The notes beneath the pieces are model-generated. The model was not told the origin of the DNA. It worked only from the letters and a program-made list of their open reading frames with translations, and ran no database searches. Positions 1-39,327 of a DNA stretch of 39,327 bases are shown here, piece after piece (the first letter of the stretch is position 1; the number at the start of each line of letters is the position of its first letter). The position numbers were made by a program, and so were the translations under genes. The stretch comes from Myxococcales bacterium (GTDB taxonomy: Bacteria; Myxococcota_A; Polyangia; Fen-1088), in NCBI GenBank assembly GCA_025350815.1, contig JANXXE010000075.1, positions 1 through 39,327 on the forward strand, read 5' to 3'.

Positions 1-1
1 C

Positions 2-439
2 GCCGAGCGGAAGCGCACGCTGAAGTACCTGGTCGGTACGATGATCGAGATCCCGCGGGCGGCGTTGAACGCGGGCGCCATCGCCGAGGAGGCCGAGTTC
101 TTCTCGTTCGGGACGAACGATCTGACGCAGACGACGTTCGGCCTGTCGCGCGACGACGTGCCCAAGGTGCTGGCTTCCTACATTGAACAGGACATCTTCA
201 ACGTTGACCCCTTTGTCAGCATCGACAGGGACGGCGTGGGCCAACTGATGCGCATTGGCGTTGCCGGAGGGCGGGGCACGAAGCCCAAGCTGAAGATCGG
301 CATCTGCGGCGAGCACGGCGGCGATCCTGCCTCGGTGGAGCTGTGCGACGAGATCGGGCTCGACTATGTCTCGTGCTCGCCCTACCGCCTTCCGATCGCC
401 CGCCTGGCCGCCGCGCAAGCGGTGCTGAAATCAGGGTAA
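2..439 (+). CDS. ppdK: Pyruvate, phosphate dikinase, C-terminal part (5' end outside window)
   Basis: The reading frame is open from base 2, so the gene begins before the window. It reads [20 protein letters not shown], which matches the PEP/pyruvate-binding TIM barrel at the C-terminus of PPDK. The catalytic-cysteine motif [10 protein letters not shown] is present, as is the conserved [15 protein letters not shown] block. PPDK interconverts pyruvate + ATP + Pi and PEP + AMP + PPi in the cytoplasm. The ATG at 41 lies inside the barrel and is not the start. The stop at 437-439 is 10 bases before the next gene, so the two may be co-transcribed, although no functional link is evident. Confidence 0.95.
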
Positions 440-449
440 AACGGCAACG

Positions 450-1928
450 ATGACCAGCAGGCGACACGGCTTTGCCCAACTGTGGGCACCGTTGCTCGCC
501 TGCGCCCTGCTTGGCCAGGCCGGCTGCGGCTTTGGCCAGAGCGGCATTGAACCGCCGCGCGATCGGCTGTTCTTTCCAGCCGGGATCCTGGTGGATCCCT
601 CGTCGGAGTGGCTGTACGTGGTGAATTCGAACTCGGACCTGCGCTTCAACGCAGGAACGGTGGCTGCGCTCAATCTGAACAAGGTCGCGCGCGATCGCGA
701 TCCCGCGCAGACGACGTGGGGGGCCTGCCCGTCAAATCGCTTCTCGCGCAACCAGCCGGTCATGGAGAAGGCTTGCTGCCGCGATCTGTTGGACGGTCGG
801 ATTCTGAACTGCGACGAACGCAGCTACATCGCGGCGGACGCGACCGTACGAATTGGCAGCTTCGGCGGGGCTATCACCCAGCAGGTGTACCAGAAGGGCG
901 CTGACAAGATTCGCCGTCTGTTCGTGGCCGTGCGGGCTGATCCCTCGGTCACCTTCATCGACGCAACGGTGCAGGGGCCGTCGGTTTCCATGCGCTGTAG
1001 CGGACCCCGCGAAGGTCCGCCGCAAACCAACGCCCTGTGCGATGACAACTGGCGGGTGAGACAGGCGGGAATGGATCCCGATCCGTTGCGCCTTCCGGAA
1101 GAGCCATACGCCCTGGCCCTCGACGATGCGCTGGGCATTTTGTACGTGGGCCATCTGTTTGGCGGCGTGTCGTCGATTGATGTCTGCTCGCCTTTGCGAC
1201 TCGAAACGCCCCGACTGAGCGCGGTCACCCCCACTGTCTTTCGCGGCAGTCGCTTGCAGGGTGTGACGTCGTTGCTGCTGGCAGCGCCTGGGAATCCGGC
1301 GGCTCCGCTCCTGGCGACTTCGCGCTTTTCGACGGAGGTTACCGAGTTGGCCCTGCGTTCACCCGCGAGCGGTGGCTGCACCCCGACGGATACACCGCCT
1401 CCGATTCGCGACCTGACTGTCGTACCGACGGTGGATTTTCCCTCGGCAGCGTTCTATCCGAACGGGGCCGACGTTCGCGGTGTCTTGCTGTCACCCGACG
1501 GACAGCGGGCGTTTGTCTTGCACCGCAACGATCCCTACAACCGCCGCAATCCGGCGGCCCTGGTGGTGATCGATCTGCACCGGGATGCCAATCAGGCGCC
1601 CGTCGCGCGACCGGTGGATGTCCTGGAGGTTTGCCCGGGCCCGACAGAGATGCGAATGCATGATGCGGGACGGGGACCAAAGATCTTTGTGACCTGTTTC
1701 GAGGCCGGTCAGATCTACGTCATTGATCCCGACTTGTTGTCGGTCACGGCAATCATAGACGCGGGCCGCGGCCCCAACACCACGGTGTTCCCACCTGCCG
1801 ACCGCACGATGGCTTATGTCGCGACCTTCACAGACAACACGATTTCCGTGCTCGATCTGAAGCCCGGCAGCGCCACCGAGTACCGGGTGGTTCAGCGCAT
1901 CGGCTTTCCCCACCTGGCGACGCAATGA
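450..1928 (+). CDS. Secreted lipoprotein with YncE-like beta-propeller repeats
   Basis: This 492-residue protein has a hydrophobic N-terminus ending in a lipobox-like QAGC (Cys26), so it is probably a lipoprotein. Blade-like repeats follow: a GILVDPSSEWLYVVNSN segment near residue 50, then LSPDGQRAFVLH, IFVTCFEAGQIYVIDP and MAYVATFTDNTISVLDL in the second half. These resemble the YncE/40-residue beta-propeller family, whose members are usually extracytoplasmic. No catalytic motif is visible. The start lies 10 bases after ppdK and has no strong Shine-Dalgarno sequence (an AGGG about 14 bases upstream is weak). Its TGA stop overlaps the ATG of the next lipoprotein as ATGA, so the two are probably made together. 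The function is unknown. Confidence 0.75.
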   Translation: MTSRRHGFAQLWAPLLACALLGQAGCGFGQSGIEPPRDRLFFPAGILVDPSSEWLYVVNSNSDLRFNAGTVAALNLNKVARDRDPAQTTWGACPSNRFSRNQPVMEKACCRDLLDGRILNCDERSYIAADATVRIGSFGGAITQQVYQKGADKIRRLFVAVRADPSVTFIDATVQGPSVSMRCSGPREGPPQTNALCDDNWRVRQAGMDPDPLRLPEEPYALALDDALGILYVGHLFGGVSSIDVCSPLRLETPRLSAVTPTVFRGSRLQGVTSLLLAAPGNPAAPLLATSRFSTEVTELALRSPASGGCTPTDTPPPIRDLTVVPTVDFPSAAFYPNGADVRGVLLSPDGQRAFVLHRNDPYNRRNPAALVVIDLHRDANQAPVARPVDVLEVCPGPTEMRMHDAGRGPKIFVTCFEAGQIYVIDPDLLSVTAIIDAGRGPNTTVFPPADRTMAYVATFTDNTISVLDLKPGSATEYRVVQRIGFPHLATQ

Positions 1929-4900
1929 AACGTCCAGCGCGACATATCTTCCTGCCTGCTGCGGCGTTGTTGCTGTCATGCGGAGCCCAGCCGACCATCG
2001 TACCGACGCGCAATCTGGAACGACCGTCAGACATGACGTTCGTCTGTCTCAACGCCACCGGCGCGACCGGACAGAACACCGGGGTGGTTTCCGGCCGTCC
2101 CATGACGGCCTGCCATCCCCCCGGGGACAAGGATCCCACCGTCACTGACTACGCGGATCGGGGCCTCGGGACATTCGCCCTGGTGACCAACACCGCCCGC
2201 GGCGAAGTCGCGGTTATCGACATGGATGCCGGGCGGCTGCTCGATCTGGATCCGCTGCTGCCAGGCTTCAACATGGTGCCGGTTGGCTTGCTGCCTGAAT
2301 CGCTGGCCGCGTCCCCGGACGGATGTCGCGCGCTGACCGCGAATCGCGGCTCGTGCGATCTGACTCTTCTTGATCCGTCTCGCCTGCTTGCGGCGAAGCT
2401 GCGCGGCCACAGATCCTCGACCGGCATTGGTAGTCCGACGCAAACCATCGTGCCGCGCACGCGATCGGGCCGTCTGCGGGTGGCGCCCGGCGAGGTCGTG
2501 TTCCTGCCGCAGACCCTACCGTCCGGCGTGGACATCACCGAAGGGCGCATGCTGTGCGACGCCTCTGGCGCCCGCGACGGCGACAAGACGGTGCCCTGGC
2601 GTGCCCTGGTCACATTCCCGGCGTGCGATCTTCTCGCCCTCATTGATCTACCGTCGGGGGAGATCACCAGTTCCCTGTACATTCGTCCCACGGGTCTGGT
2701 CCCGGCAGGTGCCGATCCCGTCTGCCCCACCGAGTGCGGCGGCCTGGCAGCTGCCGAGGCCACCGCTGACGCGGGCGCCGCCGCGATGACTGATGTCCCC
2801 AAGACACTGCACATCGCCCCCATGGCGCTACTGCCCGACGGATCCCGGGTCTACGTCGGTGGCACCGACGCGCCGTTCATTGCAGCGGTTGACGTCATGG
2901 CCGACGGCCTGCACGCACCCGCCACGGGCGGCCTGATCCCGCTGCACGAAGACGCCCTTGGCACCACCCGTCTGCGGCTGTCGGTCGATCCCTATACCTC
3001 GTTAGGCAAAAACGCCGACGGATTTCTCGGCTCACGCGGCGAGTTTCTCTACGCATTCGCCCGCGACGGATCGGTGCGTGTCTTGTTGGTCGGGCCACGG
3101 GGCCCCGCGCTGCCCGTCGAGCAGGAATGTGACGTGAACGGCGAAACCCCGCCGACCGTGGTTCGAGATCAGGACGCTGAGACGGGTTGCATTCCGTGGT
3201 CGGATGGTCCCGGCGCGCGCCGGCGCAAGCCCTTCGCACAAGGCCCTGGCATTCGAGTCCCGGTGTCGAGCGAGGTGGACGTGCCGCCGCCGATTCCTCG
3301 CGACATCGCCTTCGCGCGCCTGGTGGTCCCCGGCGAGTTTACGGTCGCCACCGATCCCGACCGCACCATCGACGGAGCTTTCGGCTTTCTCCTGACGTCG
3401 AGCGGGCAGGTATATCTGACCAACCTCGCCCCCACTTTGCGCATGGGTGAATCGGTTCCTTATACCCACTCGTTCCGGGACGCCAACTTCAGCGCCGTCA
3501 ACGCCAACGGCAAGGGAGCGCCGCGCCTGGACACCGAGCCCATCCAGAACTTCACTGCGACCAGTGTTCCGTTCGCGACCCGCGTGACCTTTCCGTCCAA
3601 GGTCCAATCTCCTCGCATTGAGAACCCGTACATCGCCACGACGTCGATGACCAAGGACAGCAATCCCTGGATCACTTTCCCCGATCCGTCCGCCGTGGTG
3701 CCGCAGCGCTGGACCGTGATCTGGGAGGACATCCTTCCCGGGTCGAATCGATCATCCGGCACGGTCGAGCCAGCCGGAGGCGGCGGCCCGGGCGCAGGCG
3801 CCGTTATCGATGCGGGCGGCGACTTCTGCGGGACCGGTGTCCTTCCGGGCGACGTGGTTACGTTTGTCGGGTGCACGGTGGACACGGACTGCGGTCCGCT
3901 GGGGACGGCAAGATGTTATCAGGAGGCGCCCGGTGCGCCCGGCATGTGCTTCTCGAACGAGCGCGTTCGCAATGATGCGCTGGTGCGCAGCTGTTTGCGC
4001 GCCAGTAACAGCCGACGCCGTTATGAAGTCATCCGCGCCACGCCGACGCGCCTGGACCTGGGCCTGAAGTTTGACGAAGTGCCGAAGCCCAGCGTTGCAC
4101 CTTGTGCGACGGACAAGGATTGCCAGCCGGATCAGGTTCACGGCCCGGCCCTCAGCGGTTCCGACACGCTGGGCTTCGAGTGCAAGTCATTGGCGCCCGA
4201 TCAGCCGATGCGCTGTGTGAAGCGCTGCGGTTCGAAGGTAGCTGCCGGGGGCGTGCCCATTCCGAATGATCGCCTCTGTCGAAACGGGCACGTCTGCGAA
4301 GATGTTGGCGCACCCAGCGATGTCGGGCCGATATGTGTCGAAGGGCCGCCCCTACAAGCCGCCTGCGCCCAAGACAGGGTTCGCTACCGCGTCCAGGCGG
4401 GTCGCAGCTATCTAGTCCTCGGCGGCGCCCAGCCGAGGGTGCCAGCCGTCAAGACCATCGGTGGCCTTTGCACACTGGATCCTGCGCGTAACCCAAACAT
4501 GACGAACCGGATCCCCATCGGACCCTTCCCGAAGGAATGGGCGCGCGCCCCGCGCTGCGCGGATGTGCCCGGGAACCAGGACGTGCCCCTCGCGACGATT
4601 GTCACGCGCCCGCCGACGACGGAGTCTGGTGTCGGCAACCCCTGCTTCTTTGTCGGTGCCAACGGAGACGAGGGCGCCGCGGGTAGCGAAGCGACGCACG
4701 TCAAGGTCCTGTTCCAGAACCAACAGATCCGCTTCGTGATGACCAACCTCGAGCAGTATCCGGGCGACGCGGCCAGCATCGCGTTCGATGTAGCCGGTGG
4801 CTTCATTCCAGAGATCGTCGGTTCGTCCGGCGATGCGACGGTCACGCTGGGCAATCGCATCGTCACCTCACCCCTTCAGACCCCCGAAAGCCCGGGGAGG

Positions 4901-5077
4901 CCGCAAGGCGAGGCGACAGCGACCTATCTGTCCTTCCCGTACCTGTACGTCGTCGACCAGGGGCGGTCATCCTCAGGCAGCCGCGGCCAGATCCTGCGAC
5001 TCAACCCCCGCACCGGCACTCTGGGCATCGGCCGCTTCGATTCGCAGTTCAATCGGTCGACCTTCCCGATTCAGTAA
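1925..5077 (+). CDS. Large secreted lipoprotein with propeller-like N-terminus and cysteine-rich CxxDxDC modules
   Basis: This is a 1050-residue protein with a clean lipobox LLSC (Cys19). Residues about 75-330 contain propeller-like segments (FALVTNTARGEVAVIDMD, SLAASPDGCRALTANRGSCD), echoing the upstream gene. A Gly/Ala-rich linker near residue 620 precedes a cysteine-rich part that includes CTVDTDC and CATDKDC. This CxxDxDC pattern is common in secreted myxobacterial proteins. The C-terminus (about 900-1050) is again beta-rich with YLYVVDQGRSSS. The start overlaps the previous stop as ATGA, implying translational coupling. I cannot assign a function. A surface-exposed outer-membrane lipoprotein working with its neighbour is the simplest inference. 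Confidence 0.75.
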   Translation: MKRPARHIFLPAAALLLSCGAQPTIVPTRNLERPSDMTFVCLNATGATGQNTGVVSGRPMTACHPPGDKDPTVTDYADRGLGTFALVTNTARGEVAVIDMDAGRLLDLDPLLPGFNMVPVGLLPESLAASPDGCRALTANRGSCDLTLLDPSRLLAAKLRGHRSSTGIGSPTQTIVPRTRSGRLRVAPGEVVFLPQTLPSGVDITEGRMLCDASGARDGDKTVPWRALVTFPACDLLALIDLPSGEITSSLYIRPTGLVPAGADPVCPTECGGLAAAEATADAGAAAMTDVPKTLHIAPMALLPDGSRVYVGGTDAPFIAAVDVMADGLHAPATGGLIPLHEDALGTTRLRLSVDPYTSLGKNADGFLGSRGEFLYAFARDGSVRVLLVGPRGPALPVEQECDVNGETPPTVVRDQDAETGCIPWSDGPGARRRKPFAQGPGIRVPVSSEVDVPPPIPRDIAFARLVVPGEFTVATDPDRTIDGAFGFLLTSSGQVYLTNLAPTLRMGESVPYTHSFRDANFSAVNANGKGAPRLDTEPIQNFTATSVPFATRVTFPSKVQSPRIENPYIATTSMTKDSNPWITFPDPSAVVPQRWTVIWEDILPGSNRSSGTVEPAGGGGPGAGAVIDAGGDFCGTGVLPGDVVTFVGCTVDTDCGPLGTARCYQEAPGAPGMCFSNERVRNDALVRSCLRASNSRRRYEVIRATPTRLDLGLKFDEVPKPSVAPCATDKDCQPDQVHGPALSGSDTLGFECKSLAPDQPMRCVKRCGSKVAAGGVPIPNDRLCRNGHVCEDVGAPSDVGPICVEGPPLQAACAQDRVRYRVQAGRSYLVLGGAQPRVPAVKTIGGLCTLDPARNPNMTNRIPIGPFPKEWARAPRCADVPGNQDVPLATIVTRPPTTESGVGNPCFFVGANGDEGAAGSEATHVKVLFQNQQIRFVMTNLEQYPGDAASIAFDVAGGFIPEIVGSSGDATVTLGNRIVTSPLQTPESPGRPQGEATATYLSFPYLYVVDQGRSSSGSRGQILRLNPRTGTLGIGRFDSQFNRSTFPIQ

Positions 5078-5108
5078 TCAGGCGCGAAGCCCACCGCCGC
5101 CCCCGAAC

Positions 5109-5137
5109 TTGACAGGGCAACAGTGCGGTACAATACT
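5109..5137 (+). promoter_or_regulatory. Candidate sigma70 promoter for the SPOR-domain gene
   Basis: TTGACA at 5109-5114 is followed by a 17-base spacer and AATACT at 5132-5137 (4 of 6 to TATAAT). A TACAAT at 5129-5134 is a better hexamer but leaves only a 14-base spacer. The predicted start site is near 5144, about 100 bases upstream of the SPOR gene. The stretch 5121-5200 is much richer in A+T than anything around it. Confidence 0.5.
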
Positions 5138-5164
5138 ACATGTAGGCTTTATGACTACTTTATG
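5136..5164. promoter_or_regulatory. Palindrome CTACATGTAG and CTTTATG direct repeats at the predicted start site
   Basis: A perfect 10-base palindrome lies at 5136-5145. Two copies of CTTTATG start at 5147 and 5158, spaced 11 bases apart, roughly one helical turn. They sit on and just after the predicted transcription start of the SPOR gene. That position suits an operator, but no binding protein can be named. Confidence 0.3.
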
Positions 5165-5243
5165 TATGTCTGTGCTATTACACACGATTTTGCTGTCGAC
5201 CCCGAAATGAGGAATGCTGTCAGACGCCTGAGGAGAGCCACGC

Positions 5244-5978
5244 ATGGGATACACTGCTGAAGCCGCCATGGACGAAAAGGGCCTGCGAGACGTCGAGCGC
5301 TGGAAGGACAAGATCGAGATCCGTCTCGACAACCGGCAGGTCGCTTTTCTGTTCTTCGGCAGTGCCCTGGTGGCGTGCCTGCTGTTCATCCTGGGCGTCA
5401 TCGTGGGCAAGCGGATTGAATCGCGCGGGCGGGCGGTTGCACCCGAAATCGAGGATCCACTGGCGCTGCTCGATCGCGTGGCCTCGACCGAGAGAGCAGC
5501 CGGCGACGGCGCGACGCTGCCGCGCGCCCTGGTCGGCATGAACGGCAAGATGAAGAGCGCGCCTGCCGTCACAGCGACATCACAGAAGAAGGCCGCGCCG
5601 GTACAAGTCGCAGCGGCGCCAATCCCGACAGTTCCCGCCGAGCCAGCACCCGCGGCGGCGCCCAAGACGCCGAAGGCCGTGAGCGCGCCCGCGATTGCTT
5701 CGGCCGCTGTACCCGTGGCCGAGGCGCCGACCGCGGCCAAGGGCAAGGGGCGCTTCTCACTGCAAATTCGCGCCTTCCCCGATCGCGCAGAGGCCGATTC
5801 ATTTGCAAAGCGCTTTGCCGGCCAGAGCGCCTACGTCGTCCCCGCCCAGGTTCCGGGCCACGGGCTGTGGTACCGCGTACGGGTGGGGGACTACGCGTCC
5901 TTGAAAGACGCGATCGCGGCGAAGGCCACCTTCGAGAAACAGTACAGTGTGATTGGTCTGGTGGTCGGGCCGCTTTAG
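5244..5978 (+). CDS. SPOR-domain inner-membrane protein
   Basis: This is a 244-residue type II membrane protein. It has a short charged cytoplasmic N-terminus, one membrane segment at about 33-55, a long Pro/Ala-rich periplasmic linker (about 80-165) and a C-terminal SPOR domain (about 169-244) with FSLQIRAF, WYRVRVGDY and GLVVGPL. SPOR domains bind glycan strands lacking stem peptides, which occur at division septa, so a role in division or cell-wall remodelling is likely (FtsN/DedD-like architecture). The start at 5244 is supported by GAGGAG shortly upstream. An in-frame ATG at 5268 is less well placed. The stop lies three bases from the convergent tamA stop. Confidence 0.88.
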   Translation: MGYTAEAAMDEKGLRDVERWKDKIEIRLDNRQVAFLFFGSALVACLLFILGVIVGKRIESRGRAVAPEIEDPLALLDRVASTERAAGDGATLPRALVGMNGKMKSAPAVTATSQKKAAPVQVAAAPIPTVPAEPAPAAAPKTPKAVSAPAIASAAVPVAEAPTAAKGKGRFSLQIRAFPDRAEADSFAKRFAGQSAYVVPAQVPGHGLWYRVRVGDYASLKDAIAAKATFEKQYSVIGLVVGPL

Positions 5979-5981
5979 CGG

Positions 5982-8963
5982 TCAGAACATCAGTCCGACG
6001 TTGAAGTGTAGTCGGCCCGTGCGTGAGTCGCCGGGCTGCGGATCAAGCGGCCAGGCCCACGACAGGCTGATGTCCCCGATGGGCAGACGAATTAGCAAGG
6101 GCGAGATGCCGATGCCGTGGCGAAATTGCGTGGGCTGGAACGCCACCAGCGAATCGGCCACGATGCCGCTGTCGATGAACACACCCGCATACCAGGGGCG
6201 CGCGATGGGGAACTGCAAGTCGACATTGTGAAGAATTCGAACGCTTCCACCGAGGGGGCGGTACTCGACGGACGAGACGCCCGGCGAGCGGTCAGTGCGA
6301 ATGATCTCGACGCGCGCGCGGTCAAGTTCGAAGCCGCGAATGGTCGTGTCGCCACCAGCGAAGAAGCGCTCGACTTTGGGCAGCACGGACGCACCATCAA
6401 GCGGGAAACCCTGATCGTAGCGCACGCTGTGTCGCAGACTTAGCCAGCGTGCAAGCGGTATGACGACGAGGGATCGCAGGTCGGTCTTGATGAAGGTGTC
6501 GTCACCCGCATGCAGGGACAACGCGGGATGGGCCAACTCGATGCCACCATGCAACTTGAAGCCCCGCGTGGGCAGCAGCGGATTGTCCAGGCGCAGCCAA
6601 TCGACGGACGCCGTCAGGCTACCCACCACCGTGCCAAGTCGCACGGTTCGAAGATCCTCGTCAGGGCCCGCGCCGCGCAGCAGGAATTCGGTGCGAGAGC
6701 GATTTGCCAGACCATAGCGAACAGCGGCATTCACGCCCGGATACATCTCCCGCGAAAATCCGACGCTGCCGACGCCCGAATGAATATCGCCGAGGCGCAC
6801 CGTCGCCTGGCGCAGGTAGCTGGCCGAAATCTCCAGACGAAAAAGCGTGCCGAAGAATCGGGGATCCAGCAGGTCGGCGTCCGCGCGGGTGAGCGAGCGT
6901 CCATATTCGGCCTTCGACAGCAGTCGCCAGCCTCGACCAAAAAGGTTCCTATGCTCGTATCCCGTCGACGCATAGACCCCATCTCCGCGCAGAACGCTGC
7001 CGCCTGGAAGAATCTGCTCGCTCGACGCGCCACCGCCCACCCGGATTACACCCCAGTGATCATGGCGTTCTTCGACCTCGATGAGCATGGGAACGGTGCC
7101 GTCTGCTGAGGGCTCGCCGGGAAAACTGATCGGGCCTGCATTGTTGAATAGCTGAATGAGCGCAAGATTCCGTTGACCGCGTTCGAACGCGGTCGTCGTC
7201 AACAGCGAGCCTGATCCCATGGGTACCCACTGCAACAGGGTGTCCTCGCGTGTGAGGAAGGCCCCGCGCACGAACACGGGCCCGACGCGCACCTGCGGCC
7301 CCATCTTGAGCTGCCACAGGATGGTCATTCCCTGAGCGGCGCGTGTGGCAACCGGCTCGGCCGTCGCGTGGGGGTGGCCCGCGTCGCCCAGCAGTCGCTT
7401 GAGACGATCGGCATCTTGGCGAATCAGGCCGGGCTGGTAAGGGCCCCCGACGGTGGACAACAAAGACTCGCGGAGGAAGGTCGCGTCGTAGGGCAGGGGG
7501 CCCGCCGGGCCAGCTGCCTCGAAGGCGATGCTCCGGATGCGGACAGGCAGGCCCTCATCGATGACGAAGCGAATGAACAGGGCCCGCGCGCCCTGCCAGC
7601 GCGGATCGGTGGGCAGAACCGGCCCGACGGGCTGCCAGTCGGACGGGCGCGGCGCAAATTCGCAGCGAACCTTGGCGTCGGGGTAGCCGTTCGCTCGGTA
7701 CAGATCGACGACACGCTCGACGTCCAGTTCCAACTGCAAGGGCGTCGCGTAACCGCCTTCCCCAAGGCCGATGAAGCCCAGCCACGGAAAGGACCTGACC
7801 GTCACCGTCTCCGATAGGCGCTCGGCGCTGAAGGCCTGATTGCCACTGAATGTCACCGCGGCGACTCGCAGAACGGGGCCCTCGCCCACCGTGAATGTGA
7901 TCCGATCGACGTCGGCAGACAGGCGCTGTCGTCGCCATGTGACGGCCGCCAGCATGTGACCGTGCTCGCGGTAGTGTTGCGCAATGGCCTCGGCGCTGCT
8001 GGCGGCGGCAAAGTCATCGTACGACCCGCCGTTGGCGATTGGTGCCACGGCCGTCAGGGCCGCCGTCGAGCGATGCTCATTGCCCTCGAAGCCAAGTTCG
8101 ATCTTCTTGCGCTCGCGGATCATCATCCCAACATTGACCCGCTTGGCGTTGTGATCGACGGCAACCTCGGGATCGAGAATGCGCACCCCTAGGTACCCAA
8201 GCGCGTGGTAGCGCAGGGTCAACTGGGCGACGTCAGCCCGGATGAGACCGCGCCGGAAAGGCACCGGGCGCAGCCACAGCCAGCGCCAGTCGGCGTGGCG
8301 AACCCTGTCAGCGATGTCGGCAGCGGGCACGACCGCATTGCCCGCCACGCCCACCGTCCCGATCGGGAAAGCGGCACCCAGGTCAATCTTCACGTTCATG
8401 TCCAGTGGCGAGGACGCGCCGGCTGGTGGATGCAATTCGATGGCGACGGCGGCTTCGAGGAAACCCTGTCCCTGGAGATAGTCGACGATGCGATCCCGTT
8501 CGCGCGCGACAGCGGCGTCGCGTTCGGCGCCCAGCGGGGGCACGGCCTGGCCCGGTCGAATGCTGATGCGCCGGACGATCTCGTCCTGTCGCAACGGCCA
8601 GTTGCCCGATACGAAGATTTGTCGCACGCGATCGAGGGCGCGCAGCTGAATGTGCAAGTGAATGCCCGCGGCGGAGCGCTGAACGTCGATGGTGGGATCG
8701 TAGCCCAGTCGTTCGAGGGCACGGCGGATCCGGGGCACAGTGCCGATGGGTATGCCGCTGCGATCCGCGTCCCCGGTTTCCACGAATGGGCCACCCAAAG
8801 GACCAAGCGAAGCGACGTACGCCTCGACCCGCCCAGGGGGGTCCACGCTGCCGACAAGGTCAAACCCCTCGATGGGCGGAACCGATGCCGACAGCAGGCG
8901 GACCGGCAGCAGAAGCAGAACGACTCCGACGGCGGCGACACGCAGAGCCCGACCAGCCGTCAT
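5982..8963 (-). CDS. tamA: Omp85-family outer membrane assembly protein, TamA-like, with about seven POTRA repeats
   Basis: This is a 993-residue protein with a signal peptide (about 1-27). About 600 residues of POTRA-like repeats follow. Recognisable repeat starts are VRQIFVSGNW, IGTVGVAGN, IELGFEGNE, VAAVTFSGN, IRSIAFEAA and VGPVFVRG, plus a divergent first repeat. The C-terminal barrel (about 632-993) carries the Omp85 loop motif IRGF (875-878) and ends in a beta-signal finishing in Phe. E. coli TamA has three POTRAs and BamA has five, so this protein is longer than either. Its start overlaps the tamB stop as ATGA, which supports a TamA role in outer-membrane protein or lipid transport with TamB. 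A BamA-type assignment is less likely given the context. Confidence 0.88.
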   Translation of the reverse strand: MTAGRALRVAAVGVVLLLLPVRLLSASVPPIEGFDLVGSVDPPGRVEAYVASLGPLGGPFVETGDADRSGIPIGTVPRIRRALERLGYDPTIDVQRSAAGIHLHIQLRALDRVRQIFVSGNWPLRQDEIVRRISIRPGQAVPPLGAERDAAVARERDRIVDYLQGQGFLEAAVAIELHPPAGASSPLDMNVKIDLGAAFPIGTVGVAGNAVVPAADIADRVRHADWRWLWLRPVPFRRGLIRADVAQLTLRYHALGYLGVRILDPEVAVDHNAKRVNVGMMIRERKKIELGFEGNEHRSTAALTAVAPIANGGSYDDFAAASSAEAIAQHYREHGHMLAAVTWRRQRLSADVDRITFTVGEGPVLRVAAVTFSGNQAFSAERLSETVTVRSFPWLGFIGLGEGGYATPLQLELDVERVVDLYRANGYPDAKVRCEFAPRPSDWQPVGPVLPTDPRWQGARALFIRFVIDEGLPVRIRSIAFEAAGPAGPLPYDATFLRESLLSTVGGPYQPGLIRQDADRLKRLLGDAGHPHATAEPVATRAAQGMTILWQLKMGPQVRVGPVFVRGAFLTREDTLLQWVPMGSGSLLTTTAFERGQRNLALIQLFNNAGPISFPGEPSADGTVPMLIEVEERHDHWGVIRVGGGASSEQILPGGSVLRGDGVYASTGYEHRNLFGRGWRLLSKAEYGRSLTRADADLLDPRFFGTLFRLEISASYLRQATVRLGDIHSGVGSVGFSREMYPGVNAAVRYGLANRSRTEFLLRGAGPDEDLRTVRLGTVVGSLTASVDWLRLDNPLLPTRGFKLHGGIELAHPALSLHAGDDTFIKTDLRSLVVIPLARWLSLRHSVRYDQGFPLDGASVLPKVERFFAGGDTTIRGFELDRARVEIIRTDRSPGVSSVEYRPLGGSVRILHNVDLQFPIARPWYAGVFIDSGIVADSLVAFQPTQFRHGIGISPLLIRLPIGDISLSWAWPLDPQPGDSRTGRLHFNVGLMF

Positions 8964-11900
8964 CGTGACAACCGCAAGCGGATCGGCAGATCCAGCGTCA
9001 GTTCCATGCGCAAGGTGCTGACGTCCTCGGTGATGCCCTGTTGCGGGGCGAAGGTGAGCTGCTCGCCGACGCCCCGGAGTGTGACGTAGTCCATCAGCCA
9101 GACGCTCGCCTCGGCCCGCGAGCGACGCTGGTTCTGGAAGCCTTGCAGGAAGCTCAATTGCAGGTCGAGTTGGCGACTGGCGCGAGCGGCCAACTTCAAT
9201 TCGAAGCCGTCGGCACCGACTGTGGGACGCAGATTCAGCTTCCGCCCCGTCAGAACCTGAAGCGTGTCGTCGATATAGGGTTCGACCAGGTTGGAGACGC
9301 CGTCCCGGGTGATCTGACCGACCATGTCCGTTCCGCTACGAACATTCGAGCCTAAAGTCGGGTTGTGGCTACCGAATTCCCCGGCCTCATCGGTGGTCCG
9401 CCCTGACAGAAGCAGAAGCAGGGTCTGGTTTCGATCGAGACCATCCTCGCTGGACAGGTCGATGGCCGCCTGGCCGACGGGACCGCTGACCCGCATGTGG
9501 ACGACATGTTCGTTCCCCGTCGAATCCGTGATCAGGTTCTGCGCTTCAAGATTCAATTCGGGCGTCTCGCCGGCGGCAATGGATTTGGTGTCAACGAAGG
9601 TGACGTGGTTGACGTTGGGCAGAAGCTCGAAATCACCGCGAAAACCCAGGATGTGAAACCGTCCGTCGGTCGGCCGCAGCTCGCCTGCAATCTCGGGTTC
9701 CGACAGCGTGCCGCCGACGTGCAGGTCCAGGATCATGTGCATCTCGGGCGCCAGATTGTTCTGAACGACAAAGCTGTCGCCGATCGTGCGGACGCGCAGA
9801 TCCAGAGCCAAGTTCTCGAGCAGGGGCTTGTTCTCGTAAAATGGCCGCGCCGCCGATTCGTTCGTGCGCGGCGAGAGCACCAGGTTGCGAACCGCAAAGT
9901 CCTGGATGTAGCGCCCCGACACCACCCGAACATCGCCGGTGAGGGCAAAACCGTCGTCCAGGTCGCCGGCAAGTTCAAGCTTGAATCCCAGATCGTCCAC
10001 CTCGACGGTGTCGGGCACGCGGTACGTGAGTCGGTCGCCCCCAAGGGGCAGCGTGACGGCCCCGATCGACAGCTTTGGATAGAGGCTTTTGATGGCGACT
10101 CGCCCGGGGGCCGTTCCGTCGGCGCCAATCGACAGCACCCCCTGATCGTCGATGGTGGCCCGCACGTCGCGCAACACCAGTTCGTCGCTGGTCAGTTCCA
10201 GTGTCCCGCTGGCGACGGCGATGCTGCGACCGAGGCCGCGCAGGCGCAGATCGATTTCCCCAAGGCTGACCTTCGCGCTGACCTTGGGCGCCTCGGGCGT
10301 GCCCGTGATGCGCGCGTGGATGCGGGCCTTGCCCGAAGCATCCGAAACAGCGTCCGGCGCCAACGTCTCGAGCAGGCGGGCGCTGACCTCGCCGTCGGCA
10401 TCCAGTTCCAGTCGCGTCGGCTTGAAAGTCGCATCGAGGTCAGCCGCACCCCGCAGCGTCAGCGTCGCCCCATCGACCCTGATTGCCAGGTCAGAAAGTT
10501 TTATCCCCCGCTGGTCGGCAGACACACCGCCCGACGGAACGGTAATTTCCGGATCGAATCCGTTCACCTTCAGTTTCACGCCATTGGCGATGCGGATTGA
10601 TCCCGCTAGCAAGGGCCGGGTGCGCGTCCCGGACGCGGTCAGTTCAATGGCCACGTCGCCCGTCAGTCGCTCGACGGTCTGCCCGAGGAAGGGCTGCAAG
10701 AGATCCAGGTCCAGATGCCCCAGAATCGCCGCCGATATCGCGTCCCCGTTCAGCTCGGCCCGGATCTTCAGCTCGCCCCCGTCGGTGACGAAGCGCGACT
10801 CGTCGATGATGATTCGATCTCCCACCAGGACGACGCGGATCTGTCCGGCATTGCGCACCTGCACCCGCCGTGGTGTCGTGTCGGCGCTTTCCGGAAGTGG
10901 CTGACGTGTCAAGGCCACAGACAGTTCGGAAAGGCGGGCGTCCACCGTCAACGGGGCATCCGGACTCCAGTCCACGCTGACCTGGCCGGACGCAAGCCCC
11001 CGCATGTCACCCAGGGCCGCAATTTTCGGGGCCAGCGGTCCAAGCGCCCCCAACAGTTGCTCAATCACCAGGTGGTCGAACGCAACGCTGGCCTTGGCGC
11101 GCGGGCCGTCCGGGCCATACGACGCCGCGGCCGACACACGCAGAAGGTGGAACAGATCGCCCTTCACGCCAATACCGCCCGTCGCGGTGGGGGCCAGTAC
11201 CAGACGCCCGTCGCCCAAAGGCAGCCCCATGGCCACCACGCGCGTCATGACGATCTCGCCGGCCAGCGTCGGTCGCGCCAGCGAGCCCCCGGCCCGCAGT
11301 TGGGCGGACACGAAGCCACTGACCGGCACGCCCGCCTCGACCAGCCACGGCAAACCAGCCAGCGCAACGTCATGAACAGCGACGTCCCAGGCCATGGTCC
11401 CGCCGAATGCCATTTGGCCCGAGACCTCTATCCGGGCACCGCCGGATCGCGCGAGGCTGGCTGCGTGAACAACCACGCTGCGCTGATCGACCTCGACGTC
11501 GATGCCACCCAGTTCCCAGGGATCACCGAGAATTCGCAACTGGGCGCCCGGGGGCAGTTGCAGCCGCGCCCGGATCTTGTCGAGAGGGCCGCGGGCGCTG
11601 GCCACAAACGACACATGGCCGCGCGCCAGGCTGGACCCAATCAGACTGCCCAGCTCGATGGACTGTCCCTCTAGGCGAAAATCTACCAGCGGTTCGCGCA
11701 GCAGATGGTCGACGGACTTGCGGAACAGCTCGATTTGTCCCTGGCCGGACAGGGTGCCCTCGAAGGCCGAACCGGACAGCGAATCCAGACGCGCGGTCCC
11801 GTCGGCGAAGCTGAAGCGGGCCTTGAGCTCGGGCACTTCGGGCAGGTTGCCTAAGCCAATGCCGCGCACGACAGCGTCGCCCTTCAGGCGCGGCTGCTTG

Positions 11901-13519
11901 AAGGGTCCCTCGACGTCGATCGATAGCGCCGCGGCCCGCGCCAGGGGCGGCAGCCCCAAAGACGTCAACAGCAACGGCAGATTGCTGGTGCTCGCCCGCA
12001 AGCCCAGCGCCGCGAGACGCCGGGCCAGTTCCACTTCGCCGCGAATTTCGGCGCTGGCACCTGGAATTTCGAAGTTCAGGCCCTTCGTGGAAATCCGTTC
12101 GGCAGACGCAGATGCCTGGCCGCTGACCCGCAGCGACGACGGAAGGCCGCCCGCACGGGATCGCGCCAGTGCCAGATCGATGCCGTCGACGGAGACGTTC
12201 GGGTGCGGACCCAGCGCCGCCACCACCGATAACCCACCGGTGATTCTTCCGGCCGCGGTTCGGCGAAAACCTGGCGGCACATAGCTGTCCGTCGTAAAGC
12301 GATCCAGACGCAGGCGCGCCGTTGCGGACATTTCGCCCGGCCGGGCCCCGGCCTTCACCGCGGCCTTCAGGGCGAACCGTCCACCGCCAGGCGCGGCGAA
12401 GGTCAGCTCGTCGACAAGTACCGACAACGGATCGACGACGACCTTGAATCCGACGACAAGATCCCGCGCCGCGTACGCCCCGAAGCTGACGTCGAGCCCG
12501 GCGAGGCGTCCCGCAATCTTGAGGCGCGCGAAGGGATCCTTGAGATCTGCAACCAATGTAGCGCCACGGCCCTCCAGACGGAGACCGGGAATGTTCCGCC
12601 CAGCCGCGACGGCGCCGAGCGCGTCGGCCGCCTCGGCGAATTCCGCATGCAGATCGATGCCCGCCGGGGCCGGGTCACCCTTGTAGCCATAGATGCCCGT
12701 GAAGAAGCCCTTACCAGACAGGGTCGTGCGCCGGGTCATCGCCGCTTTCAGATCGAGAAAAATGTTGTTGGGCCAGTCGCGCGTCGTCGCGACGCGGTTG
12801 ACCGACACCCGATCGAAGGGCAGGACGTCGTCGAGGATGCGCAGATAACCGCCGTTGCGGGCCTCTAGGCCAACGACGTCCCATCCGACGAAATCACCGT
12901 CGACCATCAGGCTGACCGCCGTTTTGATATTGCGAAGTTCCAGGGCCCAGGCATCGGGGAAGTCAAATACGGCCGTCAGTCCGTCGAGGTCGGCGTTGGC
13001 GATCTCCAGGACAAATCCGCCGCCGCCGTCGGCCGGCGTCGGGGCGACCGGGGCCGGTGGCGTTGCCGCGGAGACCTTGGACGCGAACGAAGTGAGAAAG
13101 CCGTTGTCCTCCGGGTGGGTCTTGAGAGGCGCGAATCGCCAGAACGAATCCGGACCCAGGCGCAAGTCGCTCAAATAGATTTTGGTCTTGATGGCCGATC
13201 GCGGACGCACTTTGACCTCGATGCGGGGCGCCTCCAGCACCAGAACGCCCTCCGCGTCGGTGATCTTGACGCCCTCGATCCAAACGGGCGTCGGCGCGTC
13301 GGTCAGCAGGTTGACCAGCAAGCGTGCCGGCCAGCGAACCGAACGAACCTGCACCTTGCCCCGCGTGTCGGCAAGAACGCCGCCTAGCAGCCGGCCCAAT
13401 CGCTCGCCTTGTAGCAGCAGGACCGCGGCCGCCACCGACAGCGCCACCAGGCCGACCAGTCCCAGCACCACGATGACCAGCACGCGGGCGAAGCGACGAC
13501 GAGGGCGAGGGGGGTCCAC
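8960..13519 (-). CDS. tamB: TamB-family translocation/assembly module protein (DUF490)
   Basis: This is a 1519-residue protein with an N-terminal membrane anchor (about 11-33) after a basic PRPRRRFAR leader. A very long repetitive beta-rich body follows, typical of AsmA/TamB proteins. The C-terminus has the conserved DUF490 region, with LLLLLSGRTTDEAGEF, QITRDGVSNLVEPYIDDTLQ and a final beta-strand segment. TamB spans the periplasm and is now placed among bridge-like lipid transfer proteins working with TamA. The start is GTG at 13519 with only a weak Shine-Dalgarno sequence. The stop overlaps tamA by four bases. The order tamB then tamA is the reverse of the E. coli order. Confidence 0.92.
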   Translation of the reverse strand: MDPPRPRRRFARVLVIVVLGLVGLVALSVAAAVLLLQGERLGRLLGGVLADTRGKVQVRSVRWPARLLVNLLTDAPTPVWIEGVKITDAEGVLVLEAPRIEVKVRPRSAIKTKIYLSDLRLGPDSFWRFAPLKTHPEDNGFLTSFASKVSAATPPAPVAPTPADGGGGFVLEIANADLDGLTAVFDFPDAWALELRNIKTAVSLMVDGDFVGWDVVGLEARNGGYLRILDDVLPFDRVSVNRVATTRDWPNNIFLDLKAAMTRRTTLSGKGFFTGIYGYKGDPAPAGIDLHAEFAEAADALGAVAAGRNIPGLRLEGRGATLVADLKDPFARLKIAGRLAGLDVSFGAYAARDLVVGFKVVVDPLSVLVDELTFAAPGGGRFALKAAVKAGARPGEMSATARLRLDRFTTDSYVPPGFRRTAAGRITGGLSVVAALGPHPNVSVDGIDLALARSRAGGLPSSLRVSGQASASAERISTKGLNFEIPGASAEIRGEVELARRLAALGLRASTSNLPLLLTSLGLPPLARAAALSIDVEGPFKQPRLKGDAVVRGIGLGNLPEVPELKARFSFADGTARLDSLSGSAFEGTLSGQGQIELFRKSVDHLLREPLVDFRLEGQSIELGSLIGSSLARGHVSFVASARGPLDKIRARLQLPPGAQLRILGDPWELGGIDVEVDQRSVVVHAASLARSGGARIEVSGQMAFGGTMAWDVAVHDVALAGLPWLVEAGVPVSGFVSAQLRAGGSLARPTLAGEIVMTRVVAMGLPLGDGRLVLAPTATGGIGVKGDLFHLLRVSAAASYGPDGPRAKASVAFDHLVIEQLLGALGPLAPKIAALGDMRGLASGQVSVDWSPDAPLTVDARLSELSVALTRQPLPESADTTPRRVQVRNAGQIRVVLVGDRIIIDESRFVTDGGELKIRAELNGDAISAAILGHLDLDLLQPFLGQTVERLTGDVAIELTASGTRTRPLLAGSIRIANGVKLKVNGFDPEITVPSGGVSADQRGIKLSDLAIRVDGATLTLRGAADLDATFKPTRLELDADGEVSARLLETLAPDAVSDASGKARIHARITGTPEAPKVSAKVSLGEIDLRLRGLGRSIAVASGTLELTSDELVLRDVRATIDDQGVLSIGADGTAPGRVAIKSLYPKLSIGAVTLPLGGDRLTYRVPDTVEVDDLGFKLELAGDLDDGFALTGDVRVVSGRYIQDFAVRNLVLSPRTNESAARPFYENKPLLENLALDLRVRTIGDSFVVQNNLAPEMHMILDLHVGGTLSEPEIAGELRPTDGRFHILGFRGDFELLPNVNHVTFVDTKSIAAGETPELNLEAQNLITDSTGNEHVVHMRVSGPVGQAAIDLSSEDGLDRNQTLLLLLSGRTTDEAGEFGSHNPTLGSNVRSGTDMVGQITRDGVSNLVEPYIDDTLQVLTGRKLNLRPTVGADGFELKLAARASRQLDLQLSFLQGFQNQRRSRAEASVWLMDYVTLRGVGEQLTFAPQQGITEDVSTLRMELTLDLPIRLRLSR

Positions 13520-13602
13520 CGGCCGAAAGCGTAACCCGAAACCATCATTGCGAAAGATGAATCCCGACGGCGCGGCGGCCTTCGTAGTAGCTTCGCCGTT
13601 CG

Positions 13603-16344
13603 ATGGACGGCTCCCTGTATCTGGTCGATGCGCTCAACTACCTGTTCAGGGCGTTTCATGCCCTGCCGCCGTTGACCACCAGCAAGGGCGCGCAGACCGG
13701 CGCCGTGTATGGCCTGTGCCAGATGCTGTTGCGTATCGAGCGCGAACACATGCCCACGCACCTGTGCGTGGTCTTCGACGCCCCTGGCCGGACCTTCCGC
13801 GACGATTTGTACCCTGAGTACAAGGCCACGCGTCCCCCGATGCCGCCCGAATTGCTGGGGCAGATTGGGATGGTCCACAAGGTAGTCGAGGCCTTCGGGC
13901 TGCCGATCCTGTCCGTTCCCGGCGTCGAGGCAGACGACGTGGTGGCCACCGTCGCCCGGCAGGCGATCGCCGCCGGACTGCAAGTCGTAATCTGCTCGTC
14001 CGACAAAGATCTGATGCAGCTATGCAGCGACAAGGTTCGCGTGCTCGACACGATGAAGAACCGCATGCTGGGCCCCGCCGAGGTGCAGGAAAAATTTGGC
14101 GTGCCGCCTGAGCGCCTCGGTGACGTCCTGGCCCTCATGGGTGATGGCGTCGACAACGTCCCGGGCGTCGACGGGGTTGGTCCGAAGACGGCCGCCGAGC
14201 TCATCAAGACCTTCGGCTCGCTGGATGCCCTGATGGCGCGCGTGTCAGAGGTAAAGGGGAAAAAAGGGCAGGCCATCGCTGCCGCCCGCGATGCCGTCGC
14301 CCTGTCTCGCAAACTGGTTCAGCTCAAGGACGACGTGGAACTGCCCCGCACGCTGGACAGCCTGCGGCGTGCCGCGCCCGATCGCACGCGGCTTATCGAC
14401 CTGTTCCGCGAGCTGGAATTCAGCCGGATGCTGGCGCAAGAGCTGGCAGCGGCCGAAGCTTCGCCACATCCAGCGCCCGCGCCTCGGGACGCAGCGCTGC
14501 CCGTTGTCCCCGATGCGACGGCTCCCGAACGCGCCCCTGCCGCCGCGGTGGCAACCACGGTGGTTCTGGACGTGGCCACTCTTCGGCAAGTGGTCGACGC
14601 CGTGCGAGCGGCGGGCAGTTGCGGCCTTGCGATCGTCGCGGATGGTGACGAGGCGACCCGCGCGGCGCTGGTGGGGTTGGCCCTCTGTCTGCCGGGCGGC
14701 GGCCGCGTCTACATTCCGGTCGGTCATCGCTTTCTCGGCGCCCCCGCCACACTTAAAGAGACAGAGGTATTGGCAACCCTTGGGCCGCTGCTGGCCGACG
14801 CGCAGGTGGCCAAGCACGTCCACGACGGGAAATTCGCCGCGGTGTTGTTGCAGGTGCGCGGTTTTGCGCTCGCAGGGCTGGCCTCCGATTCGCTGCTGGC
14901 GTCGTACGTTCTCGATGCCTCCCGTCCCCGGCACGATCTGGCATCCGTGGCCGCGGCCGAAGGGATCGACGCCATCGCACCGCGCGCCACGTGGTTGGGC
15001 AGCGGGCGCGCCGTGCGCAGCAGCAGCGAGATAGCGCCTGACGAGGTCGCCCCGTATCTGGGCGCCGAGGCCGCCGCCGCACAAGCCCTGGCGCCGATTC
15101 ACGGGGACAAGCTGCGCGCGGCGGGGCTGTGGGAGCTGTATCAGACGCTGGAGCTGCCGCTGGCCCAGGTGCTGGCGCGTATCGAATGCCGGGGCATACG
15201 CCTCGACGTGGATTACCTGCGGCACCTTGGCCAGGAAGTGGGCAGCGCCATCCAGGCGGCCGAAAGCGAGATCCACCGACTGGCGGGCGCCACCTTCAAT
15301 ATCGCGTCGCCCAAGCAACTGGCCGAGATCCTGTTCGTCAAGCTGGGCTTGCCCATCGTCCGTCGCACCAAGACCGGGCCGTCCACGGACGCCGACGTGC
15401 TGGAGGAACTGGCGGCGCTGCACGATGTCCCCGCGAAGATCGTCGAATACCGGATGTTGACCAAGCTCAAGGGCACGTACATCGATGCGCTGCCCGCACT
15501 GGTGAACCCCAAGACCGGGCGCCTGCACACCACGTTCAACCAGGCAGTGGCGGCCACCGGGCGTCTTTCGTCGAGCGATCCGAACTTGCAGAACATCCCC
15601 ATTCGCACCGACGTCGGCCGGCGCATCCGCGAGGCCTTCATCGCCGATCCCGGGCATCGCATCGTGTCCGCCGACTACTCGCAGATCGAACTGCGCATCC
15701 TCGCGCATTTCTCCCGGGATCCAGCGTTCGTCGATGCATTCACCACCGGGCAGGACATTCACCAACGAACCGCGGCCGAGATCTTCGGCGTCCCCCTCGA
15801 TCAGGTCACCACCGAGCAGCGCCGCGTCGCCAAGGCGATCAACTTCGGCCTGGTCTTCGGCCAGACGGATTTCGGTCTGTCCCAGGCGCTGCACATTCCA
15901 CGGTCACAGGCCAAGGCCTATATTGCCAGCTACTTCGAACGGTACGCGGGTGCGCGTTCGTACATGGAACAGGCGATAGCGGACGCGCGTCAGACGGCGG
16001 TCGTCAGCACGTTGCTCGGCCGCCGGCGTCCGCTGCCGGAAATCCACGCCCCGCGCGCCCAGGATCGCGCCTACGCCGAACGCATCGCCCGCAACACGCC
16101 CATCCAGGGATCGGCCGCCGATATTCTCAAGCTTGCGATGATTCGGGTGGATGCGGGCATAGCGCGATTTCCGCGCGCCCGTCTGTTGCTGACGGTGCAC
16201 GACGAACTGGTTTTCGAGGTCGACGAACAGGCGGTGGGCGAGTTTTCTGACTGGGTTCGCCACGAGATGGAATCTGTGTACCCCCTGCGCGTACCCCTCA
16301 TCGTTCATGTGGGTTCGGGCCTTACGTGGGGCCAGTCCCACTAG
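13603..16344 (+). CDS. polA: DNA polymerase I, with degenerate 3'-5' exonuclease site
   Basis: This is 913 residues, full length. Residues 1-290 are the 5'-3' exonuclease (YLVDALNYLFRAFHA; VEADDVVAT; GDGVDNVPGVDGVGPKTA). Residues about 320-500 are the 3'-5' exonuclease fold, and 510-913 the polymerase. Motif A is DYSQIELR (691-698), motif B RRVAKAINFG (740-749) and motif C VHDE (865-868). In the exonuclease fold, the residues matching E. coli D355, E357, D424 and D501 read V345, D347, A412 and E489, so proofreading is probably lost, as in Taq polymerase. The motif B tyrosine (Y766 in E. coli) is Phe752. The gene is divergent from tamB, and I see no clear promoter or Shine-Dalgarno sequence in the 83-base gap. 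Confidence 0.97.
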   Translation: MDGSLYLVDALNYLFRAFHALPPLTTSKGAQTGAVYGLCQMLLRIEREHMPTHLCVVFDAPGRTFRDDLYPEYKATRPPMPPELLGQIGMVHKVVEAFGLPILSVPGVEADDVVATVARQAIAAGLQVVICSSDKDLMQLCSDKVRVLDTMKNRMLGPAEVQEKFGVPPERLGDVLALMGDGVDNVPGVDGVGPKTAAELIKTFGSLDALMARVSEVKGKKGQAIAAARDAVALSRKLVQLKDDVELPRTLDSLRRAAPDRTRLIDLFRELEFSRMLAQELAAAEASPHPAPAPRDAALPVVPDATAPERAPAAAVATTVVLDVATLRQVVDAVRAAGSCGLAIVADGDEATRAALVGLALCLPGGGRVYIPVGHRFLGAPATLKETEVLATLGPLLADAQVAKHVHDGKFAAVLLQVRGFALAGLASDSLLASYVLDASRPRHDLASVAAAEGIDAIAPRATWLGSGRAVRSSSEIAPDEVAPYLGAEAAAAQALAPIHGDKLRAAGLWELYQTLELPLAQVLARIECRGIRLDVDYLRHLGQEVGSAIQAAESEIHRLAGATFNIASPKQLAEILFVKLGLPIVRRTKTGPSTDADVLEELAALHDVPAKIVEYRMLTKLKGTYIDALPALVNPKTGRLHTTFNQAVAATGRLSSSDPNLQNIPIRTDVGRRIREAFIADPGHRIVSADYSQIELRILAHFSRDPAFVDAFTTGQDIHQRTAAEIFGVPLDQVTTEQRRVAKAINFGLVFGQTDFGLSQALHIPRSQAKAYIASYFERYAGARSYMEQAIADARQTAVVSTLLGRRRPLPEIHAPRAQDRAYAERIARNTPIQGSAADILKLAMIRVDAGIARFPRARLLLTVHDELVFEVDEQAVGEFSDWVRHEMESVYPLRVPLIVHVGSGLTWGQSH

Positions 16345-16410
16345 AAATCTAGGCCTATTCCGCGCCGAATCCTGGGCGAAGCGATCGACTCGGGATATCA
16401 TCAATGGGGC

Positions 16411-17772
16411 ATGGTTTCGCTGCACTGTCGGCTTCTGCTGATGCTGGCGCTTGGCGCCTCTGCAGGTAGTGCCTGTCGCCAGAGCCGGCCTGTTCCGCCC
16501 GCGGCGCCTGCGCTCGCGCCTGCTCGGATCGCAGCCTCGTCGACAGCCGCGTCCGCCAGCGCCGATAAGGCGACGCCTGTCAGCGCAGCGTCCGAGCCCG
16601 CTCCGCGCCCATTGCGTCGCTGCTTCGAAGCTGTGCCCACGTGGATCGAGTCGGCGGTGGCCGATCTCCTCGACCACGCCGGGCAATATCTGGATCGCTC
16701 CGATTTCGAGGGCGCCCTGGCCTGCGCCGAAGAGGCGGCTCGCCAGATGCCGCGATCGATCGAGGCCCACAACGATCGGGCAACCGCGCTTGGGCGCCTC
16801 GGCCGCCTCGACGAGGCGCGCGATGCCCTGGGCCTTTCCCTGGCGATTGCCCCCAGCGATCCGGAAACCCTGGAACTCGCCGCCGATCTCTACGTGAACC
16901 AGCTTGCCCCGACGGCCGAGCGCGCCACCATTGGTCTCGAATACGCGCGTCGAGGCAGCCGCACCGTGGCCCGCCGCGATCGCGATCGGGCGGCCCACCT
17001 GGCTTTGCTCGAAGGGCAGGCTCTCATCGATCTGGGACGCTCCGCCGAGGCGTTGCCGGCGATCGCCACTGCGTTGAAGATCGCCCCGGGCGACGCCGCC
17101 GCTCGCTATGAACGTGGTGTCGCCTTGTTCGAGCTGTGTCGTTTCGAAGAGGCCGAACGCGCCTTCATGCGCGTGTTGGAGGTCGAGCCCGGTCACGCCC
17201 ACGCCCTGTACCACCTGGCGCTGGTCAGCGAGCGGGCCGGCGATCAGGACCGGGCCCAGGCGCAGTTCAACGCCGCCTCGACGCGCGATCCGAAATCCTT
17301 CCCACCCGTACCGAACGTATCGGGTGCCGAATTCGAGCGACGCGTCCGCGCGGTGCAGGCCAGTCTGCCCCACGACGTCCAGCGCGATCTTGCCGATATT
17401 CAGGTCGAGGCAGCCGACCTACCCGCGATAGAGGATCTCACCGCCGAGAGGCCCCCTTTGTCCCCGACCATCCTCGGTCTGTTTCGCGGATTGCCGCTGG
17501 GGCGCAGCGAGGCGGGCGAGACGCCGGCCAGCTCGGCCGGGCGGGGCGGCCGAGCCCGACAGGGGCGTGTCGCCGCTGGCCCACCGCCAAGTGGCGGTCC
17601 GGCCAGCTGCGCGGTTTCGGAACGGGCCATCGTTCTATATCGCAGCAACCTTCTGCGCAGCATTCAAACCCTCTCCGAACTGGATCGCGCGATCGAACGT
17701 ACGTTACTGCACGAGGTGGGTCACCTGCGCGGCGAAGACGACGGCTCCCTGCGCGACCGGGGCCTGGAATGA
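16411..17772 (+). CDS. Lipoprotein with TPR repeats fused to a minimal zinc metalloprotease (Zincin_1/COG3824) domain
   Basis: This is a 453-residue protein. A hydrophobic leader ends in GSAC (Cys22), and a Pro/Ala/Ser linker follows. TPR-type helices span about 80-290, with patterns such as AHNDRATALGRLGRLDEA and ALYHLALVSERAGDQ. The C-terminus (about 300-453) matches the minimal metalloprotease-like family: EFERRVRAV, ILGLFRGLPLG, IVLYRSNLLR and a terminal zinc motif HEVGH (434-438) followed by GEDD. The family is usually a small stand-alone protein, so the TPR fusion and lipid anchor are unusual. The downstream gene overlaps as ATGA. A TATCAT hexamer at 16396-16401 could be a -10 element, but no -35 is convincing. 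The protease substrate is unknown. Confidence 0.82.
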   Translation: MVSLHCRLLLMLALGASAGSACRQSRPVPPAAPALAPARIAASSTAASASADKATPVSAASEPAPRPLRRCFEAVPTWIESAVADLLDHAGQYLDRSDFEGALACAEEAARQMPRSIEAHNDRATALGRLGRLDEARDALGLSLAIAPSDPETLELAADLYVNQLAPTAERATIGLEYARRGSRTVARRDRDRAAHLALLEGQALIDLGRSAEALPAIATALKIAPGDAAARYERGVALFELCRFEEAERAFMRVLEVEPGHAHALYHLALVSERAGDQDRAQAQFNAASTRDPKSFPPVPNVSGAEFERRVRAVQASLPHDVQRDLADIQVEAADLPAIEDLTAERPPLSPTILGLFRGLPLGRSEAGETPASSAGRGGRARQGRVAAGPPPSGGPASCAVSERAIVLYRSNLLRSIQTLSELDRAIERTLLHEVGHLRGEDDGSLRDRGLE

Positions 17773-18449
17773 TCCCGCGTCGCCTGGCCGGCGTCCTGAC
17801 CATGACCCTGGCCCTGTGGGGCGCGTTGTCGCCCGGCACCTTCGCATCGGCGGCCGACGAGGCCGAAGGACGCAAACGCTTCCGCATGGGGCAGGAGCTT
17901 TACCTTCAGGGCAAGTATCTGGACGCGGCCCACGAATTCGAGGCTGGGTACGCCGCGGCGCCGCTGCCTAAATTCTTTTACAACATCGGCAACAGCTACC
18001 GCCGCGCCGGGGATCTCGCCAAGGCCAGGCGTTACTACCAGCAGCTTATCGAGCTACTGCCCACCTTCGAAAAGCGCGCTGAGGTCGAGGCGAACATCAA
18101 GGCTATCGACGACGCCCTGGCGGCTTTGGATCCCATCGCGCCGGCCTTGCCACAAAAGGCCGCCGCTGTCACCGCGCCAGCCGCCGCAGCGCCGATCACG
18201 GCCCCAAACACGCTGCGCCTGGGCATCACGCCCGTGCCCAAGGCCAAACCGGCCCCGTCGTTCCAGGATACACCGCCCGAGATTGCCGCGACCGCCAGCC
18301 CTGACTCTGAATCTGTGCTGCGAAAACCCTGGTTCTGGGTGGTTGTTGGCGCGCTGGTGGCTGGGGGGACAACGGCCCTTGTCCTTGGCATGCGTGGCGG
18401 CAGTGCCGGCTGTGGCAGCAGCGTCTGCCTGGTCGAAGCCAGGCGCTGA
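17769..18449 (+). CDS. Periplasmic TPR protein with C-terminal membrane anchor
   Basis: This is a 226-residue protein starting at the ATG that overlaps the upstream stop (ATGA). The frame stays open further 5', but that region is covered by the upstream gene. The signal peptide probably cleaves after ASA (about residue 28). Residues 30-120 form TPR-like helices (GQELYLQGKYLDAAHEFEAG; FYNIGNSYRRAGDLAKARRY). A Pro/Ala-rich linker and one membrane segment (about 187-207) follow, then a short tail with two cysteines. This architecture recurs in myxobacterial TPR proteins without a known function. Coupling to the TPR-metalloprotease suggests a shared envelope task. Confidence 0.78.
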   Translation: MIPRRLAGVLTMTLALWGALSPGTFASAADEAEGRKRFRMGQELYLQGKYLDAAHEFEAGYAAAPLPKFFYNIGNSYRRAGDLAKARRYYQQLIELLPTFEKRAEVEANIKAIDDALAALDPIAPALPQKAAAVTAPAAAAPITAPNTLRLGITPVPKAKPAPSFQDTPPEIAATASPDSESVLRKPWFWVVVGALVAGGTTALVLGMRGGSAGCGSSVCLVEARR

Positions 18450-18466
18450 CCGGGCAAGGGGCGGGG

Positions 18467-19849
18467 CTACGGACACACGGGCGAGCGACGGGTTGGCGGC
18501 AAGCCAAAGCAGCCGTGAACCTGATTGTCCGTAGACAGCCGTTGGCAGCGCGGGGCCGTGCGACAGGCATCGGCGGGCGTGTCGTCCAAACAGGAAAGAA
18601 TGATCCGCTGATCGGGACTGTTGCGGTAGTCCACCTCGAAGCGCGTACCCGAAAGGGCGCCCGCGCCCATGACGCCGTCGACCGAAGGTTGACCGGAGGT
18701 GTAGTCAGCATTCAATCCCTGAAGAAAGGGCGTCATATCCGCCACCACCGCCACGGGAATCGTCCCCGCCAACTCGACGTAGGCGGCGCTGCTCACGGCC
18801 AGGTTTCCGCTGACGTCGCAGGGCTGGAAGCAGGCCCCCTGTCCGGAGTGCGCCTCGACCCATTCGATGCGCCGGCCGCGCGCCAACTGGGCACAGGCCC
18901 CCGGATCCTTGTCGCCTTCACGATCGACCAGCGCCATCCGCGGCACCGTCACCCAGCGCGCGGCAACCGGCACGACCGCGTGCGGGGTTGACAGAGGATG
19001 GGTCTCGCCAGCGCCCGCAGGCACGCCCAGCACTTGGGCCACCCGGGCCCACGCGTGTTCGCCGAGAACCAGGGGACCGTCGCCCGTCGCCAGAGCCAAC
19101 GACAGATCCACGCCTGTCGCCTTCTTCGCCGCATCCCCCACCGAACACAGTTCCAAAGCATCGCCGCGGGGCCGGGGGGCGACGCAGGCGCGCAAGATCG
19201 CGCGCGTCGAGGAAATGCGAACGGAATTGCCCGAACCGTTGTCGGCGAGGATGTCGGCGCCGCCCCGCCCGCGAAACTTCAGCACGGCATAACCGGCAAC
19301 GGCCAGAAAGTCACCGGGTGCGGGGTCACGGTCATAAAAGGTCATGCTGGCCGGGCGGCCAGGATCCCGCGGGACTTCGAAGGCGACGGAGAATTGGCCT
19401 AGAAGGGTTCCGCCCAGGGCGCCCGCAGGCTGCACAGACGGGTCGCCGGCGGGTCCTGAACAGATGTCGAACAGATCGATGTTGCGAACGATCGCCCGCA
19501 CCGCGGACGAGCCCGGCGTCGCATCCAACAGCGCCAGCGAACTGCGATACAAGGATCCCCGATCGGATGCCATCGGGCCGGACGGACAGGGGCCACGGCT
19601 CAGGGTGCTCACATCGAACGCTGTGTCGACCACGACCGTGGCCGTCCGGCCGTCGTCACGGCGGATCGACGCCAGCAGCCCGCCCGTTGTCGCCGCGGGG
19701 TTTTCCCCCGCACGTAAGGGCGCCCGTTGAAGCGCGATGGGACGCATGTCGGTTTCCACCTCGATCGAGGGCGAACATGCGACAAGCGTCACGGCCAGGA
19801 CTGCCGCGGGCCCGACAGACCATCGCGTCCGATGCGGAACGTCGTTCAA
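18467..19849 (-). CDS. Lipoprotein of unknown function, possibly a degenerate aspartic-protease fold
   Basis: This 460-residue reading uses the TTG at 19849, which overlaps the upstream TGA as TTGA. It gives a normal lipoprotein leader with lipobox LVAC (Cys25). An ATG at 19912 would add 21 residues that lie wholly within the upstream gene. Two segments loosely resemble retropepsin/pepsin lobes: TATVVVDTAFDVSTLS (DTA at 75-77, where an active enzyme has DTG/DTS) with a following GGTLLGQFSVAFEV, and VAVVADMTPFL with a following VDGVMGAGALSGTRFEVDY. The remainder is cysteine-containing and not recognised. The fold call is tentative, and the enzyme would be inactive if it is correct. It is probably co-expressed with the DUF3500 protein upstream. 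Confidence 0.65.
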   Translation of the reverse strand: MNDVPHRTRWSVGPAAVLAVTLVACSPSIEVETDMRPIALQRAPLRAGENPAATTGGLLASIRRDDGRTATVVVDTAFDVSTLSRGPCPSGPMASDRGSLYRSSLALLDATPGSSAVRAIVRNIDLFDICSGPAGDPSVQPAGALGGTLLGQFSVAFEVPRDPGRPASMTFYDRDPAPGDFLAVAGYAVLKFRGRGGADILADNGSGNSVRISSTRAILRACVAPRPRGDALELCSVGDAAKKATGVDLSLALATGDGPLVLGEHAWARVAQVLGVPAGAGETHPLSTPHAVVPVAARWVTVPRMALVDREGDKDPGACAQLARGRRIEWVEAHSGQGACFQPCDVSGNLAVSSAAYVELAGTIPVAVVADMTPFLQGLNADYTSGQPSVDGVMGAGALSGTRFEVDYRNSPDQRIILSCLDDTPADACRTAPRCQRLSTDNQVHGCFGLPPTRRSPVCP

Positions 19850-20877
19850 TGGCTGTTCTTGATGTGCTCGCGCAGCAGGTCGCGCCCGAAGTCCCCCGCG
19901 AAATCCCGCCACACGGTGTGCACGTGGTTCGCGTTGGTCTGCGTGTTGTCGTACTCGATCAGAAACGTCGGACCCTGAATCCGGTAGTAATGGGGATCGC
20001 CGCGGTTCGGCCCGCCCGCCCAGGCGAAGTACACATTGTCGAAACCCGCCTTTTGCACCTTGGCCAGACGATCGGCGGCGAGGGCAGGTGGCATGTTGCC
20101 CGCGTACTCGTCGAGGATCTTGTGCAGCATCTCCGCCTGCGGCTTGGTCAGATTCTTGGCCGCGACGCCGACCGGCGCCAACGGATCCACCTTGGACGCG
20201 TTCGCGGTGACCAGCTCGGCCGGCGCCTTGTCGGTGAAAATCGCCTGCGCCCGCTGTTTGGGGTCAAGCGCCAGCAGCAGGGCCCGACCCAGATCTTCCT
20301 CTGCATGCAGCACGCGCCGGCCCTTCAAGGCCCCCTCCCTGACCTCCGCAGGATTGGTGCCGAAGAAAGACGGCGTCGTCGCGATCGTCGCCCCCTTGAC
20401 CACCGTGAAGTTCAGCGACACGTGGTGACCCTCGACCTTCCAGCCCCACGTTCCGTCGGCTGACGGCGTCCCAAAAACCGAGAAGTAGTACTTCTCGGGA
20501 TCGCGTTTGACTGGATCCTTCTCCATGACGGCCAGGACTTTCTCAAGTTCCATGATCGAGGTCGCCTTTGCATAGCCCGTCGCGCTGACCCCGGTCTTCA
20601 GCAAGGCATGCGCAAGTTCGCGCTGAGCGGGGGCCAACACCTTCAGCGGCACACCGGTCCGATCCTTCGGGATGAAGAACCACTCCATGCGCCCCGGGTC
20701 GTCCACGGCAAAGACACCTGCCTTCTTCTGCTCGGCCGACAGCGACGAGACGAATCGATTCGCCGCCGCCGCCATCAGCGCGCCCGGGGTGGGCGTCAGC
20801 GCGGCCTGCACCGCCGCGCCCGCGATCCCGACACCAGCCATCACACCCAGCACGACGAAGACGGTGTTCCTTTTCAT
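19846..20877 (-). CDS. Secreted DUF3500-family protein
   Basis: This is a 343-residue protein starting at the ATG at 20877, preceded by GAAGG about eight bases away. A GTG at 20901 would add eight residues ahead of the signal peptide and is less likely. Residues 1-25 form a signal peptide. The body has the DUF3500 signatures: AQRELAHALLKTGVSATGYA, YYFSVFGTPS, WGWKVEGHHVSLNFT, TPSFFGTNPAEVREG, EEDLGRALL, and near the end HYYRIQGPTFLIEYDNTQ with ANHVHTVWRD. The biochemical role of this family is unknown. Its conserved His, Glu and Asp residues suggest a metal-binding or hydrolytic protein. Its stop overlaps the next lipoprotein start. Confidence 0.85.
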   Translation of the reverse strand: MKRNTVFVVLGVMAGVGIAGAAVQAALTPTPGALMAAAANRFVSSLSAEQKKAGVFAVDDPGRMEWFFIPKDRTGVPLKVLAPAQRELAHALLKTGVSATGYAKATSIMELEKVLAVMEKDPVKRDPEKYYFSVFGTPSADGTWGWKVEGHHVSLNFTVVKGATIATTPSFFGTNPAEVREGALKGRRVLHAEEDLGRALLLALDPKQRAQAIFTDKAPAELVTANASKVDPLAPVGVAAKNLTKPQAEMLHKILDEYAGNMPPALAADRLAKVQKAGFDNVYFAWAGGPNRGDPHYYRIQGPTFLIEYDNTQTNANHVHTVWRDFAGDFGRDLLREHIKNSH

Positions 20878-20943
20878 GGGTGACGACCTTCGCGCAGACA
20901 CAACTAGGCGTCAACCGAGGACAAAGCGGTCCGATACAGCGGC

Positions 20944-21690
20944 ATGTCGCCCCGCACCCCGCACTCGCCCGTGGCATTTGTGTGCCGCCTGCTGTGGCCC
21001 GCCCGCTGTGTCGCCTGCCGCGCCTATGTCCCCGACGGAATCGCGTTTTGCAATCTGTGCGACCTGTCCGTGATTCCCGTACGCGCAGCCTGCCGGCGCT
21101 GCGCCTCGCCCGTCGGCGGACCTGACAGTGCCACTGTGATCACCTGCCACGTCTGCCGCAAGCGCCCGTCGCCGATCCGCGAAGCCAGCGCCGCCTTGGT
21201 CTACGACGGCGCAGTGGTCAGCGCGATCCTCAGTTTCAAGCACGGCAAGCGCCGTGACGTCGCGCGGCCGCTCGGCCGCTACCTGGTCCCGCTTATCACG
21301 GACATGTCGCGCGGGGGCGCCGATCTGATCGTCCCGGTGCCCCTGCACCCACGCCGCCTGCGCGCACGCGGCTTCAACCAATCCCTCGACTTGATCCACG
21401 CCGCGCGGAAGGCCGCCTTGGCCCTGGCGACATGGCCCGCGGTGGCGCCCAACCTGCTGCGCCGGGTGAGGGATACGGCGCCCCTGGGAAAAGAACCGCC
21501 CGCTGCCCGCCGACAGATCGTGGCGGACGCCTTCGCCGCTGACCGGGGTCTTGTCACGGGCAAGAGCATCGTCGTTGTTGACGACGTGATGACGTCGGGG
21601 GCCACCCTGACGGCCTGCGCGCAGACCTTGCTTCAAGCCGGCGCCAGTTCGGTGCGGGTCGTCGCCCTCGCACGCGCGGTGCTGTCGTGA
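20944..21690 (+). CDS. ComF-family phosphoribosyltransferase-like protein
   Basis: This is a 248-residue protein. The N-terminus has a double zinc-ribbon with CVAC, CNLC, CRRC and CHVC pairs (about residues 20-80). The C-terminal type I phosphoribosyltransferase fold has VPVPLHPRRLRARGFNQS and a PRPP-binding loop IVVVDDVMTSGATL (about 206-219). ComF/GntX proteins take part in DNA uptake in competent bacteria, but many family members have unknown roles. No other competence gene is present here. The gene is divergent from the DUF3500 gene and converges on the OmpA gene. A Shine-Dalgarno sequence is not evident. Confidence 0.9.
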   Translation: MSPRTPHSPVAFVCRLLWPARCVACRAYVPDGIAFCNLCDLSVIPVRAACRRCASPVGGPDSATVITCHVCRKRPSPIREASAALVYDGAVVSAILSFKHGKRRDVARPLGRYLVPLITDMSRGGADLIVPVPLHPRRLRARGFNQSLDLIHAARKAALALATWPAVAPNLLRRVRDTAPLGKEPPAARRQIVADAFAADRGLVTGKSIVVVDDVMTSGATLTACAQTLLQAGASSVRVVALARAVLS

Positions 21691-21703
21691 CTTCCGCCCG
21701 CCG

Positions 21704-23830
21704 TTAGCGAGGCGGCAACTTGACCAATTCGCGCAGGGATTTGGCCGCCGGTACCTTGGCGGGCGCGACCTGGGGGGCTGCCGCCTTGCCTTCGGTGGAC
21801 ACGGCCGCGGACGCAGGCTTCCTGGTTGCGGGGATTGCCTTCAACGGCTCCTTGGCAGTGGTATCAGCTTCCTTGGCTTCCGATGTGGGGTCCATACGCG
21901 CGAACGACGGGCGCGGCAGGGGCGTCGCCTCGCTGCTGCTTTGCAACAGTTTGAAACGGGGGGCCTTGCGGCGCGATGGCTTGGCCGGCTCTGCGTTGTT
22001 TCGCTCCGAATTGTGCAGGCCCTCGATATGGAAGATCACGCGGCGATTCCGCGCCCGACCTTCCTCGGTCGCGTTGTCCGCCCAGGGCATGGCCTGTCCG
22101 TGTCCGACCACCGACAGGCGAGAACGATCCACGCCGTACTCGACCAGCAGGTTGACGACGTGCTCGGCGCGCTTGAGCGAAAGCTGCTTGTTCCAGGCCG
22201 CCGGTCCCTGGCCGTCCGTATGGCCTTCGATGGCGCAGCGGCCGACGTCGGGACGGGACTTCAGCGTCTGCGCGACTTGCTTGAGCGTGCTGTAGAAGCG
22301 GTGCCGCACGCGCGCTGCGTCCGTGTCGAAGAATATCGGATCGCTGACGTCCAGTTGCTTGGCGCCCACCTTGACCTGGACCTTGCCCTCGTCGGGACAG
22401 CCGTCCTCGTCCTCGTTGCCATTGATCGTCTCGGGCTTGTCCGGACACTTGTCGACGCCGTCGAGGATGCCGTCCTTGTCGTTATCCGGGTCGGGGCAAC
22501 CGTCGTCGTCCTCGAAGCCGTCCTTGTCCTCCGCCTCGTCCTCACACTCGTCATCGTCGTCGAGGATGCCGTCCTTGTCTTTGTCTTTGTCCTCGACGGC
22601 CGGCTTCTCATCCGGGCAACCGTCGTCGTCCTGAAAGTCGTTCTTGGTCTCGGGCTCGGCCGGGCATTTGTCCTTGGCGTCGGGGATGCCGTCCTTGTCC
22701 TTGTCGGGCGGGGCGACGACCGGGGGTGTGTCGGGGCAGCCGTCTTCATCCTGGAACTTGTTCTTGGTTTCCGCCTGGTCAGGACACTTGTCGACCCCGT
22801 CGAGGATGCCGTCCTTGTCATTGTCCGGATCGGGACAGCCATCCCGATCCTCGAAGCCGTCCTTGTCCTCGGGATCGTAGGGACAGATATCTTTTTCATC
22901 GCTGATGCCGTCGTGATCCGCATCCGGGCGATGACTGCCCCAGCCCAGCGACACCAACAGGCGGTACGCCGGTGAGCCGTACCCCGACACCAGGCCGGGG
23001 CCGCCGCCCAGGCCCACGGCGAACAGCCCGACTTGTTGCCTCAGACCGACCGTCAGCTCGATGGGACTCAGCGCGCGCGTGCCGATGTCGCCAGTCCCGG
23101 GCGTCATGCCGACCAGCTCGGTGATGAACTGCGTTGTCCGCTCAAGCGCCATCTGGCCACCAAGCGCAAAGGAGATCTGGTTTCCCACTTTTGCGCCGAA
23201 GAAGTCGGACGTCCCACGGATGCGATAGCCCAGACGCGCCCCGGCCTGCCACTGTCTCCAACGAAACTCGGCAAGGACGCGGGGCTCGACCGCGGCACCG
23301 CTGTCGTTCACCAGGCCCGCGTGCGAGCCCACCGGCAACGACAGCACCATCCCGGCGCCGAATGAAACCTCTCTTCGACGCGGCAGTGAAGCGATGCGCG
23401 CGCGAACCGCCAGGCGCAGATCGCCCAGGGCCGCCGGCGGCGGCGCATTCGTATCGCTGGGCAGACTGCCGCCCTGAAACGCCACGAAGGGCAGCCCTGC
23501 GCTGACCTCGAAGCGATCAAAAAGGCCGACCGCCATCATGAGATCTCCTGCCGTCACGTGCTGGAGAAGTCCCTCGAAGCGCCCGCCACCTCCGTCCAGA
23601 AGCAGCGGCAGGCGGGCGTAGTCGAGATCGAAGCCACTGGCGTACTGCAGGTGGGGCAGGGTGCGGACTGATTCCAACTGGAAGCCCCGGTTGGCAGGCG
23701 TGCTGGGCCGATACTGCCGCACATTGACCACCGGGACCTCGTCAGCCCGGGCCACACCAATCGCGAAGACCAGGCTGAAAGCGGCGAGTGACGGTCGTTT
23801 TCCTGGCAGCATTTGTAACGTTAAACCCAT
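21704..23830 (-). CDS. OmpA-family outer membrane protein with thrombospondin type-3 calcium repeats
   Basis: This is a 708-residue protein. The signal peptide probably ends at ARA-DE (about residue 29), and Met7 is an alternative start. Residues 30-300 are beta-rich and probably form an outer-membrane barrel. Residues 302-482 are acidic TSP3 repeats (DKDGI, DKCPD, DDGCPD patterns) expected to bind calcium. Residues 490-603 are an OmpA-like peptidoglycan-binding domain with IEGHTDGQG and LSLKRAEHV. A basic Lys/Pro/Ala-rich tail of about 100 residues follows. The barrel/TSP3/OmpA order is common in Myxococcota and Bacteroidetes. The protein likely tethers the outer membrane to the wall. No strong Shine-Dalgarno sequence precedes either ATG. 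Confidence 0.9.
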   Translation of the reverse strand: MGLTLQMLPGKRPSLAAFSLVFAIGVARADEVPVVNVRQYRPSTPANRGFQLESVRTLPHLQYASGFDLDYARLPLLLDGGGGRFEGLLQHVTAGDLMMAVGLFDRFEVSAGLPFVAFQGGSLPSDTNAPPPAALGDLRLAVRARIASLPRRREVSFGAGMVLSLPVGSHAGLVNDSGAAVEPRVLAEFRWRQWQAGARLGYRIRGTSDFFGAKVGNQISFALGGQMALERTTQFITELVGMTPGTGDIGTRALSPIELTVGLRQQVGLFAVGLGGGPGLVSGYGSPAYRLLVSLGWGSHRPDADHDGISDEKDICPYDPEDKDGFEDRDGCPDPDNDKDGILDGVDKCPDQAETKNKFQDEDGCPDTPPVVAPPDKDKDGIPDAKDKCPAEPETKNDFQDDDGCPDEKPAVEDKDKDKDGILDDDDECEDEAEDKDGFEDDDGCPDPDNDKDGILDGVDKCPDKPETINGNEDEDGCPDEGKVQVKVGAKQLDVSDPIFFDTDAARVRHRFYSTLKQVAQTLKSRPDVGRCAIEGHTDGQGPAAWNKQLSLKRAEHVVNLLVEYGVDRSRLSVVGHGQAMPWADNATEEGRARNRRVIFHIEGLHNSERNNAEPAKPSRRKAPRFKLLQSSSEATPLPRPSFARMDPTSEAKEADTTAKEPLKAIPATRKPASAAVSTEGKAAAPQVAPAKVPAAKSLRELVKLPPR
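22385..22927 (-). repeat. TSP3-encoding repeat region within the OmpA gene
   Basis: Imperfect coding repeats encode alternating DKDGI-type and CP-type calcium loops. Units such as CCGTCCTTGTC recur on the plus strand. It is a protein repeat, not a separate genetic element, but it could undergo slippage or collapse in assembly. Confidence 0.8.
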
Positions 23831-23878
23831 ACTGTCCGGGCTCTAAAAAAGCACCTCGCCCGACAGTGTGGGCATGCC

Positions 23879-23894
23879 AGATCCCCTCGGATCT
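23879..23894. promoter_or_regulatory. Inverted repeat AGATCC-CCTC-GGATCT between divergent genes
   Basis: A perfect 6-base inverted repeat with a 4-base loop, followed by TTTT, lies between the OmpA gene and the tRNA-Val promoter. No plus-strand gene ends nearby, so it is unlikely to be a terminator. An operator for one of the divergent promoters is possible. A GGCATGCC palindrome lies immediately before it (23871-23878). Confidence 0.25.
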
Positions 23895-23907
23895 TTTCAC
23901 TCTTTCC

Positions 23908-23935
23908 TTGACACTACGGCCGCCGGAATTAACGT
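23908..23935 (+). promoter_or_regulatory. Candidate promoter for tRNA-Val and thrS
   Basis: A perfect TTGACA (23908-23913) is followed by a 16-base spacer and TAACGT (23930-23935). The latter keeps the key T, A and final T of the -10 consensus. The predicted start is near 23942, about 17 bases before the tRNA. The bases after the -10 are GC-rich, as in stable-RNA promoters. Confidence 0.5.
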
Positions 23936-23958
23936 ACGCGGTCTGTCTGGACAGCCAA

Positions 23959-24030
<72 letters not shown>

Positions 24031-24082
24031 CCCACACCGCATGCACCGGTCGCACTGGCGGCCGGTGCCCGGAGATCGCCCC

Positions 24083-25864
24083 ATGACCGATAGACCCGTC
24101 GTTCGCCCACGTGACAAGGGCGATGTACCCGATGATCCCTTGTCCCGCCTGCGCCACTCGGCCTCGCATGTAATGGCGGACGCCGTGCGCCATCTGCGTC
24201 CCGATGCCAAGGTGGCCATCGGCCCCTCGATCGAGACCGGCTTCTACTACGACTTCGACACCCAGCCCTTCGAACCGGAAGACATCGCCCGCATCGAGGC
24301 CGAGATGGCCAAGATCGTCGCGGCCGACTTGCCCTTCGTCCGCACGGTGATCTCACGGGATGAGGCGCTGGCCCTGTTCGAATCGCGCGGCGAGACCTAC
24401 AAGGTCGAGATCGTTCGTTCGATTCCGGCCGGCGAGGACATCTCGCTGTTTCAACACGGCGACTTCATCGATCTGTGCCGTGGTCCGCACGTCGAACGAA
24501 CGGGCGCCATCAAGGCGTTCAAGGTGCTGTCATTCGCCGGGGCCTACTGGCGCGGCGACGAGCGCAACGCCCAGCTACAACGTGTGTACGGGACCGCCTT
24601 CGGCTCCGAGGCTGAACTCAAGGAACATCTGGCCCGCATCGAAGAGGCCAAGCGGCGCGACCACCGCATCCTGGGCAAGCAGCTCGACCTGTTTTCCATG
24701 GACGATCTGGTCGGTCCCGGATTTGTCCTGTGGCACCCGAAGGGGGCGACCCTGCGCCTGCAGATCGAGGATCTCATCCGGCGGGAAAACCAGCGCCGTG
24801 GCTATGAAGTTGTCTACACCCCTCATGTGGCGCGCGAACAGTTACTAGAGACATCGGGGCATCTGGCGCACTACAAAGAAAACCTTTTTGGCGGGATGGA
24901 ACTCGATGGGCAGCGCTTCCTGGTGAAGCCGATGAACTGCCCGTTCCACGTCGACATTTACCGCTCGGATCTGCGCTCGTACCGCGATCTGCCGATTCGT
25001 TTTTCCGAGTTGGGCACGGTCTACCGCTTCGAACGTTCGGGCGCCTTGCACGGCCTTTTGCGCGTGCGCGGGCTGACCCAGGACGACGGGCATTTGTTCG
25101 TCACGGAAGACCAAATCCGCGACGAGATGGGCGCCTGTGTGAATTTCGCCCTGGACATGCTGAAGGCCTTCGGATTCGAGGATTTCAGCCTGTGTCTGGC
25201 AACGCGCCCCGAAAGCTTTCTCGGCGAGCAGGCCACCTGGGACCGGGCCGAGGCAGACCTGCACAAGGTTCTCGAAGCGACCGGGCGCGCGTTCACCGTG
25301 GACAAAGGTGGCGGGGCGTTCTACGGCCCCAAGATCGATCTGAAGATCCGCGACGCGCTCGGACGCGAATGGCAGTGCTCGACCTTCCAGCTCGACTTTC
25401 AGTTGCCGGAACGCTTCAAGCTGGAATACGTCGCCTCCGACGGACAGCGTAAGCAGCCGGTCATGATTCACCGGGCGTTGCTCGGCTCGATCGAGCGTTT
25501 CGTGGCGATTCTGATCGAACAGCACGCGGGCGCCTTTCCCATGTGGCTGGCCCCGATCCACGCCCGTGTTCTGTCGGTCAGCGAGAAGGCCGAAGGCTAC
25601 GCCCGGGAGGTTGCAGCGCACCTCAAGGCAGAGGGCTTGCGGGTCGAGGCCGACGTCAGCCCTGAGAAACTTGGTGCGAAAGTGCGAAAAGCACAGCTAG
25701 AAAAGATTCCCTACATGCTAGTAGTGGGGGAAAAAGACATGGCTGCCCGCGTGGTTTCGCCACGCACCCGCGAGGGCCAGCAGCTACCGGCCACCTCAGT
25801 CGAGGAACTTGCTCGAAGGCTGGTGACCGAATCTGCCACACCGAAGATTGGTGGGGCGCCGTAG
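24083..25864 (+). CDS. thrS: Threonyl-tRNA synthetase, short form without TGS domain
   Basis: This 593-residue enzyme charges tRNA-Thr. The ATG at 24083 has GGAG about nine bases upstream. The ATG at 24041 would need its ribosome site inside the tRNA. The editing domain has HSASHVMADAVRH (HxxxH) and CRGPH. The class II core has MNCPFH, RGLTQDDGH and VMIHRALLGSIERF, giving the zinc ligands Cys, His and His. The C-terminal anticodon-binding domain starts at about residue 490. The usual N-terminal TGS domain (about 60 residues) is absent, because the protein begins just before the editing domain. A short patch of rare codons occurs at 25681-25740. Confidence 0.96.
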   Translation: MTDRPVVRPRDKGDVPDDPLSRLRHSASHVMADAVRHLRPDAKVAIGPSIETGFYYDFDTQPFEPEDIARIEAEMAKIVAADLPFVRTVISRDEALALFESRGETYKVEIVRSIPAGEDISLFQHGDFIDLCRGPHVERTGAIKAFKVLSFAGAYWRGDERNAQLQRVYGTAFGSEAELKEHLARIEEAKRRDHRILGKQLDLFSMDDLVGPGFVLWHPKGATLRLQIEDLIRRENQRRGYEVVYTPHVAREQLLETSGHLAHYKENLFGGMELDGQRFLVKPMNCPFHVDIYRSDLRSYRDLPIRFSELGTVYRFERSGALHGLLRVRGLTQDDGHLFVTEDQIRDEMGACVNFALDMLKAFGFEDFSLCLATRPESFLGEQATWDRAEADLHKVLEATGRAFTVDKGGGAFYGPKIDLKIRDALGREWQCSTFQLDFQLPERFKLEYVASDGQRKQPVMIHRALLGSIERFVAILIEQHAGAFPMWLAPIHARVLSVSEKAEGYAREVAAHLKAEGLRVEADVSPEKLGAKVRKAQLEKIPYMLVVGEKDMAARVVSPRTREGQQLPATSVEELARRLVTESATPKIGGAP

Positions 25865-25894
25865 TGGCGCCCGCGACAAAGAGAAACGCAACTC

Positions 25895-25900
25895 GGAGGA
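25895..25900 (+). promoter_or_regulatory. Strong Shine-Dalgarno GGAGGA that fixes an ATC start for infC
   Basis: GGAGGA ends six bases before ATC at 25907-25909. No ATG, GTG or TTG lies at a suitable distance in the infC frame. The nearest (GTG 25961) has no Shine-Dalgarno sequence and would remove conserved N-terminal residues. Confidence 0.85.
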
Positions 25901-25906
25901 AAGACC

Positions 25907-26605
25907 ATCTCAAGACCGGGATTTCAATCATCAGCAGCAGGCGCCGGGGACAACTACCGTGTGGGTCGACGCATTCGCGTCCCCGAAGTGCGGGTGATCG
26001 GCGCCGACGGCAATCAGGTCGGAATCATTGCCACCCACGAAGCCCTTCGCATGGCGGAGGAACTGGGGCTTGAGCTGGTCGAGGTAAATCCGCGCGCGGC
26101 GCCCCCGGTGTGCCGCATCATGGACTTCGGGAAGTTCAAGTACGAGACGTCCAAGAAGGAAAAGGCGTCGCGCAAGCACCAGTCGACGGTCGTGATCAAA
26201 GAGATCAAACTGCGACCGAAGACGGACGAGCACGACCTGGATTTCAAGGTCAAGCACATCCGCCGCTTCTTGCAGGAAGGCAACAAGTGCAAGCTGGTCA
26301 TCGTCTTTCGGGGGCGCGAGATCGTCCACCCCGAGACCGGCCAGGCGATGCTGGATTCCGTCATCAAGATGATTTCCGATCTGGCCACCATCGAACAACG
26401 GGCCATGATGGAAGGACGCCGGATGGTCCTGATTGTCGGTCCAAAGACCGGCGTCGTGGTGCGCGCCCCAGGCCCTGCCGCCCCGGCGCCGTCGGCTTCG
26501 GCCCTGGCCCCCGCTGCCCCCCGACCGGTCGCCGCCCCCGTCGCGGCGCCCGCGGCACCTGGCCCCGAGGCGCCTGCGGCCCCGGCGCCGGCAACGAAAA
26601 ACTAG
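25907..26605 (+). CDS. infC: Translation initiation factor IF-3 with ATC start and Pro/Ala-rich C-terminal tail
   Basis: This is 232 residues when read from the ATC at 25907, which a GGAGGA site precedes. Starting at GTG 25961 would drop 18 residues, including the conserved basic DNYRVGRRIRVPEV lead-in. The N-domain shows IRVPEVRVIGADGNQVGI, and the C-domain shows IKLRPKTDEHDLDFKVKHI and KLVIVFRGREI. About 55 extra residues rich in Pro and Ala follow the C-domain. IF-3 discriminates against non-canonical start codons and so represses its own rare-start mRNA, the known infC autocontrol. Myxococcus Dsg, an IF-3, likewise has an extended C-terminus required for development. The gene lies 42 bases after thrS. 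Confidence 0.93.
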   Translation: MSRPGFQSSAAGAGDNYRVGRRIRVPEVRVIGADGNQVGIIATHEALRMAEELGLELVEVNPRAAPPVCRIMDFGKFKYETSKKEKASRKHQSTVVIKEIKLRPKTDEHDLDFKVKHIRRFLQEGNKCKLVIVFRGREIVHPETGQAMLDSVIKMISDLATIEQRAMMEGRRMVLIVGPKTGVVVRAPGPAAPAPSASALAPAAPRPVAAPVAAPAAPGPEAPAAPAPATKN

Positions 26606-26624
26606 GGCCTCCGACGGGAGACTC

Positions 26625-26652
26625 TTGCACCCAGAACTGATCTGGATATACT
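26625..26652 (+). promoter_or_regulatory. Sigma70-type promoter for rpmI-rplT-pheST
   Basis: TTGCAC (26625-26630), a 16-base spacer and TATACT (26647-26652, 5 of 6) form a good promoter in the infC-rpmI gap. The predicted start is about 26659, only about seven bases before the rpmI ATG. Confidence 0.65.
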
Positions 26653-26665
26653 CCCCGCCTTCCCC

Positions 26666-26872
26666 ATGCCGAAGATCAAGATGAAGACCAACAGCAGCGT
26701 CAAAAAGCGCTTCAAGCTGACGGCCAGCGGGCGCATCAAGCGAAAGCGCGCCTTCCTGCGTCACAACCTGGGCGCGAAAACTTCTGGTGTAAAGCGCAAG
26801 CTTCGCCGGGGCGCTTATATCAACAAGACACAGGAACATCAGATCAAAGCGATGATTCCTTACGGTCTATAG
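26666..26872 (+). CDS. rpmI: 50S ribosomal protein L35
   Basis: This is a 68-residue, highly basic protein with the L35 signature: [20 protein letters not shown] at the start, then [17 protein letters not shown] and an IKAMIPYGL end. L35 is a structural protein of the large ribosomal subunit. Length and start match the family. The bases before the ATG (CCCCGCCTTCCCC) contain no Shine-Dalgarno sequence, and a promoter sits directly upstream. The mRNA is therefore probably leaderless or nearly so when made from that promoter. Confidence 0.97.
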
Positions 26873-26883
26873 GAGCCGAGCCC

Positions 26884-27234
26884 ATGCCCCGCGCAAAAGG
26901 TGGATACAAGTCTCGCCAACGTCGGAACCGGGTGCGCAAGCACGCCAAGGGGTTCCGCGGTGGCCGTTCGAAGTTGTGGAAGGCCGCGATAGAGGCCGTT
27001 CACAGGAAGTGGCGCTTCGCCTTCTTCCATCGCCGCAAAAGGAAATCGGACTTCCGCGGCATCTGGATCGTGCGTATCAATGCGGCCGCCCGCGAGGTGG
27101 GAATGTCCTATTCCCGTCTGATAGCGGGCCTGTCGAAAGCCAACATCGAACTTGATCGCAAGATCCTGTCCGACCTGGCCGTCAGCGACCCCAACGCGTT
27201 CCGGAAGGTGGTCGAAGCCGCGAAGGCGGCGTGA
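26884..27234 (+). CDS. rplT: 50S ribosomal protein L20
   Basis: This is a 116-residue protein with classic L20 features: [33 protein letters not shown] and [23 protein letters not shown]20 binds 23S rRNA and is needed early in 50S assembly. In E. coli it also represses the infC-rpmI-rplT mRNA. An AGGAG site lies eight bases before the ATG and overlaps the end of rpmI. The stop overlaps the pheS start as GTGA. I could not identify an L20-binding leader, and the 60-base infC-rpmI gap leaves little room for one. Confidence 0.98.
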
Positions 27235-28313
27235 GTCCGACCGCGCCGGGCGCCGACACACCGGACGCCCGCAGCATCGTCGGCGAGCTCGACCGACTAG
27301 CGCAGGGATTCCGCGAGGATATCTCCGCGCTGTCGACGGAACAGGAGATCCGTCTGGCGCAGGCCCGCTACCTGGGCAAGAAGGGCCTGGCCAGCGAGCT
27401 GATGAAGACGTTGGGGCGCCTTCCGCCCGCCGATCGTCCGGCAGTGGGGGAGGCGGCCAACAAAACGCGTGCCGCGATCGAGGGCGCGGTGGCCACGCGT
27501 CTGGCCGCGCTTGCGGACGCGGCCCTGGTCGGCGACCTTGCGCGCACCATCGACGTGACGCTGCCCGGCCGTGGCCGGCCGCTGGGAACCTTGCACCCGC
27601 TGACCCTGGTTCGCCGCGAGATCGAAGGGATCTTTGCTGCGCTGGGTTTCGAGATTCGAACGGGGCCCTGGCTTGAAACCGAATGGAACAACTTCGACGC
27701 CCTGAACACGCCCGCCGATCATCCCGCGCGCGACATGCAGGATACGTTTTTCGTCGAGGGTGACTTCATTTTGCGTTCGCACACGTCGCCGGTGCAGATT
27801 CGCACGATGTTGGCGGGGCCGCCGCCGGTGAAGATCATCGCTCCGGGCAACGTTTTTCGCCGCGACGACGACGCCACCCACACACCTATGTTTCCTCAGG
27901 TCGAGGGGCTGAGCGTCGGCGCCAGTGTCAGCTTCCGGGATCTGCAAGCGACGCTGTTTTATTTCGTGCAGCGTTTTTTCGGCGCCGGCACCGAGATTCG
28001 CCTGCGCCCCAGCTTCTTTCCGTTCACGGAACCTTCGGCCGAGGTCGATGCGTCCTGCTTTCTGTGTCAGGCGAAGGCGCCCGCGCGCGCCACCTGCCGC
28101 CTGTGCAAGGGATCGGGCTGGATCGAGATCGGCGGCGCGGGGATGGTGCATCCGAATGTCTTCAAGGCCGTCGGTTACGACAAACATGACGTGACGGGAT
28201 TCGCCTTCGGGATGGGCCTGTCGCGCATGGCAATGCTGAAGTACGGAATTTCCGACCTGCGTCTGTTCTACGAAAACGATCTGCGTTTCTTGCAGCAATT
28301 CCCGCCAGGTTAG
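27231..28313 (+). CDS. pheS: Phenylalanyl-tRNA synthetase alpha subunit
   Basis: This is a 360-residue class II subunit. It starts at GTG overlapping the rplT stop (GTGA), so translation is likely coupled to that gene. The N-terminal coiled coil spans about 15-85. The catalytic core has [61 protein letters not shown] and [15 protein letters not shown]. The insert has CFLC and CRLC pairs, a zinc-like knuckle seen in many bacterial PheS. It works as an alpha2-beta2 tetramer with PheT, encoded eight bases downstream. Confidence 0.97.
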
Positions 28314-28321
28314 GCCACGTC

Positions 28322-30730
28322 ATGAAGATCTCGTTGAATTGGCTCAGGGAGCTGGTGGACCTGCCTGCGGACGCCGATACGACGGCGGTGGCCAACGCGC
28401 TGACGCTGCAGGGCCTGGAAGTGGAAACCATCGAGATGCGCTGCCAGGATCTGCGCGGCGTCTTGGTGGCCGAGGTTCTGGGCATGCGTCCGCACCCCAA
28501 TGCAGAGAAGCTGCGCATCGTCCGCGTGCGCGCTGGCGACCGGGAGGAGGACGTCGTCTGCGGCGCCCCCAATGTCCCGCCGCCCGGCAACCGTGTCTGC
28601 TGGGCCCCGCCCGGCGCCCGGCTGCCGTCGGGCACGCTGGACCAACGCGAGATTCGTGGGGTTTCGTCCCCGGGCATGCTGTGTGGTGAATCGGAACTGG
28701 GAATCGGTCCCCACGCCGACGGCATTCTGATTCTGTCGCCCACCGACCCGCACGGCGCCGATCTGGTCAGTCATTTTGGCCTGCGGGACGACATCCTCGA
28801 TGTCAACGTCACGCCGAACCGCCCCGACGCGCTGTCGCATATGGGCATCGCCCGCGAGCTAGCGGCCTTTTTCGGCACCGCCCTGTGTCCGCCCGTCATC
28901 GACGATGTGCCGCAAGTCGCGCAGGGCCCCGCCATCGACGTTCAGGTAGCGGACCGCACGGCCTGCCCGCGCTACCTCGCGCGCTTCGTGACCAACGTGA
29001 CCGTCGGGCCAAGTCCCCTGGCGATGCGCCAGCGCCTGGCATCCTGTGGCATCCGCGCCATTTCGAATCTGGTCGACGTGACCAACTACGTATTGCTGGA
29101 GACCGGGCACCCGTTGCATGCCTTCGACCTCGACAAACTGTCGGGGGGTATCGTGGTCAGGCGCGCGGGCGCAGGCGAAAGCATGGTGACCCTCGACGGA
29201 CAGGAGCGCGCGTTGTCGGTCGAAGACATCGTGATTGCGGATGCGCGCGGGCCCGTGGCCCTGGCGGGCGTGATGGGTGGGGCGTCAAGCGAGGTTTCGG
29301 CGCAGACGCGGCAGGTGCTACTGGAGGCGGCGACCTTCGAGGGACGCAGCATTCGTCGCACGGCCAAGCGACTCGGCCTGCATTCGGAGGCGTCGTACCG
29401 TTACGAGCGCGGCGTGGACCCGAACGGAATCCCTTTTGCGGCGGCCCGGGCGGCGGCGTTGCTGGCCAAGGTGGGCGGCGGCGCGCTGCTCTTGACCGTG
29501 GTTGATCGCTACCCGCAGGTCGTCAAGCCTCGAAAGGTGCCCCTGTCGGCGCGCAAGCTGCAGCGGCTGACGGGTGCCGCCTACGACGCCGACTTCGCGC
29601 GCGGCAAATTGCAGCGCCTTGGATTTTCCTGCGAATCGACGCCGGACGGACTGCTGGCGACAGTGCCCACGTACCGGCCGGACATCAGCATCGAGGAAGA
29701 TCTGGTCGAGGAAGTCCTGCGCATGGGTGAATACGCCACGCCCGTCGACCGCGGCCGCATTCTGAGCAACGCGAACCCGCTGCCGAACCCCGAGGGGCCG
29801 GCCGACCGGGCGCGCAGCCTACTGGCAGCCGCCGGCCTGCACGAGGTCGCCACCTGGGCCTTCGTGCCACGCGCGGCGCTGACCGCGATTGCCGGTGACA
29901 GGCCTGATGCGGTCCTGTCCGACGGGATGCTGGTCAAGAATCCCATCTCGGCTGACTACGAAGTCATGCGGACGTCCCTGCTGCCGGGTCTGGCGGACGC
30001 CTTGCGCCGGAACCTGGCGCGCGGGGCGGGGCAGGGGGCGTTGCCGTTGTTCGAGGTCGGCCCCGTCGTGCGCCGTCCGCAGCCGGGCGACAACGCGCCG
30101 ACCGAACCGACCTATGCCGCCGGCATCCTTGGCGGCGCGCAGCCGGGTTGGCTGAAGCCGGGTGAGGCGCTGGATTTCTTCGACGCCAAGCACGTCGTCG
30201 GCCAGTTGCTGCGTGGCTTTGGTGTGGATGCGCCGACTTACCGGGCACCGGGAGCTGCGCCGTTCCTACACCCGGGCGTGTCGGCCGAGATTCTACTGTC
30301 CGACGGCGCGGCCATTGGACGTGTCGGCGAGCTGCATCCCGTGGTGGCCCGTCGTCTGGGTTTGGACGTCAAGGCCTTCTATTTCGAGTTGCGCCTCGGC
30401 GCGCTTGTCGGCACACGACCGGCGCTGCGCACTGTTGCCCCTGCGCGTTTTCCGCCGGTCACGCGCGATGTGTCCTTCTGGATTGACGCGGGCATCCCCG
30501 CGGCGGACCAACAGGCGGCCCTGCTGTCGGCCCGCGAGTCCCTGTTGCGCGACGTCGCCGTGCGGGAAGACTTCCGCGATCCACGGTACGCCCCGGCCGG
30601 GCGCAAGGGCATGTTGTGGAGCCTCACCTACCGGGCCGACGATCGCACGCTCACCGACGGGGAAGTGGACGCCGCGCACGCGCGCGTCGTGGCCGCCTTG
30701 TCGCAGGCGCATTCGATTCAGATTCGCTGA
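28322..30730 (+). CDS. pheT: Phenylalanyl-tRNA synthetase beta subunit
   Basis: This is 802 residues, full length. It has an N-terminal tRNA-binding (EMAP-like) domain with HPNAEKLRIVRV, then a B3/B4 editing domain including SNLVDVTNYVLLETGHPLHAFD, then B5 (ISIEEDLVEEVLRM) and a catalytic-like core. The C-terminus is a ferredoxin-like anticodon-binding domain (FPPVTRDVSFWID to the end). The editing domain removes Tyr mischarged onto tRNA-Phe. It starts at an ATG eight bases after pheS. Confidence 0.97.
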   Translation: MKISLNWLRELVDLPADADTTAVANALTLQGLEVETIEMRCQDLRGVLVAEVLGMRPHPNAEKLRIVRVRAGDREEDVVCGAPNVPPPGNRVCWAPPGARLPSGTLDQREIRGVSSPGMLCGESELGIGPHADGILILSPTDPHGADLVSHFGLRDDILDVNVTPNRPDALSHMGIARELAAFFGTALCPPVIDDVPQVAQGPAIDVQVADRTACPRYLARFVTNVTVGPSPLAMRQRLASCGIRAISNLVDVTNYVLLETGHPLHAFDLDKLSGGIVVRRAGAGESMVTLDGQERALSVEDIVIADARGPVALAGVMGGASSEVSAQTRQVLLEAATFEGRSIRRTAKRLGLHSEASYRYERGVDPNGIPFAAARAAALLAKVGGGALLLTVVDRYPQVVKPRKVPLSARKLQRLTGAAYDADFARGKLQRLGFSCESTPDGLLATVPTYRPDISIEEDLVEEVLRMGEYATPVDRGRILSNANPLPNPEGPADRARSLLAAAGLHEVATWAFVPRAALTAIAGDRPDAVLSDGMLVKNPISADYEVMRTSLLPGLADALRRNLARGAGQGALPLFEVGPVVRRPQPGDNAPTEPTYAAGILGGAQPGWLKPGEALDFFDAKHVVGQLLRGFGVDAPTYRAPGAAPFLHPGVSAEILLSDGAAIGRVGELHPVVARRLGLDVKAFYFELRLGALVGTRPALRTVAPARFPPVTRDVSFWIDAGIPAADQQAALLSARESLLRDVAVREDFRDPRYAPAGRKGMLWSLTYRADDRTLTDGEVDAAHARVVAALSQAHSIQIR

Positions 30731-30761
30731 GCCAAGCCTTCAAGGTCAGGTCCTTAACTCT

Positions 30762-30791
30762 TTGACATCAATAGGGTTATGGGACTATACG
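30762..30791 (+). promoter_or_regulatory. Sigma70-type promoter abutting ihfA
   Basis: TTGACA (30762-30767, perfect), an 18-base spacer and TATACG (30786-30791) lie in the pheT-ihfA gap. Seven bases beyond the -10 is the A of the ihfA ATG (30798), so transcription is predicted to start at or next to the start codon. Confidence 0.65.
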
Positions 30792-30797
30792 TGTGTT

Positions 30798-31076
30798 ATG
30801 ACGAAGGCCGATATCGTGGAGACGGTTTACGAGAAGGTGGGGGGCTTTTCGAAAAAGGAAGCGGCCGAGATCGTCGAGACGGTCTTCGACACCATCAAGG
30901 AAACCCTCGAGCGTGGTCAGAAGATCAAGATTTCCGGCTTCGGCAACTTCGTGGTGCGCGACAAGAATGCGCGCGCGGGCCGCAACCCGCAGACCGGCCA
31001 GGAAATCACGATAAGCGCGCGCCGCGTGCTGACCTTCAAGCCCAGCCAAGTTCTCAAGAACGCGCTGAACGGCTAG
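30798..31076 (+). CDS. ihfA: Integration host factor alpha subunit
   Basis: This is a 92-residue DNA-bending protein of the HU/IHF family. It has TKADIVETVYEKVGGFSKKE, the central KISGFGNFVVRDKNARAGRN and the arm TGQEITISARRVLTFKPSQ. The RDKNxRxGRNPxTG pattern favours IHF-alpha over HU. IHF acts in recombination, replication and promoter architecture. The frame is open far upstream inside pheT, but the ATG at 30798 gives the family-standard N-terminus. No Shine-Dalgarno sequence precedes it, and a strong promoter abuts it. The pheT-ihfA-merR-tRNA-Pro order is conserved in many proteobacteria. Confidence 0.94.
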   Translation: MTKADIVETVYEKVGGFSKKEAAEIVETVFDTIKETLERGQKIKISGFGNFVVRDKNARAGRNPQTGQEITISARRVLTFKPSQVLKNALNG

Positions 31077-31093
31077 GGGCGCGCGAATCCATC

Positions 31094-31474
31094 TTGCCGC
31101 GACGAACGCCGGTCCCCGTAGACGCGCTGGGAATTCCCGAGAAGCCCTTCTTCAAGATCGGCGAGGCGGCCCGTCTGTGCGCCGTCAAACCCTACGTCCT
31201 GCGCTACTGGGAGACCGAATTTCGTTCGGTGCGCCCGCAGAAGACGAAGTCGCAGCAGCGTCTGTACCGCAAGAAGGACGTCGAGCTGCTGCTGAAGATC
31301 CGGCATCTGCTGTACGACAACCGATTCACCATCGAGGGCGCCCGCGCCAAGCTGCGTGAACTGGGGCACGATGAGGGGCCGAAACCGCCGGTGCCGCCGC
31401 CTGAAATCGACCGCGAGCACTTAAGAAAGATCAAGCAAGGGCTACTTGATCTGATACGAATAGCGGAAGATTAA
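31094..31474 (+). CDS. MerR-family transcriptional regulator (IHF-linked type)
   Basis: This is about 126 residues, starting probably at TTG 31094. The frame continues upstream within ihfA but has no better start, and AGGGG lies about 14 bases before the TTG, so the start is uncertain. The N-terminal winged helix shows FFKIGEAARLCAVKPYVLRY and WETEF. SQQRLYRKKDVELLLKI then leads into a short helix. No cysteine-rich effector domain follows, only a short Pro-rich linker and a helix, so this is not a metal sensor. Such small MerR proteins lie downstream of ihfA in many proteobacteria and have no settled target. Confidence 0.88.
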   Translation: MPRRTPVPVDALGIPEKPFFKIGEAARLCAVKPYVLRYWETEFRSVRPQKTKSQQRLYRKKDVELLLKIRHLLYDNRFTIEGARAKLRELGHDEGPKPPVPPPEIDREHLRKIKQGLLDLIRIAED

Positions 31475-31486
31475 CGTTCGACACAA

Positions 31487-31563
<77 letters not shown>

Positions 31564-31582
31564 AAACGTCGGGAATTCTTTC

Positions 31583-32377
31583 GTGTCGCGGCCGCTAATT
31601 CTACTTTCAAACGACGACGGCATCGGGGCACCGGGCCTTGCCGCGTCGATCGACGCGCTGTCGGATGTGGCCGACCTGGTGGTGGCCGCGCCCGACCGCG
31701 AGCGCAGCGCGACCTCGCATTCCATCAGCCTGGACCGCCCATTGCGCGCGGACGAAATTCGGCCGGGTGTCTATTCGATCGACGGCACGCCGGTCGACTG
31801 CGTGTACCTGGCGCTTTTGCATCTGGTCGGACGGCGCCCGGACCTGTGCGTGTCGGGAATCAACAACGGCTACAACCTGGGCTCGGATGTCTTTTATTCG
31901 GGCACCGTGGGCGCGGCGGTCGAGGCCGCCCTGCGCGGAGTCCCGTCCATCGCGGTGTCGCTAGAGCGGCGGCGGCCGCAGGACTTTTCGCACGCGGCGG
32001 CTTTCCTGCGTGCACTGGTCACCAGCGTTCTGGGGCACGGGGGCGCCGCGATTCCGCCCGGCTCCTTGCTGAACGTCAACGTGCCGTCGGGCGCGATCGA
32101 CGGCTACCAGATCACGTTTCTGGGCCATCGGGTCTATCGCGATCTGGTGGACGTGCGCCAGGATCTGCGTGGCCGTGCCTACTACTGGATAGGCGGTCCC
32201 GAAGAAAAGGGACCCGAGGTTCCGGGGTCGGATTGCAGCGCCGTCGAGGCCCACCTGGCGTCGGTCACGCCGCTGGATCTGGATCTGACACATAAGGGCC
32301 TGGTCCGCGACCTGACGGCCTGGAAAATAGGCGATTTCGTGCAATCAGCCCCGGTATTGGCTACAACCAAGGTGTGA
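31583..32377 (+). CDS. surE: 5'/3'-nucleotidase SurE
   Basis: This is a 264-residue cytoplasmic metal-dependent phosphatase of nucleoside monophosphates and short polyphosphates. The start is GTG at 31583, with GGGA upstream. Key motifs are ILLSNDDGIGAPG (catalytic Asp-Asp), APDRERSATSHSIS, DGTPVDCVYLALLHL, CVSGINNGYNLGSDVFYSGT and LNVNVP. The stop overlaps pcm as GTGA. The surE-pcm-nlpD order matches the stationary-phase survival cluster of E. coli, but rpoS is missing here. Confidence 0.97.
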   Translation: MSRPLILLSNDDGIGAPGLAASIDALSDVADLVVAAPDRERSATSHSISLDRPLRADEIRPGVYSIDGTPVDCVYLALLHLVGRRPDLCVSGINNGYNLGSDVFYSGTVGAAVEAALRGVPSIAVSLERRRPQDFSHAAAFLRALVTSVLGHGGAAIPPGSLLNVNVPSGAIDGYQITFLGHRVYRDLVDVRQDLRGRAYYWIGGPEEKGPEVPGSDCSAVEAHLASVTPLDLDLTHKGLVRDLTAWKIGDFVQSAPVLATTKV

Positions 32378-33072
32378 AGAAGTCGGGTGACCAGCCCCCG
32401 CAGACGGCTTCGTTCGATCCGTTCGCGGCCTGGCGGGAACAGATGGTGGTCGAGCAGATCGCGCGTCGGGGCGTCCGTGACACGCGCATCCTGCGGGCCA
32501 TGTCCAGGCTGCCACGGCACCGATTCGTCGAGGACAGTTTGCAGCTGGCCGCCTACGAGGATCGCCCCTTGTCGATTGGGTTTGGGCAGACCATCTCGCA
32601 GCCGTTCATGGTGGCCAAAGTGACCGAGCTGGCGGCGCCCGGGCCCACCGATCGCGCGCTCGAGATCGGCGCCGGCTGCGGCTACCAGACCGCGTTGTTG
32701 TCCGAGCTGTGCGCCGAGGTCTATGCGGTCGAAGTCATCCCGCAGCTAGCGCGGCAGGCGATGCTGATTCTGGACGAGCTCGACTGCGACAACGTGACGA
32801 TGGACTCGTTCGACGGCAGCGGCGGGTGGGCGAGGCATGCGCCCTTCGATGTCATCATTGTGTCGGCGGGGGCACCCCAGATCCCGGCGCTGCTGCTGTC
32901 GCAACTGGCGGACGGCGGTAGATTGGTCATCCCAGTCGGGGCGGGCGACCATCAAGAGCTGACCTGCATTCGCCACAAGGGGGACGAATACGAAACCGTG
33001 AAGGACACGCGCTGTCGTTACGTCGATCTCGTTGGGCGCTATGGCGTTGGTACCACGCCCCCACAAGCCTGA
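32374..33072 (+). CDS. pcm: Protein-L-isoaspartate O-methyltransferase
   Basis: This 232-residue enzyme uses S-adenosylmethionine to methylate isoaspartyl residues, starting repair of aged proteins. It starts at GTG overlapping the surE stop. The substrate-binding segment is GFGQTISQPFMVA. Motif I for SAM is ALEIGAGCGYQTALL. PFDVIIVSAGAPQIP and LVIPVG follow as in the family. The C-terminal 32 bases overlap the next gene. Confidence 0.96.
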   Translation: MKKSGDQPPQTASFDPFAAWREQMVVEQIARRGVRDTRILRAMSRLPRHRFVEDSLQLAAYEDRPLSIGFGQTISQPFMVAKVTELAAPGPTDRALEIGAGCGYQTALLSELCAEVYAVEVIPQLARQAMLILDELDCDNVTMDSFDGSGGWARHAPFDVIIVSAGAPQIPALLLSQLADGGRLVIPVGAGDHQELTCIRHKGDEYETVKDTRCRYVDLVGRYGVGTTPPQA

Positions 33073-33805
33073 ACGGTCCCGCTGGCCCGCCTGGCGGATC
33101 GCCGCTGTGGCCACGCTGGTGATCGTCGGCTGTGGACACGTGGGCGCGCCCCTACACCCGGATAACCCTCCGGGCGCCTGGTACGTGGTGCGGCAGGGCG
33201 AGACGATGGCGACGATCGCCACGCGGACCGGTGTTCCACTGGAGGATCTGCTGGAGATCAACGGGCTACGGCGGACCGACAAGGTCGACAGCGGTCGCCT
33301 GATCTATCTGCTGGATGGCGAGGCGCGACGGCCCTCTGTCGCCCCCCGCTCATCGACCGAGCCGCCAGCGCCACGTTCCGTCGGGGCCAAAGGTCCGATC
33401 GGGGGCAAGTCGCCTGGGTCGACGGCGCCGTTTCGTTGGCCGCTGACGGCCCCTCGCCTGACGTCCGCCTTCGGACAGCGACAGGGGCGCGTACACGAAG
33501 GCATCGATCTGGGCGCGCCCACCGGCACGCCGATCCTGGCCGCGGCCGACGGGCTGGTCATCTACGCGGGCAACGGCGTCAGCGGCTACGGCAACATGAT
33601 TGTGCTGCAGCATGAAGGGGACTTCCTGACTGTATACGCGCACAGCTCGATTCTGCTGGCGCACGTGGGTGATCACGTTGTGGCCGGGCACGAAATTTGT
33701 CGGGTCGGGCAAAGCGGCCGCGCCACGGCCCCGCACTTGCATTTCGAGATCCGCCGGGGGCAAGTTCCGGACGATCCCTTGCACTACCTGCCTGCCTTGC
33801 CGTGA
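33041..33805 (+). CDS. nlpD: NlpD-like lipoprotein with LysM and M23 peptidase domains
   Basis: This is 254 residues from ATG 33041; TTG at 33032 is an alternative. The leader ends in IVGC (Cys31). A LysM wall-binding domain (WYVVRQGETMATIATRTG) spans about 47-95, followed by a linker. The C-terminal M23/LytM domain (about 150-254) includes HEGID, YAGNGVSGYGNMIVLQHEG, VYAHSS, HLHFEIR and DPLHYLP. Unlike E. coli NlpD, all the zinc ligands (HxxxD, HxH) look intact. The protein could therefore cut peptide cross-links itself rather than only activate an amidase. The position after surE-pcm supports orthology. It overlaps pcm by 32 bases. Confidence 0.9.
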   Translation: MALVPRPHKPERSRWPAWRIAAVATLVIVGCGHVGAPLHPDNPPGAWYVVRQGETMATIATRTGVPLEDLLEINGLRRTDKVDSGRLIYLLDGEARRPSVAPRSSTEPPAPRSVGAKGPIGGKSPGSTAPFRWPLTAPRLTSAFGQRQGRVHEGIDLGAPTGTPILAAADGLVIYAGNGVSGYGNMIVLQHEGDFLTVYAHSSILLAHVGDHVVAGHEICRVGQSGRATAPHLHFEIRRGQVPDDPLHYLPALP

Positions 33806-33812
33806 GCCACCG

Positions 33813-34352
33813 ATGACCCAGCGCCGAAGTCCCAAAGCCATCGACCTGAAGACCTTGATCCGCGACGTCCCCGATTTTCCGCGGCCGGGGATTTTGTTCC
33901 GGGACGTGACGCCCCTGATGGCCGACGCGGCGGCCTTTCGCGAAACCATCGACAGGCTGGCCGAACGCGCGGGCGAGTACCGACCGGCGGCCATCGTGGG
34001 CATCGAATCGCGCGGTTTCATCTTCGGGGCGACGGTGGCCGCTAAACTGGGCGTCGGGTTTGTGCCCATTCGCAAACCGGGCAAGCTGCCGTTTCGAACG
34101 CGCCAGCAGCGCTATGAACTGGAATACGGCAGCGACGGCGTCGAGATTCACATCGACGCCCTGGACGGCGGCGCGCGCGTGGTGATCGTCGACGATTTGC
34201 TGGCAACGGGCGGAACCGCCGGCGCGGCTTTGAATCTGGTGTCGGGGATCGGCGCCAAGGTCGTCGCGGCGCTGTTCGTCATCGAGCTGCGCGCACTACG
34301 GGGACGCGATCGGCTGCCCGGCGTTCCGGTTCACGCCCTCATCGGATATTGA
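33813..34352 (+). CDS. apt: Adenine phosphoribosyltransferase
   Basis: This 179-residue purine-salvage enzyme makes AMP from adenine and PRPP. It has LIRDVPDFPRPGILFRDVTPL, the adenine-binding GIESRGFIFG, PIRKPGKLP, and the PRPP loop VVIVDDLLATGGT (about 127-139). The ATG at 33813 lies seven bases after nlpD, although the frame is open further upstream. Its 3' end overlaps the convergent dtd gene by 14 bases. Confidence 0.96.
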   Translation: MTQRRSPKAIDLKTLIRDVPDFPRPGILFRDVTPLMADAAAFRETIDRLAERAGEYRPAAIVGIESRGFIFGATVAAKLGVGFVPIRKPGKLPFRTRQQRYELEYGSDGVEIHIDALDGGARVVIVDDLLATGGTAGAALNLVSGIGAKVVAALFVIELRALRGRDRLPGVPVHALIGY

Positions 34353-34812
34353 CCAGGGCGCCGCCGCGCGCCTCGACGATGAAAGTCACCGGCCCGTCGT
34401 TCAGCAAATGCACGGCCATGTCCGCGGCAAACTGTCCGGTGGCGACGGACAAGCCTTCGGCTCTCAGGTCGGCCACCACCTGCTCGTACAAGATGCGGGC
34501 ACGCGGGGGCTGCTCGGCTGTTTCGAAGCTGGGGCGGTTGCCCCTGTGGATGTTGCCCGCCAGCGTGAACTGGCTGACCACCAAACAGGCGCCACCGATG
34601 TCCAGAATCGACCGGTCCATCTCGGGCCCGGCGGGGATGTCGCGTGGGAAAATGCGCAGGCGCGCCACCTTGCGGGCGGTCGCGGCCGCATCGGCCTCGC
34701 TGTCGTTTCGTTCGACGCCCACGAACAGCAGCAGGCCCCGGTTGATCTGACCGACGACGGCGCCGTCAACCCGAACCTCGGCGTGGGCCACGCGCTGTAC
34801 CACGGTGATCAC
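34339..34812 (-). CDS. dtd: D-aminoacyl-tRNA deacylase
   Basis: This 157-residue enzyme removes D-amino acids (and Gly mischarged on tRNA-Ala) from tRNA. The GTG at 34812 gives the normal N-terminus, [16 protein letters not shown]. It overlaps the upstream stop as GTGA. An ATG at 34842 would add ten non-conserved residues. The active-site motifs SQFTLAGN and NDGPVTFIVEA (Gly-cisPro) are intact. It is probably co-expressed with the DUF402 gene. The last 14 bases overlap apt on the other strand. Confidence 0.95.
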   Translation of the reverse strand: MITVVQRVAHAEVRVDGAVVGQINRGLLLFVGVERNDSEADAAATARKVARLRIFPRDIPAGPEMDRSILDIGGACLVVSQFTLAGNIHRGNRPSFETAEQPPRARILYEQVVADLRAEGLSVATGQFAADMAVHLLNDGPVTFIVEARGGALVNIR

Positions 34813-35321
34813 GGGCGCGCCTGCCCGAAAACGCGCGGCCACAGGGTCCGCGAGGACGATTCAAGCGCGCCGATGATCTTGTCGGCGTCGCGGATGATCG
34901 TGGAACGCGCCGCCGCAATCGTTGCCTGCGTGGCGGCGTCGAGATCGGCCGGGACCTCGTCCTCGTCCAGCACCGCGGGCGGTGCGCCAGGCCGAACCAG
35001 CACGTCAATGGCAAGATCGCGCCAGGTCAGCGTTCCATCCGCAATCTGCGTGCGGTCGGCAAGGTTGAAGTAGTGGCCCAGTGTCGCGCCCCCGGGCGCC
35101 ATCCAGTGATACACGTTGTAGGGGCGGTCTTCCCAGAAGTAGCCGAAAGTGACCGTGCCAGCGGGCAGGGTAAGGTTTGCAACCCGTATGGCGGCGTCAG
35201 ACACGAAGATGACAACCGCGGCGCCGGCTGCGCGGGTGATGAGGCGGCAGCGGTAGATCTTTTCCACGCCAAGCAGGGTCGTCTTGGTCTCTGTGATCTC
35301 GGCGAGGATCTGCTGCAGCAT
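34809..35321 (-). CDS. DUF402 / FomD-like nucleotide hydrolase family protein
   Basis: This is a 170-residue protein with the DUF402 core: [40 protein letters not shown] and LDEDEVP. Conserved Trp, Tyr, Asn, Asp and Glu residues in these blocks are the phosphate- and metal-binding positions in FomD and in bacterial nucleoside di/triphosphatases of this family. The substrate cannot be inferred. The C-terminal helix (about 135-170) is typical. Its stop overlaps dtd as GTGA. It is divergent from msrP, with an 86-base gap. Confidence 0.85.
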
Positions 35322-35407
35322 CGCTGCCGCATCGTACCAGGAACCGAATCTGCGCTATGATCCGTAACCCCTGCGCCCGCACCGCCGTATTGCTTCTGGG
35401 AGGCCTG

Positions 35408-36376
35408 ATGAGACACCGCCGAACATCGATTGGACCCACCATCCCAAGCCGGGAAATCAGCCCCGAGCCATCCTACGTGGCGCGGCGCCAGGTGATGACG
35501 GGAGCCGCCGTCTTCGCTGCCGCCGGGGCCGTGGAACTGGGCGCACGCCGGGCGTTTTCGGCGACCGTGCCCGCGCCTGACCTGGCGGCGCTGACCTACC
35601 GCAAGGGCCCTTTGGGCACCGACGAGGCACAGACGCCGCTGAAGGACGTGACCAGCTACAATAATTTCTACGAATTCGGCACCGACAAGGGCGACCCGGG
35701 CCAGACGGCACACACCCTGAAGGTGCGTCCGTGGACGGTGACGTGCGAGGGCGAAATCGGAAAGCCGCAGGTGCTGGATATCGACACGCTGCTGAAACTG
35801 TTCCCGCTGGAGGAACGCGTCTACCGCCTTCGCTGCGTCGAGGCCTGGTCGATGGTGATCCCCTGGGTCGGCTTTCCCCTGGCGAGTTTGATCAAGAAGT
35901 TGGAGCCGACGTCCAAGGCCAAGTTCCTGGCCTTCACGACGCTGCATGCGCCCGACCAGATGCCCGGACAGCGCCGGCCGGTGCTCGACTGGCCGTACGT
36001 CGAGGGCCTGCGGATGGACGAGGGGCTGCACCCGCTGACGCTGCTGGCGGTGGGCCTGTACGGCAAGAGCCTGCCGAACCAGTGCGGTGCGCCCCTGCGC
36101 CTGGTGGTGCCGTGGAAGTACGGCTACAAAAGCATCAAGTCCATCGTGAAGCTGCGCTTTGTCGAAAAGCAGCCGCCCACGTCCTGGAACTTGTCGGCGC
36201 CGAACGAGTACGGATTCTATTCCAACGTGAATCCCGACGTGGACCATCCGCGCTGGAGCCAGGCGCGCGAGCGCCGCATCGGCGAATTCATCCGACGCAA
36301 GACCCTGCCGTTCAACGGGTACGCCGATCAGGTGGCCTCGCTGTACGCAGGGATGGACCTGCGCGCGAACTACTGA
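35408..36376 (+). CDS. msrP: Periplasmic methionine sulfoxide reductase catalytic subunit (molybdopterin)
   Basis: This is 322 residues from ATG 35408, which GGGAGG precedes by four bases. An ATG at 35357 would extend it by 17 residues. A Tat-type ARRQVMTGA leader leads into a hydrophobic stretch, so it is exported folded. The molybdenum-ligating cysteine is in [46 protein letters not shown] and [16 protein letters not shown] match MsrP (YedY) closely. It repairs oxidised methionine in envelope proteins using electrons from MsrQ, encoded two bases downstream. Confidence 0.96.
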
Positions 36377-36378
36377 CC

Positions 36379-37017
36379 GTGGCGGCAGCGGAAAAAGAAG
36401 CGGGCGGGAAATCCCGCTTGCTCAAGCGCGGGGTCGGGCTGCTGGCGATGATTCCGGCGGGCGTGATCGTGTTTCGGTTTTTTACGGACGGTCTTGGCGC
36501 CAATCCCATCGCGACAGCGCTGAACCAGCTGGGGCTGTGGACGTTGATCTTGCTGCTGGCGTCGCTGACCTGCACGCCGCTGAAGATTGTCCTCGGCTGG
36601 AAGTGGCCACTGAAGGTGCGCAAGATGTTGGGCCTGTGCGCCTTCTTCTATGTGTGCCTGCACTTCGCCGTCTACATCGGTGTCGACCAGTTCCCGCCGA
36701 CGGTCGACGAGATCTACAAGGACATCCTGAAAAGAAAGTTCATCACGGTCGGGTTCTTCGCCTTCCTGTTGCTGATTCCACTGGCCATAACGTCGTCCAG
36801 TAAAATGGTAAAACGACTGGGATTCACACGATGGAAACGTCTACACCGATTGGTCTATGTCGCGGCGGCCGCGGGTGTCGTGCACTTCATCTGGCGCGTG
36901 AAGGCGGATCTGTTCGAGCCGCTGATCTACGCGGGCGTGCTGGCGCTGTTGCTGGCGATTCGCCTCGTTGCGCACCTGCGCGACCGCCGCGCCGGCGTCG
37001 CAAAACCGGTCTCCTGA
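36379..37017 (+). CDS. msrQ: Heme-binding membrane subunit MsrQ
   Basis: This is a 212-residue integral membrane protein of the ferric-reductase-like family that passes quinone or flavin-derived electrons to MsrP. It starts at GTG two bases after the msrP stop; the frame is open upstream inside msrP but is not used. It has about six membrane segments. Likely heme-ligand histidines lie in VCLHFAVYI and RLHRLVYVAAAAGVVHFIW. The conserved ASLTCTPLK and FITVGFFAF are present. The length matches E. coli MsrQ. The Arg-rich C-terminus overlaps or abuts the next gene. Confidence 0.95.
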   Translation: MAAAEKEAGGKSRLLKRGVGLLAMIPAGVIVFRFFTDGLGANPIATALNQLGLWTLILLLASLTCTPLKIVLGWKWPLKVRKMLGLCAFFYVCLHFAVYIGVDQFPPTVDEIYKDILKRKFITVGFFAFLLLIPLAITSSSKMVKRLGFTRWKRLHRLVYVAAAAGVVHFIWRVKADLFEPLIYAGVLALLLAIRLVAHLRDRRAGVAKPVS

Positions 37018-37058
37018 CGGCACTGGGCCTCGTCGTCGCGACGGGCGCCGGGTGTAAG

Positions 37059-38765
37059 ATGGGCGCACTCCGCATGCCATCGACGAACGCCAACACCGCC
37101 GTGGCCAGCCTGGCGCAGCAGTACTGGGAGGAACGCCTGCACGCCGACCCTGTCGAGGCGACCTTCCTGGGCGACAGGCGTTTCGACGACAGGATGCCCG
37201 ACCTTGGCCCCGAAGCGCACCGGCGGGAGACTGCCCGGCTTGAGGCGCTGTCGACGCGGGTGCGGGCGCTGCCGACCGACGGGTTGTCGGACGCCGATCA
37301 GGTGACGCTGGCGGCGTTGACCGGCGAGATCGAATCGGATCTGGCACAGCGGGCGTGTCGCCTGTCCGAGTGGACGGTCGATCCGCGCGACGGCCCGCAG
37401 GTGCTGTTCCTGAATCTGGCGCACCTGCAGACGGTGACGACGCCCGCGCAGGGCTCGGCGCTGCTGGCGCGCTGGCGGCTGATTGCGCCCGATCTCGACC
37501 AGCGCATCGCGAACCTGCGCCACGGCATCAGCGCCGGCAAGGTCGCCACCCGGGGCAGCGTCGAGCGCGTGCTGCGCCAACTGGATGAGCTACTGGCCCA
37601 ACCCGTGGGCCAATGGGTGCTGCTGTCGCCCGGGTCAGGCGAACTGCCGGCCTGGCCCGAGCCAGATCGTGAACCCTTTCGGACGACACTGCGGCAGATT
37701 GTCGAAGGTCAGATCCGCCCCGCGTTCCAGCGTTACCGCGACGTCCTGCACACCCAGGTTTTGCCCCGCGCCCGCGGTGACGAATCCGTGGGGCTGTCCC
37801 ACATCCCCGACGGCGCAGCCTGCTACCAGCGTCTGATCAAGGTGCAGACGTCCCTGACCCTGGCGCCGGACGCCATTCACGCGCAGGGCCTGTCCGATGT
37901 CGCGCACATCCGCGACGAGATCAGCGCTCTTGGGTCCAAGGTCTTCGGAACGAATGACTTCGGCGAAATCGTCAAACGCCTGCGCGGCGATCGCGGGCTG
38001 TTCTTTCACACGCGGGACCAGGTTGAAGCGAAAGCCGCCGAGGCCCTGCGCCGGGCGGACGCGGCGATGCCCCGCTGGTTTGGCCGATTGCCGAAGACCC
38101 CTTGTGTGGTCAAACGGATCGAGGCCTATGAGGAGAAGGACTCGACCATCGCGTACTACCGCCAACCGGCCGTCGATGCGTCGCGACCGGGCACGTATTA
38201 CATCAATACCTACCAGCCCGAGACGCGCCCGACGTACGAGGCCGAGGCGCTGGCCTTCCACGAATCGATTCCCGGGCATCACACGCAGATTGCGATCGCG
38301 CAGGAACTGCCCGGCGTTCCCGAATTCCGAAGGCACCTGGGGGTGACGGCCTTCGTCGAGGGCTGGGCGCTGTACACCGAGCGCCTGGCCGACGAGATGG
38401 GGTTGTATTCGGGCGATCTCGACCGGATGGGGATGTTGAGCTTCGACGCCTGGCGGGCAAGCCGCCTGGTCGTGGACACCGGCCTGCACGTCAAGGGCTG
38501 GAGCCGGCAGCAAGCCATTCAGTTCATGCGCGACAACACGGCGCTGGCCGACAACAACATCGAAAACGAAGTCGACCGCTACATCGGCTGGCCGGCGCAG
38601 GCGCTGGCCTACAAGACGGGCCAGCGCGAGATCTTCAAGCTGCGCCACGAGACCGAGGCCCGCCTGGGCGCGCGCTTCGACATCCGGCGATTCCACGACG
38701 CTGTTCTGGAAAACGGCGCCGTCAGTCTGGCGGTCCTGCGCCAGTACCTCGAACGCACGTTGCAG

Positions 38766-38768
<3 letters not shown>
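37059..38768 (+). CDS. DUF885-family putative zinc metallopeptidase, possible lipoprotein
   Basis: This is 569 residues from ATG 37059. DUF885 signatures include [35 protein letters not shown], a zinc-binding [23 protein letters not shown] and [20 protein letters not shown]. The family includes secreted peptidases and lipoproteins. Directly upstream in frame, LTALGLVVATGAGC resembles a lipoprotein leader, but it contains no ATG, GTG or TTG. A CTG at 37014 would form CTGA with the msrQ stop. The ATG at 36831 lies inside msrQ. The start is therefore unsettled. The stop codon bases (38766-38768) also form the 3' end of the convergent tRNA-Arg. Confidence 0.86.
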
Positions 38769-38839
<71 letters not shown>

Positions 38840-38840
38840 G

Positions 38841-38858
38841 CGCGAGGGGCGCGAGGGG
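38841..38858. repeat. Two tandem copies of CGCGAGGGG before tRNA-Arg
   Basis: A 9-base unit occurs twice in tandem. Read on the minus strand it gives two CCCCTCGCG units between the -10-like hexamer and the mature tRNA-Arg, so it would be the discriminator and 5' leader of the precursor. Confidence 0.6.
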
Positions 38859-38864
38859 ATTGTA
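38859..38864 (-). promoter_or_regulatory. Candidate -10 element of the tRNA-Arg promoter
   Basis: TACAAT on the minus strand ends 20 bases before the tRNA 5' end. A TTGACT is present with a long 20-base spacer (38885-38890), and TTGCTA with a short 15-base spacer (38880-38885), so the -35 is unclear. Confidence 0.4.
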
Positions 38865-39024
38865 TGGCGCGCGGCTTGGTAGCAAGTCAAGGATGAGTGT
38901 CCGACAGCAGAAACGCGCCGTTACCGTAATGCAAGCGTCATTTATGTCGTGTCGCCCAGCCCCCTCGTGTTACGGTGCTCCGCGTTGGCGGGGTAACTAA
39001 CGACAGCCTGAGATAGGACAGCAC

Positions 39025-39327
39025 GTGACCGCAAGAGGGTGTTCGAGATTCACCGTGGGGGCCGCAGTCGCCCTTCTGATGATGGCAAGTTCCTGGGCGC
39101 CCCGTGGCGCAGCCGCGATGGGCGAGGGCATCGCCATCGACACGACGGCAAGCGGCAAGGTAGACAACGGCGACACCGCGGGTTTGACGTTCTCCCATAC
39201 CGTGAACTCGGGAAACGACCGCTACCTGATCGTGACAGTCGGCATGTTCGACAGCGATACCATTGCCTCCGTTACCTACGGCGGCACGGGGGTGGCGCCC
39301 CTGGGTTCGAACGCCAGCAGCGGCAAC
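39025..39327 (+). CDS. Secreted protein of unknown function, 5' part (runs off window)
   Basis: A frame open to the end of the window starts at GTG 39025, with AGGA six bases upstream. It begins with a basic leader and a hydrophobic core (VGAAVALLMMASSWA), cleaved near GAAA, so it is exported. The mature part begins with Ser/Thr/Gly/Asp-rich beta-type sequence (GLTFSHTVNSGNDRYLIVTV, ASVTYGGTGV). This pattern is common in extracellular adhesin-like or surface-anchored proteins, but only 101 codons are visible. The 185-base gap before it shows no clear promoter. Confidence 0.7.
   Translation, partial: MTARGCSRFTVGAAVALLMMASSWAPRGAAAMGEGIAIDTTASGKVDNGDTAGLTFSHTVNSGNDRYLIVTVGMFDSDTIASVTYGGTGVAPLGSNASSGN

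Follow-up and report, generated by a model that had tools for sequence, protein, structure and literature searches.

A predicted TPR–mini-zincin lipoprotein and its clade in the myxobacteria

How is a protein to be understood that begins with a lipoprotein-type signal, continues with TPR repeats and ends in a minimal metalloprotease-like domain? Such a protein is encoded by one gene (the zincin gene, Table 1) of the window analysed here, a 39,327-nucleotide stretch of DNA from a Myxococcales bacterium (contig JANXXE010000075.1). An earlier note, made from the sequence, had suggested that the product could be an envelope protease guided by TPR recognition, had regarded the fusion as unusual for a normally stand-alone family and had coupled the protein to a second TPR protein encoded directly downstream. 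Our results leave a TPR-guided envelope protease as the best reading of an exported TPR-zincin with a conserved predicted active site; neither the unusualness of the fusion nor the downstream partnership was supported.

Domain architecture and export signal

The C-terminal part of the protein matches Zincin_1 (PF06262) at E=7.9e-15 and 55.1 bits, the curated cut-off of the family being 22.4 bits. The match falls into two stretches with a low-complexity insert between them, which in the 56-member alignment measures 37–55 residues in the gene's own family and 9–20 elsewhere. The assignment of the C-terminal 150 residues to the zincin, made in the earlier note, thus holds only when the roughly 40 residues of this family-specific insert are included. 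The HEVGH pentapeptide does occupy residues 434–438 and lies inside HEVGHLRGEDD (434–444); the HExxHxxGxxD motif is complete (H434, E435, H438, G441 and D444), and only nine residues follow D444 before the C-terminus. TPR_2 matches at E=3.9e-20 in four stretches, and no M48 domain was matched among Pfam hits up to E=1.

Structural models agree with the profile results. The full-length AlphaFold2 model (pLDDT 86, pTM 0.81, from an alignment of 56 sequences) places the zincin domain (305–453) directly after six TPR-like hairpins (83–292). All 50 Foldseek matches listed for this model were TPR or TPR-containing proteins, with no zincin among them, and for this reason the zincin domain was modelled separately (pLDDT 84). 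Its best match in the PDB is the mini-zincin Acel_2062 (3e11; E=1.6e-6, TM-score 0.73 on target length), followed by TTHA0227 (2ejq). A profile of the domain built from 19 orthologues also finds 3e11, at E=1.6e-13 and with the D-D pair aligned. Pfam, the model and Foldseek together identify a TPR protein of several 34-residue helical hairpins; by profile, motif and predicted fold it is also a member of the Zincin_1/mini-zincin class, as the earlier note had held. Acel_2062 shares the zincin fold, the HExxHxxGxDD motif and an end shortly past the third ligand, but it is a stand-alone protein of about 113 residues that, unlike the product studied here, has no signal peptide, TPR or insert.

Table 1. 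Features of the zincin locus, in window positions
Feature	Position	Strand	Evidence and remarks
Lipoprotein TPR-mini-zincin gene (predicted)	16411..17772	+	453 aa; ORF call, Pfam; orthologues 58-61% identical over full length
Signal peptide, residues 1-21	16411..16473	+	n-region with R7, h-region LLLMLALGASAGSA; sequence
Cys22, predicted lipidation site (GSA-C)	16474..16476	+	56/56 in lipobox-selected alignment
Low-complexity Pro/Ala/Ser linker, residues 23-68	16477..16614	+	pLDDT mostly below ~50; 23% mean pairwise identity
Cys71, possible disulfide partner of Cys105	16621..16623	+	C in 55/56
Six TPR-like helical hairpins, residues 83-292	16657..17286	+	Pfam TPR; AlphaFold2 helices, block pLDDT 92-98; Foldseek to TPR superhelices
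Cys105 in TPR1, possible disulfide partner of Cys71	16723..16725	+	C in 56/56
Mini-zincin domain (PF06262), residues 305-453	17323..17769	+	Conserved C-terminus GLE; Pfam, alignment, models, profile match
Family-specific, mostly disordered insert inside zincin domain, residues ~363-403	17497..17619	+	Alignment; pLDDT ~50
Predicted active-site motif H434 E435 V G H438 L R G441 E D443 D444	17710..17742	+	HExxH 80/80; 56-member alignment
Downstream protein with TPR and C-terminal TM	17769..18449	+	ATGA overlap with 16411-17772; Pfam; lineage-specific neighbour
polA (DNA polymerase I)	13603..16344	+	66 bp upstream of zincin gene
Omp85/POTRA gene and adjacent TamB gene	5982-13519	-	Diverging from polA

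The lipobox reads GSAC, with an atypical Gly at −3. It is nevertheless supported, because Cys22 and, more generally, a lipobox-type Cys are conserved in the relatives. A script found such a Cys behind a hydrophobic stretch in 73 of 79 relatives (an eightieth, L149, is cut by a contig end), 49 of the 79 fitting the strict pattern [LVI][ASTVIG][GAS]C. In two more (L117 and L141) the Cys is visible by eye, two (L119 and L180) show a membrane segment but no Cys, and two (L187 and L189) carry no signal. Cys22 itself is invariant among the aligned homologues, which were picked for the lipobox, so that its invariance is partly one of selection; the count of 73 is free of that effect. The protein is therefore predicted to be a bacterial lipoprotein lipidated on Cys22. 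Two further cysteines, Cys71 and Cys105, are conserved in the same alignment (Table 1), which fits an oxidising compartment, and would most simply form a periplasmic disulfide. As to the membrane, the Myxococcus xanthus homologue has Lys at +2 and Ala at +7; in lipoproteins of this species, the former residue has been associated with an inner-membrane location and the latter with the extracellular matrix (PMC3222651), so the sorting cues disagree.

Relatives and the origin of the lipoprotein clade

Within its own family the gene occurs in six other genomes, with zincin domains 60–65% identical. Beyond the family, we scanned the collection with PTI[LV]GL[FY]RG, a peptide from outside the active site, and obtained 92 relatives, of which 80 were kept; among them are proteins of Myxococcus xanthus, Corallococcus, Pyxidicoccus, Hyalangium and Kofleriaceae. 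Conservation of HEVGH among orthologues was one of the two points on which the earlier note had staked its claim, the other being a significant Zincin_1 match; HExxH is present in all 80, and neither point refutes the claim. Residues H434, E435, H438, G441 and D443 are invariant in the 56 aligned sequences, and at position 444 D stands in 40 of them and E in the other 16, a change at the third-ligand position likewise noted by Trame et al. (PMC3890501). Mean pairwise identity is highest in the C-terminal zincin half (68%), lower in the TPRs (47%) and lowest in the linker (23%). The lipobox and TPR repeats read from the single sequence recur in the relatives, and a check of architecture and taxonomic spread, suggested in the same note, found TPR and Zincin_1 both significant in 56 of 56 relatives, with the lipoprotein form present across myxobacteria. 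For one relative, L144, the record bears the title Comamonas sp. KCTC 72670, yet the locus groups inside Myxococcus in the tree; the record is probably mislabelled or contaminated.

The fusion as such is neither new nor rare. Trame et al. described 17 TPR-containing DUF1025 homologues in 2014, eight of them with predicted signal peptides, and their family alignment lists proteins of Myxococcus, Corallococcus, Stigmatella and Haliangium; they name the mini-zincin family PF06262 as MEROPS M94 (PMC3890501). Their proteins share with ours both the domain combination and the type of export signal, so this architecture has been on record for years and the product studied here adds a new sequence to theirs. 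The passages of their report that describe the eight signal-peptide proteins assign them no lipidation, clade or function (PMC3890501). What our analysis adds is a single lipoprotein clade, its lipobox, a conserved Cys pair and the non-conservation of the suggested partner.

Across the phylum, PF06262 occurs in 123 of 237 genomes, nearly always in open frames longer than 240 aa. TPR repeats lie N-terminal to the zincin domain in nearly all of the 29 loci inspected, the exceptions being L013, with a zinc ribbon and membrane segments, and L019 and L037, whose frames are truncated or damaged. When 19 such phylum proteins were scanned with Pfam, at least 16 had TPR; the 19 include four paralogues from the same class as the genome studied here. 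The union of TPR and zincin is thus the usual form in this phylum. No signal peptide was evident in the TPR-zincins of the phylum loci scan, and the genome studied here itself carries one such cytoplasmic paralogue (L090). These cytoplasmic proteins share the domain order and active site of the lipoproteins but lack a signal peptide or lipobox and fall on separate branches of the tree. Two other kinds of protein turned up alongside them. In one (L013:1063-1791) the mini-zincin is joined to a zinc ribbon at the N-terminus and to membrane segments, in place of TPR; the other (L091-L093, L095, L096 and L098-L102) matches PF06262 weakly and combines Cys-pair zinc-ribbon-like motifs with a zincin-like domain (HExxHH or a similar motif) and a membrane segment at the C-terminus.

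The tree built from the zincin domain puts the 79 rows of the lipoprotein group, from Myxococcus, Corallococcus and Kofleriaceae among others, all on one side of a single branch with support of 100/100, and this clade joins the cytoplasmic TPR-zincins. The tree has no outgroup root; should the root fall within the cytoplasmic forms, the simplest reading is that the export signal was gained once. Seven TPR-zincin relatives (L094, L097, L103, L104, L105, L106 and L107) have lost HExxH while keeping the remaining architecture. They are probable pseudo-enzymes, apparently of several lineages.

Catalysis or scaffolding

Do the lipoproteins cut their clients or merely hold them? We regard it as about an even bet that the protein is a TPR-guided, lipid-anchored envelope metallopeptidase engaged in quality control or processing. 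After Sec export it would receive its lipid on Cys22 and stay on the periplasmic side of the envelope, anchored at either the inner or the outer membrane. The flexible linker would bear the six-hairpin TPR scaffold, probably clamped to it through a Cys71–Cys105 disulfide. The scaffold would bind a client protein or complex and offer it to the C-terminal mini-zincin. There H434, H438 and the carboxylates of D443/D444 would be the ligands of a single Zn(II), while E435 would activate a water molecule for the cut. This layout is analogous to that of E. coli BepA, which likewise combines an envelope metalloprotease domain with a TPR scaffold; the likeness extends only to how the two would work. 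The TPR part of BepA binds the Bam complex and substrates, an earlier example of metalloproteolysis in the envelope that is guided by TPR (PMC7950410). BepA differs, however, in being an M48 protease with an active-site plug and in having its protease domain N-terminal to the TPR, whereas in our protein the TPR comes first; moreover, BepA is periplasmic and, unlike our predicted lipoprotein, is not described as lipid-anchored.

The same architecture could serve a non-enzymatic envelope scaffold, a TPR co-chaperone or assembly lipoprotein whose mini-zincin would be a binding domain that is stabilised by metal or senses it. Among the TPR lipoproteins of the envelope many have no enzymatic function, and the TPR-zincins without HExxH in the same phylum suggest that the architecture is useful without catalysis. 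The 3e11 structure contains no zinc, and its authors reported no activity for the family and allowed the possibility of a non-enzyme (PMC3890501); nor did we find, in the literature searched, a report of peptidase activity for any PF06262 member. The variation between D and E at the third-ligand position also speaks against the enzyme reading. Against a scaffold stand the five invariant residues of the motif and the zincin half being the most conserved part. In a scaffold, moreover, E435 would be invariant for no obvious structural reason, and its strict retention argues for catalysis. Since HExxH is kept in all 80 relatives from the peptide scan yet has been lost in several cytoplasmic TPR-zincin paralogues, its retention also suggests selection for catalysis. 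On balance, a pure scaffold is the main rival but a less likely one.

Gene neighbourhood and wider meaning

Could the surroundings of the gene name a partner or a substrate of the proposed metallopeptidase? The gene at 17769 overlaps the zincin gene by ATGA, and its product combines TPRs with a signal peptide and with a TM segment at the C-terminus; so much of the coupling proposed in the earlier note is correct. That the protease acts in a fixed pair with this protein is nevertheless very unlikely. Of six family relatives, G241 alone has a homologue behind the zincin gene, while the genes found downstream elsewhere encode an ABC transporter, a solute-binding protein, GAF-histidine kinases, a PEGA Ser/Thr kinase and an rRNA methyltransferase-like protein. 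The 17769 family is also large, with eight related copies in the gene's own genome and several in most relatives. We therefore rejected it as a conserved operon partner.

Upstream, polA directly precedes the zincin gene in its own family and in several others (15 of 80 collection loci), and the order TamB-polA-zincin is common to its own family; that a part in DNA repair or replication keeps the gene next to polA is nonetheless hardly credible, given the export signal on the protein and the absence of an upstream polA from the Myxococcaceae among these 80 loci. Since neither polA nor TamB lies upstream at most other loci, those of Myxococcaceae included, we dropped the polA, TamB and Omp85 neighbours as strong evidence of function. 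The neighbourhood differs between families and names no substrate, and no stable partner emerges from it. A DUF3500 protein (19846-20901, − strand) and a ComF-like phosphoribosyltransferase that carries a double zinc ribbon (20944-21690, + strand) are encoded near the locus as well.

Taken by itself, the protein is an expected member of a described architecture. Its clade may mean more. We tentatively propose, while thinking it somewhat improbable as a whole, that lipid-anchored, disulfide-braced, TPR-guided Asp/Glu mini-zincins of single origin act across myxobacteria as envelope processing or quality-control proteases, which would be the first physiological role for PF06262. The family is widespread and its structures have been solved, but we found no physiological role for it in the literature searched. 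The lipoprotein branch is present in the genetically tractable Myxococcus xanthus and could thus decide what mini-zincins act on and whether they are enzymes.
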